Part shown: positions 1 to 64,000 of the stretch, piece by piece
How positions within the stretch are numbered: the stretch's first letter is position 1
How the letters are laid out: every line of letters starts with the position of its first letter
Origin: Patescibacteria group bacterium
GTDB lineage: Bacteria > Patescibacteriota > Saccharimonadia > Saccharimonadales > UBA4665
Assembly: GCA_030271625.1 (NCBI GenBank)
Contig: JARXKN010000001.1
Location: 434,001-498,000 of the forward strand
Direction: 5' to 3'
DNA length: 64,000 nt
Translations under genes and position numbers: made by a program
Notes under the pieces: model-generated
Told to the model about the DNA's origin: nothing
What the model saw: the letters and a program-made list of their open reading frames with translations, nothing else
Database searches by the model: none

Positions 1-392
1 CTGACTATTGGCCTAAACATGGCCACATATGGACATTTATAAATAACAATATGAAATATGTTTTATCGGCTACAAAGACCGAAACCAACTGGCAGAACAC
101 CACTTTCCTGCGAAACATTGAAGACATCATAAAGTTGAAGAACACAAATGGTCCTGACCTCCACGTGTGGGGCAGCAGTAAGCTAGTGCAATTACTACTT
201 GCTAACGATCTTGTAGATGAACTTTGTCTTATGACCTATCCAATTATTCTTGGTCAAGGAAAAAAACTTTTTAATGATGGGGCTGCTCCAAGAACATTCA
301 CTCTCATCGAGCATCATGTTGGTAAGTCCGGTGTTATTGTCGCCCGATATGCGCGAGCTGGAGCAGTTGAAACCGGTAATATAGGCGAATAA
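1..392 (+). CDS. RibD C-terminal/DHFR-like reductase, 5' end missing
   Basis: The reading frame is open from base 3 and runs into the window from the left, so the N-terminus is missing; the ATG at 51 is internal. The visible part is the C-terminal half of a stand-alone RibD_C/dihydrofolate-reductase-like protein: a VWGSSKLVQLLL stretch (the GS-x-L nucleotide-binding turn), then LVDELCLMTYPIILGQGKKL, the typical strand-plus-glycine segment. Such proteins are probable NAD(P)H-dependent reductases of unknown substrate. A second member of the family lies at 55212-55757 and gives the full length to compare. Family assignment is good; substrate unknown. Confidence 0.8.
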   Translation, partial: DYWPKHGHIWTFINNNMKYVLSATKTETNWQNTTFLRNIEDIIKLKNTNGPDLHVWGSSKLVQLLLANDLVDELCLMTYPIILGQGKKLFNDGAAPRTFTLIEHHVGKSGVIVARYARAGAVETGNIGE

Positions 393-480
393 TATCATTA
401 AATTACTAATTTTTTAGATACGGTGCAGCCCTTACGTCTTGCCGGTAAGACTTTACTGTTCTTTTTTCTTCAAGGGAGGG

Positions 481-486
481 TATACT
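481..486 (+). promoter_or_regulatory. -10 box for the DUF5679 gene
   Basis: TATACT about 40 bases before the ATG at 526. No convincing -35 is visible. The gene has a strong Shine-Dalgarno site, AGGAGG at 512-517, so this transcript has a leader, unlike many others in the window. Confidence 0.5.
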
Positions 487-525
487 AGACAGACACTACA
501 ATAATCAAGCCAGGAGGATATATAC

Positions 526-717
526 ATGGTCACAGGATATTGCGTTAAGTGTAAAGAAAAGGGCGTTGAGTTGTCAGCACCAGAGATCGTTCAAACTAAA
601 ACCGGTGGCTTCATGGCCAAGGGAAAGCACGAAAAATGTGGAACCACTGTTTGTGCAATGATGTCTAAGGACACTGCTGAAAAAGCAGTAGCAGCTGGCG
701 CAACAAAAGCCTACTAA
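526..717 (+). CDS. DUF5679 small zinc-ribbon-like protein
   Basis: A 63-residue protein beginning MVTGYCVKCKEKG, with two cysteine pairs: YCVKC near the N-terminus and C38/C44 around EKCGTTVCAM, a zinc-ribbon-like layout. The sequence resembles DUF5679, a short family common in CPR bacteria and sometimes found as a domain in larger DNA-associated proteins. Function is unknown; nucleic-acid or protein binding is only a guess. AGGAGG lies 8 nt before the ATG and a strong intrinsic terminator follows directly, so it is a single-gene transcript. Confidence 0.8.
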   Translation: MVTGYCVKCKEKGVELSAPEIVQTKTGGFMAKGKHEKCGTTVCAMMSKDTAEKAVAAGATKAY

Positions 718-730
718 ATCTTTATACATA

Positions 731-761
731 AAAAAGCCCCAGTTTAACTGGGGCTTTTTTA
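731..761 (+). terminator. intrinsic terminator after the DUF5679 gene
   Basis: Stem AAAAAGCCCCAG / CTGGGGCTTTTTT with a TTTAA loop, ending in a T run. It lies 13 nt past the stop codon. Confidence 0.9.
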
Positions 762-850
762 TTGTTGTAAAAGTCTCGTGTAGGTGTACACTTCATTTAG
801 GAGTCTAAGCTTCACAAGCACCTTCAAACTAAACAAAGGAATTCACGGCC

Positions 851-1492
851 ATGCGTACTGCAATTACTACCTACCCAGCGACCTTAGAAATTGACTATCC
901 AAAGCAACTCAATCGGCTGACTACCTTATTCCGCCTCATCTGGGCTATCCCGATTTTTGCAGTTTTGGCTATCTTGACCGGTTCGGGCGGCGGGGACTAT
1001 AAAAACGAGGCCGGTAAACACATGGCTAGCAACGGCGGCGGGATTGTTATGGGCCTGGCAGTTGCTACCGCTCTAATGATTCTATTCCGACAGCGCTACC
1101 CCCGTTGGTGGTTTGATTTTAACCTTGAACTTAACCGGTTTTCAGCCCGGGTCGGCGCCTATTTGTTATTACTGACAGATCAATATCCTTCAACCGCTGA
1201 AGAACAGTCCGTGCACCTGAACATTGATTACCCAAATGTGGAGAAAGATCTGAGTAGTTGGCTGCCGCTTGTAAAATGGCTGCTAGCCATCCCGCATTAC
1301 ATTGCCTTAGCATTTCTAGCAGTGGGCGTGTTGTTCACGACAGTCATTGCCTGGTTTGCCATTCTGTTCACCGGTCAATACCCAAAAAGTTTATTTGACT
1401 TCGCGGTTGGTGTTGGTCGCTGGAGTATTCGGGTCGAAGCCTACGCTCTTCTGCTGACAACCGATAAGTACCCACCGTTCAGCCTCAAATAA
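851..1492 (+). CDS. DUF4389 membrane protein with duplicated domain
   Basis: A 213-residue membrane protein with two copies of a DUF4389-like unit. The first has IDYPKQLNRLTTLFRLIWAI, then a hydrophobic segment, then RYPRWWFDFNLEL and RVGAYLLLLTDQYP. The second repeats the pattern as LSSWLPLVKWLLAIPHY, a membrane segment, then YPKSLFDFAVGVGRWSIRV and YALLLTTDKYP. About four membrane segments. The family occurs in Actinobacteria and CPR with unknown function. An AAAGGA site precedes the ATG. It stands between the DUF5679 terminator and the YCII gene. Confidence 0.85.
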   Translation: MRTAITTYPATLEIDYPKQLNRLTTLFRLIWAIPIFAVLAILTGSGGGDYKNEAGKHMASNGGGIVMGLAVATALMILFRQRYPRWWFDFNLELNRFSARVGAYLLLLTDQYPSTAEEQSVHLNIDYPNVEKDLSSWLPLVKWLLAIPHYIALAFLAVGVLFTTVIAWFAILFTGQYPKSLFDFAVGVGRWSIRVEAYALLLTTDKYPPFSLK

Positions 1493-1575
1493 CCTATTGT
1501 TCCGGTGACGAAAAGCACAAATACGCCTCTGATTTAGGTGTACGTTGGAAGTACCATTAAACAAGGAGAAGTGAG

Positions 1576-1887
1576 ATGACTAACTACTTATTACTTTATC
1601 ATGGTGGCGGCATGCCTAGTTCCGACGAAGAGAAGGATCGAATCATGCAGGCGTGGGGTGTGTGGATGGAACAGGTGGGAGAGAATTTAGTGGATGCCGG
1701 TAACCCAACGGGCCTGGTACGCCATGTTGATAGTGAAGGCGTTAGTGATTTTGCGGGCGCCCGAGTGACGGGGTACAGCATCGTTAAAGCCAACAATATG
1801 GACGAGGCAATACGCTGCGCCTCTATGGTGCCATTAGTGGCAGACGGTGGTTCTGTCGACGTCTACGAAACCATTGACGCGATGTAA
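1576..1887 (+). CDS. YCII-related (DGPF) domain protein
   Basis: A 103-residue protein starting MTNYLLLYHGGGMPSSDEE, matching the YCII/DGPF family: a YLLLYHGG first strand, a helix with the W-x-x-W-M pattern (AWGVWMEQVG), and a YSIVKANNMDEAIRCA segment followed by a VDVYE strand. These are small dimeric alpha-beta barrel proteins, often near sigma factors or antibiotic enzymes, with unknown chemistry. AAGGAG lies before the ATG. No sigma factor is adjacent here. Confidence 0.85.
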   Translation: MTNYLLLYHGGGMPSSDEEKDRIMQAWGVWMEQVGENLVDAGNPTGLVRHVDSEGVSDFAGARVTGYSIVKANNMDEAIRCASMVPLVADGGSVDVYETIDAM

Positions 1888-1892
1888 AACAG

Positions 1893-1921
1893 TTGACGCG
1901 TCATCTGCGCTAGCCTATAGT
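1893..1921 (+). promoter_or_regulatory. promoter of the PDTG-anchored propeller gene
   Basis: TTGACG (1893-1898), a 17-bp spacer, and TATAGT (1916-1921), about 28 bases before the ATG at 1949. Good match to a sigma-70-type promoter. Confidence 0.75.
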
Positions 1922-1948
1922 GCAGCTTAGCGTAAGCATAAACAAACA

Positions 1949-3619
1949 ATGAAACAATCAAAATTCGGACTCTTCCTTTTAGTCGCCCTCTTGTCAGTTA
2001 CCATGGCCGTAGCCCCGACGGCTCTGCGAGTGCATGCTGCTACACAGACAACCTTTATAAACGGCAAGATTGCCTATGTATCGACCGAGCGCTTTCCCGA
2101 TACTAACATCTACAATGTTTTAAAGCTGCGTAATGGTGATGGCTCTAACCCCGTTAATGTTTATAAGTCGCGCTTTACGCTACTGTCATCACCGAGTTTC
2201 TCGCCGAATGGCCAGCAGCTGCTACTGGTTGATGGTTACGACATATATAAGATGAATCCCGACGGTACTAACCGGGTGAACCTGACTAACAACGCTTCTC
2301 GGGACGAGGGGCCAAAATGGTCGCCAGACGGTACGAAGATTGCTTACATTTCTGATCGCAACCGGGCGACTGCAAATTATCGCCTTTGGATTATGAATGC
2401 TGACGGCTCCAATCCGCAGGATATTAGCGACGTTTCAAGTACTCTCGATCGTTTTGCCGGCTGGTCACCAGATAGTAAGAAGATTTATTTTGACAGTGCC
2501 CGGGGCTCTGGTGAGCAAGTCTACGCCTACAATCTGCAGACCCAAACCAGTGCCGCTGTAACAACGCTGCCCGGTTCAGCTATCGAGCCCAGCGTTTCGC
2601 CTGACGGCACCAAAGTGATGTTTGCTCACGCGGGAACTGGGGATACCAAATTACAGTTGTATGTGCAAAATATTGATGGCACTAACTTTCATAAACTATT
2701 CCAGCTATGCAGCAACGACTATAGTCAGTGGGCTAAATGGTCGCCTGACGGTAAAAGATTAATTTATATTAGTCCTTGTGGCACCTCACCCCAGGATCAT
2801 GTGCACATGGTGAATGCTGATGGTACAGACGAGAAAGACCTAAGTACCGCTCTTGAGGACGCTTGGGGCGAGATGGACTGGCAGCGAGTACCCGTAACAA
2901 CAACTACCGATGATTCAACGACGGGCATTACCGATATTAATCAAAACGAAGACCATAGCGACACCGATTATGAAGTCTATGAAAAGAATACGATGCATAT
3001 TGCCGGCAAGAGCGGCAACGTCATCGTACACAGTGAGGGTGTATTAAAAGGCTCGGGCGCAACGGGTAGAGTAGCGGTCGAAGATAAAGGCCACGTTGCT
3101 CCCGGCAATAGTCCCGGCTGTCTTAGTACCTCTGATTTATCCATGGCTAGCGGCTCAACGTTAGATGAAGAACTCGGCGGCACCACCGCCTGCACCGGCT
3201 ATGACCAACTTAAGGTTACCGGTACGGTTACGCTTACTAACCCAACCTTAAATACGTTGCTATATGGGGGTTTTGTTCCGGCAGTTAACGATACATTCAC
3301 AATTATTGATAACGACGGCGCCGATGCCGTTAATGGAACCTTTAGTGGCTTGGCTGAAGCTGCCGAGTTTACGGTTGCAGGTGTAACTTACAAAATTTCC
3401 TATCTTGGTGGCGACGGTAACGATGTAACTCTTAAAGTCCTTAGTATCCCCAGCCTGGCGGCCGCTCAAGCAGCTTCTAACACACCGGCCGCCGCAGCAC
3501 CTAAAGCTCCAGATACAGGCTTCAAGCTTGTATCGGCCAACCCAATGGCAGCGTTACTAATCACGACTACTGCAGCAATTGTTTTGTTTGGCTTGTCACG
3601 ACGAATCAGCTGGAAATAA
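1949..3619 (+). CDS. secreted TolB-like beta-propeller with autotransporter-like repeat and PDTG sorting signal
   Basis: A 556-residue secreted protein. Order: signal peptide (about 1-30, ending HAA), a TolB/PD40-type propeller (about 35-315) with repeated SPDGTKI-like blades such as WSPDGTKIAYIS and WSPDGKRLIYIS, a linker, then about 345-490 a repeat of the kind seen in autotransporter passengers (GNVIVHSEGVLKGSG, then HVAPGNSPGCL). The C-terminus has APDTGF, a hydrophobic segment and the charged tail SRRISWK, the layout of a sortase substrate. A class F sortase and a second APDTG protein lie at 57395-59259. Probably a surface-anchored binding or structural protein; ligand unknown. It ends 8 nt from the convergent YdeI-family gene. 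Confidence 0.8.
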   Translation: MKQSKFGLFLLVALLSVTMAVAPTALRVHAATQTTFINGKIAYVSTERFPDTNIYNVLKLRNGDGSNPVNVYKSRFTLLSSPSFSPNGQQLLLVDGYDIYKMNPDGTNRVNLTNNASRDEGPKWSPDGTKIAYISDRNRATANYRLWIMNADGSNPQDISDVSSTLDRFAGWSPDSKKIYFDSARGSGEQVYAYNLQTQTSAAVTTLPGSAIEPSVSPDGTKVMFAHAGTGDTKLQLYVQNIDGTNFHKLFQLCSNDYSQWAKWSPDGKRLIYISPCGTSPQDHVHMVNADGTDEKDLSTALEDAWGEMDWQRVPVTTTTDDSTTGITDINQNEDHSDTDYEVYEKNTMHIAGKSGNVIVHSEGVLKGSGATGRVAVEDKGHVAPGNSPGCLSTSDLSMASGSTLDEELGGTTACTGYDQLKVTGTVTLTNPTLNTLLYGGFVPAVNDTFTIIDNDGADAVNGTFSGLAEAAEFTVAGVTYKISYLGGDGNDVTLKVLSIPSLAAAQAASNTPAAAAPKAPDTGFKLVSANPMAALLITTTAAIVLFGLSRRISWK

Positions 3620-3626
3620 CCAGTAA

Positions 3627-3938
3627 TTAAATCCGGGGCTGTTTGTCGATTAAGACTTTTTGGGCCCATGGGCTGACTGGTTTGTCGGTGCGGTGGATGC
3701 AGCCTACCCAGCAGCAGGGGCGACGCTTGCCGTTGGCTAAATCTGAGCAGGCACGCTTTACATGTGCTTGGCGGGTCTTTTCTTGTTTAACGGTTACCGT
3801 CCAACAAATCCATTCGTTGCGGGCTTTGACAGTATTGCTCTCCCAGGCTGCTAGGGCGGTCGGGTTTTTGCGCAGCGCTTGTTCTAGATCTGCAGGTAGC
3901 TCGTGGACCAAGCCGCCGGATAACGGTTTATTCATCAT
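3627..3938 (-). CDS. YdeI/OmpD-associated family protein
   Basis: About 103 residues. The HELPADLEQALRKNPTALAAW segment is the hallmark of the YdeI/OmdA C-terminal domain, followed by the ARNEWICWTVTVKQEKTRQA and HVKRACSDLANGKRRPC helices. This frame is preferred over the opposite strand because of that match. Bases 3945-3950 read TAAACT on this strand, ending 6 nt before the first ATG with no Shine-Dalgarno site, so it looks leaderless. A second YdeI-domain gene starts divergently 60 bp away. In some bacteria the family is linked to bacteriocin or peptide protection; here the role is open. Confidence 0.75.
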   Translation of the reverse strand: MMNKPLSGGLVHELPADLEQALRKNPTALAAWESNTVKARNEWICWTVTVKQEKTRQAHVKRACSDLANGKRRPCCWVGCIHRTDKPVSPWAQKVLIDKQPRI

Positions 3939-3997
3939 ATAGTTAGTTTAGCGCACTATCGCTAGCGCTGCACACTTAGTTTGCTATGATTAGCAGT

Positions 3998-4435
3998 ATG
4001 AAAACTACCTACCAAACTGTTGTGATTGGCGAGGGCAACCATGCTTCGTTTGAGATTCCAGATAAAAATTTGACGGAGATTGGCGGCAATAAACGAGTGC
4101 CACTTAAGATAACGATTAATGGCCATACTTACCAAAGCACCGCCACTGGCGTAGCTGGTAAGTGTATGGTGGTCTTCCCAACGCGTGATCGTGAAGCTGC
4201 GGGCGTTAAAGCTGACGATTTGGTGACCGTGACGTTAGAACTTGATGACGGTTATCGGCAGGTCGTTATGCCGGCTAGTCTAGCGGCGGCATTAGCGACT
4301 GCCCAGCTTACTAAAACTTTTCATGATCTTAACTATTCTAAACGTAAAGAGTACGCCAGGCTGGTGGCAGAGGCTAAGTCCAACGAAACCCGAACCCGCA
4401 GAATCGAAAAAATTCTCCTGGGCCTTCAAGTCTAA
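3998..4435 (+). CDS. DUF1905 plus YdeI C-terminal domain protein
   Basis: Residues about 1-95 form a DUF1905 beta-barrel (FEIPDKNLTEIGG, RVPLKITINGH, DLVTVTLELDD). Residues 96-145 are the YdeI C-terminal helical motif (MPASLAAALATA, then DLNYSKRKEYARLVAEAKS and TRTRRIEKIL). The start at 3998 is chosen over 3986 because TATGAT (3985-3990) ends 7 nt before it, fitting the leaderless pattern, and overlaps the upstream ATG. It is divergent from the YdeI-only gene at 3627-3938, so the two may share a regulatory region. Exact function unknown. Confidence 0.85.
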   Translation: MKTTYQTVVIGEGNHASFEIPDKNLTEIGGNKRVPLKITINGHTYQSTATGVAGKCMVVFPTRDREAAGVKADDLVTVTLELDDGYRQVVMPASLAAALATAQLTKTFHDLNYSKRKEYARLVAEAKSNETRTRRIEKILLGLQV

Positions 4436-4443
4436 CTGCCACG

Positions 4444-4472
4444 TTGTGTAATACCCCAGGGGGGTATATAAT
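4444..4472 (+). promoter_or_regulatory. copper operon promoter with CsoR-type operator
   Basis: A -35-like TTGTGT (4444-4449), a 17-bp spacer and TATAAT (4467-4472). The spacer and the start of the -10 carry the inverted repeat ATACCCC-AG-GGGGGTAT (4451-4467), close to the C-tract/G-tract operators of CsoR repressors. Bound repressor would block RNA polymerase; Cu(I) would release it. The -10 ends 6 nt before the csoR ATG, so the mRNA is probably leaderless. Confidence 0.85.
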
Positions 4473-4478
4473 TACGGT

Positions 4479-4763
4479 ATGATTCAACCTATCAAAAAAC
4501 GGGCCTCGCACCGCGCCAAAATTATCGACGGTCAGTTCAAGGGCCTTATTAAGCGCATCGATAACGAAGAGTACTGTATAGACATCCTGACGCAAAGTCT
4601 CGCTATTCAGAAGTCAATTAGCTCACTCAACAAACTGATATTAGAAAATCATCTGCGGACCTGCGCTCAAGAGAAATTGATAAGTCCCGATGAGACTGTC
4701 AAAGAAGCGGCTCTGCAAGAACTACTGCATTTATATGAACTTGGAAAGGTGAGGAGCAAGTAA
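4479..4763 (+). CDS. csoR: CsoR-family copper-sensing repressor
   Basis: A 94-residue all-helical DUF156/CsoR protein. The three Cu(I) ligands of CsoR are present with family spacing: C33 (EEYCIDIL), H58 and C62 (ENHLRTC). It is the first gene of an operon with a membrane-anchored cupredoxin and a P1B-type ATPase, the usual setting of a copper-responsive repressor, and its promoter carries a matching operator. Known of the family: apo-CsoR represses and Cu(I) binding releases DNA. Autoregulation here is inferred from operator position. Its stop overlaps the next start by one base. Confidence 0.93.
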   Translation: MIQPIKKRASHRAKIIDGQFKGLIKRIDNEEYCIDILTQSLAIQKSISSLNKLILENHLRTCAQEKLISPDETVKEAALQELLHLYELGKVRSK

Positions 4764-5134
4764 TGGACAAACTACTAGTTGTTATAGCGGGAATACTCTC
4801 AATCACTGCCATTGCGTGGTGGTTCTTTGGCAATAAGCAACAGATCGCCATCGCCTCTGAGCAAACTGCCTCTGAGCAAACTGCTACCATTACGGTGGAC
4901 GGTGGTTATTCACCGGCAGTTTTATCATTAAAAGCGGGTATACCAGCTAAGATTACCTTTTTACGCAAGGACCCGTCTGGCTGTTTGGAAGAAGTAATTA
5001 TGCCCGACTTCGGCGTTGCCGAAAAACTGCCAGTCAACGAGCCGTTGGTGGTCACCATTCTACCAAAAGCCGCCGGGGAATTTACGTACACCTGTGGCAT
5101 GCGTATGTTTAGTGGCAAGATTCAGGTCGTCTGA
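4763..5134 (+). CDS. membrane-anchored cupredoxin-domain protein
   Basis: A 123-residue protein: one N-terminal membrane segment (about 3-22), a short linker containing ASEQT twice, then a cupredoxin-like domain (about 38-123). The domain has a cysteine in [10 protein letters not shown] and a late [10 protein letters not shown] loop, with Cys and Met as plausible copper ligands. Such proteins often sit beside CopA-type ATPases and may hold or pass copper outside the membrane. The linker repeat is a 15-bp direct duplication at DNA level (about 4853-4882). It overlaps csoR and copA by one base each. Confidence 0.85.
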
Positions 5135-7053
5135 TGCTAGCCAGCCTAACCGTAAAAACCCGGTTTATCGTCAGCTTAATTTTTAGCCTGCCGCTGCTCT
5201 ACATGATGATCTTGGCGCGCTATTTTGGTGAATTACCGGGCAGTGACTACACATCATTTTTGCTCTCGACGCCAGTGCTAATTATTGGCGGCTATTCGTT
5301 CTACCGCGGAGCGTGGGCAGCGTTTAAGAAGCGCTTTGCTTCAATGGATACCTTAATTGCCGTCGGCACATTTACGGCTTATACCTACAGCGTTTATGCG
5401 CTACTTCGGCATCTACCAGTCTATTTTGAGATCTCGGCCTTACTAATAGTTTTTATTTTACTAGGCCAAGTCTTTGAAGAGCTGAGCAAACAGCGGGCTT
5501 CTAAAGCGATTGAAAAGTTAGCCCAATTACAAGCTAAAGAGGCGACCGTATTTCGGGATGGTAAAGAGCAGCGGATTGCAATCGAAGACTTGTTGCTGAA
5601 CGATGTAATTATAGTTAAACCGGGTGATAAAATCCCAACTGACGGGGTGATTATTGACGGTAGTTCGACGGTCGACGAGAGCATGGTTACTGGTGAAAGC
5701 CTACCGGTTGCTAAAACAGTCGGCGCGACGGTAATTGGCGCCACGATTAATAAGACCGGTAGCTTTAGTTTTAAAGCCACTAACATTGGCTCGGAAACGA
5801 TGCTGGCGCAAATAATTGAGCTGGTTAAGCGAGCCCAAAACAGTCGGGCGCCTATTCAGCGCTTAGCCGACTCGATATCAAGTTACTTTGTGCCGGCGGT
5901 ATTAATGTTGGCAATTATAGTCTTTGTCGCCTGGTATAGCTTACTTGGCGTTGGGCTAGTTCAAGCGATGCTCTATGCCGTATCAGTAATTGTGATTGCT
6001 TGTCCGTGTGCCTTGGGTCTGGCCGTGCCCACTGCCTTAATGGTGGGCACTGGTTATGGGGCTAAGCTTGGTGTGCTCATCAAGAGCGGCGAAGTATTGG
6101 AGGCGGCCCGGAAGGTTACCATCGTGCTTTTTGATAAAACTGGCACAATTACTGAAGGTAAGCCGAAAGTAACCGATATTGTCGGCGATAAAACGCGCAG
6201 CCTGCAACTAGCGGCTGCCCTGGAGGCTCGCTCCGAACACCCATTAGCCAGTGCAATATTGGCAGCCGCAGCAGCCAAAAAAATCAAACTGCCAAAAGTT
6301 AGTGGCTTTACAGCAATTGAAGGCCGGGGCATTACCGGTTCTATCGATGGCCAAGCCGTACTACTCGGTAGTCTCCGCTATTTTACCGAGCAGGGGATAG
6401 ACACCCAGCCTATGGCCAAGCGCATCGCAAATCTACAAGCTGCCGGCAAAACTATTATTATGGTCGGTGCTAATAAGCAGCTGATTGGCGTTATCGCCGT
6501 CCAAGATAGCCCCAAAGCAACTTCGGCGGCAGCCATAAAAACCCTAAACAAACTAGGCTACACCACGGTTATGATTACCGGTGACAATACCGAAACGGCT
6601 CGAGCAATTGCTAAGCAGGTTGGCATCACTGAAGTCCGCGCCGAAGTGCTGCCAGCCGGCAAAGCCGACCTGGTTATGGAGTATCAGCAACGCGGCAGCG
6701 TAGCGTTTGTAGGCGACGGCATCAACGACGCTCCAGCCCTTGCTCAAGCTGACGTTGGGATCGCCATGGGCTCGGGAACTGATGTGGCCATAGAAGCGGG
6801 CGACATAGTGCTAGTTCGCAATAACTTAAACGACGTCGCTACCGCTTTACGACTCAGTAAAAAAACTTTCACCCGCATCCAGCTAAATTTGTTTTGGGCC
6901 TTGGCTTACAATGTGGCCGGTATACCAATTGCCGCCGGTGTCTTTAGTAGTCTCGGGCTCGTCCTCAACCCAGCCCTCGCTGGTTTAGCGATGGCTTTTA
7001 GCTCAGTATCAGTTGTCACCAGCTCACTACTGCTGGCCCGCGCTAAAGTCTAG
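5134..7053 (+). CDS. copA: P1B-type copper-transporting ATPase
   Basis: A 639-residue heavy-metal P-type ATPase. Visible: the actuator motif TGESLPV, the membrane metal site [13 protein letters not shown] (CPC), phosphorylation site [11 protein letters not shown] with D334, the P1B-specific [16 protein letters not shown], and the [16 protein letters not shown] hinge. There is no N-terminal heavy-metal-associated domain with CxxC, so the protein is shorter than classic CopA. CPC and the csoR/cupredoxin neighbours support Cu(I) export. Starts on ATG overlapping the previous TGA. The convergent RND gene ends only 12 bp away. Confidence 0.93.
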
Positions 7054-7065
7054 TGTCTAGTATTG

Positions 7066-9900
7066 TTACTTAAAGTAGCGCTTCCGAATGTAGTACCACA
7101 TAACTGCGGCAAACACCGGCGCGGCGATGACCAAGCCAGCCGCGACCTTAGCTAGCACAATTACAAGTAAGATGGTGGTTATGAGCCAACCGAGTCCGGT
7201 GCGGCGGTTGATGTGTTGGCGGAGATACTCGCTGCCCAGGTAATAGTACGGGAAGACGGTTATGACTAGGAAGGTGCTCGACAGCAGTCCAAATATCAAG
7301 ACCACCGCCAAACCTTCCCAGAAAGGGCTGGAGAGGGCGAGGGGGATCAATGACACCACAGCGGTTAAGCTGGTAGCTATCAGCGGGCGGAAGCGTTGGG
7401 CTAAAGCTTCGTGGGCGGCATCAACAGTCCCGAGGCCAGCCCGGCGAGCTTGATTGGCGTAATCGGTCAGCAAAATTGTATTCTTCAGGCTCAAGCCAAT
7501 CAGCGCGAAGAAGCCGAGGGCTGCGAAGAAGCTAAAGGCATTATTGGTCAGGAATAGTCCCAGCGTGATTCCAAACAGGCTGAACGGAATCGCTAAGAAA
7601 ATGAGCAGTGGCTGTAACAAACTGCGGAACTGGAAGGCCAGGACGATGTAGATGACCGCTAGCAGAATTGGAAAGGCTAAGGCCAATGTCTTAAAGCTGT
7701 CTTGGTTCTGTTGCTCTTGGCCAGAATCGTAGGTTACCGCTTGGCTGCCTAAGGCGTAGCTAGCCACCTGCTGGTCGCTGTAGCGAGCTTCCAGAGCAGT
7801 TTTTGTCAGGTTAACTAGCGTTGTAGTATCAGTGTCTTCGTAGGTGGTCGTCAGCGTGATGTACTGATGCGCATTTTTCTGGAAATAAATACTGGAATTG
7901 CCAATGTCGACGCTTTTAATTTTGGCAACCGTGCCATCGGGTCGTTTTAAAATAGCATCGTGCTGCAAGTATTTGGCAATGGTGGTTGCTAGGCTGAGAG
8001 CGCCAGCTCGATTCTGGTCGGACCGAACCTGGACGGTAAAGCTAGCAGCCGGTGGTCCAGCACCGACAGATACAACGTCAACCTTGGCTTCGCTAAAGCT
8101 GCGGTATTTGTCATTTAGTTGTTTGACAAGTTGCGGTGAGGTAGCTTTACGATCTTTAAAATCTGTCAGGTTAACAGCTAACGTGGCACTCTGGACGTTT
8201 GCGTTGCCGTAGTACGACGCCTTTACAAAAGTATCACCGAGGGTGCTGGTGAGAATTTTGTTGGCCTGACCAGCCACCACCTGTGCTTCAGCAATCGAAG
8301 TATTAGGTTTAAAGGTAATGACGGAACTAATCTGATTATCATCTTTGCTCGGCGGAAAGATGTTAAAACTAACTTTCTTAAAGATGGCACCAGCGCCACC
8401 GATAAAGCCGCCACCGATAAGCAGTGCAATAACGCCAACTAATAATAATTTACGACCAGAGCCTTTGGCCCAGAGCATCGGGCGTGAGATGAAGCGGGCG
8501 ATAGTAGCCTCAATTGTGGCCGCATGTTCTGTTTCGGCGTTACGCCCCAGCTGCTTTTTACCAAGTAGCAAGAAGCGGGCAAAGAAAGGAATGAAGACTA
8601 AAGCGACCACTAAGCTTATGAGTAAGGCCGAAATAATAGTCACCGGTATGGCCCGTACAAAGCTACCCAAAATACCACCGACAAACAGCAGCGGCGCAAA
8701 GCTAAGGACCGAGGTAGAGGTAGCCGCAATCATAGCTGCGCTGACTTTACTAGTGGCTTTGGTGACAACCAGCGCGGGGTCGTTTTGGTGGCGCCGTTCG
8801 TAATCGAGGGCTTCGACCATGATGATGGTGTCATCAACAATAAGTGATAAACCCAGGATCAGTCCAAATAAGGTGATGGTGTTTAAACTGTAACCAGCTA
8901 GGTATAACAGGCCATTAGTAACGGCAATAACCGTCAGCATCGAAAGCACCGTTATGACTGACGCTCGCCAGGCAATAATCAACGAGCCGACAATCAGCAC
9001 CACAAACAAGCCTTCTAATAAGGATTTCTGAAGGTCATGTATCTGGCTGTTTATTTGTGGGGCATTGCTGGCGCTGATGGTTGCCCGGTAGCTCGTAGTT
9101 TGTAGCTTCTGGTTTAAACCAACCAGGGCTTTCGAAACTTGCTTGTCTAGCTTGAGCTCATCGGCGCCAGTGACCGCTCGAACACCGATAACAACTGAAT
9201 TATGGAAGCTACTGTTACCATTTTGCCGTTCACCATATGCATCAAACGATTGTTGATTAGCCACAATGGTTCCGCTGACCGGATCCTTCGCTAGCGCGAA
9301 GGGGTCAATAATCGACACACTCTTAACTAATGACAAATGCTGGTTTTGGAGGTAGGTGGCTGCTTGTCGAGCTTGCTCAGCGAGGGTCTCGGTCGAGACT
9401 TTCGCACTAGTATCGTAGAATGATACAACTAAATTATCACCGCGTTGGGTGAGTCCGAATTCAAAGGCCTTCAGAGCTACCGTAGCTTGCGCCGGTAGGA
9501 TCTGCTTAGCGGCAATAGCTTTATTGAGGCGACTGCTTTCCTGTTTAGCGTCGATGTTGTCTTTAAAGGCGATCTGCGCCGTATAGAAATTTGCAAAGCT
9601 GCTAATTTGGACTGTTTTGACGCCTGGCTGCTGCAGTAGGAAGCCACTTAACGGCGTGGCAACATCGTGATTAACTTTGGCAGCATCGTTTACAAAATAG
9701 CTGCCTTGAGCGAGAGCAAAGGGGGTGTTAATGCTCGGAAAGCCTTCCCGTCGTAACAGGGTGCTGTAACTAGCGATACCAAAAAATAATACCGCCAACC
9801 AAATGAGGGCGGTGCGGCGGGGGTGCAGGTACGAACCTAAGCTTAATTTTTGAGCCCAGCTGCGGGAATTTTTATTTTGTTTGAGTGTAGCCTTGGCCAT
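7066..9900 (-). CDS. RND-family efflux transporter (AcrB-like), orphan
   Basis: A 944-residue RND permease. One membrane segment near 33-50, a porter-type extracytoplasmic domain to about 285, a membrane block including LILGLSLIVDDTIIMVEAL (the TM4 acidic pair of the proton relay), a second porter domain (about 510-700), and a second membrane block with GLSLKNTILLTDYA. The organisation fits the AcrB/HME superfamily. No membrane-fusion or outer-membrane partner is adjacent, consistent with a single-membrane cell. Substrate unknown. It is convergent with copA; a role in copper export is possible but unsupported. Confidence 0.88.
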   Translation of the reverse strand: MAKATLKQNKNSRSWAQKLSLGSYLHPRRTALIWLAVLFFGIASYSTLLRREGFPSINTPFALAQGSYFVNDAAKVNHDVATPLSGFLLQQPGVKTVQISSFANFYTAQIAFKDNIDAKQESSRLNKAIAAKQILPAQATVALKAFEFGLTQRGDNLVVSFYDTSAKVSTETLAEQARQAATYLQNQHLSLVKSVSIIDPFALAKDPVSGTIVANQQSFDAYGERQNGNSSFHNSVVIGVRAVTGADELKLDKQVSKALVGLNQKLQTTSYRATISASNAPQINSQIHDLQKSLLEGLFVVLIVGSLIIAWRASVITVLSMLTVIAVTNGLLYLAGYSLNTITLFGLILGLSLIVDDTIIMVEALDYERRHQNDPALVVTKATSKVSAAMIAATSTSVLSFAPLLFVGGILGSFVRAIPVTIISALLISLVVALVFIPFFARFLLLGKKQLGRNAETEHAATIEATIARFISRPMLWAKGSGRKLLLVGVIALLIGGGFIGGAGAIFKKVSFNIFPPSKDDNQISSVITFKPNTSIAEAQVVAGQANKILTSTLGDTFVKASYYGNANVQSATLAVNLTDFKDRKATSPQLVKQLNDKYRSFSEAKVDVVSVGAGPPAASFTVQVRSDQNRAGALSLATTIAKYLQHDAILKRPDGTVAKIKSVDIGNSSIYFQKNAHQYITLTTTYEDTDTTTLVNLTKTALEARYSDQQVASYALGSQAVTYDSGQEQQNQDSFKTLALAFPILLAVIYIVLAFQFRSLLQPLLIFLAIPFSLFGITLGLFLTNNAFSFFAALGFFALIGLSLKNTILLTDYANQARRAGLGTVDAAHEALAQRFRPLIATSLTAVVSLIPLALSSPFWEGLAVVLIFGLLSSTFLVITVFPYYYLGSEYLRQHINRRTGLGWLITTILLVIVLAKVAAGLVIAAPVFAAVMWYYIRKRYFK

Positions 9901-10019
9901 GATGAGCTCCGATAGTTAGATACTGTAATCATAGCTCCCTTTAGCAGATAAATAAAGCTTTACTTGTTAAGTCTTAATACCGTACATACATTTGCTGGGT
10001 AGTGTGATATTACTTGATT

Positions 10020-10406
10020 ATGGATATGCCTTTAAGCGAGCGTCGGCAAATTGAAAACGAAATGATTTTTAGGCGTGCTAATGAGCAAATCGGCATCAAC
10101 CTTGACGAGGTTGATGCTCTGAACGTCCAAGATGGTAACCCGCATCTAGTTCGGACTGAAGATTTGTTATTAGAATTTCGCTGCGAGTGCTCCGATGAGA
10201 ACTGTCATGAACGGGTTCCTATCAAGCTCAGCACTTACAAGAGTATTCATCTTAATCGTGACACATTTATTATCAAAGAAGATCATGAAGTGAATGCTAT
10301 AGAAGAGGTCACCGTCGTTGAGGTTGATTATAGTATTGTTAAAAAAAATAAATCAACCACTGAACCGGGCGCCAAACTTAATACTACAGACGTTAATAAC
10401 GCCTAG
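10020..10406 (+). CDS. conserved small protein with Cys-rich CxC..C motif
   Basis: About 128 residues. The N-terminal third is charged and helical (SERRQIENEMIFRRANEQIG). Then comes LLEFRCECSDENCHERVPIK, a CxC...C arrangement, followed by a helix and KEDHEVNAIEEVTVVEVDY. This resembles a short uncharacterised family common in Actinobacteria and CPR that shares the CxCxxxxC...Y pattern. Possible metal site; function unknown. ATG at 10020 is preferred: GATATT at 10006-10011 lies upstream and no clear Shine-Dalgarno site is visible. TTG at 10014 and ATG at 10026 are alternatives. Confidence 0.7.
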   Translation: MDMPLSERRQIENEMIFRRANEQIGINLDEVDALNVQDGNPHLVRTEDLLLEFRCECSDENCHERVPIKLSTYKSIHLNRDTFIIKEDHEVNAIEEVTVVEVDYSIVKKNKSTTEPGAKLNTTDVNNA

Positions 10407-10515
10407 ACAACCGTAAATAGCTCGCCTTATTTGCCCACGCAATGAAATATATAACCGCAAGTCATAGGCGTAGCTGTTATGATAGAACACGTGTAAAAAA
10501 TAACTAGAGAGGCAG

Positions 10516-10884
10516 ATTATCGAACTACACCCCATAACTATTAGTCGTGAAGCAACCTGGTTTGCTCTCCACAAAACGGGGCTGGCTGGCCTGGCCAAAA
10601 CCGCAATTAACGTCTGCATCCCCTCCAGCCATGTTAAGGATTTACTGCAATCTCAAGCCGAACGTCAGAAACGACGGGAGCAAATTATTCTGCAAGGAGC
10701 TGGCGAACTAGAATTACAAGTACAAAAAGGCTTAATCGAGCTTGATGAGGGCGTTCGAGAACAAATGTGGACGGCGGTAAAGTCGGGCTGTAGTGGCGTT
10801 AAATTTGATGATATCTTTGATGCCCACGTGGCAGATTTACTTGAGGCAACTACTCCGGGTGGCATCGACCCAAATATAGAGTAG
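10516..10884 (+). CDS. hypothetical protein with probable ATT start codon
   Basis: An open frame of 122 codons before TAG. The in-frame stop TAA at 10501-10503 leaves CTA-GAG-AGG-CAG-ATT-ATC-GAA as the possible start region, and no ATG, GTG or TTG occurs in it until well inside. ATT at 10516 would give (M)IELHPITISREATW. The protein looks real: a small N-terminal domain, then a charged helical stretch (QAERQKRREQIILQG) and an acidic C-terminus. AGAGAGG lies just before the ATT. TATGAT at 10478-10483 is a possible -10. No family recognised. A sequencing error or point mutation in an ATG is the main alternative. Confidence 0.6.
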   Translation: MIELHPITISREATWFALHKTGLAGLAKTAINVCIPSSHVKDLLQSQAERQKRREQIILQGAGELELQVQKGLIELDEGVREQMWTAVKSGCSGVKFDDIFDAHVADLLEATTPGGIDPNIE

Positions 10885-10940
10885 CCGAGACGGTAAATAA
10901 CAGATATAATAACGGCGATATAACCGATAGGTTATATAGT

Positions 10941-11014
10941 GGCGCCTTGGCGGAGTGGTTACGCAGCGGTCTGCAAAACCGCGTACACCGGTTCGAACCC
11001 GGTAGGTGCCTCCA
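10941..11014 (+). tRNA. tRNA-Cys (GCA)
   Basis: 74-nt cloverleaf. Acceptor GGCGCCT pairs with AGGTGCC (one G-U), anticodon stem GCGGT/ACCGC with loop CTGCAAA (anticodon GCA), T arm CCGGTTCGAACCCGG, discriminator T and encoded CCA. The U73 discriminator is typical of tRNA-Cys. Confidence 0.95.
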
Positions 11015-11034
11015 TATTTGTATATAATTTTTTG

Positions 11035-11445
11035 ATGAAACAGATTGAATTAGCTGGTTGCGTAATTGTAGACGACTACGGCCGTATTTTGCTGTTGCAC
11101 CGAAGTTCGGGTAAGTTCACACATTGGGAATTACCCGGTGGAAAGATTGAACGAGACGAGACAGCCGAAGAAGCGGCCGTCCGGGAACTGGCCGAAGAGC
11201 TGGGAGTCGACGTACGGTTGATTGGCGCCCTTGGTAGCGATGTCTTTGAACAAGATGAGCAAGCATACCATTACCATTGGTTCCAGGCCGTTATAGAAGG
11301 CGGTGAGCTGACCATTGCCGAGCCAGATGACTATGATGATTTTGATTACTTCGAAATTGAAGATATGCCTGGGCTGGCACTTTCCAATAATATGCTCGTG
11401 CTATATCCCAAAATCTATAACGGTGAAGTGTCGCTTGAGACCTAA
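11035..11445 (+). CDS. NUDIX hydrolase
   Basis: A 136-residue NUDIX protein starting MKQIELAGCVIVDDYG. The Nudix box is complete: GGKIERDETAEEAAV then RELAEELGV, with the REx2EE metal-binding core. Such enzymes hydrolyse nucleoside diphosphate-linked compounds; substrate cannot be predicted. A longer frame extends upstream into the tRNA, but the true start must be 11035: TATAAT (11023-11028) ends 6 nt before this ATG and no Shine-Dalgarno site exists, a clear leaderless arrangement. Confidence 0.9.
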   Translation: MKQIELAGCVIVDDYGRILLLHRSSGKFTHWELPGGKIERDETAEEAAVRELAEELGVDVRLIGALGSDVFEQDEQAYHYHWFQAVIEGGELTIAEPDDYDDFDYFEIEDMPGLALSNNMLVLYPKIYNGEVSLET

Positions 11446-11488
11446 GGTGTAGTATAATTGCCAAAGTTCAAACAGCTGAACAACGCGC

Positions 11489-11575
11489 GGGCAAGTGGTG
11501 GAATGGTATACACGACAGACTTAAAATCTGTTGGCCGTAACGGCCTTGAGGGTTCGAGTCCCTCCTTGCCCACCA
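11489..11575 (+). tRNA. tRNA-Leu (TAA)
   Basis: 87-nt class II tRNA. Acceptor GGGCAAG/CTTGCCC, anticodon stem ACAGA/TCTGT with loop CTTAAAA (anticodon TAA), a long variable arm (TGGCCGTAACGGCC), T arm with GGTTCGAGTCC, discriminator A and encoded CCA. TATAAT at 11453-11458 is a likely -10. Confidence 0.95.
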
Positions 11576-11578
11576 ACT

Positions 11579-11605
11579 AAAAGACCGGAATTATCCGGTC
11601 TTTTT
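11579..11605. terminator. bidirectional intrinsic terminator between tRNA-Leu and dacA
   Basis: Stem AAAAGACCGG (11579-11588) / CCGGTCTTTT (11595-11604), with T runs in both directions. It serves tRNA-Leu on + and the convergent dacA-like gene on -. Confidence 0.88.
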
Positions 11606-11606
11606 C

Positions 11607-12833
11607 TTATATAGGATGTCGTAAACGCCACGTTACAGATGGCTGAGAAATCGCCTCACTTAAACTCGCGCTGACCGTTTGAGCGGCGCTAACGGGTGAC
11701 TGAGGCAGTTGTACAGCGCCAACAATTTGCCCCGGCTTAGTCGATGGATTGATAGCCTTGAGCTTAATCTCCGATGGAATCATCGAACCGTTCCACGCTA
11801 GCGTAGCTAGTGGCTTGTCGGACACAGCCGTTACTGTGCCGCCCCACGGTAGTTTGTAACTGCCAACGACGGTCTTAGCGGGTAGAATCTCGGCGGCACT
11901 AAAGTTTTCCTGGGCTGAAGCCAGCAGTGGCAAGCTGCCAACCATGGCATCATATAAAGAATTTGAACCAACCACCGCCGCTATCAGAATAAGTTTCTTA
12001 CCAGCAATCGTGGCTTGCTTGGCGGCCAAAAATACGCCGCCGGCTTGCTCAGTATTACCGGTTTTAACCCCGATAATGCCGTCAGTGCCCAGTAAGCCGT
12101 TAACGTTCTGTATTTTTCCAGCAACTGGTAAATCGGCTGAAGTTTGGCCAACAATTTCCGCCAGCGCCGGCTCTTGCATTGCTGCCTCACCCAGTAAAAC
12201 CAGATCATGAGCTGTGCTCACGGTGGTTGGGTCATAGCCACTGGCGTCGCTACCAACATGGGTATGAGTTAGCCCTAGCTGTCGAATATAGCCGTTGGCA
12301 AAGTTAGCGTAGGCAGGTAGCGAACCAAAAGCCCAGATTGCCAAACTATCGGCAATATTATTAGCCGACGGCAGTAAAATCGCCTGCAACATCTGATACT
12401 CGGTTAAGGTTTCGCCGGCAGTGACTGCTGAGACCGATCCGTCACCGGCTACATACTGGTGATAAATTTTCACATCAGCACTGGTGAGGGTTATTTTAGG
12501 TCCTGATTGATGCGCGGCTAGTGGTCGTTGCTTGAGGACCATCAGGGCCGTTAAGACCTTGGCAGTGCTGGCAATTGGTATGGCCGTTTGTTCACCATGG
12601 AGGGCAAGGACGCCCGACGGATTAATGCCGACAGCTGCTTGACCGACAGCCGGCCACTTTAAAGCGGCACTAGCGGTAGGATTTTTTAGTTGCAAATTAG
12701 CAGTGACTGGCTGCAATGCTGGCAAGGGACGACCCAAAGCCCCTAAACAATAGACCGCCAAGATGACGATAATCAGTAAACCATTACCAGCAAGTGTAAA
12801 TTTTCGGGAGGGCCGTTTCATAAGCTCTTTCAT
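11607..12833 (-). CDS. D-alanyl-D-alanine carboxypeptidase (DacA-like, S11)
   Basis: A 408-residue exported penicillin-binding protein of the S11 family, with an N-terminal membrane anchor (about 13-33). All three active-site motifs are visible: SxxK as IASTAKVL (S89, K92), SxN as PSANNIAD, and KTG in GVKTGNTEQAGG. It should trim the terminal D-Ala from peptidoglycan stem peptides outside the membrane, pairing functionally with Ddl and the Mur ligase at 22.8-25.4 kb. Start uncertain: TTG at 12857, ATG at 12833 and ATG at 12821 share the frame; 12833 is chosen as the first ATG. Confidence 0.9.
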   Translation of the reverse strand: MKELMKRPSRKFTLAGNGLLIIVILAVYCLGALGRPLPALQPVTANLQLKNPTASAALKWPAVGQAAVGINPSGVLALHGEQTAIPIASTAKVLTALMVLKQRPLAAHQSGPKITLTSADVKIYHQYVAGDGSVSAVTAGETLTEYQMLQAILLPSANNIADSLAIWAFGSLPAYANFANGYIRQLGLTHTHVGSDASGYDPTTVSTAHDLVLLGEAAMQEPALAEIVGQTSADLPVAGKIQNVNGLLGTDGIIGVKTGNTEQAGGVFLAAKQATIAGKKLILIAAVVGSNSLYDAMVGSLPLLASAQENFSAAEILPAKTVVGSYKLPWGGTVTAVSDKPLATLAWNGSMIPSEIKLKAINPSTKPGQIVGAVQLPQSPVSAAQTVSASLSEAISQPSVTWRLRHPI

Positions 12834-12906
12834 GATACATGATTGCTCTGTCCACAACAGTAAGCTTTACTGTATAATTAAAGGTATAAATTAAGGAGTG
12901 TCTTCC

Positions 12907-13473
12907 ATGACCGTACTCATCATTGTCTTAGTAATCGTTGGCTTACTAGCCCTCTTTGCCATTACGGCTTATAACTCATTAGTCCGCCTCAACCAACAGG
13001 CTGAAGAAGCCTGGAGTGATATTACCGTGCAGCTTAAGCGTCGTTATGACCTTATCCCAAACCTGGTCAACACCGTAAAAGGTTATGCTGCTCACGAAAG
13101 TGGTGTCTTCGAAAAGGTAACTCAAGCCCGGGCCAACGCTATTGGCGCCCAAGGCGTAGCCGCTACGGCCGCTGCTGAAAATCAATTTAGCCAAACCATG
13201 AAGAGCTTGTTCGCGGTTGCCGAAGCTTACCCAGATTTAAAAGCTAGCCAGAACTTCCAAGACTTACAAGCTGAAATCACTGATACTGAGGACAAGATTC
13301 AAGCCTCACGCCGCTTTTACAACGGGGTCGTACGCGACTTCAATACCAAGCGAAAAGTTTTCCCAACTAATATTTTCGCCGGCATGCTGGGCTTCAACAA
13401 AGATAAAGAATTCTTTGAACTCGATGATGCTCAAACTGCTGCTGTTGCCAACCCCGTAGAAGTTAAATTCTAA
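12907..13473 (+). CDS. lemA: LemA family protein
   Basis: A 188-residue LemA protein: one N-terminal membrane segment followed by a coiled helical bundle. Hallmarks are SLVRLNQQAEEAWSDI, QLKRRYDLIPNLVNTVKGY, the ARRFYNGVVRDFN-type motif (here SRRFYNGVVRDFNTK) and VFPTNIFAGMLGF. Function is uncertain in all bacteria, but the gene commonly pairs with an HtpX-like protease, as here. ATG at 12907 has AAGGAG 8 nt upstream and is preferred over the GTG at 12898. TATAAT at 12873-12878 is the likely -10. Confidence 0.95.
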   Translation: MTVLIIVLVIVGLLALFAITAYNSLVRLNQQAEEAWSDITVQLKRRYDLIPNLVNTVKGYAAHESGVFEKVTQARANAIGAQGVAATAAAENQFSQTMKSLFAVAEAYPDLKASQNFQDLQAEITDTEDKIQASRRFYNGVVRDFNTKRKVFPTNIFAGMLGFNKDKEFFELDDAQTAAVANPVEVKF

Positions 13474-13500
13474 ATTACCAAATTGTAAGCAGGTACCTGT

Positions 13501-14385
13501 ATGTATAGTCAGATTGCCGCTAATAAACGTAAAACAGTTTATATAATGTTATTTTTTGTGGCTTTGATAGCTGGGCTGGCATATTTATTTAGTGCTTACT
13601 TTGGCGGCAACCATAACGTCTTTTACGGCGGCCTAATTGGTTCAGTGGTCTATGCTTTCATTACCTATTTTGCTGGTGGCCGGATGAGCTTAGCCGTCAA
13701 CGGTGCTCAAGAAATTCAGAAGACTGATAATCCAAGACTATGGCGAATTGTTGAGAACCTGTCGATTACCGATGGTTTACCGATGCCGCGAGTCTACATC
13801 ATGCCCGATCCGACACTAAATGCTTTTGCTACTGGCCGGGACCCCAAACATTCAGCCGTCTGCGTCACAGCCGGGCTGCTAGATGCTATGACTGATACCG
13901 AGCTGGAGGGCGTATTGGCGCATGAGCTCGGTCACGTTAAGAATTATGATATTCGAGTGAGTATGATGGCCTTCGCGCTGACGGCTGTCATATCGTTACT
14001 CGCCGATGTGTTACTACGGGCTTCATTCTTCCGCGGTGGTGACGACGAAGAAGCCGGTGGCAACTCGCTTTTCTTTGTATTGGGAATTGTAGCCGCTATA
14101 GTTGCCCCAATTGTGGCTACCTTAATTCAGCTGGCCGTTTCCCGTCAGCGTGAATACTTAGCTGACGCTACCGGTGCCTTGACGACCCGCTACCCAGAAG
14201 GCTTAGCCAGTGCACTAGAAAAAATCGGTCAAGTCGGTAGTGCGACCCGTCGTCAGAACACCAGTACAGCGCATTTGTTTTTTGCCAGCCCGCTGCGCGG
14301 ACACAGTTTTAGCAATCTCTTTAGTACCCACCCTCCAATTGCTGATCGAGTCGCCCGGTTACGAAGCATGGGCACTAAAGCGTAG
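13501..14385 (+). CDS. htpX: HtpX-like M48 zinc metalloprotease
   Basis: A 294-residue membrane protease with an N-terminal pair of membrane segments, zinc site HELGH at 141-145 (LAHELGHVKN), further membrane segments, and a downstream RQREYLADATGA motif that supplies the third ligand. This is the M48B/HtpX layout. It probably degrades misfolded membrane proteins at the cytoplasmic face. It follows lemA by 27 nt and is followed after 2 nt by a membrane protein, in one operon through ligA and the HD gene. Confidence 0.93.
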   Translation: MYSQIAANKRKTVYIMLFFVALIAGLAYLFSAYFGGNHNVFYGGLIGSVVYAFITYFAGGRMSLAVNGAQEIQKTDNPRLWRIVENLSITDGLPMPRVYIMPDPTLNAFATGRDPKHSAVCVTAGLLDAMTDTELEGVLAHELGHVKNYDIRVSMMAFALTAVISLLADVLLRASFFRGGDDEEAGGNSLFFVLGIVAAIVAPIVATLIQLAVSRQREYLADATGALTTRYPEGLASALEKIGQVGSATRRQNTSTAHLFFASPLRGHSFSNLFSTHPPIADRVARLRSMGTKA

Positions 14386-14387
14386 GC

Positions 14388-17354
<2,967 letters not shown>

Positions 17355-17355
<1 letters not shown>

Positions 17356-18011
17356 TGACACAGCAAGAAATAATCGAAAAGACGGCTGAATATATTAAGG
17401 TTAAATTTTCAGAAGAAAATACCGGTCATGATTGGTGGCATATGTTCCGGGTTTGGCAACTTTCTAAAACTATTGCTGCTAGCGAGCCGGATGCCGATTT
17501 ATTCACCGTGGAATTAGGAGCGCTAGTACACGATATAGAGGACTGGAAATTTCATGATGGTAATGAAGAAGTAGGCCCTCAAGCCGCTCGAAAATGGTTA
17601 CAGTCACTCGAGGTTGAGGAGAGTGTTATAGATAATGTGTGCGACATTATCAGGACCGTTTCATTCAAAGGTGCAGGAGTCGCGTCCAATATGGCCACTA
17701 TCGAGGGTAAAATTATTCATGATGCGGATAAATTAGATGCGATTGGCGCTATCGGTATAGCCCGGACCTTTGCTTATGGGGCCACGCATCATAGACCTAT
17801 GTATGACCCAGACATTAAGCCTCAATTCCATGATTCTTTTGATACCTATAAAGCCGGTGACGCGCCGACAATAAATCATTTCTACGAAAAATTATTACTA
17901 CTTAAAGACCGTATGTATACCGACACCGCCAAAAAGTTGGCGCAAGCCCGTCATGACTATATGGCTACCTTTTTAGATGAATTCTATGGCGAATGGGACG
18001 GTAAACGATAA
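17355..18011 (+). CDS. HD-domain phosphohydrolase
   Basis: A 218-residue HD protein of the YedJ/YpgQ type. HDWWHMFRVWQLS supplies the first histidine, LGALVHDIEDWKF the HD pair, and IIHDADKLDAIGAIGIAR the later aspartate. Members are metal-dependent phosphohydrolases, possibly acting on nucleotides; substrate unknown. ATG at 17355 overlaps the ligA TGA, so it is the last gene of the lemA-htpX-ligA operon. Confidence 0.9.
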
Positions 18012-18014
18012 CAG

Positions 18015-18042
18015 TTGACATGAGGCTGAAATGCGTTATGCT
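18015..18042 (+). promoter_or_regulatory. strong promoter of candidate small RNA A
   Basis: TTGACA (18015-18020), 16-bp spacer, TATGCT (18037-18042). It opens 4 nt after the HD gene stop and points at an intergenic stretch without an open frame. The stretch from the -10 onward resembles that of the 33.4-kb candidate RNA. Confidence 0.75.
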
Positions 18043-18048
18043 TATGGT

Positions 18049-18171
18049 AAGTCGTGCGCACTAGCGGCGCCAGGCAAAATAAACATTTTTTCAAAAATAA
18101 AAAAGCACCGCCGCTCGGGTGGGCGCGCACGAATTAAATAAAGCCGGTCAGACTGACTCGGCTTTATTTAA
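18049..18171 (+). ncRNA. candidate structured small RNA A
   Basis: A promoter- and terminator-bounded transcript of about 120 nt. Outer stem TCGTGCGC (18052-18059) / GCGCACGA (18125-18132), 8 bp; inner stem AGCGGCG (18063-18069) / CGCCGCT (18109-18115), 7 bp, around an A/T-rich loop; CGGGTGGGC lies unpaired between the 3' strands. A terminator ends it. No open reading frame of note. The SRP RNA tetraloop signature is absent and I recognise no Rfam-type motif. The downstream corA gene has its own -10 past the terminator, so this is not simply its leader. Confidence 0.6.
18136..18171 (+). terminator. intrinsic terminator of candidate RNA A
   Basis: AAATAAAGCC / GGCTTTATTT stem with an inner GTCA/TGAC pairing. 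Located before the corA -10. Confidence 0.8.
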
Positions 18172-18179
18172 TGGCCATG

Positions 18180-18185
18180 TATAAT
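18180..18185 (+). promoter_or_regulatory. -10 box of corA
   Basis: TATAAT, 20 nt before the corA ATG, just downstream of the RNA A terminator. GGGAAG (about 18195-18200) is the ribosome-binding site. Confidence 0.6.
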
Positions 18186-18205
18186 GAGCCAACAGGGAAG
18201 ACCAC

Positions 18206-19135
18206 ATGATTAAATATTATTACAAAAGTATTACCGGCACCGAATTAACCGAAATTGACGAGCCGCGCAAAGGTACTTGGATTTATGTTGAGGCACCGAC
18301 GGACGTTGAAGTGGCTCAGCTAGCTAAACAATTTCAGCTTGAACCGGGTAATCTAGAAGACGCCCGCGACGACGACGAAATGCCGCGTTTGGAACGTCAG
18401 GATGGCCAAACCTACATTTATGTCCGGTTTGCCTACCGTAACAGTCAGGGCGATTTATCAACTATGCCGCTCTTAATCGTCTTTGGTGGCGAGTATGTCG
18501 TGACGGTCAGCCGTATCCGTTTGCCGGCGCTAGACCATCTAATGCGAGGCCAAACACCGTTTGCAACGACCCAACGTTCCAAACTGGTGCTGCTGATTTT
18601 ATCGCAGATAAGTGACCAATATGATGGCTTCATTAACCGCATTAGCCGGCAGATAAAATCGATTCGATCACGCCTGCGCAGTACCGGCATTACCAACAAA
18701 GACTTATTAGACTTTGTGACAATTGAAGATGATCTAAACGAGTTCCAGGCTTCGTTGCAACCGACTAACGCCGCCTTACGACGGTTGTTGGTAGGCAAGC
18801 AGTTACCACTGTTTGACGATGATCATGATATTGTCGAAGATCTGCTGCTAAATAACGAGCAATCAATTGAAGCGATTCGATCTAACCTGCTGTCGGTCAG
18901 TAATATCCGCGACGCCTATTCAGCCATCAGCAGTAATAATTTGAACCGAACCATTACCTTATTGACCCTAGCAACTATTTTAGTGGCCTTACCAAACGTT
19001 TTCTTTGGGATGTATGGCATGAATGTCGAACTACCATTCCAACATTCACCGTGGGCGTTTGGCGTACTTATTACGATTAATGTCGTGCTAATCACCAGCA
19101 TCGTAGCCTTTGTTCGTAAAAAGCGCATCATCTAA
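18206..19135 (+). CDS. corA: CorA-family magnesium/divalent cation transporter
   Basis: A 309-residue CorA channel: a long N-terminal cytoplasmic alpha/beta and helical domain, then two C-terminal membrane helices. The first ends with the selectivity motif GMYGMNVELPF (GMN) and the protein ends in the basic tail RKKRII. Forms a pentameric Mg2+ (sometimes Co2+/Ni2+) channel in the cytoplasmic membrane. Single gene, with a candidate small RNA directly upstream; no M-box-like leader was recognised. Confidence 0.94.
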   Translation: MIKYYYKSITGTELTEIDEPRKGTWIYVEAPTDVEVAQLAKQFQLEPGNLEDARDDDEMPRLERQDGQTYIYVRFAYRNSQGDLSTMPLLIVFGGEYVVTVSRIRLPALDHLMRGQTPFATTQRSKLVLLILSQISDQYDGFINRISRQIKSIRSRLRSTGITNKDLLDFVTIEDDLNEFQASLQPTNAALRRLLVGKQLPLFDDDHDIVEDLLLNNEQSIEAIRSNLLSVSNIRDAYSAISSNNLNRTITLLTLATILVALPNVFFGMYGMNVELPFQHSPWAFGVLITINVVLITSIVAFVRKKRII

Positions 19136-19212
19136 CTTTTGCTGCCCATATTGCAATAGCCTATTGGCGCGAGTAAACTAAGTTCAAATCTAAAAAACAA
19201 AAAGGATACCTC

Positions 19213-19923
19213 ATGAAACAAGTAAAAATAAACCAAGCTGGTGTTGGCCACATATTAGCCATTGGCCTGATAGCCACTTCAGTTGTTGTCGGCGGCACCT
19301 ACGTGTCAGTCAAAAAAGCTCAGGATAGTAAAGCTCAGGCTAGTGCCGCTAGTTCCAAAGCGGCTGAGGCGAAAGGGACGTTAAACTCGCACCGTAAGAC
19401 TGCCCACCCATTGGGTACCGTCGACACGCCTGCCACCACCTCCGAAAGCGCAAAACCAACAACGACGAAGCCAGTTTCAACCCCAGCTCCCGCAAAACCG
19501 GCAGTTACCGCTCCAAAAACTAGCGTTGCGACTACCGATCAAAAGGCCGCTCCGACACCAACCCCAACCCCAACACCACAACCCACCGCTACTCCTTTGA
19601 GTGTTTTAACGGAAGTTATCAGTAATTTTGAAACTAAAGGCGGTCCACTGAATGTCACCCGAGACGTCGTAACAGTATCTGGACCAATCAGTGACGCTAA
19701 GGCTCGCCCGATTGTCTTTGGTTTCCACGATAAGCTTTACTACGCCTACACCCAAACGCAAGCTCCAAACTTCAAAACTTCACCATCTGACACCGCCCAT
19801 TCAATGGCAATTATCTCGGCTAATGTCAGTAGCGTCGCTCAAGTCAGCGCTCACCTCGACAAAGTCAGCAATCTTGTCGATCCCAACATTACCGCAGTCG
19901 GCTTCTCTAGCGGCGGTAATTAG
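19213..19923 (+). CDS. membrane-anchored Thr/Pro-rich extracellular protein
   Basis: A 236-residue protein: an N-terminal hydrophobic anchor (about 13-31), an Ala/Lys-rich helix, a Pro/Thr-rich low-complexity linker (about 75-132, with PTPTPTPTP), and a C-terminal domain of about 100 residues containing ARPIVFGFHDKLYYAYT. Probably extracytoplasmic. No known family recognised. AAGGA precedes the ATG. The Pro/Thr linker resembles those of the other surface proteins in the window. Confidence 0.75.
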   Translation: MKQVKINQAGVGHILAIGLIATSVVVGGTYVSVKKAQDSKAQASAASSKAAEAKGTLNSHRKTAHPLGTVDTPATTSESAKPTTTKPVSTPAPAKPAVTAPKTSVATTDQKAAPTPTPTPTPQPTATPLSVLTEVISNFETKGGPLNVTRDVVTVSGPISDAKARPIVFGFHDKLYYAYTQTQAPNFKTSPSDTAHSMAIISANVSSVAQVSAHLDKVSNLVDPNITAVGFSSGGN

Positions 19924-19958
19924 CTAGTTTTAAGAAGTTCTGATAGCAGTACAGCCGA

Positions 19959-19987
19959 TTGAAGCGAGCTATTTAATCTGCTATACT
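19959..19987 (+). promoter_or_regulatory. promoter of tRNA-Ala
   Basis: TTGAAG (19959-19964), 17-bp spacer, TATACT (19982-19987), 11 nt before the mature tRNA 5' end. Confidence 0.75.
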
Positions 19988-19998
19988 CTATCGGACTT

Positions 19999-20075
19999 GG
20001 GGATATAGCTCAGTTGATTAGAGCGCTGCCATGGCATGGCAGAGGTCCAGGGTTTGAGTCCCTGTATCTCCACCA
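19999..20075 (+). tRNA. tRNA-Ala (GGC)
   Basis: 77-nt cloverleaf. Acceptor GGGGATA pairs with TATCTCC (one G-U), anticodon stem CTGCC/GGCAG with loop ATGGCAT (anticodon GGC), T arm CAGGGTTTGAGTCCCTG, discriminator A and encoded CCA. Confidence 0.93.
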
Positions 20076-20116
20076 AATAAAACACCTAGCTTAGACACTG
20101 GGTGTTTTATTTTTTT
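20076..20116 (+). terminator. intrinsic terminator after tRNA-Ala
   Basis: AATAAAACACC (20076-20086) / GGTGTTTTATT (20101-20111) followed by a T run. Confidence 0.9.
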
Positions 20117-20173
20117 GTAGTACAATATGCATCAGAACCAACAAAACAAATATCCAAAATAAGGAGCCCACCC

Positions 20174-22030
20174 ATGGAGCCCACCAACGACCCAATTCCA
20201 ACTAACGACGTTACACCACTGCTCGTGCCAGCCACACCCGGCACTTCATTCTCGCCCAATCCGCCGACAGCGCCCATTACGCCCGAAGTTAATTCAGCTG
20301 TTTCCAGTTCGCCGACGCCAGTATCGGCAACAGCGGCCCCTACCGAACCCACGCCAGCAGTTGCCCTAACACCAGCCGAAGCTACATCTGTTCCACCAAC
20401 AGTAGCACCACCTGTCAAAAAACGCTCCCGTAAGTTAGCTGTGGCCGGTTTGGCAAGCATGTTGGTTATTGGCTTGCTCGGAGCCGGCTATTATTTTGGC
20501 TACTATACCAATAGCTCCTTTGTGTATAGTCAGTCACTCGCCAACAGTGGCAAGGGTTTAACCGCTCTGACCCATGAGTTTACGGCTAAATCGAAGGTTG
20601 CAGCCCAAGGCTACACTGGTAGCGGGCAGTACAAAGTCGTTATGGGTGACACCACGACCGACGGTAAGCTAAGCTTCAAGGCCGACAAGACTAACAGTGA
20701 ATCAACTTTCGATATTGGCCTTGGTGCAAATCGCGTCAACGTCACCCTTCGGACAATAAAATCAACCGGCACTAGCCCTGACCTGTACATCAAGGCCGCC
20801 GGCTTAGCCGGTCTAGATAGCATGACCGGAACTGATGGCCTGGGTAGCACTTTGCAAAAGTATAATGATAAATGGATAGTCGTTGACCACACCCTGCTTG
20901 ATAATGCGGCTCAACAGGCAACGGCCACCAGCACAATGATGCTACCAACTAGCGACCAGATAATGGATGAAGTGAATGCCGCCGCCGACGTTAACCAGCA
21001 ATATCTGTTTAGTACCAAGGCTGACAAAGCGGTGACTAAAGTAATCAAAACTTATGGTCTCGAGACAGTCGACGGACATAGGGTTATCCACTATACCGTT
21101 GGACTCAATAAGGTAAATCTTAAAAAATATATTACCGCCCAGAATGAGGCGCTGAACCGAAGTAAATTAGCCGATTGGATAAAACAAAACAAGCTTACTG
21201 ATAAAGTCGACAGTTCGTACCAAGCAGCCCTAAAATCAGTTGATGACGTTAAGACGACCGACACCTTTGAAATGTATTCCGATATTAATTCTCGTTTAGT
21301 CTATAAATATCGCTTTGCCGAAGACAAGAATCCGGCTACTAACTACGTCGATGTCGGATTAGACTACAAAAACAAGCAGTCGCTGCCGTTTTTCGTAAAT
21401 GGCGTATCTGCCGATAGTTCTGGTAAAACTAATTTTAACCTTAAAGTCACTACTCAAACTGACACCAAAGCCGTAGCGGTTGATTTAAAGGTAACGGGAA
21501 CTAACGCCAGTAAATATACGGTCACCACTAGTTTTAGCTTTCAGCCGGTGGCCACCGCCCCGGCCATTGCTACTCCAACGGGTGCCGTACAGCTGGGTGA
21601 AGTCTTACAGCAATTGGGGATTAGTGACCCGATGGCCTTGTTTGGCGGCGGAGCCACAAGTGGTACTACCAGCGGCTTACCGGCTAATAAACAGGCTATT
21701 GATAGCAAACGGCGGGTCGATATCCAATCGTTACAAGTTCAGCTCGAATCATATTTTTCGGATAATGATAAATATCCAACCCTTGCCCAGCTGAATGATG
21801 CTAAATGGCGTAAGACAAACCTGCCTAACTTGGACCCGACGGCACTGATGGATCCAGAAGCCACGGCAGCGGTCTTAGCAAGCACGCCGGCATCTAAAGT
21901 CTATGCCTATCAACCAACAACCAGTGCTGGTCAAGCCTGTACCAATGTCGGTGCTGCCAGTTGTGCTCATTACACCCTCAGCGCTACCTTAAGCAACGGT
22001 CAACTGTTCACCAAAAAAGACCTAAACTAA
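20174..22030 (+). CDS. single-pass membrane protein with pseudopilin-like C-terminus
   Basis: A 618-residue protein. Residues about 1-85 are Pro/Thr/Ala-rich and lie before a KKRSRK stop-transfer cluster and one membrane segment (about 90-112, VAGLASMLVIGLLGAGYYFG), so they should be cytoplasmic. A large outer domain follows. The last 100 residues, DSKRRVDIQSLQVQLESYF then SDNDKYPTLAQLN, match the soluble part of GspG/PilA-type pseudopilins. No prepilin cleavage site is present. Start is ATG 20174, preceded by AAGGAG; an earlier in-frame start at 20102 overlaps the tRNA terminator. Role unknown, probably surface-exposed. Confidence 0.8.
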   Translation: MEPTNDPIPTNDVTPLLVPATPGTSFSPNPPTAPITPEVNSAVSSSPTPVSATAAPTEPTPAVALTPAEATSVPPTVAPPVKKRSRKLAVAGLASMLVIGLLGAGYYFGYYTNSSFVYSQSLANSGKGLTALTHEFTAKSKVAAQGYTGSGQYKVVMGDTTTDGKLSFKADKTNSESTFDIGLGANRVNVTLRTIKSTGTSPDLYIKAAGLAGLDSMTGTDGLGSTLQKYNDKWIVVDHTLLDNAAQQATATSTMMLPTSDQIMDEVNAAADVNQQYLFSTKADKAVTKVIKTYGLETVDGHRVIHYTVGLNKVNLKKYITAQNEALNRSKLADWIKQNKLTDKVDSSYQAALKSVDDVKTTDTFEMYSDINSRLVYKYRFAEDKNPATNYVDVGLDYKNKQSLPFFVNGVSADSSGKTNFNLKVTTQTDTKAVAVDLKVTGTNASKYTVTTSFSFQPVATAPAIATPTGAVQLGEVLQQLGISDPMALFGGGATSGTTSGLPANKQAIDSKRRVDIQSLQVQLESYFSDNDKYPTLAQLNDAKWRKTNLPNLDPTALMDPEATAAVLASTPASKVYAYQPTTSAGQACTNVGAASCAHYTLSATLSNGQLFTKKDLN

Positions 22031-22055
22031 GTCGTTCTAAGCTATACTTACAGTC

Positions 22056-22805
22056 ATGAATGTTGTTGTTAATGACCTGCTGGTTCACTATGAGCTGCAA
22101 GGGCAGGGTAAGCCAGTTTTGTTACTCCACGGCTGGGGTGACAGTTTGACTGGGCTGACTGGTTTGCGGAAAAGCTTAGCGACTTCGTTTCAGGTAGTTT
22201 CACTGGATCTCCCTGGTTTTGGCACCACCCAAACCCCGAAAACAGTCTGGAATCTCGACAACTATGCGCAATTTCTGCAGGCCTTCTTGGCCAAAGTAGA
22301 CTGCACGCCGTACGCCGTAATTGGACACAGTAATGGGGGCGCCCTGGCGATTAGAGCTATTTCCTTGCAACAGTTACAGCCAGAAAAACTAGTGCTGCTA
22401 GCGGCGTCGGGGATTAGAGCTGGAAACAGTGGCCGTCGGCTAGCCTTAAAAGTTATTGCTAAAGCCGGGAATGCGACCACCATCTGGCTCCCCAAACCAA
22501 CGCGCCAGCGCTTGCGTAAGCAGTTGTATGGCGCTGCCGGCTCTGATTTGTTAGTTGTCGAGCATTTGCAGGAAACCTTTAAGGAAACGGTTCGCCAAGA
22601 TGTCCAGGCCGATGCCGCCAGGCTGACTTTGCCGACGTTGTTGATCTATGCCGATCAAGATCAAGCCGTGCCGCTGCAAGATGGCCGGACCTATCAGTCA
22701 CTTATTAAAAACTCCAAATTAGAGGTAATTACGGGTGCTGGGCACTTCGTGCATTTAGATAAGTCCGATCAAGTGAATCGCTTAATTGAGGAGTTTTTAG
22801 CATGA
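22056..22805 (+). CDS. alpha/beta hydrolase
   Basis: A 249-residue alpha/beta-hydrolase. VLLLHGWGDS is the oxyanion-hole strand, GHSNGGALA the nucleophile elbow (Ser), LLIYADQDQAVPL the Asp strand and GAGHFVHLDK the catalytic His. Substrate unknown. TATACT (22043-22048) ends 7 nt before the ATG with no ribosome-binding site, so the transcript looks leaderless. It overlaps the Mur ligase gene by 4 bp, suggesting a link to envelope synthesis. Confidence 0.92.
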   Translation: MNVVVNDLLVHYELQGQGKPVLLLHGWGDSLTGLTGLRKSLATSFQVVSLDLPGFGTTQTPKTVWNLDNYAQFLQAFLAKVDCTPYAVIGHSNGGALAIRAISLQQLQPEKLVLLAASGIRAGNSGRRLALKVIAKAGNATTIWLPKPTRQRLRKQLYGAAGSDLLVVEHLQETFKETVRQDVQADAARLTLPTLLIYADQDQAVPLQDGRTYQSLIKNSKLEVITGAGHFVHLDKSDQVNRLIEEFLA

Positions 22806-24244
22806 ACCTACGCGGCTTACTCAGTTTGTATAGTCCACGCTACCCGACAACACTCGTATACATGCTCCAAAGCACCGAATACCAAGCTGCTGCTTATTTA
22901 GCCTGGTTTTGGCGAACAACAAACTTTGCAACCGTGACGCAACGACGTAGTTTAGACCGTACAAAAGCTGCCCGCTTGCTGCTAACGGCTTTACGAATCG
23001 GTATGCTCGTCCAGATAGCACTCGGGCTCTTCTTAGTTCTAGCCGGCGCTCGGGCGCATCATGCTGGTGTAGAGCTAGGTGGCATCATAGCCATCGTAAT
23101 CTACCCGGTTTTGTGGGCCTATTTGATAACGCTGCCGCTCCAGTTAGGGCGAGTCTTTATCAGTCGACCAGCCGAAAAACGGTTAATAAACGAATCTAAA
23201 AAAATCTTTGCTAATCATCCTGGCGCCAAAATTGCGGTGGCTGGTAGTTATGGCAAAACCACCATGAAGGAATTGTTAGCCACCGTACTAAGCGAAGGCT
23301 TAACAGTGGCTGCCACACCGGCTAATAAGAATGTCAGCAGCAGTCACGCCTACTTTGCCCGCAAACTTACCGGTTCTGAAGATGTTTTAGTGATTGAATA
23401 CGGCGAAGGTGCTCCTGGTGATGTGGCCCGCTTTGCCCAGATTACTGCCCCCACCCACGCCGTCATTACTGGTTTGGCGCCGGCGCACTTAGACCAATAT
23501 AAGACACTAGCTGCTGCCGGGCAGGATATTTTGTCGGTGGCCAATTATCTTCATGACGCCAATGTCTTCGTGAACGATGAGTCGCCAGATTTAGTACCGT
23601 TGCTTAAGCCGGCCTACTCACGTTTCAATAAACAGGGAGCCTTGGGCTGGAAAGTAAAGGACGCTCAGGTTTCACTTGCCGGTACTAGCTTTACGCTAAC
23701 GAAGGGGCGGCGCAGTCTCCCGCTCCAAAGCGGCTTGGTCGGCCGTCATCAAATTGGCTTTTTGTCGCTCGTCGCTAGCTTAGGCCTACAACTTGGCCTA
23801 ACTGCCGAACAAGTGCAAGCTGGTATAGCTAGCACCAAACCGTTTGAGCATCGCATGCAACCCTATCAGCTGTCCGGCGCCTGGGTGATTGACGATACTT
23901 ATAATGGCAACCTAGAAGGTCTGCGGGCCGGTACCCAATTGCTAGCCGAATTAGCGGCCACCCGTAAAATTTATGTTACGCCCGGACTGGTTGACCAGGG
24001 AGCCGAAACCGAGCGCGTCCATGTTGAGGCTGGACGGTTAATAGCGGCGGCGCGCCCCGACATTGTGGTCCTCATGAAAAACTCAGTAACTGATTTTATC
24101 GTCGTTGGTCTGCACCAAGCTGGCTTTAGCAGCGAACTACGAATCGAAACCAGCCCGCTTGATTTTTACACTAACCTTAATCACTTTGTAGCGGCTGGTG
24201 ACCTGGTGTTGATGCAAAACGACTGGACCGATAACTACGCCTAA
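22802..24244 (+). CDS. MurF-like Mur ligase with membrane-spanning N-terminus
   Basis: A 480-residue Mur ligase family protein. The N-terminal substrate-binding domain of MurF is not recognisable; instead, residues about 60-120 hold two or three membrane segments (LLLTALRIGMLVQIALGLFL and VELGGIIAIVIYPVLWAY). From about 140 the ATP domain follows: VAGSYGKTTMKELLATVL, then PAHLDQYKTL, KPFEHRMQPYQL, DDTYNGNLEGLRAG and TPGLVDQG. It probably ligates D-Ala-D-Ala or a related residue to UDP-MurNAc-peptide, at the membrane. A ddl gene follows 26 nt downstream. The exact substrate is unproven. Confidence 0.85.
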   Translation: MNLRGLLSLYSPRYPTTLVYMLQSTEYQAAAYLAWFWRTTNFATVTQRRSLDRTKAARLLLTALRIGMLVQIALGLFLVLAGARAHHAGVELGGIIAIVIYPVLWAYLITLPLQLGRVFISRPAEKRLINESKKIFANHPGAKIAVAGSYGKTTMKELLATVLSEGLTVAATPANKNVSSSHAYFARKLTGSEDVLVIEYGEGAPGDVARFAQITAPTHAVITGLAPAHLDQYKTLAAAGQDILSVANYLHDANVFVNDESPDLVPLLKPAYSRFNKQGALGWKVKDAQVSLAGTSFTLTKGRRSLPLQSGLVGRHQIGFLSLVASLGLQLGLTAEQVQAGIASTKPFEHRMQPYQLSGAWVIDDTYNGNLEGLRAGTQLLAELAATRKIYVTPGLVDQGAETERVHVEAGRLIAAARPDIVVLMKNSVTDFIVVGLHQAGFSSELRIETSPLDFYTNLNHFVAAGDLVLMQNDWTDNYA

Positions 24245-24270
24245 GCGCAGTTATTGTATATACTAGCGCT

Positions 24271-25440
24271 ATGGAAACTATCGCCGTAATTTTTGGTGGC
24301 CGCTCAGCCGAACATGATGTGTCAATTATTACTGCCTTGGCTAGTATTATTAAGCCACTCGAACTAACTCGTAAGTACAAAGTAGAAGCTATCTATATTG
24401 CCAAAGACGGTGCCTGGTACTGGGACGAAAAGCTGAAGGACGTCAAATTATTCACATCCGGTAAGATTGCTGATTTTTTGACTAAAGCGCAGCCGGTAAC
24501 TGTTCAGCTTGATGGTGGTTTTACGCTAGTTAAAACCAGTGGTATGCGTAAACAGTTGAAAAAAATTGATGTTGTCTTTCCAGCCATGCATGGTACCTAT
24601 GGTGAAGACGGTGCCTTAATGGGATTACTCGATATGGCCGGCGTACCATATGTCGGTTGTGGTGTCAGTGCTGCGGCTGCGGCAATGGATAAGGTGATGG
24701 CGAAGCAGTTAGCGGTCGCCAATGATATTCCGGTCAGTAACTTCCTGACCTTTACCAAAGCTGACCTAGCTCGCGAGCCCAATCAAGCTATCAAAAGTAT
24801 CACCGTTAGTTTGCGCTATCCATTGTTTGTAAAACCAGCCCACCTAGGCTCTAGTATTGGCATCAGTCGCGTTACTAACGATACTGAACTGCGCAATGGG
24901 CTTGAAGTTGCTGCCCATTATGATGAGCGCATTATTGTTGAGGAAGCAGTTAACAACTTGATTGAGGTAACGTTACCCATCATCGGCAACGATGAGCCCC
25001 AGGCGGCACTACTGGAACGGCCAATGACCCAGGCCGAAGACTTTTTCGACTTCGAAACCAAATACATGCAAGGCGGTAAAAAAGGCAGCGGCGGTAAAGG
25101 TGGCAAAGGCAGTGAGGGCGCTCAAGGCTATAGCCAAATTCCGGCTGAATTACCCAAAGACGTCTATACCCAAGCCGAAGCTGTCGGTCTTCGAGTCTAT
25201 AAAGCGCTCGGTTGCAGCGGAACAGCTCGCGTCGACATGCTGATTGATAGTAAATCCAAAAAAGTTTATTTTAACGAGGTTAATCCGCTGCCCGGTGGAC
25301 TCTATGCCCATAACTGGGCTAAAGCCGGCCTGAGCGGGGTTGATCTAGTGCAAAAACTAATTGTGCTGGCTACAGAACGCCATGCCAGTCGCCAGGCGCT
25401 GGCTACCAGCTTTAGCACTAATTACTTGCAACAATTCTAA
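24271..25440 (+). CDS. ddl: D-alanine--D-alanine ligase with glycine/lysine-rich insert
   Basis: A 389-residue ATP-grasp ligase. FGGRSAEHDVSI begins the N-domain; FPAMHGTYGEDGALMGLLDM, KPAHLGSSIGISRV, VEEAVNNLIEVTLP and YFNEVNPLPGG are all present. It makes D-Ala-D-Ala for peptidoglycan. Odd feature: around residues 267-285, in the loop between FDFETKYM and YSQIPAELP, a low-complexity Gly/Lys/Ser insert replaces the usual short turn. TATACT (24259-24264) ends 6 nt before the ATG with no Shine-Dalgarno site (leaderless). It follows the Mur ligase. Confidence 0.93.
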   Translation: METIAVIFGGRSAEHDVSIITALASIIKPLELTRKYKVEAIYIAKDGAWYWDEKLKDVKLFTSGKIADFLTKAQPVTVQLDGGFTLVKTSGMRKQLKKIDVVFPAMHGTYGEDGALMGLLDMAGVPYVGCGVSAAAAAMDKVMAKQLAVANDIPVSNFLTFTKADLAREPNQAIKSITVSLRYPLFVKPAHLGSSIGISRVTNDTELRNGLEVAAHYDERIIVEEAVNNLIEVTLPIIGNDEPQAALLERPMTQAEDFFDFETKYMQGGKKGSGGKGGKGSEGAQGYSQIPAELPKDVYTQAEAVGLRVYKALGCSGTARVDMLIDSKSKKVYFNEVNPLPGGLYAHNWAKAGLSGVDLVQKLIVLATERHASRQALATSFSTNYLQQF

Positions 25441-26363
25441 GCTACTTGTTCATCGTACAAGTGTGGTAGCGTATCGCGCTCGGTTATACCATGGTTAACG
25501 GCTGGCGCATCAACAAATAGAATCACCGCATGTCGCTCTGGAACGTGCGTTTGGCCTTCTGGAATAATCCGGTCAACGCCGTGCCAGAGGGGCTTCAAAT
25601 ATGAATCATCGCCGTATACCTTAGCGTGTTCGGTACCAAGAAATAGGTACGCTCCAGCTGGAGCCGTGTCGTAATGGGTTCGCTCGCCACGCGGGCCGTC
25701 CTTGGCGCCCCAAAAGCCGGCCGCATCGGCATAGGCCTGAATCGTCACTCCCCCAATATCAAAGTGAGGCTTGGCTACATCAGCGTAGGTGCCGGTCACA
25801 TCGTAACTGTCGTAGGCAATAACCCGGAGAAAAGACAACGATCTTGGGCCATCAGGCGGAAAGTACAACTTGGAAAGGTTAGGGTGGGTGGTCGCTAAAT
25901 CATTGATGTGCTGGCGGGCCGTATGGAGTAAGGAGTGTTGGATATCAAAACCGGCTTCTAAAAAACGGGTGAGTAATCGAGGAGCTGATTTAAACTGCTG
26001 CTGCCAGCGAGTATAAGCCGATTCACTAAAGTGCATTAAGCCTTTTGGATCAGCGATTTGTCGTCCAGCCGCATTAACCTTCTGTTCTTTACGGACATAA
26101 CCGGCGGAGTTGCTAAGGCGCGAATCTACAATATGATAGCTTTGAAGTAATAAGTCAGGAGTCTCGGCAATACAAGCGTCAAACGTTTGACTCAGCTCAC
26201 TAAAATCAGCTTGCGAAACTGTCATGGCAATCCGCGCAATGCCTTGCTCGAGCAGTTGCCTATCAACCGCACCTCCGTTTTCGGGGTTGGTGGCCGGGCT
26301 TAATTCGTAAAAATGTCGAGCTTCAGCTGAGCTCATTAGACTATGCGACAGTTGCTCTGACAA
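25437..26363 (-). CDS. isopenicillin-N-synthase-like 2OG-Fe(II) oxygenase
   Basis: A 308-residue protein that I place, with moderate confidence, in the isopenicillin N synthase/2-oxoglutarate-Fe(II) dioxygenase superfamily. Support: LRVIAYDSY, then KPHFDIGGVTIQAY with the HxD metal pair, LWHGVDRIIPEGQ with the second histidine, and ERHAVILFVDAP with the Arg that binds 2OG. The N-terminal 110 residues are helical. Substrate unknown. A TTG at 26363 with GAGAGGG upstream is used as start; ATG at 26336 is the alternative. It converges on ddl with a 4-bp overlap. Confidence 0.65.
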   Translation of the reverse strand: MSEQLSHSLMSSAEARHFYELSPATNPENGGAVDRQLLEQGIARIAMTVSQADFSELSQTFDACIAETPDLLLQSYHIVDSRLSNSAGYVRKEQKVNAAGRQIADPKGLMHFSESAYTRWQQQFKSAPRLLTRFLEAGFDIQHSLLHTARQHINDLATTHPNLSKLYFPPDGPRSLSFLRVIAYDSYDVTGTYADVAKPHFDIGGVTIQAYADAAGFWGAKDGPRGERTHYDTAPAGAYLFLGTEHAKVYGDDSYLKPLWHGVDRIIPEGQTHVPERHAVILFVDAPAVNHGITERDTLPHLYDEQVA

Positions 26364-26474
26364 TGTGTTACCCTCTCGTTCTCAGCCAAGTATATGCCGG
26401 TAGCAGGCTGTCCGACAAGCCTAATATTAACAACACTCGGCACAGCCGTCCGACCTCTGATATACTTAAATACT

Positions 26475-28931
26475 ATGCAGCGATACAACCCAAAAGACAT
26501 TGAAACGAAGTGGCAACAAAGCTGGGAAGAATCTAAGATTTACCAGGCTAGTGATGACAGTTCAAAGCCAAAAAAATATATCCTAGAGTATTTTCCCTAC
26601 CCAAGTGGTGCCGCCATGCACGTCGGCCATGTCCGTAATTACACAATCGGTGATGCGCTGGCTCGTTTTAGTCGCATGAACGGTTATAACGTTTTGCATC
26701 CCATGGGTTGGGACGCTTTTGGATTGCCAGCCGAAAACTATGCCATTAAAACCGGTATTAGTCCTCGCCAAGCCATTGATCAAAACACCGCCCGCTTTAA
26801 AGAGCAGTTAATGCAGATGGGCTTCAGCTACGATTGGTCGCGCGAAATCGACAGTACCGATCCTAATTACTACCGGTGGACGCAATGGTTCTTCTTATTA
26901 TTATTTAAAAAAGGCTTAGCCTACCAGAAAGAAAGCTTGCAATGGTGGTGCGACACCGATAAAACGGTGCTGGCTAACGAACAAGTTGAAGCTGGTCTCT
27001 GCTGGCGCTGCGGCAACCCAGTGCAGAAAAAGCTGCTCAAGCAGTGGTTCTTTAAAATTACCGACTACGCCGAGCGCTTATTAAACGACCTCGATGATCT
27101 CGATTGGTCAGAGGCTATTAAGTCCATGCAGCGCAACTGGATTGGTCGCAGTCAGGGCGCCGAAATTAACTTTTCTGTCACCGAAACTAGTAGTGAAATT
27201 ACCGTCTTTACGACCCGCCCGGATACCTTGTTCGGAGCCACCTTCTTGGTACTGGCGCCAGAAAACTCCTTAGTGGCGCTTATTACCACCCGAGAGCAAA
27301 AAGATGCCGTGGCTGACTACATTACGGCCGCCCAGGTTAAGAGCGATATTGAACGCCAGGAAACCGACCGTGAAAAAACTGGCGTCTTTACCGGTGCTTA
27401 CGCCCTTAACCCGGTAACCAACGAGGAAATCCCCATCTGGATTGCTGACTATGTTTTGGCAGGTTACGGTACTGGCGCCATCATGGCAGTGCCGGCTCAC
27501 GATGAGCGCGATAATCAATTTGCCAAAAAGTTTAATCTGCCGATTACTCGGGTTGTAAAAAACGACGCGCCAGACTACGAGTGTACCCACGATGAAGGTA
27601 TCATGATTAATTCCGGTAAATACGATGGCCTCCCGAGTGCTGAAGCTCGTGAGAAACTAGTGGCCGATTTAGAGCATGACAAAACTGGTCACGAGGTCAT
27701 TAATTATCGTCTCCGAGACTGGCTAATCAGCCGTCAGCGCTATTGGGGCGCTCCAATTCCTATCATTCACTGTCCCCGTGATGGGGCAGTGGCGGTACCC
27801 GAAGACAAGCTACCGGTTGTCTTGCCGCCGGTTCAGAGCTTTGCCCCCAGCGGTGATGGCCGCAGTCCTTTGGCGAATGTTGCCGATTTCGTAAACACAA
27901 CCTGTCCAACTTGTGGTGGCCCGGCCGAGCGCGAAACTGACACCATGGATGGCTTTGCCTGCTCCAGTTGGTACTTCCTGCGTTTTGCCGATCCAGACAA
28001 TTTCCTGGAGCCATTTGATAAAGAAAAAGTTAAGCAGTGGCTGCCAGTTAATGACTACATTGGTGGTGCCGAACACGCTGTCATGCACCTACTGTATGCT
28101 CGCTTTTGGACCAAAGTCATGCAAGACGAAGGTTTACTTGATTTCAGCGAACCCTTCACTAAACTCCGCAACCAGGGCATGATCCTAGCGCCTGACGGCA
28201 ACAAGATGAGTAAGAGTAAAGGCAATACCATTGAACCAGGTGGTTTAATTGATCAAGGTTACGGCGCCGACAGTATTCGTATCATGGAATTGTTTATTGG
28301 TCCCTGGAATCAGAGTGCTAATTGGAGCGTCGAAGGCATGGGTGGCTCGTATCGGTTCTTGCAACGTATTTGGACCCTAACCCAGGAGTTCTTGGCAGTT
28401 AATGACGCTAGTGAAGGGAGTGCTATCGATTCTACGATTGTTGAAGCCGATATCCTACGAGCGATTCATAAAGCCACAAAAAAGGTCAGCCTCGATTTAT
28501 CGGAACTTAATTTCAATACCGCTATCTCAGCCCAAATGGAATGTTTGAATACGCTCTACAAGCTGAAGGAGCAGGATGAGTTTACTAATCTTGAAACCTG
28601 GCGCTATGCCATCGAGACACTGCTGCAGCTGCTGGCGCCATTTGCTCCCCATATTGCCGAAGAGTTATGGCAGCTGATGGGCCATGAGCAGTCAATCCAT
28701 ATTAGTGATTGGCCAGCATATGACGAATCGCTGCTAGTTGAAGAGTCACTGGTCATTGTCGTACAGGTCAACGGTAAAGTCCGGGCGGAGTTAGTGGTGG
28801 CTCAAGACGCCGATGAAAATTTCATCGTTGCCGCGGCGCAAACTAATCCCAAGCTAGCCGCTTTACTGAGTGGTGTGACAATCTGCAAGACTATCTACGT
28901 GCCCAAAAAGCTTGTTAACTTTGTGGTGTAA
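26475..28931 (+). CDS. leuS: leucyl-tRNA synthetase
   Basis: An 818-residue class I synthetase that charges tRNA-Leu with leucine. HIGH-type motif HVGH at 49-52 (AMHVGHVRNYTIGDALARF), LeuRS hallmark GWDAFGLPAENYAI, an editing (CP1) domain with TTRPDTLFGATFLVLAPE, and KMSKS at 577-581 followed by the anticodon-binding domain and C-terminal LeuRS domain. Start is ATG 26475: TATACT (26461-26466) lies 8 nt upstream. A longer frame from 26394 would include the promoter. The 3' end overlaps the convergent gene by 17 bp. Confidence 0.97.
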   Translation: MQRYNPKDIETKWQQSWEESKIYQASDDSSKPKKYILEYFPYPSGAAMHVGHVRNYTIGDALARFSRMNGYNVLHPMGWDAFGLPAENYAIKTGISPRQAIDQNTARFKEQLMQMGFSYDWSREIDSTDPNYYRWTQWFFLLLFKKGLAYQKESLQWWCDTDKTVLANEQVEAGLCWRCGNPVQKKLLKQWFFKITDYAERLLNDLDDLDWSEAIKSMQRNWIGRSQGAEINFSVTETSSEITVFTTRPDTLFGATFLVLAPENSLVALITTREQKDAVADYITAAQVKSDIERQETDREKTGVFTGAYALNPVTNEEIPIWIADYVLAGYGTGAIMAVPAHDERDNQFAKKFNLPITRVVKNDAPDYECTHDEGIMINSGKYDGLPSAEAREKLVADLEHDKTGHEVINYRLRDWLISRQRYWGAPIPIIHCPRDGAVAVPEDKLPVVLPPVQSFAPSGDGRSPLANVADFVNTTCPTCGGPAERETDTMDGFACSSWYFLRFADPDNFLEPFDKEKVKQWLPVNDYIGGAEHAVMHLLYARFWTKVMQDEGLLDFSEPFTKLRNQGMILAPDGNKMSKSKGNTIEPGGLIDQGYGADSIRIMELFIGPWNQSANWSVEGMGGSYRFLQRIWTLTQEFLAVNDASEGSAIDSTIVEADILRAIHKATKKVSLDLSELNFNTAISAQMECLNTLYKLKEQDEFTNLETWRYAIETLLQLLAPFAPHIAEELWQLMGHEQSIHISDWPAYDESLLVEESLVIVVQVNGKVRAELVVAQDADENFIVAAAQTNPKLAALLSGVTICKTIYVPKKLVNFVV

Positions 28932-29334
28932 AGTCGCCGTGTAGCGAAACGGTAACATTCCGGCGACCGTTCAGGTTTTGATAGGTAATAACATCGTCGC
29001 GGACTTCAAAACTGATAGTGTCGGCTGCTGGTTGCTGCCAAATCTGTAGTGGGCGGTCGGCTACTACTGGAGCTGATTCGGTTTCGAAAACAACTGGAGC
29101 CGTAGACTTCGGCATAGCAACAGCGGTAACTGAATTAGAATGGTCGACTGGTGTGGTTGCAAATTCTTGTGTCACCAGTGAGCTAGTGACAATCTTCTGC
29201 CAGGCTCGGACGGCTTTACTTTGCTTGTAGGCTTCCGGGAAACTACTATCGGCCGCTGAAGCGGTTAGTTCTGGCAGCGGTAACATCGCTTCGGAAGTTA
29301 TGGATATAATATTCTCAGGGTAAGATGTTGTCAT
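28915..29334 (-). CDS. hypothetical protein downstream of a lipoprotein gene
   Basis: A 139-residue protein (MTTSYPENIISITSEAMLPL...) without membrane segments or known motifs. The C-terminus, DVITYQNLNGRRNVTVSLHG, suggests beta strands. The start ATG overlaps the stop of the lipoprotein gene (TAATG), so the two form an operon and are probably translated in coupling. A longer frame to 29475 lies inside the lipoprotein gene. Function unknown. Confidence 0.7.
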   Translation of the reverse strand: MTTSYPENIISITSEAMLPLPELTASAADSSFPEAYKQSKAVRAWQKIVTSSLVTQEFATTPVDHSNSVTAVAMPKSTAPVVFETESAPVVADRPLQIWQQPAADTISFEVRDDVITYQNLNGRRNVTVSLHGDFTPQS

Positions 29335-29765
29335 TATTGGCTCGCTACATTCTTGATGGTTACTTCTTCTTTTAGTAATCGTTTGGCGAACCAAACTCGG
29401 CCACCCCAAAGATTTTTGGAGGCGCAAGCATCGGCAATATTTTTTGGTAGCTGTGCTGGCGTTAAGCCAATCCAATCGCCTTCTTGACTGACCCCTTGGT
29501 TCTCGGCAGTAACGGCCTCAATATCCCGCAGGTGTAAGGCTTTGTTAAGCTTAAAACAGTGGTTATCTGAATCGGCGGTTTCGACACGTTGTGGACTAAC
29601 GCGAATAAACGAGGCTTCAGGTAACAGCTGATCCTGAAGGTGAGCTTGGCTCACCTTGCTAGCGTCAAACTGTAACTCAGGATTAGTAGCACAACCACTC
29701 AAGGCAATTGAACCAAAAGCCACGGCGCTTATAGGGGCAAGTAATTTTCGTGAAAACTCAGACAT
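29334..29765 (-). CDS. probable lipoprotein
   Basis: A 143-residue protein with a type II signal peptide: MSEFSRKLLAPISAVAFGSI followed by ALSGC, a lipobox (L-S-G-C). The rest (NPELQFDASKVSQ...) is a small extracytoplasmic domain of no recognised family. Start is the ATG at 29765: TACTAT (29772-29777, minus strand) ends exactly 6 nt upstream and there is no ribosome-binding site, so it is leaderless; longer frames upstream are not supported. Confidence 0.8.
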   Translation of the reverse strand: MSEFSRKLLAPISAVAFGSIALSGCATNPELQFDASKVSQAHLQDQLLPEASFIRVSPQRVETADSDNHCFKLNKALHLRDIEAVTAENQGVSQEGDWIGLTPAQLPKNIADACASKNLWGGRVWFAKRLLKEEVTIKNVASQ

Positions 29766-29932
29766 AAACGTATAGTACCATAAAAAGATTAAAAAGTAAA
29801 CATATATAAACACTAAAAAGTATATAAGCAAACAATACTGCTTGTCTTCAAGGAGTAAATGCGCTATTATTAAGCCAATAAATACTAAGCTTATAGCTCG
29901 TATCAACAGATACAAAAGGAGAGAAATTAGTT

Positions 29933-30082
29933 ATGGGAAAGCCCAAGAAACGAACTAGCCCGCGTAAAACCGGAACCCGTCGGAGCCACATCGTGCTCGA
30001 ATTAGCCCGTAAGGTAAACAGTAAATCACCTGTTAAAGTCCACACTACTATCCGCGAAACCGGAAAAGTTAAAGCCGCTTAA
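29933..30082 (+). CDS. rpmF: ribosomal protein bL32, zinc-free
   Basis: A 49-residue protein, MGKPKKRTSPRKTGTRRSH..., matching the basic N-terminal part of bL32 (xVPKRKTSxSRRxxRRxH). The C-terminal zinc knuckle with its cysteine pairs is absent; the remainder ends VHTTIRETGKVKAA. Zinc-independent bL32 forms occur in other bacteria. AGGAG lies before the ATG. It stands upstream of nusB and rnc, a setting common for rpmF. Structural protein of the 50S subunit. Confidence 0.8.
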   Translation: MGKPKKRTSPRKTGTRRSHIVLELARKVNSKSPVKVHTTIRETGKVKAA

Positions 30083-30127
30083 CTTACTTAGCTGCTAACC
30101 CGCTAACACCAAAAGGAATTTAACAAT

Positions 30128-30631
30128 ATGGCATCCAATCGTCACCTTGGTCGAATTATCGCTTTACAGACTCTGTATGAGCAAGATTTTCGCCGTGAAG
30201 CCGGTGACGCTGATTGGAATGACACTGAGATTCTAATTCGTAATGTTGGTCGCTATAAAGAAATGGTCGATGATGTCGACTTTATAGCTGCTCTAGTAGC
30301 CGGGGTAATTGCCCATGGTCCAGAGCTAGACGCCAAGTTACAACTAGTTGCTACTGAGTGGCCGATTAACGAAATTGCCCGCATGGACCGCATGATCCTA
30401 GAAATGGGACTGTACGAACTTGAAAACGACGCTGATGTCCCAGCTAAGGTAGTTATTAACGAAGCCGTCGAACTAGCAAAAGCCTTCGGCGGCGATAACT
30501 CATCGAAGTTTGTGAATGGTGTGCTTGGTACGTTACTTCGCCAGCGAGAAGAAGCCGAGCCTACCAAAACCGCCGCACCTAAAAAAACTATCAAAAAAAC
30601 AACTATTGCTAAGAAAGCGACAAAAAAATGA
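30128..30631 (+). CDS. nusB: transcription antitermination factor NusB
   Basis: A 167-residue protein. LGRIIALQTLYEQDF starts the helical NusB fold; WPINEIARMDRMILEMGLYEL and PAKVVINEAVELAKAFGGDNSSKFVNGVLG are its signatures. Binds boxA RNA with NusE in rRNA antitermination. Residues about 143-167 are a Lys/Thr/Pro-rich tail not found in typical NusB. AAGGAA precedes the ATG. It overlaps the NUDIX gene by 4 bp in an operon with rnc. Confidence 0.95.
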   Translation: MASNRHLGRIIALQTLYEQDFRREAGDADWNDTEILIRNVGRYKEMVDDVDFIAALVAGVIAHGPELDAKLQLVATEWPINEIARMDRMILEMGLYELENDADVPAKVVINEAVELAKAFGGDNSSKFVNGVLGTLLRQREEAEPTKTAAPKKTIKKTTIAKKATKK

Positions 30632-31125
30632 AACGACCAAAACCGCTACAGGGTTTTAAGAATCTGGTCGCTAAACGCCGCCCAGTGATTGATGAGGTGG
30701 TGCGTGAAACTACTTCTGGTGGTATTGTCTTTCGCCGTACCGAAGCCGGCGCCTTACAGATTTTACTTATAAAAGACGCCAAGGGTCGCTGGACGATTCC
30801 GAAAGGGCATGTTGAACCCGGTGAAGAACCAAAAGCGACTGCCGAACGCGAAATCCGTGAGGAAACCGGCCTGCAGGAAATGAAAGTCTACAGCTGGTTG
30901 GGTAAAGTTAACTTCCGCTACCGCCGCAACCATACGTTGGTGTTAATGACAATGCACATCTATCTGACCGAAGGCCGCGGCAAAACCGACGAACTGAAGG
31001 GTGAGGATTGGTTAACCGATATGCAATGGCTGGCCGCAACCGATGCCGTTGAGAAGATAGCTTACGAAGACATCGGCAAGCTAATTTTGGTTGGTATGAA
31101 GCGCATTCGGGACGGTAAACTATAG
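30628..31125 (+). CDS. NUDIX hydrolase (Ap4A/MutT-like)
   Basis: A 165-residue NUDIX protein: SGGIVFRR, GRWTIPKGHVEPGEEP leading into TAEREIREETGL (complete Nudix box), then YRRNHTLVLMTMHIYL. The WTIPKGHVEPGE form resembles bis(5'-nucleosyl)-tetraphosphate hydrolases. It sits between nusB and rnc with a 4-bp overlap and a 0-bp gap, so it may work in nucleotide or RNA-end cleanup; substrate unproven. Confidence 0.9.
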   Translation: MKRPKPLQGFKNLVAKRRPVIDEVVRETTSGGIVFRRTEAGALQILLIKDAKGRWTIPKGHVEPGEEPKATAEREIREETGLQEMKVYSWLGKVNFRYRRNHTLVLMTMHIYLTEGRGKTDELKGEDWLTDMQWLAATDAVEKIAYEDIGKLILVGMKRIRDGKL

Positions 31126-31839
31126 ATGGACACGTCGGTCTACGCCAAATTTGCTGCTGACACGCTGGGAGTTACCTACAACGACCTCAGCTTACTCATT
31201 ACGGCTTTTACTCATCGATCGTATCTTAACGAGCACAAGAAGACCGTTACTGAGCACAATGAGCGACTCGAGTTTTTAGGCGATGCCGTTCTAGAGCTGG
31301 TGGTAACGGAATATCTGTATAAGAACTTTAAAGACCCCGAGGGAATTTTAACTAACTGGCGTAGCTCGTTAGTCCGGACCGAAAGCATTGGAGCCGCTGC
31401 TGCCAAATTTGAGTTTGAACCGTTGCTGCGCTTAAGCCGCGGCGAAAAACGCGGAACTGACCGGGCCCGGGCCCAGATTTTAGCCAATAGCTTTGAAGCG
31501 GTGGTTGGCTCATTGTATCTCGACCAAGGCTACGAAGCGGCCGAGCAGTTTATTACTAAAACAATCTTATCAACCTTCGAGAACATCTTAGCCAGTGGCT
31601 CATGGATGGATCCTAAATCACACCTTCAGGAGCTAGCCCAAAGCCATGATGGTGCGACCCCAATTTACAAAGTTATGAACGAAGTTGGTCCTGACCACGA
31701 TAAAGTTTTCACCGTTGGCGTCTATGTAAATAATCAGCTGCGCGGGCAGGGCAATGGGCCCAGTAAACAAGCTGGCCAACAAAAAGCTGCCGAGGCGGCA
31801 CTGAAGTTTTATCAACCGGCAATTACCGAAACTAACTAA
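31126..31839 (+). CDS. rnc: ribonuclease III
   Basis: A 237-residue RNase III. Signature ERLEFLGDAVLE at 46-57 with the catalytic acidic residues, second metal site near ANSFEAVVGSLYLD, and a C-terminal dsRNA-binding domain (about 155-230) with GQGNGPSKQAGQQKAAEAAL. Processes rRNA precursors and other duplex RNA. Begins directly after the NUDIX stop; last gene of the nusB operon. Confidence 0.96.
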   Translation: MDTSVYAKFAADTLGVTYNDLSLLITAFTHRSYLNEHKKTVTEHNERLEFLGDAVLELVVTEYLYKNFKDPEGILTNWRSSLVRTESIGAAAAKFEFEPLLRLSRGEKRGTDRARAQILANSFEAVVGSLYLDQGYEAAEQFITKTILSTFENILASGSWMDPKSHLQELAQSHDGATPIYKVMNEVGPDHDKVFTVGVYVNNQLRGQGNGPSKQAGQQKAAEAALKFYQPAITETN

Positions 31840-31842
31840 CGG

Positions 31843-31871
31843 TTGACAACAGGGGCCCATATCTGTAGAAT
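31843..31871 (+). promoter_or_regulatory. promoter of rpsP
   Basis: TTGACA (31843-31848), 17-bp spacer, TAGAAT (31866-31871). One of the best promoter matches in the window, giving a leader of about 50 nt. Confidence 0.8.
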
Positions 31872-31927
31872 GATACAGATTGTCTTAGTAGTCTAAATGA
31901 GTTTGAGAAAGAGAGTTTTATAGATTT

Positions 31928-32323
31928 ATGTTATCAATTCGTATGCAACGCACCGGTCGCAAAGGTCACGCTATGTTTCGTGTCGTCGTTCAAGAGTCAC
32001 GTTACGTGCCAACGAGCGGTAAGGTAGTCGCTCAACTTGGTAGCTACGATCCGCACGCTAAAACTATTATTCTCGACAAAGAAAAAGCAGCGCTATTTCT
32101 GTCTAACGGCGCTCAGCCGTCAGACCGGGCTGCTCGTCTATTAGCCGCTGAAGGCGTAGCTATGCCAGCCTGGGTTAAACAGCCTACACAGCGTACTCGC
32201 AGTGTCCGTACCGCCGACAAGCGCCGCAGCACAACGCCACCAGCTCCAGTTGAAGAAACTGTTGAAGCTCCTGTTGCCGAAGCCGCTCCAGCCGATGAGC
32301 CAGCGACTGAAGTAGCAGCTTAA
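31928..32323 (+). CDS. rpsP: ribosomal protein bS16 with extended tail
   Basis: A 131-residue bS16. MLSIRMQRTGRKGHAMFRVV and GKVVAQLGSYDPHAK are the family signature; helix SNGAQPSDRAARLLAAEG closes the core at about 80 residues. The last 45 residues are a Pro/Ala/Glu-rich acidic tail absent from most homologues. Part of the 30S body. A khpA gene and trmD follow, as in many bacteria, but rimM is missing between them. Confidence 0.96.
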   Translation: MLSIRMQRTGRKGHAMFRVVVQESRYVPTSGKVVAQLGSYDPHAKTIILDKEKAALFLSNGAQPSDRAARLLAAEGVAMPAWVKQPTQRTRSVRTADKRRSTTPPAPVEETVEAPVAEAAPADEPATEVAA

Positions 32324-32411
32324 TTAACTTTTGTACCCGTAAAATTTCACACACCCACTGCCTAGCAGTTTGTTATAATGACCATATTCTGTAAGTGAGG
32401 GAATTGACCGT

Positions 32412-32876
32412 ATGAGTAGTATTGACCAGCAATTTGTTGAATATGTTGTTAAATCTTTAGTAAGTAATCCAGAGGCAGTCGTAATCGAACGCCGTATTGA
32501 TGAAAAAGGCGTGCTCCTAGAGCTAACTGTAGATCCAGAAGATCTCGGTCGCGTCATTGGCAAGCGTGGGGCAACCGCCCAGAGTTTGCGGACACTGCTG
32601 CGGGCTTTAGGTACAAAGAATGAAGCCCGTTATAACTTGAAAATTGTCGATAATGGCGTTAGTGGCCATCAACGTGATGACACTGCTACCGATGCGCCCG
32701 GTACGCCCCCTTCCGACAGACCTGCAGCCGTGGTTGCACCGGCTACTAGTAACGCAACAACTGGTACCCACCAGGACGACGCGGCTGCTGAGCCAGTAAC
32801 AGCGCGAGAAGAGACGAGCGACCGGGTTTTACAGACTCGACAAGAGCTGGCCGACCTAGACGACCTCGATCTTTAA
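32412..32876 (+). CDS. khpA: KH-domain RNA-binding protein KhpA, long acidic tail
   Basis: A 154-residue protein. The first 80 residues are the single KH domain of KhpA/YlqC: QFVEYVVKSLVSNPEAV, ELTVDPEDLGRVIGKRGATA (GxxG as GKRG) and LRTLLRALG. Residues 80-154 are a disordered, acidic, Pro/Thr/Ala tail ending DLDDLDL, not found in usual 75-85-residue KhpA. TATAAT near 32374 and GAGGGA before the ATG. Position after rpsP is conserved in bacteria; KhpA binds RNA with KhpB in Gram-positives. Confidence 0.92.
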   Translation: MSSIDQQFVEYVVKSLVSNPEAVVIERRIDEKGVLLELTVDPEDLGRVIGKRGATAQSLRTLLRALGTKNEARYNLKIVDNGVSGHQRDDTATDAPGTPPSDRPAAVVAPATSNATTGTHQDDAAAEPVTAREETSDRVLQTRQELADLDDLDL

Positions 32877-32926
32877 GCCGGCTTAAATTAGGTTTAAAAG
32901 CCAAAAGAGCGCATACTATAAGCATT

Positions 32927-32986
32927 GTAACAGCACTTTAGCTGCCAGTAGTGAGGACAAATCAAGGCAAGCAGCTACAGCGTTAC
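32927..32986 (+). ncRNA. candidate structured leader before the small Lys-rich peptide gene
   Basis: In the 205-bp gap after khpA. Outer pairing GTAAC (32927-32931) / GTTAC (32982-32986) and inner stem TAGCTGC (32939-32945) / GCAGCTA (32971-32977) around a 25-nt loop containing GTGAGGACAAATCAAGGC. TACTAT at 32914-32919 could be the -10. It could be a cis-regulatory leader of the two small genes downstream. No known riboswitch recognised. Confidence 0.4.
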
Positions 32987-33020
32987 TGGAACGTATTAGC
33001 TTGTAAAAAAGGGCCACAAT

Positions 33021-33080
33021 TATGTCAAAAGACAAAGGCAAAAAAGAAGTCAAAAAACCTAAACAAATAAAGAAAGTTTA
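33021..33080 (+). CDS. 19-residue Lys-rich small protein
   Basis: ATG to TAA encodes MSKDKGKKEVKKPKQIKKV. AAGGG lies 8 nt upstream. The next gene starts 2 nt after its stop, with no ribosome-binding site of its own outside this frame, so translation may be coupled. Short, Lys-rich, SK(x)KGKK-type peptides occur in many bacteria, but I cannot name a function. It may be a real microprotein or a translated leader. Confidence 0.5.
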
Positions 33081-33082
33081 AG

Positions 33083-33322
33083 ATGCGTACTACGCTCAGC
33101 CAGCAAAAATTCCTTGATTCAGAAACCGCCATCGATATCCGCAGTCGATTAATGGCCATGATGGCAGATCCACTTTTTAATACTACCGCTACCTATGCAG
33201 CCACTCGTGAAGATATGATGACTTTTGTCGAAAAGCACATGACATACTTGAGCGATCATCCCAAGCTCAACCCTGAAGATTACTTGCGAAACCTCCGTCT
33301 CATGACCCGTTTAAAAACCTAA
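33083..33322 (+). CDS. hypothetical 79-residue helical protein
   Basis: A soluble, mostly helical protein with MAMMADPLFNTTATYAATRE and KHMTYLSDHPKLNPEDYL. No known family. It follows the 19-codon gene by 2 nt and precedes the candidate RNA B promoter. The coding character (amino-acid balance, clean stop) is good. It takes the place rimM or rplS would occupy in a classical rpsP-trmD operon but resembles neither. Confidence 0.65.
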   Translation: MRTTLSQQKFLDSETAIDIRSRLMAMMADPLFNTTATYAATREDMMTFVEKHMTYLSDHPKLNPEDYLRNLRLMTRLKT

Positions 33323-33362
33323 AAGTTTCTTACAAAAACGTTGTAATAAGCGGCGCCAGTTA

Positions 33363-33391
33363 TTGAAATAATTGGCCGTTTCGGCTATGCT
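33363..33391 (+). promoter_or_regulatory. promoter of candidate small RNA B
   Basis: TTGAAA (33363-33368), 17-bp spacer, TATGCT (33386-33391). From the -10 on, TATGCTTAGGACAAGTC matches 14 of 17 bases of the same region in candidate RNA A (18037 onward). Confidence 0.7.
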
Positions 33392-33397
33392 TAGGAC

Positions 33398-33514
33398 AAG
33401 TCCAATGTGACTGTAAGTTTACATCCAAAAATAAAAACCAAAAGCTCTGCGAGCCACAGCAATGTGGGAGCTTTATGTGACAAAACAACCCTAGGCAACT
33501 AGGGTTGTTTTGGT
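33398..33514 (+). ncRNA. candidate structured small RNA B
   Basis: A promoter- and terminator-bounded transcript of about 115 nt between a small gene and trmD, without an open frame. Hairpin 1: AAAGCTC (33441-33447) / GAGCTTT (33468-33474), with inner stem CCACA (33454-33458) / TGTGG (33463-33467) closed by a GCAA tetraloop. An upstream ATGTGA/TTACAT pairing is possible. It ends in a 14-bp GCAA-capped terminator hairpin. trmD has its own -10 downstream, so this is not just its leader. No known RNA family recognised. Confidence 0.55.
33481..33512 (+). terminator. 14-bp GCAA-capped hairpin ending RNA B
   Basis: CAAAACAACCCTAG (33481-33494) / CTAGGGTTGTTTTG (33499-33512), perfect, loop GCAA. 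The T run is inside the 3' strand (GTTTTG) rather than after it, so termination efficiency is uncertain. Confidence 0.75.
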
Positions 33515-33552
33515 ATTAGGCGCTAACAGGGGTAGATGCTACAATTAAGCCA

Positions 33553-34191
33553 ATGAAAATTCAAGTTATAACCTTGTTCCCTGAAATGTTTACCGGCGTG
33601 CTGGGCAACAGCATGCTTTGGAAAGCGGCCAATCGCGGTTTGGCGGAGTATAGTTTTTTGAATTTAAGAGACTTTGGTCTCGGTCCACGCAACCAAGTTG
33701 ATGATACACCGTATGGTGGCGGCGACGGCATGCTTTTAATGGTTGAACCCTTAGTTCGGGCCATTGAGGCGGCCAAAGCTGTTGATCCGACGGCTCAGGT
33801 TCTGCTGCCGACTCCGCGTGGAAAGGTATACCGACAATCAGATGCCAAGCGGCTAGCTGCTGCCAATCAGGGCTTAATTATTATCTGCCCCCGCTATGAA
33901 GGCTATGACGAGCGAATCACCACTTGGGTAGACGAGCAATTCTGCATCGGATCCTATGTTTTAACTGGTGGCGAGCTGCCAGCAATGATTATCATTGATT
34001 CCGTGGTGCGACTTATCCCAGGCGTCTTAGGTGGCGCCGAAAGTGCCGAAATCGAATCGTTTCAAGCCGATGATACGAGCATAGAATTTCCGCAATATAC
34101 CCGCCCAGAAACTTTTCAAACTATGAGTGTCCCGAGCGTTTTACTGAGTGGCAACCACGCCGAAATTGCTAAGTGGCGCGCCCAAAGTTAA
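33553..34191 (+). CDS. trmD: tRNA (guanine-N1)-methyltransferase TrmD, shortened
   Basis: A 212-residue SPOUT enzyme that methylates G37 of tRNA. PYGGGDGMLLMVEPL, the knot motifs CPRYEGYDERI and YVLTGGELPAMIIIDSVVRLIPGVLGG, and PQYTRPE are present. Two oddities: by alignment to E. coli TrmD from memory, the catalytic Asp169 (ATEDSF) is Glu here (AEIESF), and the protein stops after NHAEIAKWRAQS, lacking the usual C-terminal helices (E. coli TrmD is about 255 residues). TACAAT (33540-33545) ends 7 nt before the ATG: leaderless. Confidence 0.94.
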   Translation: MKIQVITLFPEMFTGVLGNSMLWKAANRGLAEYSFLNLRDFGLGPRNQVDDTPYGGGDGMLLMVEPLVRAIEAAKAVDPTAQVLLPTPRGKVYRQSDAKRLAAANQGLIIICPRYEGYDERITTWVDEQFCIGSYVLTGGELPAMIIIDSVVRLIPGVLGGAESAEIESFQADDTSIEFPQYTRPETFQTMSVPSVLLSGNHAEIAKWRAQS

Positions 34192-34241
34192 TAATTGCCG
34201 GGCATAGTTAAGATAGTTACATCACAGCCCGGTAAGGGGCG

Positions 34242-34247
34242 TATACT
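34242..34247 (+). promoter_or_regulatory. -10 box of sodN
   Basis: TATACT, 24 nt before the sodN ATG; a GGAGG ribosome-binding site lies between. No Nur-type palindrome was recognised. Confidence 0.5.
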
Positions 34248-34271
34248 TAGTAGTACTAACGGAGGCTCCCT

Positions 34272-34664
34272 ATGAAACTGTCATTTTTGTTACCAATCAA
34301 GCCTGTCTACGCCCACTGTGATTTACCGTGCGGTGTGTACGACCCAGCTCAAGCCCGAATTGAAGCCCAGAGCGTCAAAGCGATTATGGAAAAATTTCCC
34401 GGCTTAGACGACCATAATAAAACTCGGGCGATTATTATTCTTGAAGAGCGAGCCGAACTAGTCAAACATCACCTGATGGTGCTATGGGCTGATTATTTCA
34501 AGCCGGAGCATCTGGAAGTAAACCCCGATTTACACACCAAGTTTTGGCTGGCTATTAAACTTGCCGGCGACTGTAAGCATCATTTAGAAGTCGACTATGC
34601 AGATAAACTATTGGAGGCAATTGATGAAATCGCTGAAATCTTTTGGCAAACTAAGAAGGCCTAA
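34272..34664 (+). CDS. sodN: nickel superoxide dismutase precursor
   Basis: A 130-residue Ni-SOD. A 14-residue leader (MKLSFLLPIKPVYA) is followed by HCDLPCGVYDPAQARIEAQS: after cleavage, His15 becomes the N-terminal His, and Cys16 and Cys20 complete the nickel hook (HCxxPCGxY). The mature 116 residues form the four-helix domain (TRAIIILEERAELVKHHLM, FWLAIKLAGDCKHH). Converts superoxide to O2 and H2O2. GGAGG precedes the ATG. The peptidase that matures it overlaps its 3' end. Confidence 0.96.
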   Translation: MKLSFLLPIKPVYAHCDLPCGVYDPAQARIEAQSVKAIMEKFPGLDDHNKTRAIIILEERAELVKHHLMVLWADYFKPEHLEVNPDLHTKFWLAIKLAGDCKHHLEVDYADKLLEAIDEIAEIFWQTKKA

Positions 34665-34947
34665 AATCTTCATGTTACGTCGGGTTGTCGGCGGTAGCAT
34701 GAGCCCTAAATTGCGGCCGGGCCAGTTATTGTTTGCGACGCCATTATTTAAGCGGCTTAAACCAGGCCAAGTTATTATCTTCCAACACCAGGGTAAGGAA
34801 AAAATTAAACGAATTGAACGTTTAGAACAAGATAAACTATTCGTGATTGGCGATAATCTTTCAATTAGTACCGATAGCCGACATTTTGGTTGGTTAGCGC
34901 CGCAGGACGTCGTGGCGCGGGTCGTTTGGCCTAAATTAGCCAAGTAG
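34624..34947 (+). CDS. sodX: S26 signal peptidase-like Ni-SOD maturation protease
   Basis: A 107-residue S26-family peptidase: VVGGSMSPKLRPGQ carries the catalytic Ser25, EKIKRIERL the general-base Lys62, and VIGDNLSISTDSRHFGWL the box E region. No membrane anchor is visible. Overlap with sodN by 41 bp and the known sodN-sodX pairing identify it as the protease that removes the SodN leader to expose the nickel-binding histidine. Start is the ATG at 34624; 34597 and 34672 are alternatives in the same frame. Confidence 0.92.
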   Translation: MKSLKSFGKLRRPKIFMLRRVVGGSMSPKLRPGQLLFATPLFKRLKPGQVIIFQHQGKEKIKRIERLEQDKLFVIGDNLSISTDSRHFGWLAPQDVVARVVWPKLAK

Positions 34948-34971
34948 TAGTAGTCAGTAGCCGTGGTGTTT

Positions 34972-36519
34972 TTACTCGGCCGGTGTTTCTTGGGTGGTAG
35001 TCCGGAGCGGCGTTTCACGCAGCATTAGCGATACCACAAAGGCCGCCGCCGCAAAGGGAATGCCGAACAGAAATACATCATGGAAGGAACGCGCAAAAGC
35101 TTCCAAAATTCCTTGGTGAACAGCTGGCGGCAGCGAGTTGAGGGTTTTAGCCGTCACCGATAAATTTTGCGCTGTCAGGTGGAGTTGTCCACCGCCGGCA
35201 ACCGTTTCTTGGAGGTGATGCGACAGGCGACTGGTTAAGATTGCCCCAAAGATGGCGGCTCCCAGTGAGCTACCAATAGTTCTAAAAAAGATAACCACCG
35301 AAGTCGCTGTACCAAGATCTTTTCGTTCCACAGAGTTCTGGACGGCTAGTGTCATCACCTGCATAAACAAGCCAATACCGACACCTAGAATCAGCATCCA
35401 GACGGTCAGCAGCAGTTGACTAGTAGTTACGGTCAAATGACTGAACAGGAAGAACCCAAAGGTAACTAAGCTGGTGCCAATAATGGGAAAGGGTCGGTAA
35501 TGACCGACTCGACTTATAAAGCGTCCCGAAAAAATTGAGCCAGCCAGGAGGCCAAAAACTAAGGGGGTTAATAGCATTCCCGAACGCGTCGCCGAGTCAT
35601 TTCGGACTAGCTGCTGATATTCCGGCAGGAAGATAATGGCGCCGAACATCACCAGTCCTGACAGCGTACTTAGTAGCACGCAGGTCCGGAAGATGTCATT
35701 CTTAAATAATCTTAAGGGGATTATAGGCTCGATGGCCCGATGTTCCCGATAAATAAATAAGCCGGTAAAAACAATAAACCCAACCAACAAGCCGATAATG
35801 GTTGTCGACAGCCATGGATGAACCGTGCCACCCCACACTAAACCAAGCAGTAGACAGACAGCGGATGCCGCTAGGAGGGCCGCACCAGGGAAATCAATCC
35901 TATGCTCGGTACGACGAACTGGCAAGTGTAAACGGTACCATATGGCCGCCAGCGCTAACGCACCGATTGGCAAGTTTATATAAAAAATCCAGCGCCAGCT
36001 CAAATGATCGGTAAACAAACCGCCAATCAGCGGCCCAATCACGCTTGATAGTCCGAATACGGCGCCAAAATAGCCTTGATACCGGCCCCGCTGACGCGGC
36101 GGCACGATATCGCCAATTATCGAGAAGACTAAGGTAAAAATACCGCCACCGCCCAAGCCTTGCAGGGCACGGAAGAAGATGAGTTGATCCATATTCTGGC
36201 TTAGGCCACACAACACCGAACCCAGCAAGAACAGCAAGATAGCGACAATAAAAATCTTCTTACGACCAAATAGGTCACTGATTTTTCCGTAAAGCGGCGT
36301 AACAATCGCGCTCGTTAATAAATAAGCCGTTGCCACCCAAGACAATCGGTTGAGCCCATGCAGATCACTGACAATCCGCGGTAAGGCCGTCGACACAATT
36401 GTCTGGTCCAGTGCTGCCAGCAGCATGGCTCCCATGAGGGCAAAAATGATGACTTTGATTTGTTTGTGATTTAGTTCAACGGACACAGTTTCTGGCGTTT
36501 GTGAGGAGGCGCGGGCCAT
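34972..36519 (-). CDS. DHA2-family multidrug efflux MFS transporter (EmrB/QacA type)
   Basis: A 515-residue MFS protein with about 14 membrane segments. [20 protein letters not shown] is the DHA2 hallmark in TM1, then [15 protein letters not shown] (motif A), [14 protein letters not shown] (motif B) and GPLIGGLF with [14 protein letters not shown] (motif C). Proton-driven export of lipophilic cations or drugs in related proteins. No EmrA-like partner. Converges on sodX with a 24-bp gap. AGGA lies 8 nt before the ATG. Confidence 0.94.
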
Positions 36520-36543
36520 GTAGAAAATCCTGACGTTAGAGGT

Positions 36544-36981
36544 TTATAAATCGAGCTCGTCGAATTCGACGGGCTTACGTGTCGCCTGGATTTGACTATT
36601 TTTGTCGCTGGAATCGTTTCCCGATACCCCTTGTAAGGCTTTAGTAGCATTTTTAGAAGCTGGTCCAATTGCAGTGTCATTAGTGGTCTCGTTGGTCGAG
36701 TGGTCGGTAGGCGCTGGCGCCGTAGACCCAGTATCAAGTGTCGGGAGTATTGGTTGCGTAACTAGTTCAAGCGACGGCAAATTTGTTGTCCGGGAATGGC
36801 TGTCGCTCACCTTTTTAGCAGCCATAGCCTGCTGTAATTTTACAGATTGAAATTGCATATAACTAAAACTGAGACCGGTAACAAGTAGCAATGGAACAGC
36901 AATAACAATCACGCGCAGACCGAGCCGATTGCTCAAACGCGATAACCACGAACTAGAACTAACAGTAACCCCATGCTCCAT
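36544..36981 (-). CDS. single-pass membrane protein of unknown function
   Basis: A 145-residue protein starting MEHGVTVSSSSW. One membrane segment (about 22-45), followed by a Thr/Asn/Pro-rich, low-complexity outer segment, ending KPVEFDELDL. No known domain. The frame on the opposite strand is a shadow. Start at 36981 rather than 37029: TATAAT lies 9 nt upstream with AGGA between. The acidic DELDL end resembles the DLDDLDL end of KhpA. Confidence 0.65.
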   Translation of the reverse strand: MEHGVTVSSSSWLSRLSNRLGLRVIVIAVPLLLVTGLSFSYMQFQSVKLQQAMAAKKVSDSHSRTTNLPSLELVTQPILPTLDTGSTAPAPTDHSTNETTNDTAIGPASKNATKALQGVSGNDSSDKNSQIQATRKPVEFDELDL

Positions 36982-37015
36982 ATACGTCCTATTATACAAC
37001 GTGTCGTCTAGCCCC

Positions 37016-37393
37016 CTAACGAGCGTCATCTAAAAACAGCAGCGCCACGGCCGCAAATACCAATCCAATGTCGCGGAACGTAATTAGCAGCGTTGGTATA
37101 TTGAAGAGCATAATGCCACCTAACATGGCCGCAGCAATGATGGCCGAGAGCTTTAAGAATTTACCGCTTATAAGCCAGATCGCTAGAAAGATTTGAAAGA
37201 CGGATAAGAGATCGAGGGCTAGTTTAGCGTCGATGAAATGGTTGGAAAACATTGGGACATAGGATATCCAGGCGGCTGGTTCGATGAATGCATCAATAGC
37301 GGCGTACACAAAGACTACGGCTAAACCAATGCGAATTAGTAGCGAGGCAAATTTAGGATTTTGGTGAGGCTGGAGTTGTTTATATGATTTCAT
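37016..37393 (-). CDS. DoxX-like membrane protein
   Basis: A 125-residue protein with four membrane segments: LLIRIGLAVVFVYAAIDAF, LALDLLSVFQIFLAIWLISG, LSAIIAAAMLGGIMLF and IGLVFAAVALLFL. It resembles the DoxX/DUF6041 small membrane group (RxGLxxVFxYxGxDAFxxP). Function unknown. TATACT (37401-37406, minus strand) ends 7 nt before the ATG with no ribosome-binding site: leaderless. Confidence 0.75.
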   Translation of the reverse strand: MKSYKQLQPHQNPKFASLLIRIGLAVVFVYAAIDAFIEPAAWISYVPMFSNHFIDAKLALDLLSVFQIFLAIWLISGKFLKLSAIIAAAMLGGIMLFNIPTLLITFRDIGLVFAAVALLFLDDAR

Positions 37394-37453
37394 AGCTTTC
37401 AGTATACTGCTTACGCTACTTAACTACTATGGGAATCATGGTAGGATTAAACC

Positions 37454-38167
37454 ATGAAGCTGGTCATCATTATTGCTGTCGTTGTGGTAGCTGCTGCTGG
37501 TGTTATAGTCTTTGGTCGCAGCGGCCACACTAATTCAAAACCGGTGCTGGCTAGCCCTGGAGCTATCCGCTATCTGCCGCTCGGCGATTCTTACACGATT
37601 GGTCAGTCGGTGGCCGAAGCTGAACGGTGGCCCAATCAACTGGTGGCATCATTGGCAAATAGTGGCCCTAGGTTGCAGATAGTTGCTAACCCGTCCGTCA
37701 CCGGCTACACCACCAAAAACTTGATTGATCGCGAATTACCTCTAGTGGCAAGCTTAAAGCCTGATTTTGTGACGATCCTTATCGGCGTTAATGATTATGT
37801 GCAGGGCGTCGACCGTGAGACGTTTACCGACAATCTTAACTATATAGTTGATAGTTTGCAGCATCAGTTAGTTAACCCTAAGAACATTGTGTTAATCACG
37901 ATTCCCGACTATGGTAAAACTCCGACCGGAGCACGATACGGCGCGCCTGCCACCTCGGAAGCTGGTATTAGGGAATTTAACGCCGTAATAATGCAAATTG
38001 GTGCGGCTCGCGGCTTACCAGTCGCCGATATATTTTCGGTTAGTCAAGGCGTCGTGCAAGACCCGACCTTAACAGCCGGCGATGGTCTTCATCCGTCGGG
38101 AAAACAATATGCCTTGTGGACGGCGATTATTCAAAAGACTATTACTGACGCCGCCTTACTTCGTTAG
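37454..38167 (+). CDS. SGNH/GDSL hydrolase, membrane-anchored
   Basis: A 237-residue SGNH esterase: N-terminal membrane anchor (about 1-20), block I LPLGDSYTIGQS (Ser46), block II near SVTGYTTKNL (Gly), block III ILIGVNDYVQG (Asn), block V GDGLHPSGKQY (Asp and His). Outside the cell it may deacylate sugars, lipids or peptidoglycan; substrate unknown. TAGGAT (37442-37447) ends 6 nt before the ATG: leaderless. Confidence 0.9.
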   Translation: MKLVIIIAVVVVAAAGVIVFGRSGHTNSKPVLASPGAIRYLPLGDSYTIGQSVAEAERWPNQLVASLANSGPRLQIVANPSVTGYTTKNLIDRELPLVASLKPDFVTILIGVNDYVQGVDRETFTDNLNYIVDSLQHQLVNPKNIVLITIPDYGKTPTGARYGAPATSEAGIREFNAVIMQIGAARGLPVADIFSVSQGVVQDPTLTAGDGLHPSGKQYALWTAIIQKTITDAALLR

Positions 38168-38172
38168 CCCGG

Positions 38173-39168
38173 TTAGCACGCCGCCGGCTCGAACGGTAGC
38201 CAAATGCTAAACGTCGTGCCTTGTTGAGGAGCGCTCGTAACCGCTATCTGGCCTTTAAAATCGTGATCGACAAATTGCTTAACAGAACTAAGACCAATAC
38301 CAAGATGTGGTGAGTTAGGTAATTTAGTAGTAAAGAATGGCTCAAAGATTTGCTGTTGCTGTTTTATAGACATGCCGCAGCCCTTGTCGCTGACGGTACA
38401 TTTTAAACCCGTCTGTAAGGCTGCTATTTTGATGGCTACAATTCGCTCAGAACGTGACTTGCCGTCATAGGCATCAATAGCGTTAGCAATTAAGTTAGCC
38501 ATAACTTGGCTGAATTTTACTGCGTCGCCGTGCCAGATAGTTTCCTGGTTTACGCAGAGCCTAAGAGTAACATTGGCAGCTTCAGCTCGTGGACGCAGAC
38601 TTTCAAGCACCATCTGCGTTTCAGCTGCTATATTAACATCGGTCAAAACCATGTTACCCGATAGCTGCTGGCGGGCGCCATCAAGATACCGGCGGACTTG
38701 ATTAAGGTGGGCTTGAACAAGCCGTACATGTTTTGAGCCATTGGCAGCCAGCAGGTCCAAAGTTAAGGTTGCGGCCGTTAAGGGGTTGGCAATTTCGTGG
38801 ACCAGATTAGCGTTAGTTTTACCGAGGTGTACGAATTGGTATAGCTCACCTAGTCGGTGGCTAGCTTGCTGATTGCGTTGACCGGTTTTCCTGGTGAGCC
38901 ATGAGGCAGTGCTCATGAATAGGCACCCAGTTACAAACAACAGTAAGCCACTCATGTCGTACTCGTCCTGGGTTAAGACCATTGGGACTCCGTCGCTATC
39001 TTCTATAAGCACTATCTGCAGTAGCATGATAGCCGTCAGCGCGGTGGTTACCAGTGCCGATATATTCAAACCCCAGTGCGGCTTCTTTAAACGAAGGTAT
39101 TTGTCACGCACTAGTAAGCGCCAGCTACTCGAAGGGTGGAAGGTGAGTGAGCTGGTTAGCATCTGCAT
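38173..39168 (-). CDS. sensor histidine kinase
   Basis: A 331-residue kinase: two membrane segments (about 35-55 and 72-92) with a very short outer loop (EDSDGVPMVLTQDEYDMSG), a dimerisation helix with H124 (NLVHEIANPLTAATL), N box VMANLIANAIDAYDG, G1 box SDKGCGMS and the GIGLSSVKQFVD region. The near-absence of a sensor domain suggests it senses the membrane itself or a partner. It lies 8 nt downstream of its response regulator. The signal is unknown. Confidence 0.92.
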   Translation of the reverse strand: MQMLTSSLTFHPSSSWRLLVRDKYLRLKKPHWGLNISALVTTALTAIMLLQIVLIEDSDGVPMVLTQDEYDMSGLLLFVTGCLFMSTASWLTRKTGQRNQQASHRLGELYQFVHLGKTNANLVHEIANPLTAATLTLDLLAANGSKHVRLVQAHLNQVRRYLDGARQQLSGNMVLTDVNIAAETQMVLESLRPRAEAANVTLRLCVNQETIWHGDAVKFSQVMANLIANAIDAYDGKSRSERIVAIKIAALQTGLKCTVSDKGCGMSIKQQQQIFEPFFTTKLPNSPHLGIGLSSVKQFVDHDFKGQIAVTSAPQQGTTFSIWLPFEPAAC

Positions 39169-39176
39169 AGTTTCCT

Positions 39177-39890
39177 CTAGTGCAACGCCAGTGCCCGAGT
39201 GACGCGGTTACTGACGGTAGGTGCATCAATTTTATATCCCACGCCGTGGACGGTAGTTATCAATTGTTTTCCAAAGGGGCGGTCAATCTTATCGCGTAGA
39301 TACTTTATATGAACATCAATTGTATTGGTCCAGGGATCTTGATCGTCTTGCCAGGCAAAATGCATCAGTGCTTGCCGACTCACCACGGTGCCGGCATTCT
39401 GCATTAAACACTCTAAAATTAAAAATTCTTTTCGACGTAAGAGAACTATTTGACCAGCTCTTTGCACCTCATGGCTGAGGCCATCTAGGGATAGATCGCC
39501 AATAACTAAATGCTGAGGTTGTGGCCGGGTCGGTACGACTTGTCGGCCGAGTACTCGTAGTCGGGCCTTCATCTCCCCGAGGCTGAATGGTTTCGTTAGG
39601 TAGTCATTAGCCCCGGCATCAAGCAGCGCAATCTTTCGTAATACTGCAGCTTCGCCACTAATAACCAGAATCGGGGCGGTTACGCCATTTGCTCGTAGGC
39701 GCTGACAAACTTCCAGCCCCGTCATATCGGGCAACCCAAGATCGAGTAGAATAGCGTCGTAGTCATGGCCGGTTAGCCGCTTAACTGCTGCCAGACCAGC
39801 GTTGGCATGATCGATAACATGTGTACCGGCTAAGGCCTGCTTCAAGGCAAAGGCTATCGTATTGTCGTCGTCGATTAATAATATATTCAT
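39177..39890 (-). CDS. OmpR/PhoB-family response regulator
   Basis: A 237-residue regulator. Receiver: acidic cluster IDDDN (7-9), phospho-acceptor D50 (DAILLDLGLPD), conserved K100 (DYLTKPF). Winged helix from about 130: LSLDGLSHEVQR, LLRRKEFLILECLMQNAG, SRQALMHFAW, IDVHIKYLRDKID and TTVHGVGYKI. It is first in an operon with the histidine kinase. AGGAAA precedes the ATG. Targets unknown; nearby surface or stress genes are candidates. Confidence 0.95.
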   Translation of the reverse strand: MNILLIDDDNTIAFALKQALAGTHVIDHANAGLAAVKRLTGHDYDAILLDLGLPDMTGLEVCQRLRANGVTAPILVISGEAAVLRKIALLDAGANDYLTKPFSLGEMKARLRVLGRQVVPTRPQPQHLVIGDLSLDGLSHEVQRAGQIVLLRRKEFLILECLMQNAGTVVSRQALMHFAWQDDQDPWTNTIDVHIKYLRDKIDRPFGKQLITTVHGVGYKIDAPTVSNRVTRALALH

Positions 39891-40065
39891 TGTTTTTCCT
39901 GCTAGCAGTATCGCAGAAGGAAATTAATTAATTCTTAACTTATATACTTTTTATTTATAATTGCCAAGCTGTTTTATAATTTTCTATACAGTCTTCCAAA
40001 AACACGGTCTACTAAGCGAGTATAATTAATACTAGTAAATAGCTATTACATTGGAGGAAGACCGT

Positions 40066-40470
40066 ATGGATGAAGACATGAAAACCAAACCAAATGACTA
40101 TTGGAAAAGTAAACTGACCCCTGAACAATATCGGGTGGTGAGAGAAAAGGGAACCGAAACTGCCTTTGCTGGCAAGTATGTTGATAACCATCAAGACGGT
40201 ACCTATCGGTGCGTCGCCTGTGGCCAAGAACTATTCGCTAGCGATACTAAATTTGAGTCCGGATCGGGCTGGCCTAGCTTTACCGACCCCGTTAATAAAC
40301 AACACGTTGCTTTACATGAAGATAGTAGCCATGGCATGAAGCGAGTCGAAGTAACCTGTAACAATTGTGGCGCCCACTTGGGTCACGTTTTTGACGATGG
40401 ACCAATCGATAAAGGTGGTCAGCGCTTCTGTATTAACTCGGTGGCTTTGGACTTTACCCCTAAGCAGTAG
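40066..40470 (+). CDS. msrB: peptide-methionine (R)-S-oxide reductase
   Basis: A 134-residue MsrB. Zinc ligands C49/C52 (YRCVACGQELF) and C98/C101 (VTCNNCGAHLGHVF), GSGWPSFTDPV, and catalytic C122 in GGQRFCINSVAL. Reduces the R-epimer of methionine sulfoxide in oxidised proteins with thioredoxin. GGAGGA precedes the ATG at 40066, preferred over the in-frame start at 40051. TATAAT lies near 40021. It fits the oxidative-stress theme with Ni-SOD. Confidence 0.96.
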   Translation: MDEDMKTKPNDYWKSKLTPEQYRVVREKGTETAFAGKYVDNHQDGTYRCVACGQELFASDTKFESGSGWPSFTDPVNKQHVALHEDSSHGMKRVEVTCNNCGAHLGHVFDDGPIDKGGQRFCINSVALDFTPKQ

Positions 40471-40544
40471 TGGCCGCAAAGTATACAGTCGTTTGGGGAT
40501 ACGGGGTGTATTATGAACACAGTACCTAAGAAAGGCTCCTCACC

Positions 40545-41477
40545 ATGGCAAAGTCAGTTACTGCTCAGCCAACCTGGCGCTATAACCGCCTTTTCTATAG
40601 CTTACTATTGCTAGCAGCCTTACTGCAATTTTATTTGACCTACCGCCTTGCCTATCTCAGACCAATCGCAAACTATAGTACCACCAAATTATTATTAATT
40701 AGACTCAGTTTTCTGCTCCCGCAAGTGGTTATTTGGTGGATAGCAGCTCGCAGTGCTAAACGCTTCACAAATTATGCTGCAGGCATCAAATCATCAGTCG
40801 ATGGGCAGGGTATGAGTTTAATTGGCGGTGGGCTAGTGTTACTGGTGGCCTATATAATTATTCTCCCCCTTTGTAGCCAATTAAATTCACTGGCGGCGCA
40901 CACTACTTCGATACGAGTAATCGCCATAATAACTAATCATTTACCACTGGTGGTGGTACTAGCGGCGGCTATTCAGATTTACCGTGGGAGTTCACGATTG
41001 AGTGCGCTGGCCTCACACGATACCGTGCCGCGACGCCGAAAAGTGCTTATCAGTGGGGCCTTTATAGTTTGTATGCTATCTTTTGCCGTAGATTTTTATC
41101 ACCAGGCTCCTACATTAGTAACAACCGAAGGTGTACCAAGATTTTTCCTTAATCACAACCTACTGATCTTTACCTACGTTTTGCCGCATATCGCTGTCTG
41201 GCTCATGGGGCTCTTGGCGTCTGTAAATCTAGCCTGGTACACCACCAAAATTGACGGGAAAATATATCGGTCATTGTTTAGGGACGTCAATCGCGGGCTG
41301 GTACTGGTCTTTACGAGTATATTTGCCGCTCAATTATTAATGATCTCGCCACTTATCGTCATGCATCTTGGTGTAGGCATTATATTTGTTTACATGGCTA
41401 TAATACTTGGCCTGGCTGGTTACGCCTTACTGTACCGAGGGACCGGTAAACTCCAGAACCTGGAAGAGGTCGGTTAA
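40545..41477 (+). CDS. polytopic membrane protein, about eight segments
   Basis: A 310-residue protein with about eight membrane segments (first FYSLLLLAALLQFYLTYRL, last GIIFVYMAIILGLAGYALL). Short charged loops; no catalytic motif recognised. It is followed within 7 nt by an anchored thioredoxin-like protein and then another membrane protein, so the three probably form an operon. AAAGG lies before the ATG. Function unknown. Confidence 0.75.
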   Translation: MAKSVTAQPTWRYNRLFYSLLLLAALLQFYLTYRLAYLRPIANYSTTKLLLIRLSFLLPQVVIWWIAARSAKRFTNYAAGIKSSVDGQGMSLIGGGLVLLVAYIIILPLCSQLNSLAAHTTSIRVIAIITNHLPLVVVLAAAIQIYRGSSRLSALASHDTVPRRRKVLISGAFIVCMLSFAVDFYHQAPTLVTTEGVPRFFLNHNLLIFTYVLPHIAVWLMGLLASVNLAWYTTKIDGKIYRSLFRDVNRGLVLVFTSIFAAQLLMISPLIVMHLGVGIIFVYMAIILGLAGYALLYRGTGKLQNLEEVG

Positions 41478-41484
41478 CCCCCTA

Positions 41485-41916
41485 GTGAAAGTAACTTCTC
41501 GGGTCCGGCGGTGGCTTCACATAAGCTTGATAGCAGCGGTTGCAACCGCTGGGGTTATCCAATTTCAGTTCCAACAAGTGGGTAGTCCCACAGGCGGTCC
41601 GCTTCGGCTGCAAAGAATTGATCTCCTATTTTTAAACGAACCCGCGCCCTCGCTGGCCGCGTTAGGAATTGAGCATAGACCCACGGTAGTTGTATTTTGT
41701 GAGGCCTGTGCCACCCCCGTGCTTAAGCACACCGCCGTAGTACTCAGTAGAGACAAGTTAATTGCTAGTCAATACGCCCTGTTAAAAACTACTGACCAAG
41801 TTGGTCCGGGCTACGCCCTTATCTCTAGTGATGGTAAAGTTAGGTACCGAACATACGACGCCAATCCAGCCGCTCATGCTTCCGAAATAAGTAGAATTAT
41901 AAAACATATACCATGA
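41485..41916 (+). CDS. anchored thioredoxin-like protein with CEAC motif
   Basis: A 143-residue protein with an N-terminal membrane anchor (about 11-27) and an extracytoplasmic thioredoxin-like region: IDLLFLNEPAPSLAALG, then RPTVVVFCEACATPVLK with a CxxC pair (C72, C75), and GYALISSDGKVRYRTY. Resembles TlpA/AhpC-type domains reduced to a small size. Start is GTG 41485, 7 nt after the previous stop; the ATG at 41407 lies inside the preceding gene. May handle extracellular thiols; a redox role is inferred from the CxxC. Confidence 0.65.
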   Translation: MKVTSRVRRWLHISLIAAVATAGVIQFQFQQVGSPTGGPLRLQRIDLLFLNEPAPSLAALGIEHRPTVVVFCEACATPVLKHTAVVLSRDKLIASQYALLKTTDQVGPGYALISSDGKVRYRTYDANPAAHASEISRIIKHIP

Positions 41917-42470
41917 ACCGCTTTGCAGATTTTAGTCGTCGCCATTTACTGACCGCCAGCTTTATTTGCATAGTCGAGGTAATCTTTTACCGGGAATATG
42001 CCCATTTTGGGGCCGAATTTCATTTCTGGCTACACGGTTTGTTTGGGGGTGCGCTTGGTCTGGCAGCCCTCACCCTTTGGCAACTAAGCACTAATCGTCA
42101 GCCTAAGCTAAATAGCTGGGAGGCTGGTGCGCTCGGCCATTTATACAGTGCAGTGCCCGATTTTCTATTTATTTTCTTTGGCATTCTGCATATGTATTGG
42201 ATGGATGTTTTCGCAATCCATATCAGCATTCACTTTATTCCAGCACCCGTACCGACCATGTTAGTGGTCTTCTTGCTGACATTAGTAGCCTATGGCTTGG
42301 TTAACGATGGGCGACGTCGCCTTGCCATCACCAGCCTGATTGCGGCCTTAGTACTAGTAGGGGTGGCGTTACTGTTTCGACAGCCCATCCCTACTAATTT
42401 GCAACAGCTGCAGGCCCACAATCGGGGCTACGCTTGGCTCTGCCCTATGTGGGACCTGAAAACTTATTGA
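41913..42470 (+). CDS. polytopic membrane protein, about five segments
   Basis: A 185-residue membrane protein whose ATG overlaps the stop of the thioredoxin-like gene (4 bp). Segments include LLTASFICIVEVIFY, FWLHGLFGGALGLAALTLW, DFLFIFFGILHMYWMDVF, PTMLVVFLLTLVAYGLV and ITSLIAALVLVGVALLF. His and Trp residues cluster near the membrane (HFGAEFHFWLHG, HMYWMDVFAIHISIH), which could bind a metal or heme, but no family is recognised. Confidence 0.7.
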   Translation: MNRFADFSRRHLLTASFICIVEVIFYREYAHFGAEFHFWLHGLFGGALGLAALTLWQLSTNRQPKLNSWEAGALGHLYSAVPDFLFIFFGILHMYWMDVFAIHISIHFIPAPVPTMLVVFLLTLVAYGLVNDGRRRLAITSLIAALVLVGVALLFRQPIPTNLQQLQAHNRGYAWLCPMWDLKTY

Positions 42471-42514
42471 AACAAATCTGCAACGATTGTATAATTGCCA
42501 GCTATTAAGAAAGA

Positions 42515-44905
42515 ATGTTAACCATGAAACCGCTCCGAACCTATCTGGCAAAAAAAGTAACAGCCTTAACTAAGCAGCAACGTGATGCGCGCTATGTCTT
42601 TGTGTTTATCATCAGTTTATTGGTGTTTGTTGTTACCTATTTACAGGCCCGAACAAACGGCTTATTTGACAGTTTTGAACGGCCAATCTTTTCGGCCGTT
42701 AATCAATTTCCACACTCATTGTATCCGCTGTTTTATACCGCCACCCAACTCGGCAATCTTGGCTCGTTACTGCTTTGGGTCGGTACCGGCTGGTATTTAA
42801 TAAACCGCCGGGCGGGGATTACCACGCTATACGCCGGCATTATCGGCTATTTCCTAGCTAAATATGCTAAGGCGAGCGTTCACCGCGGTCGACCGGGAGC
42901 TGTCTTGCAACATGTCCATCTATTTAGTGGTGAGAAGTTCACTGGCTTTGGTTTTCCTTCTGGCCATTCCACCGTCTCGGCAGCTTGCGCTACCGTGCTG
43001 TACTATCAGGTTGCCCCTAAGTATCGAAAATATCTATTGTTAGCTGTCTTTATGGTCGGCCTTAGTCGCATGTATCTCGGGGCTCATTTCCCATTAGACG
43101 TAGTTGGGGGCTGGGCCCTTGGTGCCTTAGTAGGATCAATCGTCATGCTGGTAGCCGGTGTATCTAAGCCAAGCCTATCCGCCGTCAAGCTCAAGAAATA
43201 CTTACGTCGCCGCGGTTATGACATTAAGAGCTTACGTTACGCCAATGTCGATGCTCGCGGCTCGCGCCCAGTTTTTATAATCATGAATGATGGCCAGCAG
43301 TACTTTGCTAAAATTTTTGGCAAACATGAACATGCTGCTGACTGGCTGTTCAAAATCTATCGCTTTTTCCGTTATAAGAACCTTCAGGCTGAAGAACCCT
43401 ATGTTAATAGTCGGCGCAACATTGAGCTCGAAGCGTTCGCCACCTTATGGGCCAAGCAGGCCGGCGTCCGAGCGGCTAAGGTAATTGATACCATCCGGAT
43501 TGGTAAACTGTGGATATTAATTCAGGCCCAGGTACCGAATTCTGTACCCTTTAATGAATATAAGGCCCTGAAAGAGTCAGTTTTAAATGATGCGTGGCAG
43601 CAAGTAAAACTACTCCATGATTCGAATATGGCCCATCGTGATCTGCGGGCGGCTAATTTGTTGGTCGACAATAAACAGCAGGTCTGGTTAATCGATTTTG
43701 GCTTTGCCGAAGTATCACCCAACAAGCAACGGTTAAGTATGGATATTGCCGAACTACTGATGTCGATGTCACTGCTGGCAGGCGTCAAAGCGACGGTGAA
43801 AGCAGCTCGCAGTGCTTTTGATGACGACCACTTGCAACGAGCCTTGCCGTACTTACAAAAGGCCGTCTTTAGCGGCGAAACAACGAAACAGTTGAAACAG
43901 CAAAAAACCTTGTTAGCCGAACTAAAAACAGAAATGAAACACCAGCTTGGCATTACGGAAGCCGTCGACACGGCTGATATCCTGCGACTTAATAAACGTA
44001 AAGCCTTTAACTTGGCGCTGATTGCCGTCTTTATATATGCTGTCTTGCCGCAGTTTAATAATTTTCGTGGTACGCTCGAAGCTTTTTCTGACGTCAATTT
44101 ACTATGGCTGCCGTTTATCATTGGAGCTTCCATGCTAACCTACCTGCTGACTGGTTTAATTTACGTCATCTTGGTCGATGTACCACTAAAATTGTTGCCG
44201 ACAACCCTAGTGCAGTTGGCTGCCTCTTTTGTCAGCAAAATTGTACCTGGTGGTCTTGGTGGCGGTTCATTGAATGCCCGCTACTTTACAAAAGCCGGTA
44301 TTGGCGTGGAAGAATCATCGGCCGTAATCGTTTCGGCGACGGCGATTGGGTTTTTCATGTTTGCTGTACCACTCATCGTTTTCTTACTGTTAACGGGTGG
44401 CAGTGTCTTTAAATTGGTCCATCTCCATATACCAGCCGTTGTCACCATAGCGATTTTAGCCTCCGCAGTTATTAGCGCTATTGTCCTGACGATTAGTAAA
44501 AAACTGCGCCGCAAAGTGTATAAATCGATTTTGCAGTTCGTGGCTAACTTACGAGATATTGCTACCTCGCCACGGCAACTAACCATGGCCAGCGTCACCT
44601 CATTGCTAGTATCGCTGGCCTACATAGCCTGTCTGTATTTCTGTTTACGGGCTTACGGTGTGCATTTGTCGGTGCTGTCTGTGGTCGTTGTTTACGCTAC
44701 AGCTATCATTGCCAAGAGTACTATCCCAACGCCGGGTGGCTTAGGTCCGCTAGAAATTGCTATGGTATCGAGTCTGCTAGGGTTTGGCGTTGATAAACCG
44801 CTGGCTTTGGCGGCGATAATTCTTTATCGATTGGCCACCTTCTGGGTGCCGATTCCGTTTAGCTTGCTGGCCTATCGCTACATTGAAAAGCTACGATTAA
44901 TTTAA
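42515..44905 (+). CDS. PAP2 phosphatase - kinase-like - LPG-synthase-type flippase fusion
   Basis: A 796-residue three-part membrane protein. (1) About 1-215: PAP2 lipid phosphatase with KASVHRGRPGAVLQ, GFPSGHSTVSA and SRMYLGAHFPLDVVGG. (2) About 230-475: protein-kinase-like fold with MAHRDLRAANLL (HRD near 374) and VWLIDFGFAE (DFG near 394). (3) About 490-796: lysylphosphatidylglycerol-synthase/UPF0104-type transmembrane domain with SKIVPGGLGGGSLNARYFT and TIPTPGGLGPLEIAMV. All key motifs look intact. The whole suggests lipid-carrier or lipid-head-group handling at the membrane. ATG at 42524 is an alternative start. The convergent HAD gene overlaps its end by 4 bp. Confidence 0.85.
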   Translation: MLTMKPLRTYLAKKVTALTKQQRDARYVFVFIISLLVFVVTYLQARTNGLFDSFERPIFSAVNQFPHSLYPLFYTATQLGNLGSLLLWVGTGWYLINRRAGITTLYAGIIGYFLAKYAKASVHRGRPGAVLQHVHLFSGEKFTGFGFPSGHSTVSAACATVLYYQVAPKYRKYLLLAVFMVGLSRMYLGAHFPLDVVGGWALGALVGSIVMLVAGVSKPSLSAVKLKKYLRRRGYDIKSLRYANVDARGSRPVFIIMNDGQQYFAKIFGKHEHAADWLFKIYRFFRYKNLQAEEPYVNSRRNIELEAFATLWAKQAGVRAAKVIDTIRIGKLWILIQAQVPNSVPFNEYKALKESVLNDAWQQVKLLHDSNMAHRDLRAANLLVDNKQQVWLIDFGFAEVSPNKQRLSMDIAELLMSMSLLAGVKATVKAARSAFDDDHLQRALPYLQKAVFSGETTKQLKQQKTLLAELKTEMKHQLGITEAVDTADILRLNKRKAFNLALIAVFIYAVLPQFNNFRGTLEAFSDVNLLWLPFIIGASMLTYLLTGLIYVILVDVPLKLLPTTLVQLAASFVSKIVPGGLGGGSLNARYFTKAGIGVEESSAVIVSATAIGFFMFAVPLIVFLLLTGGSVFKLVHLHIPAVVTIAILASAVISAIVLTISKKLRRKVYKSILQFVANLRDIATSPRQLTMASVTSLLVSLAYIACLYFCLRAYGVHLSVLSVVVVYATAIIAKSTIPTPGGLGPLEIAMVSSLLGFGVDKPLALAAIILYRLATFWVPIPFSLLAYRYIEKLRLI

Positions 44906-45453
44906 TCAGTTTGGCGATAGCGGCCGGTAAATAACTGGGTGAGCTTGGCCTCAACTTTTGACAGCAGTCGGTCAATCTGACCGTGCGAAGCGCCGTTCTT
45001 ATGCACGACTAATGAATACAATCCAGCGCGATTAGCACCAAAGATATCCTGAATATACCGATCACCAATCATGATCACTTCGTGAGCTTTGAAATTGTGG
45101 GCCGCCAGCGCCGAAGTATAGTAGCGCTTAGCCGGCTTGGCGAAAATTTTAGTCGGATGAATGACACCTGCGGCTGATAAATCCTGCTTCAGATTTTTTA
45201 GCCCGCGGCTGCGAGGCCGGTTAGTGGCGATAAAAATCGGTAGACCGGCTTGTTTAAGGGCGGTCACGATGGCCGGTTGGACCTCATGGGTCGCCCTTGA
45301 AACTACCGTACCATCAAGGTCTATAAAGCAGGCTTTGATACCATGTGACTTAAGCAGGCTAAAGTTTATAGCCGCAACAGAAGTAGCTATAAAATCTGGT
45401 GAAAGTGAAAACTTCGGCTGCTTTATAGCCGGCAAATCTAAACGAGCTAACAT
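44902..45453 (-). CDS. YqeG-like HAD phosphatase
   Basis: A 183-residue HAD protein: motif I KACFIDLDGTVVS, motif II FIATNRPRSRGLK, motif III/IV MIGDRYIQDIFGANRAG. The form matches the YqeG group (HAD IIIA), some of which are phosphatidylglycerophosphate phosphatases. It lies beside the lipid-phosphatase fusion, which supports a lipid role. CATACT (45460-45465, minus strand) ends 6 nt before the ATG with no ribosome-binding site: leaderless. Confidence 0.88.
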   Translation of the reverse strand: MLARLDLPAIKQPKFSLSPDFIATSVAAINFSLLKSHGIKACFIDLDGTVVSRATHEVQPAIVTALKQAGLPIFIATNRPRSRGLKNLKQDLSAAGVIHPTKIFAKPAKRYYTSALAAHNFKAHEVIMIGDRYIQDIFGANRAGLYSLVVHKNGASHGQIDRLLSKVEAKLTQLFTGRYRQTD

Positions 45454-45496
45454 ACTAGTAGTATGGCTGACTCAGCTGTTCGCAACAAGCAGCTAT

Positions 45497-45643
45497 TTAA
45501 ACTTTTTTGCGGCCGGTAATGAGGTGGAATACAAAGACGATAACGGCAATGACCAGTATTAAATGGATTAAGCCTCCACCGATGTGCACTAGGAGGCCTA
45601 AGGCCCATAAAACGGCTAAAATAATGGCAATTGTCAATAGCAT
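45497..45643 (-). CDS. lmo0937-family small membrane protein
   Basis: A 48-residue protein, MLLTIAIILAVLWALGLL then HIGGGLIHLILVIAVIVFVF and LITGRKKV, with two membrane segments. It matches the lmo0937/DUF5670 family (MLxTIAVILLxLWLLGL...GGxIHILLVIAIVVxLxxxIxGR). AAGGAG lies 8 nt before the ATG. Function unknown; related proteins are often induced by envelope or general stress. Confidence 0.85.
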   Translation of the reverse strand: MLLTIAIILAVLWALGLLVHIGGGLIHLILVIAVIVFVFHLITGRKKV

Positions 45644-45660
45644 GTCTGACTCCTTTATTG

Positions 45661-45695
45661 TTACTGGTCTAACCATACGGTGATTAGACCAGTAA
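45661..45695. repeat. 12-bp perfect inverted repeat
   Basis: TTACTGGTCTAA (45661-45672) / TTAGACCAGTAA (45684-45695), 11-nt loop, between the cupin stop and the lmo0937 gene. There is no T run on either side, so it is a poor intrinsic terminator; it could be an operator or RNA-processing hairpin. A GTAAG/CTTAC hairpin follows at about 45699-45712. Confidence 0.65.
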
Positions 45696-45709
45696 ATATG
45701 TAAGTATTC

Positions 45710-46012
45710 TTACTCTAAAGCTTCGTAACAAACACAGCCAGCGACACCGGCCAAAATGGAATGGACTTCGTTTGGTTCGATAGTTATGGCATCACCAGGC
45801 TGCAGTGAAACCGTTTGACCGGCAATGGCTAATTGCAGGGAACCTTCAGCGCACCACAGCTGCCGTGCGGCAGGCTGCTGTTGTGGGGGCAGGGCTTCGT
45901 AGGCGACGGCCTCCCAACGGCTTAACTTGTGACCAAGGTGCTCGAGTAATAGCTCTAATTCTTCCTCAGCTGCTTCGTAATCTTTTGACCAGCGATACTT
46001 TTTGTAATGCAT
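45710..46012 (-). CDS. cupin-fold protein
   Basis: A 100-residue protein. An N-terminal helix (SKDYEAAEEELELLLEHLGH) precedes a small beta-barrel: RQLWCAEGSLQLAIAGQTVS, LQPGDAITIEPNEVHSIL. The GD and E...H residues resemble cupin motifs, but only one conserved His is evident, so metal binding is uncertain. Possibly a binding protein rather than an enzyme. A 12-bp inverted repeat follows its stop. Confidence 0.75.
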   Translation of the reverse strand: MHYKKYRWSKDYEAAEEELELLLEHLGHKLSRWEAVAYEALPPQQQPAARQLWCAEGSLQLAIAGQTVSLQPGDAITIEPNEVHSILAGVAGCVCYEALE

Positions 46013-46026
46013 AAGACCTTATTATG

Positions 46027-46590
46027 TCACAGACAATCATTCTGTCGCAGCCACTCATATAAAACTATGCCAGCTGCCACGCCCACATTAACTGATCGGG
46101 TCGATCCAAATTGTTCGATAGCCACAATGGATGAACAAATTGCTTGTAACTCCGGCGATAAGCCCGGGCCCTCTTGGCCAAAAACGTACACCGCTGACGG
46201 TGGTAACTTCGTTTGGCCTAAAGCTTGGCTGCTGGGGATATTATCGATGCCAATGATGGTACATTTATGCTCCTGGGCCCACGCCTGAAAACTGGCTACG
46301 CTATCGTGGTGATATAGTTCCAAGTATTTTTCGGTGGCCATAGCGCCGCGCCGATTCCAGTGTCGTTTGCCAATAATATGCACGCCAGACACGTTAAAGG
46401 CGTTGGCGGAGCGCACTATCGTCCCGATATTGTAATCATGCTGGTAGTTTTCAATCGCAATGTGTAACGGGAAAGCGGCACTGGCCAGCCGGGCTTTAAT
46501 GGCTTCGACCGTCCACTGCTTAAAGGCGTCAGTTACATTACGCGGGTCACCGTGTTGTACCAGCTCAGGATCAAGATGTTCGTCGGCCAT
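46027..46590 (-). CDS. SpoU/TrmH-family RNA methyltransferase
   Basis: A 187-residue SPOUT methyltransferase: IENYQHDYNIGTIVRSANAF (motif 1, NxGxIxRSA), YVFGQEGPGLSPEL (motif 2) and FGSTRSVNVGVAAGIVLYEW (motif 3). It 2'-O-methylates a ribose in rRNA or tRNA; site unknown. Start is ATG 46590 (MADEHLDPEL); TACTCT (46598-46603, minus strand) ends 7 nt upstream, fitting the leaderless pattern. An earlier frame from 46626 is not supported. Confidence 0.92.
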   Translation of the reverse strand: MADEHLDPELVQHGDPRNVTDAFKQWTVEAIKARLASAAFPLHIAIENYQHDYNIGTIVRSANAFNVSGVHIIGKRHWNRRGAMATEKYLELYHHDSVASFQAWAQEHKCTIIGIDNIPSSQALGQTKLPPSAVYVFGQEGPGLSPELQAICSSIVAIEQFGSTRSVNVGVAAGIVLYEWLRQNDCL

Positions 46591-46701
46591 TAGTACTAGA
46601 GTAATGGGGGAAACCAAAAACCACAACTATTGACGGCTGCTGACCAGTAGCGCTTAACCAGATGGTAATTAGCGGCCTAGTACGTTAAAATCATAAGCAA
46701 T

Positions 46702-47670
46702 ATGGATACTAACCCGCAAGCCGCTAAAGTCGTGATCGTTGAAGATAATGCCAGTCTAGCTGACATCTACAAAATTCGTTTAGAACTCTTGGGGTACAGA
46801 TGCTTTGCAGCCTATGACGGCCAAGAGGCTTTGGCTATTATTGAACGTGAATTACCGGACCTCGTCTTGCTCGACTTAATGGTGCCCAAAGTTGCCGGCG
46901 ATCAAATTTTAGCTACCATGCGCGCTAGCGAATGGGGTAAAGACATTAAAGTGTTAATTATCTCCAACCTTAACGAAGCTGACGCCCCAGCTGGCCTGCG
47001 TGAGCGCGGAATTGAAGGCTATGCTATTAAAGCTAACTTATCGAATGACCAGCTCGACCAACTCGTCGATAAGATCCTGAAGCCGACTGACCAAGAAGAA
47101 GATGTTGATCTGGAAGCTCCGGCAGTGCAGGTTACGCACACGGCTGGCACCGAACTGCCAAAAGCGGCTGCCCCGGTCTACAAGGATTTGATAATTACCA
47201 GAACCATTAACGCGCCCGTGTCTCAGGTCTGGAAAGCATGGACGACCGAAGACCAATTAGTACAATGGTGGGGTCCAGAAAACTTCAGCTGTCCGTACGC
47301 AAAACTCAACATCTATACCGGCGGCCTATCGGTTATTGGCATGCAAGCTGCTGGCAGTCAGGGCGGCAAATCCTCGTACAGTAGTTTGGCCTATACCACC
47401 GTGGTGGCAGAACAGCGCTTAGAATTTATTCATAACTTATCCGATCAATCGGGCAACAAGATTGATCCAGCTAGTGTCGGCCTACCGGCCGATTTCCCCC
47501 AAGGCCAAAAGCACGAGATTATCTTTAAAGCTGTTTCGCTGACCCGTACCGAACTGACAGTTATCGAGCGGGAATGGCCGGTCAGTCAGATGTTAGTCAT
47601 GTCACAACTGGGTATGGAACAGTGCCTCTATAAGCTGGAAAGCTTCTTAACCAGCCCTCACAGTAGCTAA
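46702..47670 (+). CDS. receiver domain fused to AHSA1/SRPBCC domain
   Basis: A 322-residue fusion. Residues 1-127 are a receiver domain: acidic pair VIVEDNAS, phospho-acceptor D58 (PDLVLLDLMVPK), conserved T/S (IISN) and K110. A linker follows (128-160). Residues 162-318 are an AHSA1/SRPBCC domain: ITRTINAPVSQVWKAWT, QLVQWWGPENFSCP, and MEQCLYKLESFL at the end. SRPBCC domains bind hydrophobic ligands or chaperones. The fusion implies phosphorylation controlling a ligand-binding or co-chaperone module. No histidine kinase is adjacent. TAAAAT (46686-46691) lies 10 nt before the ATG. Confidence 0.85.
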   Translation: MDTNPQAAKVVIVEDNASLADIYKIRLELLGYRCFAAYDGQEALAIIERELPDLVLLDLMVPKVAGDQILATMRASEWGKDIKVLIISNLNEADAPAGLRERGIEGYAIKANLSNDQLDQLVDKILKPTDQEEDVDLEAPAVQVTHTAGTELPKAAAPVYKDLIITRTINAPVSQVWKAWTTEDQLVQWWGPENFSCPYAKLNIYTGGLSVIGMQAAGSQGGKSSYSSLAYTTVVAEQRLEFIHNLSDQSGNKIDPASVGLPADFPQGQKHEIIFKAVSLTRTELTVIEREWPVSQMLVMSQLGMEQCLYKLESFLTSPHSS

Positions 47671-47931
47671 CTACTTCAAATAGCGATATTTACGGACAGC
47701 GTGAACCGTTCGGATGGCTACGACGGTAGCAAGCGTTACACCACCGATATCGGCAACTTCACCGACAACCGGAATCAAATTACTGGCAATAATTTCTGGC
47801 GAACCAGCTAAGAGGGCTAAGGGAGCTATTTTTAGTAATAAACTCTCGTCACGGCTAAACAAAAAGGCTTGATACGCCTGCATCCAAGTTCGCTTAGCTG
47901 ATAAGGGCTTGGATTGGGTTACTTCATTCAT
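47671..47931 (-). CDS. small protein resembling DUF1232/YkvA
   Basis: An 86-residue protein. ALLAGSPEIIASNLIPVVG followed by EVADIGGVTLATVVAIRTVH resembles the DUF1232 segment (P-D-x-IPxxGxxDD), with a membrane-associated helix. Function unknown. It converges directly on the REC-AHSA1 gene with no gap. Confidence 0.65.
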   Translation of the reverse strand: MNEVTQSKPLSAKRTWMQAYQAFLFSRDESLLLKIAPLALLAGSPEIIASNLIPVVGEVADIGGVTLATVVAIRTVHAVRKYRYLK

Positions 47932-47999
47932 TGTGTCAGCATAGCTAAAAATGAGACACTTGCCAGGTAATTTTCTTACAGCGCAGAGTTACGAAAGGC

Positions 48000-48197
48000 T
48001 TAGGCGACCGCGCTAGCTTCAATCGTAGCTGGTTGGGTCTGCAGGGCAGTTACTCCGAGTGTTTGGAGTAAGGCGGCTCGTTCGGCCTGCAAACTGCGTA
48101 GCTGGTCAAGCGTATTACGTTCTTGTAGATCTATGTGCTTTAATCGCTCGTGGCGACAGTCTTCGGAGCTGAAGGCGTAACTTTCTTGCATCGACAT
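48000..48197 (-). CDS. hypothetical 65-residue coiled-coil protein
   Basis: MSMQESYAFSSEDCRHERLK, then an amphipathic helix (IDLQERNTLDQLRSLQAERAALL) and an Ala/Thr-rich end. No known family. AAAGAAAG precedes the ATG. Shares its upstream region with the divergent peptidoglycan-binding protein gene at 48351. Confidence 0.55.
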   Translation of the reverse strand: MSMQESYAFSSEDCRHERLKHIDLQERNTLDQLRSLQAERAALLQTLGVTALQTQPATIEASAVA

Positions 48198-48350
48198 AGC
48201 TTGTCTTTCTTTATTTTGGATGACGGAATTGTCAGGCTACAAGCCACTATATACTTGTGGTTGATACCGTCAATATCCGTAAGCGTTATAAATATCACAA
48301 AATGACAGAAGTGTATTATAATTGTCATATAAGCACGAATAGTTACAAAT

Positions 48351-49787
48351 ATGAAAAAACTAAACATAAAACTTAATTTACGACTGTTACTGGTCATGGT
48401 GGTGGTAGCCTTCGGGGGCACCTATGTACTAGTCTCTAGTCATGCGCTAACGCCGTATAGCAACCCGTATAGTTGTCCAACCCATCCTCTCCTGCAATAT
48501 GGCTCAACCGGCACCTGCGTTAAGTACGTGCAGTACACCTTACATGTCGCTGTCAGCGGCAGCTTTGATAGCGCTACTAAAACTGCGGTCCAGCACTTTC
48601 AGTTCGACAATAAGATAGCGAATTCCGGTTGTGGCAGTACCTACACGAGTTGTGATGGTAAAGTCGGCTCGTACACCTGGCCCAAGATAGATAGTTATAA
48701 CGCCTCCCAGACCCAGGCAGCTCAGCCGACTAATAATAGCGCGCCGACGGGATCGGTAGCTTACACCCAATGCAATACTCAAATTACCGGCAGCGAGTAT
48801 GATGCCGATCGACCGAACGATGGTGCTAGAGTCATTTTAGTGGCCGGTGGTACAACCTATACTGTTACTTCCACAACCAGGAGCTGGAGCTGGACGATAC
48901 CGGCGGCGCTCAAAAATTCAACCAGCTACTCGATAGCCGTTTCCGGACGCAATGTTAATAGTGCGGGAGCCTTCGCTGGTACCAATACCACCCTGAGTGG
49001 ATCGCCCGTAAAGTATAGTTATGCTGCCTGTGCCCCCAAACCCACACCGACAACGCCACCAGTCACTACTACACCGCCAACCACCACACCGACTACGCCA
49101 CCAGCCACTACGAGCAGCCCCTCGACAACAACTAGCGCTCCGGCTACGACCAGCGCAAGGCCACGCTCGACTTCGCTCCAAGTCGTGCCTAATCAGTCTG
49201 CTAGCGCAACAACTGCTGCGCCAGCCCTCGATGTCACCACGCCGACTACTGCCGAGACAATTGATACCACCGTCGCTGACGGTACTGGGGATTCAACAAC
49301 TACCGGTGACAATACCGCCAGTGGCAACACGAATAGCTCCTCATCAACTACACCGGTAACTAAAAAGGCTAAAACGAGTTTAGTTAAAACAGTCATTATC
49401 GGGTTCTTTGGGTCAATTCTATTGCTGGCGCTGCTGGGTGGAGCATTCATTCTCTACTTCCGACGCCGGACGCAGCCCAGCTACGACACCGATATGTATG
49501 CCGCTTTACCGACTACGCAGCCACCCGCCGGGCCGACGGCCGACGCTTCAGCAGTCCCACCGCCCTTGCCATATGCTCCGCCCGTGGCTAATGATGCGGT
49601 CGCCCAGAGTATCAATCAAGCCTTTTATCCCAACCAGCCGCCAGCAGCGGCATCAACACCGCCCCAAGCTAAGTTACCAGAAGAGCCAGATATGTTTGAG
49701 ATTGCCAAGCAGCACCCAGAGAGCTTTGGTAATGCTCACTACGTTAACCCTGAGCCGGGCAAACCGCCCGAAGCACCTAAGTCATAA
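48351..49787 (+). CDS. peptidoglycan-binding single-pass membrane protein
   Basis: A 478-residue protein. Signal segment (about 1-33); a PG_binding_1 domain (41-115) with LLQYGSTGTCVKYVQYTLHV, FDSATKTAVQHFQFD and DGKVGSYTWPKI; an Ig-like beta domain (about 130-225); a Thr/Pro/Ser-rich stalk (225-345); a membrane helix (346-370, VIIGFFGSILLLALLGGAFI); and a cytoplasmic Pro/Ala-rich tail. It probably tethers the cell membrane to the cell wall, its own or a host's. No sorting motif. TATAAT near 48317. Confidence 0.85.
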   Translation: MKKLNIKLNLRLLLVMVVVAFGGTYVLVSSHALTPYSNPYSCPTHPLLQYGSTGTCVKYVQYTLHVAVSGSFDSATKTAVQHFQFDNKIANSGCGSTYTSCDGKVGSYTWPKIDSYNASQTQAAQPTNNSAPTGSVAYTQCNTQITGSEYDADRPNDGARVILVAGGTTYTVTSTTRSWSWTIPAALKNSTSYSIAVSGRNVNSAGAFAGTNTTLSGSPVKYSYAACAPKPTPTTPPVTTTPPTTTPTTPPATTSSPSTTTSAPATTSARPRSTSLQVVPNQSASATTAAPALDVTTPTTAETIDTTVADGTGDSTTTGDNTASGNTNSSSSTTPVTKKAKTSLVKTVIIGFFGSILLLALLGGAFILYFRRRTQPSYDTDMYAALPTTQPPAGPTADASAVPPPLPYAPPVANDAVAQSINQAFYPNQPPAAASTPPQAKLPEEPDMFEIAKQHPESFGNAHYVNPEPGKPPEAPKS

Positions 49788-49800
49788 TAACTTCGACGTT

Positions 49801-50397
49801 TTAACTGCTTATCGGAACTGCTAAGGCCTTGCGCCGAAGCATAATTAAACCTGCCATGAGGACATTGGCGAGCAGTAGGTATATCGGATAAATCAGACCC
49901 GTCAGTGCCAGGCTAGTGATAGTGCCGAGTGTTAATGCCGAGGCAGTCGCACATAGGATAAAAGCTAATAATGTTTCTTCATGGGGTGCTCGCCAAATAT
50001 GAATATAAGTCGGTATAGCTGCTAGTAAGTCCACCACTGTGATAATAATAATTGCCGTCAGAGGACTATCGAGCGCGAACCAGAGGGCCAGCCCAATGGC
50101 GGCACCAATCTGACAGAATACATCGACCTTTTGAAATTTTCTGTCACCGTAATACAGCCCAAGCACCACTACCAGCATAACTTCAACTACTGAGGCAAAC
50201 GATAGTACGGCGGCCGGCAGCTGGTGATCTGAAAGCGCGGCAGCGCCGGCTATAGCACCTAAAATCCCCCAGTTAAACCACGAAACAACCCGCGGCTTCG
50301 TCTGTTTTTTAACGATATCAATCAGGTAAGGGATGACACTAATAACAAGCAAGCCGGAGCTAGCCATTAACAGTAATAGTCGAGCGGAAAGATGCAT
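49801..50397 (-). CDS. PQ-loop-like membrane protein
   Basis: A 198-residue protein with about seven membrane segments. VISVIPYLIDIVKKQTKPRV then VSWFNWGILGAI resembles the PQ-loop/SemiSWEET signature, as does the related second half ending IPTYIHIWRAPHEET. Possibly a small-molecule carrier; substrate unknown. TATGAT (50404-50409, minus strand) ends 6 nt before the ATG with no ribosome-binding site: leaderless. Confidence 0.75.
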   Translation of the reverse strand: MHLSARLLLLMASSGLLVISVIPYLIDIVKKQTKPRVVSWFNWGILGAIAGAAALSDHQLPAAVLSFASVVEVMLVVVLGLYYGDRKFQKVDVFCQIGAAIGLALWFALDSPLTAIIIITVVDLLAAIPTYIHIWRAPHEETLLAFILCATASALTLGTITSLALTGLIYPIYLLLANVLMAGLIMLRRKALAVPISS

Positions 50398-50480
50398 CAG
50401 TTAATCATAACAAACTCTGGCACACATGAACCAATGCAAGAAATATTGCACCCTACAAGCGCAGATGTTTAAATGAAGTT

Positions 50481-50750
50481 ATGTGCAGAAATATTAAAAC
50501 CCTCTACAACTTCGAGCCCTCGGCAACTAACGATGAAGTCCGCGCCGCGGCGGCCCAGTACGTCAGAAAGATCTCTGGCTTTAATCAGCCATCACAAGTA
50601 AATGCCGCTGCCTTTGAACAGGCCATCGACCAGATTACCCAGGTCAGCGAGCATTTACTGACAGCTTTAGTCACCCACGCACCAGCTAAGAACCGAGCCG
50701 AAGAAGCTGCCAAAGCTTTAGCAAAATCAAAGCTTAGATTTAGCCAGTAG
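50481..50750 (+). CDS. DUF2277 family protein
   Basis: An 89-residue protein beginning MCRNIKTLYNFEPSATNDEV, the conserved DUF2277 start (MCRxIxxLxNFxPPATxxEI), followed by AAAQYVRKISGFNQPS. Helical, soluble, function unknown. TTAAAT (50469-50474) ends 6 nt before the ATG, so it may be leaderless. It converges on the YggT-like gene. Confidence 0.9.
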   Translation: MCRNIKTLYNFEPSATNDEVRAAAAQYVRKISGFNQPSQVNAAAFEQAIDQITQVSEHLLTALVTHAPAKNRAEEAAKALAKSKLRFSQ

Positions 50751-50758
50751 CGATATGG

Positions 50759-51178
50759 TTACTGAGTTAGGCTGTCGCGGGTGGCGATATTAATTAGTTT
50801 AACTACACCCCAGGCGATTAAGGCGTAGACGGCAATTGCAACCAAGACTGAAGGTTGGAAAACAGACTGGGTCTGCCCAACAGCGGTGCTCGAGGTTCCG
50901 AACAAACTGTCGAAAGGTGCGGTGAGGAAATTAGTGATGCTGTAAATGAAAGAGGCAAAGCCGTTTTCGGAATTAGCACCGGTTAGCTTCAGTATAAAGC
51001 GTATCGCTAGCAAGGTTGCTATCAGGCCGTACAGATACCAAATAATGTTTGATGCCACCCAGCGGTTGCTAACTGGTCGTTCGGTGTGAACCTGACGCGA
51101 AGTTTGCTGTACGTTCTCGCCTGTTTGATCTACTCCAGATACATTACGCTCTGTTACCGTTTGTTTAACATCACTCAT
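50759..51178 (-). CDS. YggT-like membrane protein
   Basis: A 139-residue protein. A hydrophilic, charged N-terminus (about 1-40) precedes a YggT-like unit: SNIIWYLYGLIATLLAIRFI, LKLTGANSENGFASFIYSIT, NFLTAPFDSLF and SVLVAIAVYALIAWGVVKLI. Two or three membrane segments. YggT proteins are linked to membrane biogenesis or osmotic shock in other bacteria; role here unknown. A ribosome-binding AAGGAGCGG precedes the ATG. Confidence 0.85.
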   Translation of the reverse strand: MSDVKQTVTERNVSGVDQTGENVQQTSRQVHTERPVSNRWVASNIIWYLYGLIATLLAIRFILKLTGANSENGFASFIYSITNFLTAPFDSLFGTSSTAVGQTQSVFQPSVLVAIAVYALIAWGVVKLINIATRDSLTQ

Positions 51179-51307
51179 GATACCGCTCCTTAAAATTAGA
51201 TTACTCTCAGCATAGCACTAACAGTATAGAAAAGCGCGGTAATATCCCCTTGACAGCCAAAGCAACCGCATTTCCGGGCGCCAGTGGTGCCATCTCAAAC
51301 TGCCGAG

Positions 51308-51703
51308 CTAGGGAGTTATTTTACCGATTAAGTAATCTTGGAGCAGGCTGTTTGCGTTAGGAGAATGACCACCGCCAAAAGATTGGTCTTTCGTGTCGAA
51401 GGCCCGGGTTGCCTCAGTACCACAGTAGGTGAGTATGGTGTTGGCTCCGCCAGGATGTTGCGACAAAAAATTTGTGACATCATACACAGTATTATTGATT
51501 ATTAGCCAACAGCTGTCCAAGGTATGGTGTTGCCTGACGGCAGCGACGGTGTACGACTGACTCGGATTGGCAGTGGCTTGGGCTGGTGCCGGTCGGCGAG
51601 CTATCTCATTGTCGTTGGATTGCTTTTGCAGCCCGCCGGCCACAAATACATAGCCAACCGCGATAATGTAAATAGCTAACACAGTTGCTAATAATTTCTT
51701 CAT
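51308..51703 (-). CDS. membrane-anchored cytochrome b5-like heme protein
   Basis: A 131-residue protein: N-terminal anchor (about 3-23), a linker (30-52), then a cytochrome b5 fold. Axial heme ligands are H83 in the HPGG motif (FLSQHPGGANTILTYCG) and H113 (GGHSPNANSL). One-electron carrier outside the membrane. Its ATG overlaps the stop of the ferric-reductase gene by 4 bp, so the two are made together and the domain is its likely electron acceptor. The earlier in-frame start at 51799 lies inside that gene. Confidence 0.9.
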   Translation of the reverse strand: MKKLLATVLAIYIIAVGYVFVAGGLQKQSNDNEIARRPAPAQATANPSQSYTVAAVRQHHTLDSCWLIINNTVYDVTNFLSQHPGGANTILTYCGTEATRAFDTKDQSFGGGHSPNANSLLQDYLIGKITP

Positions 51704-52998
51704 GACAGAACAAACTCCTCGGTAAAAATACAGTTTCTCGGTACGGTTTCGGCTAGCAGCTGCTGGCGTACTGTTTTGAGCATGCCAGCTGGACCACACA
51801 CTAAGAAATCGGTATGTTTGGCATTTGTGCCGGCTAGGTAGTCACTGGCTTTCGGCCGCCCCTGGATATAGGTAAAGACGGGTAAGACCTTAAAGTTAGG
51901 CTGCTGTTTGCTGATAGCTTCCAGTTCGTTTAAAAAAATCGCTTCATTTTTGTTACGGATGATGTAGTACAGCGTTATGTGGTGGTGCAGGCTACTATCA
52001 AGACTGCGGGCCATTGCTAAAAACGGCGTGATGCCGATACCACCCGATATCCAGACCTGGTGCAACCGATGAGCTTTAGTAAAAGAAAAGTTACCGTATG
52101 GTCCTTCGAGCCGGGCCGGATCGCCGACTGTAAGGGTGTCCAGGGAAGTGGTGTAATCGCCGACATGCTTCATACAGAATCTAACCCGACGGTCACTTGA
52201 TCCGGAGCTGATGGTAAAGGGGTGTACTTCAGCGGCCATACTGCGCCCAGGGAAGCTCACATAGCAAAACTGGCCCGCGAAACGCTGCATCGCTCCATCA
52301 ATCGGCTTGAGCCACACTTCAGTTATAGCGCTATGGTTAATAACCTCGTCGACAAGGTAATCATATGGTCGGTGCAGGGCTCGTCTGAAAACAGATCGGT
52401 AGGTGTACAACCCAGCCGCCAAGCTGCCGAGGATGATCATGTAGGCCAATAATGGTTTGATCGCCCGGAGGTCCGAACTACCAACAAAGAAGGCATGAAA
52501 GCCTCCGAAAAATATGGCCGCACCCAGTAAGCGCATGGCGATGATGAACCATTCATAGCGGATTGTGAAATACATAGTTAACACCACTAACCCGGTCATG
52601 GCCACCAGCGTCATCTTGGCAATCGTTAATGGAATGTCCGAAGATGGCAGCAGAAACTGATAGCCACTGGCTAGCGAAATCAGGCTGAACTTTAAGGTGA
52701 GTAATCCGGAATGAATCAGCAGGAATATAATTACCCATCCGCCCGTCAGGTGGTGTGTTCGGTACATATTATCAAGTCCAAAAAAGATTCGATCAAGCAA
52801 CTTGAGTCGGGCGCTGATAATTATGTTAACTGCCAACAGGCTGAGGGCAATCAAGCCGGCAAGTTTGGCAGCGGCATCGATCCATTCGGAGGTTGATTGC
52901 AGCTGGATGGCGGCAGGTTTGGCCAGCCACCAGATGAGAGCCGGAGCCAGGGCCGGTACGATAATAAATAACCATCGAATATAGATACGCTTCACCAA
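51700..52998 (-). CDS. ferric reductase-like flavocytochrome
   Basis: A 432-residue protein of the ferric reductase/NADPH oxidase superfamily. Residues 1-215: six membrane segments with heme-ligand histidines (TYRTHHLTGG, LLIHSGLL, GGFHAFFVG). Then an FAD-binding barrel (FAGQFCYVSF, then EVHPFTISS) and an NAD(P)-binding half (WISGGIGITPFLAMARSL, FLVCGPAGMLKTV). It moves electrons from cytoplasmic NAD(P)H through FAD and hemes to the outside. The overlapping cytochrome b5 gene is the probable partner. Final acceptor (Fe3+, O2, copper) unknown. Confidence 0.92.
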   Translation of the reverse strand: MVKRIYIRWLFIIVPALAPALIWWLAKPAAIQLQSTSEWIDAAAKLAGLIALSLLAVNIIISARLKLLDRIFFGLDNMYRTHHLTGGWVIIFLLIHSGLLTLKFSLISLASGYQFLLPSSDIPLTIAKMTLVAMTGLVVLTMYFTIRYEWFIIAMRLLGAAIFFGGFHAFFVGSSDLRAIKPLLAYMIILGSLAAGLYTYRSVFRRALHRPYDYLVDEVINHSAITEVWLKPIDGAMQRFAGQFCYVSFPGRSMAAEVHPFTISSGSSDRRVRFCMKHVGDYTTSLDTLTVGDPARLEGPYGNFSFTKAHRLHQVWISGGIGITPFLAMARSLDSSLHHHITLYYIIRNKNEAIFLNELEAISKQQPNFKVLPVFTYIQGRPKASDYLAGTNAKHTDFLVCGPAGMLKTVRQQLLAETVPRNCIFTEEFVLS

Positions 52999-53102
52999 AG
53001 ACTGCTTTCCTGTAGGTTATGGGTTGCTAGTAAAGTATGACGGATGCCGGTGCGATTTGTCTATGACCCGAATCACCCGCCAGATTTGTAGCCGGCCGAA
53101 GT

Positions 53103-53717
53103 CTAAAACGGTTGTCGAATAATGCTCTTCAGCTTAGCTGGATCAGACCGCCGGGGGTCCCCCAGGTAGATTTCATGGTGGTGCTTAGTAGTTTCATCGA
53201 GTCTACCGCCTTGCTGTTTTATAAAACTGTGCAAGTTTTGAATGGTCGGACCTTCCGCAGCGTACGGGCCGACGTAGAGTACTTGGGCAGCCCGGCCCTC
53301 GTCGTAGGCCGTAAAGCGCAGTTTAGCCAGAGAGGCCGGGGCATGCTTTTCGGCAACTTTCTGAACTGCCTGGTTAAAGAGTTCCTCAGTCACGACATCA
53401 GGCTGCATAATCATCGCCGTCCACAGCCAGTTGCTTTTGTCTTGAGGGTCAAAATCTGCCATGTCCTCTGTCCACCACAAGCCTTCCAACGGCATAACGC
53501 TAAAATCATGGCCATAACTAAGCTTACTGGTGAACTTTATAGCGTAAGCAACCGGATAGAGGGTCTGAATCGCATCGTGGTATGCCTGACTGGTGTTGGG
53601 ATCGCCCCGGCCATTAATCGATATAAAGTTCATCTTTGGCACTTGTACCACAACCGGCCGATCAACTCGTCCGCTGTAGAGGTGCTTAAACTGCTGTTTA
53701 TAATCGACTTTAGCCAT
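53103..53717 (-). CDS. GyrI-like small-molecule-binding protein
   Basis: A 204-residue protein of the GyrI-like/SOUL group: MNFISINGRGDPNTSQAYHD, LYPVAYAIKF, MPLEGLWWTEDM, NWLWTAMIMQPDVVTEELF and ILYVGPYA-type strand (here VLYVGPYAAEGPTI). Such domains bind drugs or small molecules and sometimes have hydrolase activity. Start is ATG 53717 with GAGGTAAG upstream, rather than 53768. Confidence 0.9.
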   Translation of the reverse strand: MAKVDYKQQFKHLYSGRVDRPVVVQVPKMNFISINGRGDPNTSQAYHDAIQTLYPVAYAIKFTSKLSYGHDFSVMPLEGLWWTEDMADFDPQDKSNWLWTAMIMQPDVVTEELFNQAVQKVAEKHAPASLAKLRFTAYDEGRAAQVLYVGPYAAEGPTIQNLHSFIKQQGGRLDETTKHHHEIYLGDPRRSDPAKLKSIIRQPF

Positions 53718-53842
53718 TATCTTACCTCGTCTATGGGGTACTATAAGTGGCTGCTGTTTAGCTGGCAATGATTCTGGTCACACATCAGAACACAACCTAA
53801 TAGTGTGGACCGACCGCTAATAATCCTATAGTGAATCTGAAA

Positions 53843-54016
53843 CTAGACGGTTATTTGGAGGTTTACGCCCAGCAGGAGTAGTGGCCAGAGCACGACAGCT
53901 AAGATGGCTGAAAGGAGATGTGAAATTGATCCGAGATCGCCCAGATAACCGCGGTTACTAGCCACAATAAATCCAATAATAATGTATATGATAGTACCTA
54001 ATGAATAACGTCCCAC
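53843..54016 (-). CDS. 57-residue small membrane protein
   Basis: GTG start, preceded by AAAGGGG, encoding two membrane segments: SLGTIIYIIIGFIVASNRGY and LLSAILAVVLWPLLLLGVNL. The AxLAVxLWPLLLLGxNL end is a recognisable signature of small uncharacterised membrane proteins in CPR and Actinobacteria. It fills the otherwise empty gap between 53769 and 54131. Function unknown. Confidence 0.75.
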   Translation of the reverse strand: MGRYSLGTIIYIIIGFIVASNRGYLGDLGSISHLLSAILAVVLWPLLLLGVNLQITV

Positions 54017-54131
54017 AATCAACCCCTTTGATTTGTCTGTTTACTGTTAGTTTGAGTATGCGCCGCCAGGACGATTATTTCAATCGGTGGAATTGCGGTG
54101 TTTGTATAAAGATTCGACTGTAACGGTCGAT

Positions 54132-54632
54132 TTAATCTTTATGATTGTCGGAGATTATGGGCTTAAATAGGGCATCTACAAAATGCTCAGTTTGCTCATA
54201 AAAGCTCGGGCGTTTTGCCTTTTCTTGCTTAATTGTGTCGTGCAATTTGTGCATAACAGGGTGTACTTCCAGTTCCGCCAGCAGTTTTTTGAACTCATCA
54301 TCTAAGGCCGCCAACTCGTTGTCTGCTAGTGTTTCTAAGCCGATGAAAGTATCACGCGCTTTTTTATCAGCAATTATTAACTCGTTTAGTTTTAGTTGAA
54401 TCGCTTTACTGTCTCGGAACTGCGTATTTTGGATAGAAAATACCATAATAAAAATGACGACGTCGGTAATGACGGTAATAGTTATCAGCCAGGTGTTGGA
54501 AAAATGATAATAAGGCCCAGTAGCCAGCCAGACGAGTACGGCTAAAATCGATAGTAAAAAAGCGTTGGTTGAGCTAGCTAAACGAGATACCGTAACCGAT
54601 ATTCTCTGTAGTTTGTTTTTTGTCTGATACAT
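54132..54632 (-). CDS. low-affinity iron permease-family protein
   Basis: A 166-residue protein. Two membrane segments (about 21-38 and 48-66), with SSTNAFLLSILAVLVWLATG, then VITDVVIFIMVFSIQNTQFRD followed by a long helix (KAIQLKLNELI). This is the signature of the low-affinity iron permease family (IQNTQNRDxxAxxxKLDELI). The actual transport role of the bacterial members is unproven. It is near the ferric reductase, a suggestive pairing. Confidence 0.9.
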   Translation of the reverse strand: MYQTKNKLQRISVTVSRLASSTNAFLLSILAVLVWLATGPYYHFSNTWLITITVITDVVIFIMVFSIQNTQFRDSKAIQLKLNELIIADKKARDTFIGLETLADNELAALDDEFKKLLAELEVHPVMHKLHDTIKQEKAKRPSFYEQTEHFVDALFKPIISDNHKD

Positions 54633-54718
54633 CTAGTAATTAGTATAGCGGAAAGTCATATTAATATGTACGCACGCGCCAGTGCTAGACTAGAAGGAGT
54701 AATAAATAGGAGGCAATC

Positions 54719-55219
54719 ATGCAACAAGTTACTCCCTGTATCTGGTTTGAAACTAATGCTGAGGAGGCCATGAACTTTTATGTTTCAGCCTTTCCTAACT
54801 CTAAAATCCATCACATAGAGCGCTATGCTGGCGGCCAGGGTATACCCGGCGAGGATGAGCTCAAAGGCAAAGTTCTGACTGGTATTTTTGAAGTCTACGG
54901 CCTAAAAATGATGTGCCTCGATGGCGGTCCTGTGTTTAAACCCGGCGGCAACATTTCGTTGGCGGTGGAGTTTGATACTCAGGAAGAGATTGATGCTGTC
55001 TGGGATAAATTAATGGACGGTGGCACACCCCAGCAATGCGGCTGGATTAGCGATAAATTTGGTACTACTTGGCAGATTACGCCCAAGGCTCTGGGAGAAA
55101 TGATGAGTGATGCCTCAGCAACGCCCGAGCAAAAACAGGCCTTAATGGCCGCCATGATGCCGATGGTTAAGCTGGACTTACCGAAGCTCCAAGCTGCGTT
55201 CCAAACAGCTGCTAGCTAG
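54719..55219 (+). CDS. VOC-family protein (PhnB/3-demethylubiquinone-like)
   Basis: A 166-residue VOC protein: TPCIWFETNAEEAMNFYVSA, GIFEVYGLKMMCLDGGP, FKPGGNISLAVEF and CGWISDKFGTTWQITP. This is the PhnB-like group, sometimes annotated as 3-demethylubiquinone methyltransferase, but the real activity is unknown. AGGAGG precedes the ATG. It overlaps the convergent reductase gene by 8 bp. Confidence 0.93.
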   Translation: MQQVTPCIWFETNAEEAMNFYVSAFPNSKIHHIERYAGGQGIPGEDELKGKVLTGIFEVYGLKMMCLDGGPVFKPGGNISLAVEFDTQEEIDAVWDKLMDGGTPQQCGWISDKFGTTWQITPKALGEMMSDASATPEQKQALMAAMMPMVKLDLPKLQAAFQTAAS

Positions 55220-55757
55220 TGACCGTATAAGTAATGCTGGTTCGGTATGAGGTTGTTGCTTCAACTTTAGTGCGTTCAAGGTTGATGCGTTTGGTGTCAA
55301 TATGTTCAAACAGTTGTAGCCCTTTTCCGAGCAGCACAGGCATAACATCAATCTGCAATTCGTCACACAGACCGGCATTAAGGCACTGTTGGATGGTGCT
55401 GGCACCACCGATTATCTGAACATCTTTGTCACCGGCCGCAGCTTTAGCTTGCGCGACCGCACTTTCAACGCCATCGGTCACAAAAGTAAAGGATAACTTG
55501 CCGTTTCCGGGCGGAAACTTTTCAGGAGGAGTGTGAGTCAGTACAAAAATCGGCGTTTGGAATTCGTAATCGTCATTAGCCCACAAGAATGGGTTAGCCA
55601 TCTCATAGACGCGGCGGCCCATAATCGCAGCTCCGGTATTTTCAATCATCTGTTTGAAAGATGCAGTTTCTAGGAGTGCTTCAAAATCTGGATTAACCTT
55701 ATCGGCATCGATGTAGCCATCCAGAGACATAGTCATACCGGCAATTACTTTTCCCAT
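55212..55757 (-). CDS. RibD C-terminal/DHFR-like reductase
   Basis: A 181-residue protein: MGKVIAGMTMSLDGYIDADK, AAIMGRRVYEMANPF, PIFVLTHTPPEK, VQIIGGASTIQQCLNAGLCD and QIDVMPVLLGKGLQLFEHI. Stand-alone RibD_C/DHFR-like reductase, NAD(P)H-dependent, substrate unknown; related to the partial gene at the left edge. TATACT (55764-55769, minus strand) ends 6 nt before the ATG with no ribosome-binding site: leaderless. Confidence 0.93.
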   Translation of the reverse strand: MGKVIAGMTMSLDGYIDADKVNPDFEALLETASFKQMIENTGAAIMGRRVYEMANPFLWANDDYEFQTPIFVLTHTPPEKFPPGNGKLSFTFVTDGVESAVAQAKAAAGDKDVQIIGGASTIQQCLNAGLCDELQIDVMPVLLGKGLQLFEHIDTKRINLERTKVEATTSYRTSITYTVTS

Positions 55758-55821
55758 GCAGAAAGTATAGCAAACCTATGCGATTCCGACTGAGAGGCAG
55801 ATTCCGCAATCAGGTATGTAG

Positions 55822-56310
55822 CTACGGTAGATCTAACTCCCGTATTTCGCAGAACTTGGGGATTAATTTCTTTTCTTGGTGAATATTGAGCACGTTGCAT
55901 AAGCCAGCAATAACTAACCCGTGGGTTATCCAGATTGGCTCGGTAGGTGGCGCCGCGAGAATATCTTCGGCAGCCGTCAGTGCCTCGACCGGGAGGAAGT
56001 TTTGATCGAGTAGTCCTCGCAAGTGCGGCAGAGTAATACCGTGAGACACTTCATTTAATACGGCATACCGATTCACAATTTTGAAGCCGGCTTTTTGGGC
56101 AGTCTCTTGAGTTCGGCGGAGGTTAGAAACAGCAATGGTGGTAGTAGCCGGGTCAACAGAGTATTCGGCAGTAAGCTTTGCACCCAAGGCTTCGGCCTGG
56201 CGTACACCTAGCTCCATAAGTGCAGCTTCCATACTAGCAAAAGCTAAGGTGCCGATATTGTTGCGGTTATTAGCCTCTGAAAGGGCGTGGCGGATAACGA
56301 GAACTGACAT
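55822..56310 (-). CDS. histidine phosphatase-family protein
   Basis: A 162-residue phosphoglycerate-mutase-like protein. VLVIRHALSEANNRN holds the catalytic His (RHA in place of the usual RHG), VSNLRRTQETA the second Arg, LNEVSHG the acid region and PIWITHGLVI the late His. Phosphatase of unknown substrate. TATTAT (56317-56322, minus strand) ends 6 nt before the ATG: leaderless. Confidence 0.9.
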   Translation of the reverse strand: MSVLVIRHALSEANNRNNIGTLAFASMEAALMELGVRQAEALGAKLTAEYSVDPATTTIAVSNLRRTQETAQKAGFKIVNRYAVLNEVSHGITLPHLRGLLDQNFLPVEALTAAEDILAAPPTEPIWITHGLVIAGLCNVLNIHQEKKLIPKFCEIRELDLP

Positions 56311-56370
56311 AGTGGAATAATATCAGAGGCTATTTGTAATTGATAATGCTTGTGTTTGGCTGGTTTGGAC

Positions 56371-56976
56371 TTAACACTTCTCTAAAGCTAGTGTGAACCA
56401 GTCAGTGTGCCCAATTGTTTGATGAGTTTCATACACCGGCTTGAATCCAGGACCGGCTAGACGCTTTACATCGTTACTGTTATAGAAATAGAACATCCTC
56501 TGCCCGTAGTCATCATTTTTTACTTCTTCAGTATATTCGGGTCGCTCTTTCATAGAAATATAATAAATACCGCCGTCCGTGAGGGCCTCGTGCCCCTTCA
56601 TGAAAACTGCAGGTAGGATGTCCCTACTAACATGGAGTAGTGAAGCGAAAGCAAATATAGCATTTAGACGCTGAGGGTAGGTATAAGAGGTAGCGTGGGC
56701 TTCGACAAACGAAGCGTTAGGAAGTCTTTGTCGGGCGATGGCAAGCAATGAAGCTGAAGGATCGACGCCTTCATACCAACCAACCCGTTTATTTATTTCA
56801 ACGGCGTCTCTGCCGTCGCCGCAGCCAATCTCCACAACTCGAGCATCATCAGCGCCATGAGCTAAGGTTAGCCCTCTTTCGATATCGTCAGTCCGTGGTC
56901 CAATCCCTTGAAAGTACTCAGCCAGTTGCTCGGCTGAAGTATTGTAAGTTTGCAATGTTTTTTCGTGCCATTCCAT
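56371..56976 (-). CDS. class I SAM-dependent methyltransferase
   Basis: A 201-residue Rossmann methyltransferase. VVEIGCGDGRDAVEINKRV is motif I, YEGVDPSASLLAIARQRL motif II, LNAIFAFASLLHV the motif IV region. No further domain; substrate unknown. No strong ribosome-binding site before the ATG, but a clean -10 at the usual leaderless spacing is not evident either. Confidence 0.9.
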   Translation of the reverse strand: MEWHEKTLQTYNTSAEQLAEYFQGIGPRTDDIERGLTLAHGADDARVVEIGCGDGRDAVEINKRVGWYEGVDPSASLLAIARQRLPNASFVEAHATSYTYPQRLNAIFAFASLLHVSRDILPAVFMKGHEALTDGGIYYISMKERPEYTEEVKNDDYGQRMFYFYNSNDVKRLAGPGFKPVYETHQTIGHTDWFTLALEKC

Positions 56977-57019
56977 GGCTATATATTGCTACAGTAATAC
57001 GGATTTAACAAGAAAAAAC

Positions 57020-57304
57020 CTACCGTTTAAAGAACCCTAGTATCAGCACCAACATTACGATTACTCCCAGCAGTTTTCTAAAATAATTTACGCCTTGGGT
57101 TATTTCTAGGAAGGCCCAGGTAAAAAGGAAGGCTTTACTGACATTGTCGAAGCCACTTTTATACGGTGACTTATTAATTGGTAAAGACAAGATTTTGAAT
57201 GCTAGCCAGCCGTAGAGCGGGATGTTTGGCCATTGCCAAATTACAATTCGACCTTGGTGGTCTTTGAAAAAATGCCTAGGCTTGATGCCTTCATGAGTCG
57301 TCAT
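57020..57304 (-). CDS. small membrane protein of unknown function
   Basis: A 94-residue protein, MTTHEGIKPRHFFKDHQGRI..., with a conserved-looking IVIWQWPNIPLYGWLAFKIL segment and two or three membrane segments (YGWLAFKILSL, AFLFTWAFLEITQG, LLGVIVMLVLILGFF). Probably conserved in Saccharibacteria, from memory. Start is the second ATG (57304): TACAGT (57311-57316, minus strand) ends exactly 6 nt upstream of it and overlaps the first ATG's expected leader. Confidence 0.75.
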   Translation of the reverse strand: MTTHEGIKPRHFFKDHQGRIVIWQWPNIPLYGWLAFKILSLPINKSPYKSGFDNVSKAFLFTWAFLEITQGVNYFRKLLGVIVMLVLILGFFKR

Positions 57305-57394
57305 GGCCATACTGTAGCAAACCCCACACAGTGCTGGTGTAAGCTATCTAACGAGGATAGTTTCGACATGTCGGCGTCAGAGCATGGTAGCCGT

Positions 57395-58030
57395 CTAGAG
57401 TTGGCGGGTGAACACGATGAGGCGCTTGCTAAAGCTATTGCTGCCCTTAATGACATTGCCGGTACAGGTGATCAGGTTGAGGCCAGGGTGGGTGGCATCG
57501 ACTGGCGCCAGGGCAGCAGCCATGTCGACATTGGCGGCATCGTAGACTTGCTTGCGGACAACTTGGTAGCTGAACACTTTACCATCGCCGCGCTCAATTT
57601 GGATGGTGTCACCGGCAACTAAGTCTTTAAGATGATAAAACACGCCATTGGTTGTCCAAGACGAAACATGGCCGTCGACTAGCATTGCGCCGTTGCTACC
57701 TGGTTTCGAACTAGCGGTATACCAGCCAACGTCGTAGACATTGGCTGGTGAGCGCAGCTGATTATCGGCTGTCAGGCCGAGGGCCCTTACTCGGGACTTA
57801 ACACCAAATTTCGTGATTGAAAGGTATTTGGGCAACTGGGGCGGGACACTATATGTATCGATTTCCGCAGTCGTCGGCCGATTAGTTTTAGGAGCGTTTG
57901 GCGGTGGTTTGTTAAACACTGCGGTGCCAATGCCTAAGGTCTGCGAGGCAAGGATTAGGATTAAGCCGACAGTTAAAACTGCCAAGCCAATCGACACATA
58001 GCGTAATCGTCTGCGCCCGTTCACGGTCAT
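57395..58030 (-). CDS. class F sortase
   Basis: A 211-residue transpeptidase: N-terminal membrane anchor (about 11-32), Pro-rich linker, then a sortase barrel (about 66-210). Catalytic residues H121 (MLVDGHVSSWT), C189 (LNLITCTGN) and R203 (FSKRLIVFT) are visible. LSITKFGVKSRVRALGL at the start of the barrel is typical of class E/F. It starts 5 nt after the stop of an APDTG-tagged propeller gene, so enzyme and substrate are one operon. It anchors proteins to the cell wall. Confidence 0.93.
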   Translation of the reverse strand: MTVNGRRRLRYVSIGLAVLTVGLILILASQTLGIGTAVFNKPPPNAPKTNRPTTAEIDTYSVPPQLPKYLSITKFGVKSRVRALGLTADNQLRSPANVYDVGWYTASSKPGSNGAMLVDGHVSSWTTNGVFYHLKDLVAGDTIQIERGDGKVFSYQVVRKQVYDAANVDMAAALAPVDATHPGLNLITCTGNVIKGSNSFSKRLIVFTRQL

Positions 58031-58035
58031 TGCTG

Positions 58036-59259
58036 TTACTTAGAAATGGTTATGGCAACAGGGCTGCGGCGGTGCAAACGGTAGGAGTAGAACGAAGCCA
58101 AGGCCGTCAGCGGGATGAGTGGGAGCAGGGTGAAGAGCACGCGGGCTGATGAGGCGGGCGCAGCGTAGCCGGTGTCGGGCGCTGTCGGGGTCGTCACAGC
58201 GCTGGTAGGCGTAACACTTGACGATGGAGCAGTGACCGTCGGGGTCGGGGTTGGGGTTGGTGCGGCAGCGACGTTCAAACCACTGACTACGCCAACCTTA
58301 CTTCCGGCCTGTTCGGTGAACCATATTTGGTTATTAGGGCCGTTAGTGATGCCGAGAGGCGCGCTGGCGGCAGTCGGAATCGTGAAATTAGTCACGACAC
58401 CCGCTGTTGTCAGCTTACTCACGGTGTTGCTGGAGAAGCCGGTGAACCACAAATTGCCATCAGGCCCTGCGGTGATATTGAATGGATTAGTGCCAGCCGC
58501 GATGGGGTATTCGGTCATAACCCCACTGGTGGTCACTTTAGTGATGGTATCACTGCTGAATTCAGTCACCCACAAATTGCCATCCGGGCCAGTAACGATG
58601 TCATTAGGATTACTGCCGGCGGTAGGTGTTGAAAATTCGGTGATAACCCCGGCGGTGGTGATCTTGCTGATCTTGTTGGTACTTTGCTCGGTGAACCACA
58701 AATTGCCATCAGGCCCGACGGTAATACCGGTAGGTGCACTACCTGGGGCCAGAGGATATTCGGTGATAACCCCGGCGGTGGTGATCTTGCCAATGTTATT
58801 GCCATTGGTCTCGGTAAACCACAAATTGCCATCCGGGCCAGTAACGATATCGTAGGGCGAGCTATTGACGGTCGGCGAGCTGTATTCAGTAATAACCCCG
58901 GCGGTGGTGATCTTACCAACTTTATTGGCGGTACCGTTATATTCGGTGAACCACAAATTGCCATCAGGCCCATTGGTTATAGATAGGAGGCCGCTGACGG
59001 CACTAACCGGGCCATACTCGGCCAGGACAGTACCACTTGGTGACATTTTGACGATTTTGTCCTGACCGCCCTCCAGAACCCACAAATTGCCATCGGGTCC
59101 AGTCGTAACGTCGAACGGCGAACCGGCACCGGACGGCAGATTATATTCACTGATTGTCTCTAGGGCGGCTGCTGTTTGGCCAGATACAAGCGTAACCAGT
59201 AGGGTGACAGCCAATAATTTGGGCGCTATGCCCCGTGCAAACATTTTTATATTTTTCAT
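58036..59259 (-). CDS. secreted seven-bladed propeller (Vgb-like) with APDTG sorting signal
   Basis: A 407-residue secreted protein. Signal peptide (about 1-32), seven blades with GPDGNLWFTE-type repeats every 42 residues (six GPDGNLW copies plus GPNNQIW), a Pro/Thr linker (about 325-360), then APDTGYAAP, a hydrophobic segment and a basic tail (YRLHRRSP). The propeller resembles virginiamycin B lyase and SMP-30-like folds, but a surface-binding role is as likely as lyase activity. It is the cognate substrate of the sortase directly downstream. TATAAT and GAGGAAA precede the start. Confidence 0.92.
   Translation of the reverse strand: MKNIKMFARGIAPKLLAVTLLVTLVSGQTAAALETISEYNLPSGAGSPFDVTTGPDGNLWVLEGGQDKIVKMSPSGTVLAEYGPVSAVSGLLSITNGPDGNLWFTEYNGTANKVGKITTAGVITEYSSPTVNSSPYDIVTGPDGNLWFTETNGNNIGKITTAGVITEYPLAPGSAPTGITVGPDGNLWFTEQSTNKISKITTAGVITEFSTPTAGSNPNDIVTGPDGNLWVTEFSSDTITKVTTSGVMTEYPIAAGTNPFNITAGPDGNLWFTGFSSNTVSKLTTAGVVTNFTIPTAASAPLGITNGPNNQIWFTEQAGSKVGVVSGLNVAAAPTPTPTPTVTAPSSSVTPTSAVTTPTAPDTGYAAPASSARVLFTLLPLIPLTALASFYSYRLHRRSPVAITISK
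58441..59097. repeat. 126-bp tandem repeats coding for propeller blades
   Basis: AACCACAAATTGCCATC recurs near 58445, 58567, 58693, 58819, 58945 and 59071, the last five exactly 126 bp apart (42 codons, one blade). Three or more neighbouring units are highly similar over most of their length, for example GGTGATAACCCCGGCGGTGG, suggesting recent duplication or gene conversion. Confidence 0.9.
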
Positions 59260-59357
59260 GTGTGTTTTTCCTCGCTTTACCTAATTATAGCAGTATTAGT
59301 TTGACTGCTGCAATTACCAGAACTACTGCCAGAATAACCCAGCAAGCCGACACCTCC

Positions 59358-59804
59358 TTAATGGCTCATCATTTCATCCATATTGTGGGTGTTTGTGCTG
59401 GATGAAGTGCTATAGCCCCATTGAGTTTGCCAAGCTTTCATTTCGTTTATCTCTTTTGTTTGCGCAGAAACGATATCGTTTGCCAGACTCTTAACTTCGT
59501 CATGCTTTGCATTTTGCTTAGCAAGGTTAGCCATATCAATTGCGCCTTGATGGTGGGCGATCATTTCACTAATAAATGCTTTATCAAAATCATCGCCGGT
59601 TTTATTTTTGAGCGACGTAGTCATATTGCTCATCGACATGTCGGCGTCATCCATCAAGCCGTGGCTAGTGCTGTAGGTATGCATTCCCATGATTCTCATC
59701 ATGCTTGGATGGTTATTGTTAACGGCGTAGGCTCCACTAAAGCCGGTAATAATTGCACCAGCCAGTAGGCCTATAACACCGTATAATATTGCTTTTTTTT
59801 GCAT
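59358..59804 (-). CDS. DUF305 protein
   Basis: A 148-residue exported protein. N-terminal anchor (about 1-27, LYGVIGLLAGAIITGFSGAY), then DUF305: DDFDKAFISEMIAHHQGAID, MANLAKQNAKHDEVKSLANDI, TKEINEMKAWQ. The Met/His-rich composition (MMRIMGMH, MSMSNM, NMDEMMSH) suggests copper binding, as DUF305 proteins often sit near copper genes. Start is ATG 59804 with AAGGGGGA upstream, rather than 59831. Confidence 0.9.
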   Translation of the reverse strand: MQKKAILYGVIGLLAGAIITGFSGAYAVNNNHPSMMRIMGMHTYSTSHGLMDDADMSMSNMTTSLKNKTGDDFDKAFISEMIAHHQGAIDMANLAKQNAKHDEVKSLANDIVSAQTKEINEMKAWQTQWGYSTSSSTNTHNMDEMMSH

Positions 59805-59940
59805 CAGTTCCCCCTTACTTATTGACCACACACCTTCTATTCTAAATAGGGGAAGGGGGTATTACAATGACCCTGGTCACATAGCTCGGCCATAATGGAA
59901 TATTGACAGAATTTAAGGATGGGTACATTATATACTTCAT

Positions 59941-60318
59941 ATGTACGAGAAATCTGAGGCGCAAAGAAGTTTTAATCGAAGATTCGCTAAGGTTTTTGCC
60001 GGTGCTGTGGTGCTTGGAGTCGTGGCAATAGCAGCCGCCAATGAATACGACAAGGCTCATCCAAAACCAGCAGTTCGATACATGAATGAATTTACCGAAC
60101 ACGGTAAGTGTCTAGATAACACCCCCTATGACCCGGATAAGGGTGCGTCACTGACTGTGGACAATCATATCCTCACGGTGCTGCCCCGAGCCGCCAATAG
60201 CTATACGCCATCAGTACTACAGTTTGTTGTTGGCCACAACGACATCCATTTTTCCGATCACCAAACCGGCACACTCTTGGTTGATGCCGGCTGTATTGAT
60301 GCCAATAGTGGCCAATAG
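59941..60318 (+). CDS. membrane-anchored hypothetical protein
   Basis: A 125-residue protein with an N-terminal membrane segment (about 16-34, VFAGAVVLGVVAIAAANEY) and an outer domain with two or three cysteines (GKCLDNTPYDPDKGASLTV, DAGCIDANSG). No known family. TATACT (59931-59936) ends only 4 nt before the ATG, with TTGACA at 59903-59908; a leaderless transcript is possible. Confidence 0.7.
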   Translation: MYEKSEAQRSFNRRFAKVFAGAVVLGVVAIAAANEYDKAHPKPAVRYMNEFTEHGKCLDNTPYDPDKGASLTVDNHILTVLPRAANSYTPSVLQFVVGHNDIHFSDHQTGTLLVDAGCIDANSGQ

Positions 60319-60356
60319 TCGCTAGCGACGCCTAGTTCTAAACTGAGTAGGCTGAT

Positions 60357-60836
60357 CTAGCTGGGGATAATTTGATCGATGTAATTTCCGTGAAGTTCCG
60401 GACGCCGCTTGCCGTAATCGGCATATTGTAGATGTGTTGGAGTAAGTTGCAACGGCATGTAGTTACCTTCATGCACTTTGTCGACTGGCGGCGCCCAATG
60501 GTAGTCGCCATCCGGACGCATGGCAGCGAATTTGTCGAAAAAGACATCCATATATTTATTGATAGGCATCTTCTCGACCTTACCCGACAGTTGGACAGTG
60601 ATTTGGTTTTCAGCATCGACGACTGTTAAAGCAGCAAATGGCCGTTCCTCAAGGTTTTTATATTTTAATGTGCCAGTTCTGGTCACGAAATATAGGTTCA
60701 GATCTTCATCAGCAATATAGTAGATGGCTGCGCCCCAAGTGGTTTCGTCTGATCCTGACGTAGATAGCACTCCCATTGGGTGCTTTTTGAGAAAGTCGTA
60801 TACTTTCTTGTAGTCTTCGGTAGTTTGCTTGTTCAT
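60357..60836 (-). CDS. pyridoxamine 5'-phosphate oxidase-fold protein
   Basis: A 159-residue split-barrel flavin-binding-type protein: FLKKHPMGVLSTSGSDETTW, AIYYIADEDLNLYFVTRTGT, KYKNLEERPFAALTVVDAEN, QITVQLSGKVEKM. General PNPOx-like family; some bind FMN, F420 or heme. Paralogue of 61027-61518. AAGGGG precedes the ATG. Substrate and cofactor unknown. Confidence 0.9.
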   Translation of the reverse strand: MNKQTTEDYKKVYDFLKKHPMGVLSTSGSDETTWGAAIYYIADEDLNLYFVTRTGTLKYKNLEERPFAALTVVDAENQITVQLSGKVEKMPINKYMDVFFDKFAAMRPDGDYHWAPPVDKVHEGNYMPLQLTPTHLQYADYGKRRPELHGNYIDQIIPS

Positions 60837-61026
60837 AGTGACCGTCCCCTTACATTTGGTACATATTAGTTTTTATAGTCGCGGCTGAGGTCTCTTGGTG
60901 TATCTTGTCACGAGTATTTATATAAAATTCTCGAGCTTAGTTTGCATTATACACCTGCTGTCTTTGACAAGTTTAATTACTTTAGATTCTATTGCACGGT
61001 CAGACTAAGTGATCTATGCTGACGGT

Positions 61027-61518
61027 ATGCCCATAAATGTCAGCGACGATAATCCAAGAATTCGAGAATTTCTGCGGAACTTCAATGTCGGTGTCTTAGC
61101 TACCGCTAGCAGAGATGGCTTGCCGCATGCTGCGACAATTTATTTCACTACTGAATCAGATTACTCGGTCTATTTTGTAACCAAACAAAAAACCACGAAA
61201 AGCAGTAACCTACAGGATAATCCAAGGGCCGCGTTAGCGGTATTTGACGCTGCTACCCAAACAACGGTGCAAGTAGCCGGAGATGTAGAAATTATCGAGG
61301 ACGTCGAAGAAGTCCAAAGACTCTTTAGTATAATGCTGACAATCTCTCATCAAACCAGCGACGGCCACCAGCCCCCAATTTCAAAGCTCGACGCCGGCAA
61401 ATATGTCGCCTACCGCCTGAAGCCGCAGGTTGTTCGAATGGCAGAATTTATCAAGGCCGAATACCCACCGGTTGATGCTCTATTTGAGGTGGTTACGCCG
61501 CCTGACACTAGCCTTTAG
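61027..61518 (+). CDS. pyridoxamine 5'-phosphate oxidase-fold protein
   Basis: A 163-residue split-barrel protein parallel to the gene at 60357: FLRNFNVGVLATASRDGLPH, TIYFTTESDYSVYFVTKQKT, SNLQDNPRAALAVFDAATQT, VQVAGDVEIIEDVEEV. The two genes are divergent, with a 190-bp gap. Start at ATG 61027 is preferred over 61009: TATGCT (61013-61018) ends 8 nt upstream and overlaps the earlier start. Cofactor unknown. Confidence 0.88.
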   Translation: MPINVSDDNPRIREFLRNFNVGVLATASRDGLPHAATIYFTTESDYSVYFVTKQKTTKSSNLQDNPRAALAVFDAATQTTVQVAGDVEIIEDVEEVQRLFSIMLTISHQTSDGHQPPISKLDAGKYVAYRLKPQVVRMAEFIKAEYPPVDALFEVVTPPDTSL

Positions 61519-61636
61519 CGGGGCAAAACGTGCGACAACTGGTCCTGGTGATTTGTTAGGCCTCTTCGAAGCCTGAGCTGACATTTGTAATCCTCTTGTG
61601 CTTGCATGAACCACTTAAAAAGTTGATTATAAAAGC

Positions 61637-62626
61637 ATGACCACAGAAGTTAACCTGTACTTTACTCCATCCGACACACATGAGCGGCATGTCTTCATTG
61701 ACCACTCCATTGAGGACACCATACGGACTCTACAGGATCCGCAGATTGCGTCAGAGCTGGGGAGTCATGCGCTCAAATTTATAGCTGAACTTGAAAGCGC
61801 CATTATAACCAATATCAGTCACGGTGTAGTCAGCGTGCCGGCGGGAACATCGCCGGAGGAACTGTTATTTACGGGTATTCGACCAGGTGAAACTCTGTTG
61901 AGCGATACAACACTTGGTGAGCGAACGCCTGAGCAAAAGCGAGCGATTATTGAGCAATTCAAAACATGGCTTCCCAGAAATCTGTCGGCCGAAGAGCTGT
62001 ATGAGGAAGCATATCTGACGTACGGAGCTGACAGCGAGATAATAGGAGAGCTAACACTTTCGCCTTACGCAGCCGCGCAGACTTCTTATTTTGCACACGT
62101 ACAAAGTGGACGCGATCAGTTGGCAAGCCAGTTCGTTAAAGCACCATCAAAGGGCCTTATTGTTAGCAAAAGCCGGCCGCAAGTGCTGTTAAAAGTTGAG
62201 CCGGACAAGCAGTTGACGCTTGCCGATGCTGTAGTTCATGAACTGGTACATGTAAAGCAGGGAATCGAACGGCCGGTGGAGCACGTGCGTTCACAAGAAC
62301 ATGCCGATAATTTGAGTTTGCGAGTTGAGCTCGAAGCCTATCATCTAGGCGCCGTGGTGACCCTCCATACCGTTGTCATGGAAAGCCAGGCCGAGCCAAT
62401 TAATGTTGAAGATCTAGCCAGAACATACCGCGGCATTCAGATTGTGATGCAGTTGCTGCGAGAAGAAGTCGGGTATCATCCCAGTGACCCTTATAACCCG
62501 TCGAAGAAAATGATGGCTGCCATTAAGAACAAGCAGCTTGAGTACGCAATTCATGCAGACCTTAATTTTAGTGCTCTGCTTGAGGCCTGTCGACGTTCAA
62601 AAGATATAAACTATCAAGATTTATAG
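61637..62626 (+). CDS. HExxH-containing putative metalloprotease
   Basis: A 329-residue soluble protein without a signal peptide. HELVH at 201-205 (DAVVHELVHVKQG) with acidic residues in ELEAYH (231-236) as a possible third zinc ligand, the gluzincin layout. The rest has no recognised family. If active, it should be cytoplasmic. GATTAT (61625-61630) ends 6 nt before the ATG without a ribosome-binding site, a possible leaderless start. Function is inferred from the motif only. Confidence 0.6.
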   Translation: MTTEVNLYFTPSDTHERHVFIDHSIEDTIRTLQDPQIASELGSHALKFIAELESAIITNISHGVVSVPAGTSPEELLFTGIRPGETLLSDTTLGERTPEQKRAIIEQFKTWLPRNLSAEELYEEAYLTYGADSEIIGELTLSPYAAAQTSYFAHVQSGRDQLASQFVKAPSKGLIVSKSRPQVLLKVEPDKQLTLADAVVHELVHVKQGIERPVEHVRSQEHADNLSLRVELEAYHLGAVVTLHTVVMESQAEPINVEDLARTYRGIQIVMQLLREEVGYHPSDPYNPSKKMMAAIKNKQLEYAIHADLNFSALLEACRRSKDINYQDL

Positions 62627-62818
62627 TATAGCTTCATTGTCGGGTGGAGCTACGCGCCTCTGACTCGCGAGTGCCGATAATGCAATGTCTCGGGCTCTGC
62701 GCTCATCGAGAGTTAAAACTGCATCCCCCGTTAGCACGACATCGACTTCTTTGTCTGTCGTAGGCGGTACCATTACACGAAGTGGTTTACGGCTAAACTG
62801 GTCAGGTATATGTTCCAT
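62621..62818 (-). CDS. hypothetical 65-residue protein
   Basis: MEHIPDQFSRKPLRVMVPPT..., soluble, with a charged helix (LTLDERRARDIALSALASQR). No known family. Start is ATG 62818: TATAAT (62825-62830, minus strand) ends exactly 6 nt before it, a textbook leaderless start; the longer frame to 62881 includes the promoter. Overlaps the end of the HExxH gene by 6 bp. Confidence 0.75.
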   Translation of the reverse strand: MEHIPDQFSRKPLRVMVPPTTDKEVDVVLTGDAVLTLDERRARDIALSALASQRRVAPPDNEAIL

Positions 62819-62855
62819 TGTCTCATTATATCCTCTTATTTGGGGATGCTCGTGA

Positions 62856-62995
62856 AACGTGCCGTAGGCAGGGAGGCGCACGTTAATCCAGCCGCCTGCT
62901 GCGCTGGGGGCTGTGACTAACGACCGAACCGTTCTGTTAATTCGCTCTTCCCAAACAAATAAAAAGTACCTACTTTCGCAGGTACTTTTTATTTG
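62856..62995 (+). ncRNA. possible structured RNA ending in an orphan terminator
   Basis: The 62882-63132 gap has no gene on either strand. AACGTGC (62856-62862) pairs with GCACGTT (62878-62884), CCAGC (62888-62892) with GCTGG (62903-62907), and a 16-bp terminator hairpin closes the stretch. No convincing promoter is visible, so this rests on hairpins and an otherwise unexplained terminator. Confidence 0.3.
62956..62995. terminator. 16-bp orphan terminator hairpin
   Basis: CAAATAAAAAGTACCT (62956-62971) / AGGTACTTTTTATTTG (62980-62995), loop ACTTTCGC. Symmetrical A/T tracts make it usable in both directions. No annotated gene ends here. Confidence 0.85.
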
Positions 62996-63132
62996 GCTGG
63001 GCGTGGTTGACGAGGTTAGAACCTTAATGTTGCAAAATCCAGCTAGTTCTATTGCTTAGATACAAACAACGGCGACGCCGTTAAACTGATTAAAACCATC
63101 ACTTACAGCTAATCATCTAGTACTATTAGTGC

Positions 63133-63804
63133 ATGAGCAATAAAAAAATACATCCCTTGGCTATATTACTATTTCTTACCTGTCTCGTTGGCTTTGCGCT
63201 TTTAACGAGAATGGCGTATCTACAACACTTATCAGGCTTTGATACAACCATAGCTCGAGATGTCCAACGGTACAACTTTGGTGTACTAAAACCAATCATG
63301 AAGGTCATCAGCCTGCCAGGGAAGACGGTTTTTGCTGCAGTAAGTATCTTGGCAGTTGCCGCTTTATTTTGGTGGAAGAAGTACCCTCGTGAAGCATTAT
63401 TCATTCTAGCAATTGGGGCTGTAGACGCTCTGAGCCTCATTATTAAACATGTCGTTAATCGTTCTGGCCCACAACACGTGGGTCTTGCCTTTACGAGTAC
63501 TCCAGAAGCTACCTTCCCAAGTAGCCATGTTGTGCATTATGTTGTTTTCTTTGGTTTACTAGCCTACTTTATGTTGGTACTGCATAAAGTACCTGGGAAA
63601 CTGCGTAGTGCTGTTTCCTTGATTAGTATTATGTTAATCATAGCCATACCATTTTCGAGAGTATTTTTAGGCGAACATTGGTTGAGTGACGTAGTAGGTG
63701 GATTGCTGCTAGGAATGATGGCTCTGATAGTTGTTATTTGGCTGTATTCTGCCCCATGGTTCTTGCCGCAAATAAAAAGTCAATCAATTACAGCCGATGG
63801 TTAA
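63133..63804 (+). CDS. PAP2 phosphatase, membrane-bound
   Basis: A 223-residue PAP2 protein with about six membrane segments. Active-site motifs: KHVVNRSGPQHVG (KxxxxxRP-like, with the Pro shifted), PSSHVVHYVVFFG (PSxH), and SRVFLGEHWLSDVVGG (SRxxxxxHxxxD). Probably dephosphorylates a lipid such as undecaprenyl pyrophosphate or phosphatidic acid derivatives. TACTAT (63121-63126) ends 6 nt before the ATG: leaderless. Overlaps the next gene by 8 bp. Confidence 0.92.
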   Translation: MSNKKIHPLAILLFLTCLVGFALLTRMAYLQHLSGFDTTIARDVQRYNFGVLKPIMKVISLPGKTVFAAVSILAVAALFWWKKYPREALFILAIGAVDALSLIIKHVVNRSGPQHVGLAFTSTPEATFPSSHVVHYVVFFGLLAYFMLVLHKVPGKLRSAVSLISIMLIIAIPFSRVFLGEHWLSDVVGGLLLGMMALIVVIWLYSAPWFLPQIKSQSITADG

Positions 63805-64000
63805 GCGCGTACCTGGCTCGGTATATATCTTAGGCGCCGTTAGCTTCTTCAATGATGTTGCTAGTGAAATGCTATACCCCGTGATGCCGATATTCCTAAC
63901 CCAGGTACTGGGTGCGCCTGTTGCCGTTGTCGGACTTATTGAAGGTGTCGCTGAAGGCAGCGCCGCAATATTTAAAACCATCTTTGGTCGGTGGTCTGAC
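63797..64000 (+). CDS. MFS transporter, cut by the window edge
   Basis: The first 68 codons of a membrane transporter: SVYILGAVSFFNDVASEMLY, PVMPIFLTQVLGAPVAVVGL then IEGVAEGSAAIFKTIFGRWSD. FNDxxSEMxYPxxPxFL plus GLIEGVAE and GRWSD (motif A) identify an MFS protein of a group close to drug/sugar exporters. Overlaps the PAP2 gene by 8 bp, so the two are co-transcribed. The rest is outside the window. Confidence 0.88.
   Translation, partial: MVKRVPGSVYILGAVSFFNDVASEMLYPVMPIFLTQVLGAPVAVVGLIEGVAEGSAAIFKTIFGRWSD

Follow-up and report, generated by a model that had tools for sequence, protein, structure and literature searches.

Stand-alone structured RNA genes are already known from bacteria, and two described families offer the closest comparisons for the gene considered here. 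The bacterial small SRP RNA (RF00169) is likewise short (about 100 nt) and hairpin-like; 6S RNA (RF00013) is likewise stand-alone and single copy, with its own promoter and a GC-rich interrupted hairpin, in its case of ~180 nt with a central bubble that allows it to mimic a melted promoter. A third comparison is structural, since H-type pseudoknots with an A-rich loop 3 are a known type. The RNA described here differs from the first in having neither the SRP tetraloop nor the symmetric loop, and from the second in the size of its core (~85 nt, with stems of 8 and 6 bp).

Positions 18015-18173 of the window (the whole stretch of 64,000 nucleotides of Saccharibacteria DNA analysed) hold a complete candidate small-RNA gene, with promoter, structured core and terminator (Table 1), between a gene for an HD-domain protein and corA, with ligA further upstream. 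Transcription would be expected to start at ~18049 and to give an RNA of ~125 nt including the terminator.

Table 1. Features of the candidate small-RNA gene, in window coordinates.
Feature	Coordinates	Strand	Basis or remark
sigma-70-type promoter TTGACA-16-TATGCT	18015-18042	+	sequence; far more frequent at homologous loci than at control positions
-35 element TTGACA	18015-18020		spacer to -10, 16 bp
-10 element TATGCT	18037-18042		
predicted small RNA transcript, including terminator	18049-18173	+	ends inferred from -10, terminator and fold (z = -4.9)
P1 5' strand UCGUGCGC	18052-18059	+	partner 18125-18132; 7/8 pairs with compensatory changes
P2 5' strand GCGGCG	18064-18069	+	partner 18109-18114; 6/6 pairs with compensatory changes
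A-rich apical region, motifs AAAUAAACA and AAAAAUAAA	18076-18104	+	A-rich motifs recurrent among homologues
P2 3' strand CGCCGC	18109-18114	+	covariation with P2 5' strand
constant segment GGGUGGGC, P2-P1 junction	18117-18124	+	columns invariant or nearly so in alignment A1
P1 3' strand GCGCACGA	18125-18132	+	covariation with P1 5' strand
intrinsic terminator hairpin, U-rich 3' arm	about 18133-18172	+	folding; terminator test at homologous loci
separate -10 TATAAT ahead of corA	18180-18185	+	sequence

Several elements had been picked out in a sequence-only reading of this DNA, and they are confirmed. The promoter that it placed directly after the HD gene is present, with 10/12 matches to consensus; promoter-like sites number 2 against 4.1 expected in shuffles, so that a lone match is not significant and the case rests on comparison with relatives. 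There the signal is strong: a promoter score of at least 10/12 at the right distance is found at 58% of 93 homologous loci, against 0.3% of control positions, and strong terminators at 70% of these loci, against 2% of controls. The window's own terminator, also claimed in that reading, escaped a strict scan because its stem is imperfect, and was detected in a looser terminator test. Folding of the + strand from 18040 to 18175 gives -50 kcal/mol (z = -4.9), a value that none of 200 shuffles equalled. The region had been described as free of open frames, and a coding reading can be rejected, since homologues differ by indels that are not multiples of three and hence conserve no frame. The separate -10 reported for corA is likewise there, so that corA could be transcribed without read-through. 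Of the two nested stems, reported as 8 and 7 bp, the outer one holds at 8 bp; the inner one has 7 bp in this genome and 6 bp as a conserved helix.

The comparative evidence for the two stems is abundant. Across 90 sequences, in an alignment that was fitted to the tested structure and so favours it, 96.6% of stem cells are paired, 13 of 14 pairs have changed on both sides, and compensatory cells number 127 against 23 in shuffles, none of 500 shuffles reaching any of the measures; in slid controls the signal collapses. RNAalifold recovers both stems from A1, an independent MAFFT alignment. Variants of P1 include UCGUGCGC/GCGCACGA, ACGGGUGU/ACACCCGA and UGGU(G/A)CGC with GCG(C/U)A(A/G)CAG, and those of P2 include GCGGCG/CGCCGC, GGCUCU/AGAGCC and GGGGUA/UGCCCC, among others. 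G-U pairs in the stems far outnumber A-C juxtapositions (39 vs 5), which marks the + strand as the conserved RNA strand. Against this changing background some elements stay constant, namely the segment GGGUGGGC adjoining the outer stem and the A-rich loop motifs; all parsed homologues retain GGTGGG, even as the stems on either side change in sequence. Two homologues (L132 and L133) carry an apical-loop insertion of ~50-60 nt with hairpin-like sequence of its own. A CACCC/GGGUG pseudoknot considered for the window's family was set aside, because the crossing loop would be 0-3 nt and CAC is better read as an extension of P2.

The range of the RNA widens with the sensitivity of the search. It was found by blastn in 32 of 60 relatives, by a first covariance model (R1) in 124 of 295 genomes of the class, and by a second (R2), in which divergent forms were included, in 278 of 343, or 270 of 327 genomes of good quality, nearly always as a single copy. 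A phylum-wide sample (n = 380) yielded 30 matches inside the order and three weak ones outside it (E 7e-5 to 0.002), which on inspection gave no convincing homologue. When the short string GGGTGGGCGCGCACGA was sought in named genomes, the result was swamped by chance matches in GC-rich genomes, but the names of some matched contigs place them in Saccharibacteria. A strict pattern search of viral contigs found no phage-borne copies. Some genomes have no clear match, and one complete relative (G008) lacks the RNA in its syntenic ligA-corA region; together these observations indicate that it is not indispensable everywhere.

LigA lies upstream in 51 of 93 loci; corA lies downstream in 15, all from near relatives. 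Elsewhere the downstream neighbours are tRNAs or unrelated genes on either strand, and in one genome (G041) corA is more than 40 kb away. Such conservation on one side and variation on the other point to an orthologous, independent gene, one that appears to be vertically inherited and is present in nearly all of the order's Saccharibacteria that were sampled. The sequence-only reading had made its candidate, a stand-alone structured RNA of ~120 nt, depend on conservation and covariation in relatives: the RNA proves to be conserved order-wide with abundant compensatory changes, and a discrete transcript is predicted. With promoter and terminator signals, conserved structure and no open frame all found, it is very nearly certain, on comparative grounds, that this is a real RNA family.

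Neither Rfam 15 nor the open-access papers searched describe this family. The covariance check that had been proposed for an undescribed candidate gave no Rfam 15 family at the RNA at gathering score, and permissive searches gave scattered matches far below cut-off, with no family appearing twice at the RNA. No description was met in the open-access literature, subscription journals lying outside that search. Identity with SRP RNA, discounted from the start for want of its tetraloop, can be rejected: there is no RF00169 covariance match, and neither SRP RNA nor an SRP54 (Ffh) M domain was detected in the window's own genome, so that no Ffh partner was found. SRP RNA above cut-off was found in none of 31 genomes searched. 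These results suggest that this Saccharibacterium lacks SRP altogether; SRP absence has been published for Parcubacteria (PMC4508563). A tmRNA model matched at another locus (L145:495-571) with 40 bits, just below gathering score, overlapping a permuted-tmRNA match near a tRNA gene.

One branch of the family carries additional structure. This is a predicted helix, PA, which in family f34 and its allies would join the linker that follows P1 to a segment after the P2 5' strand. Native pairings compared with permuted ones score z = -6.6 for PA (linker alone -4.5), comparable to P1 (-7.0) and P2 (-8.4); the evidence for PA is suggestive only, since permutation ignores relatedness. Together, PA and P2 could form an H-type pseudoknot in f34, PA pairing across P2 and leaving an A-rich connecting loop as in known examples; no family relation to these is known, and in the window's own family no PA signal was found. 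Where PA extends into GCGC it could also compete with P1. The same branch has a distinctive neighbour: in 22 of 41 f34-like loci the RNA has a gene for an RRM protein close by, in most cases on its upstream side, divergently oriented and ~160-380 nt away, and in 3 on its downstream side. No RRM neighbour was found among the other loci scanned, and this limitation to f34-like loci means that the association may be plain synteny. In much of f34 (L105-L149 and L273-L282) the protein encoded there has a single RRM and a glycine-rich tail, and its gene is usually divergent.

How might such an RNA act? We lean, by a modest degree, toward a whole explanation in which a vertically inherited, stand-alone gene gives a discrete transcript that serves as the RNA component of a trans-acting ribonucleoprotein; of this, the trans-acting mechanism is the less certain part. 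An RNA of ~125 nt would be transcribed from its own promoter and would probably be protein-bound, with P1 and P2 displaying GGGUGGGC and the unpaired A-rich motifs for a partner to bind. That partner could be envisioned as an RNA-binding protein, for which the RRM gene of f34-like loci is a clue confined to those loci, or as a large conserved machine, for instance the ribosome or RNA polymerase; either is favoured over pairing with many mRNAs. A more specific version, in which the RNA belongs to a Saccharibacteria-specific class and forms an order-wide ribonucleoprotein with a dedicated (perhaps RRM) protein for a core function run differently elsewhere, is possible and offered tentatively.

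Pairing with mRNAs is the rival that fares best, and we regard it as rather unlikely. As a trans-acting antisense RNA, the molecule would use the unpaired GGGUGGGC, perhaps with the A-rich loops, to pair near start codons, and an invariant, mostly unpaired segment of 8 nt is indeed seed-like. When two genome samples were examined for targets, GCCCACC occurred in start regions 4 times against 0.6-1.3 expected in the window's own genome and 4 times against 1.5-2.5 in G018, counts so tiny that they are not convincing against genome background; one orthologous pair retains its GCCCACC site in both genomes, but that site seems to lie inside an upstream coding frame. Separately, the window has GAGCCCACCC, the exact complement of GGGUGGGC, just ahead of a start codon at 20165-20173, possibly by chance.

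A functional analogue of 6S, binding RNA polymerase and tuning transcription, is improbable. It would be in keeping with the single copy, the strong promoter, the GC-rich double stem with its internal loop, and the lack of any RF00013 match above gathering score in the window or its genome; by eye, putative Saccharibacteria 6S RNAs also share the string GGUGGGYGC with the RNA. Yet mimicry of a melted promoter in the manner of 6S needs a longer structure than this core affords. Identity with 6S itself, which had been doubted at the outset, is not supported, RF00013 being unmatched and the core much shorter. Weak 6S-like matches occur in four relatives, and two of these (G009 and G012) also carry the RNA at a separate locus, so the RNA is probably not the lineage's 6S. 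The 6S-like loci L316-L319 (about 1500-1670; 23-32 bits to RF00013, below cut-off) share CCAGGUGGGUGC and GCUCCC motifs, on the opposite strand in L317; three of the four lie within ~2 kb of rnpB, and they probably represent a divergent Saccharibacteria 6S-like RNA.

That the element is instead a cis-acting leader, riboswitch or attenuator of the downstream gene is very improbable: a structured RNA followed by a terminator ahead of corA, a Mg2+ transporter gene, would suit such a role, as would competition between PA and P1 in f34, but the downstream gene varies, sometimes lying on the opposite strand, and the corA -10 is located after the terminator, so that a corA leader is rejected. That the element acts as DNA, whether as a cruciform or as a protein binding site, is scarcely credible, because the strand-specific pairing and the flanking promoter and terminator signals at homologues speak for RNA, even with P1 so nearly palindromic that the covariance model also gives a weak match on the opposite strand.

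Structured RNAs that span an order and are missing from Rfam are uncommon. The Saccharibacteria are tiny, reduced-genome parasites of other bacteria, human oral ones included, and for some members of the lineage, such as TM7x, co-culture with the host is established (PMC10768705). An RNA that is near-universal among them and undescribed in RNA databases is probably an important molecular part that has been overlooked, and it points to a core process in these parasites that has gone unstudied.
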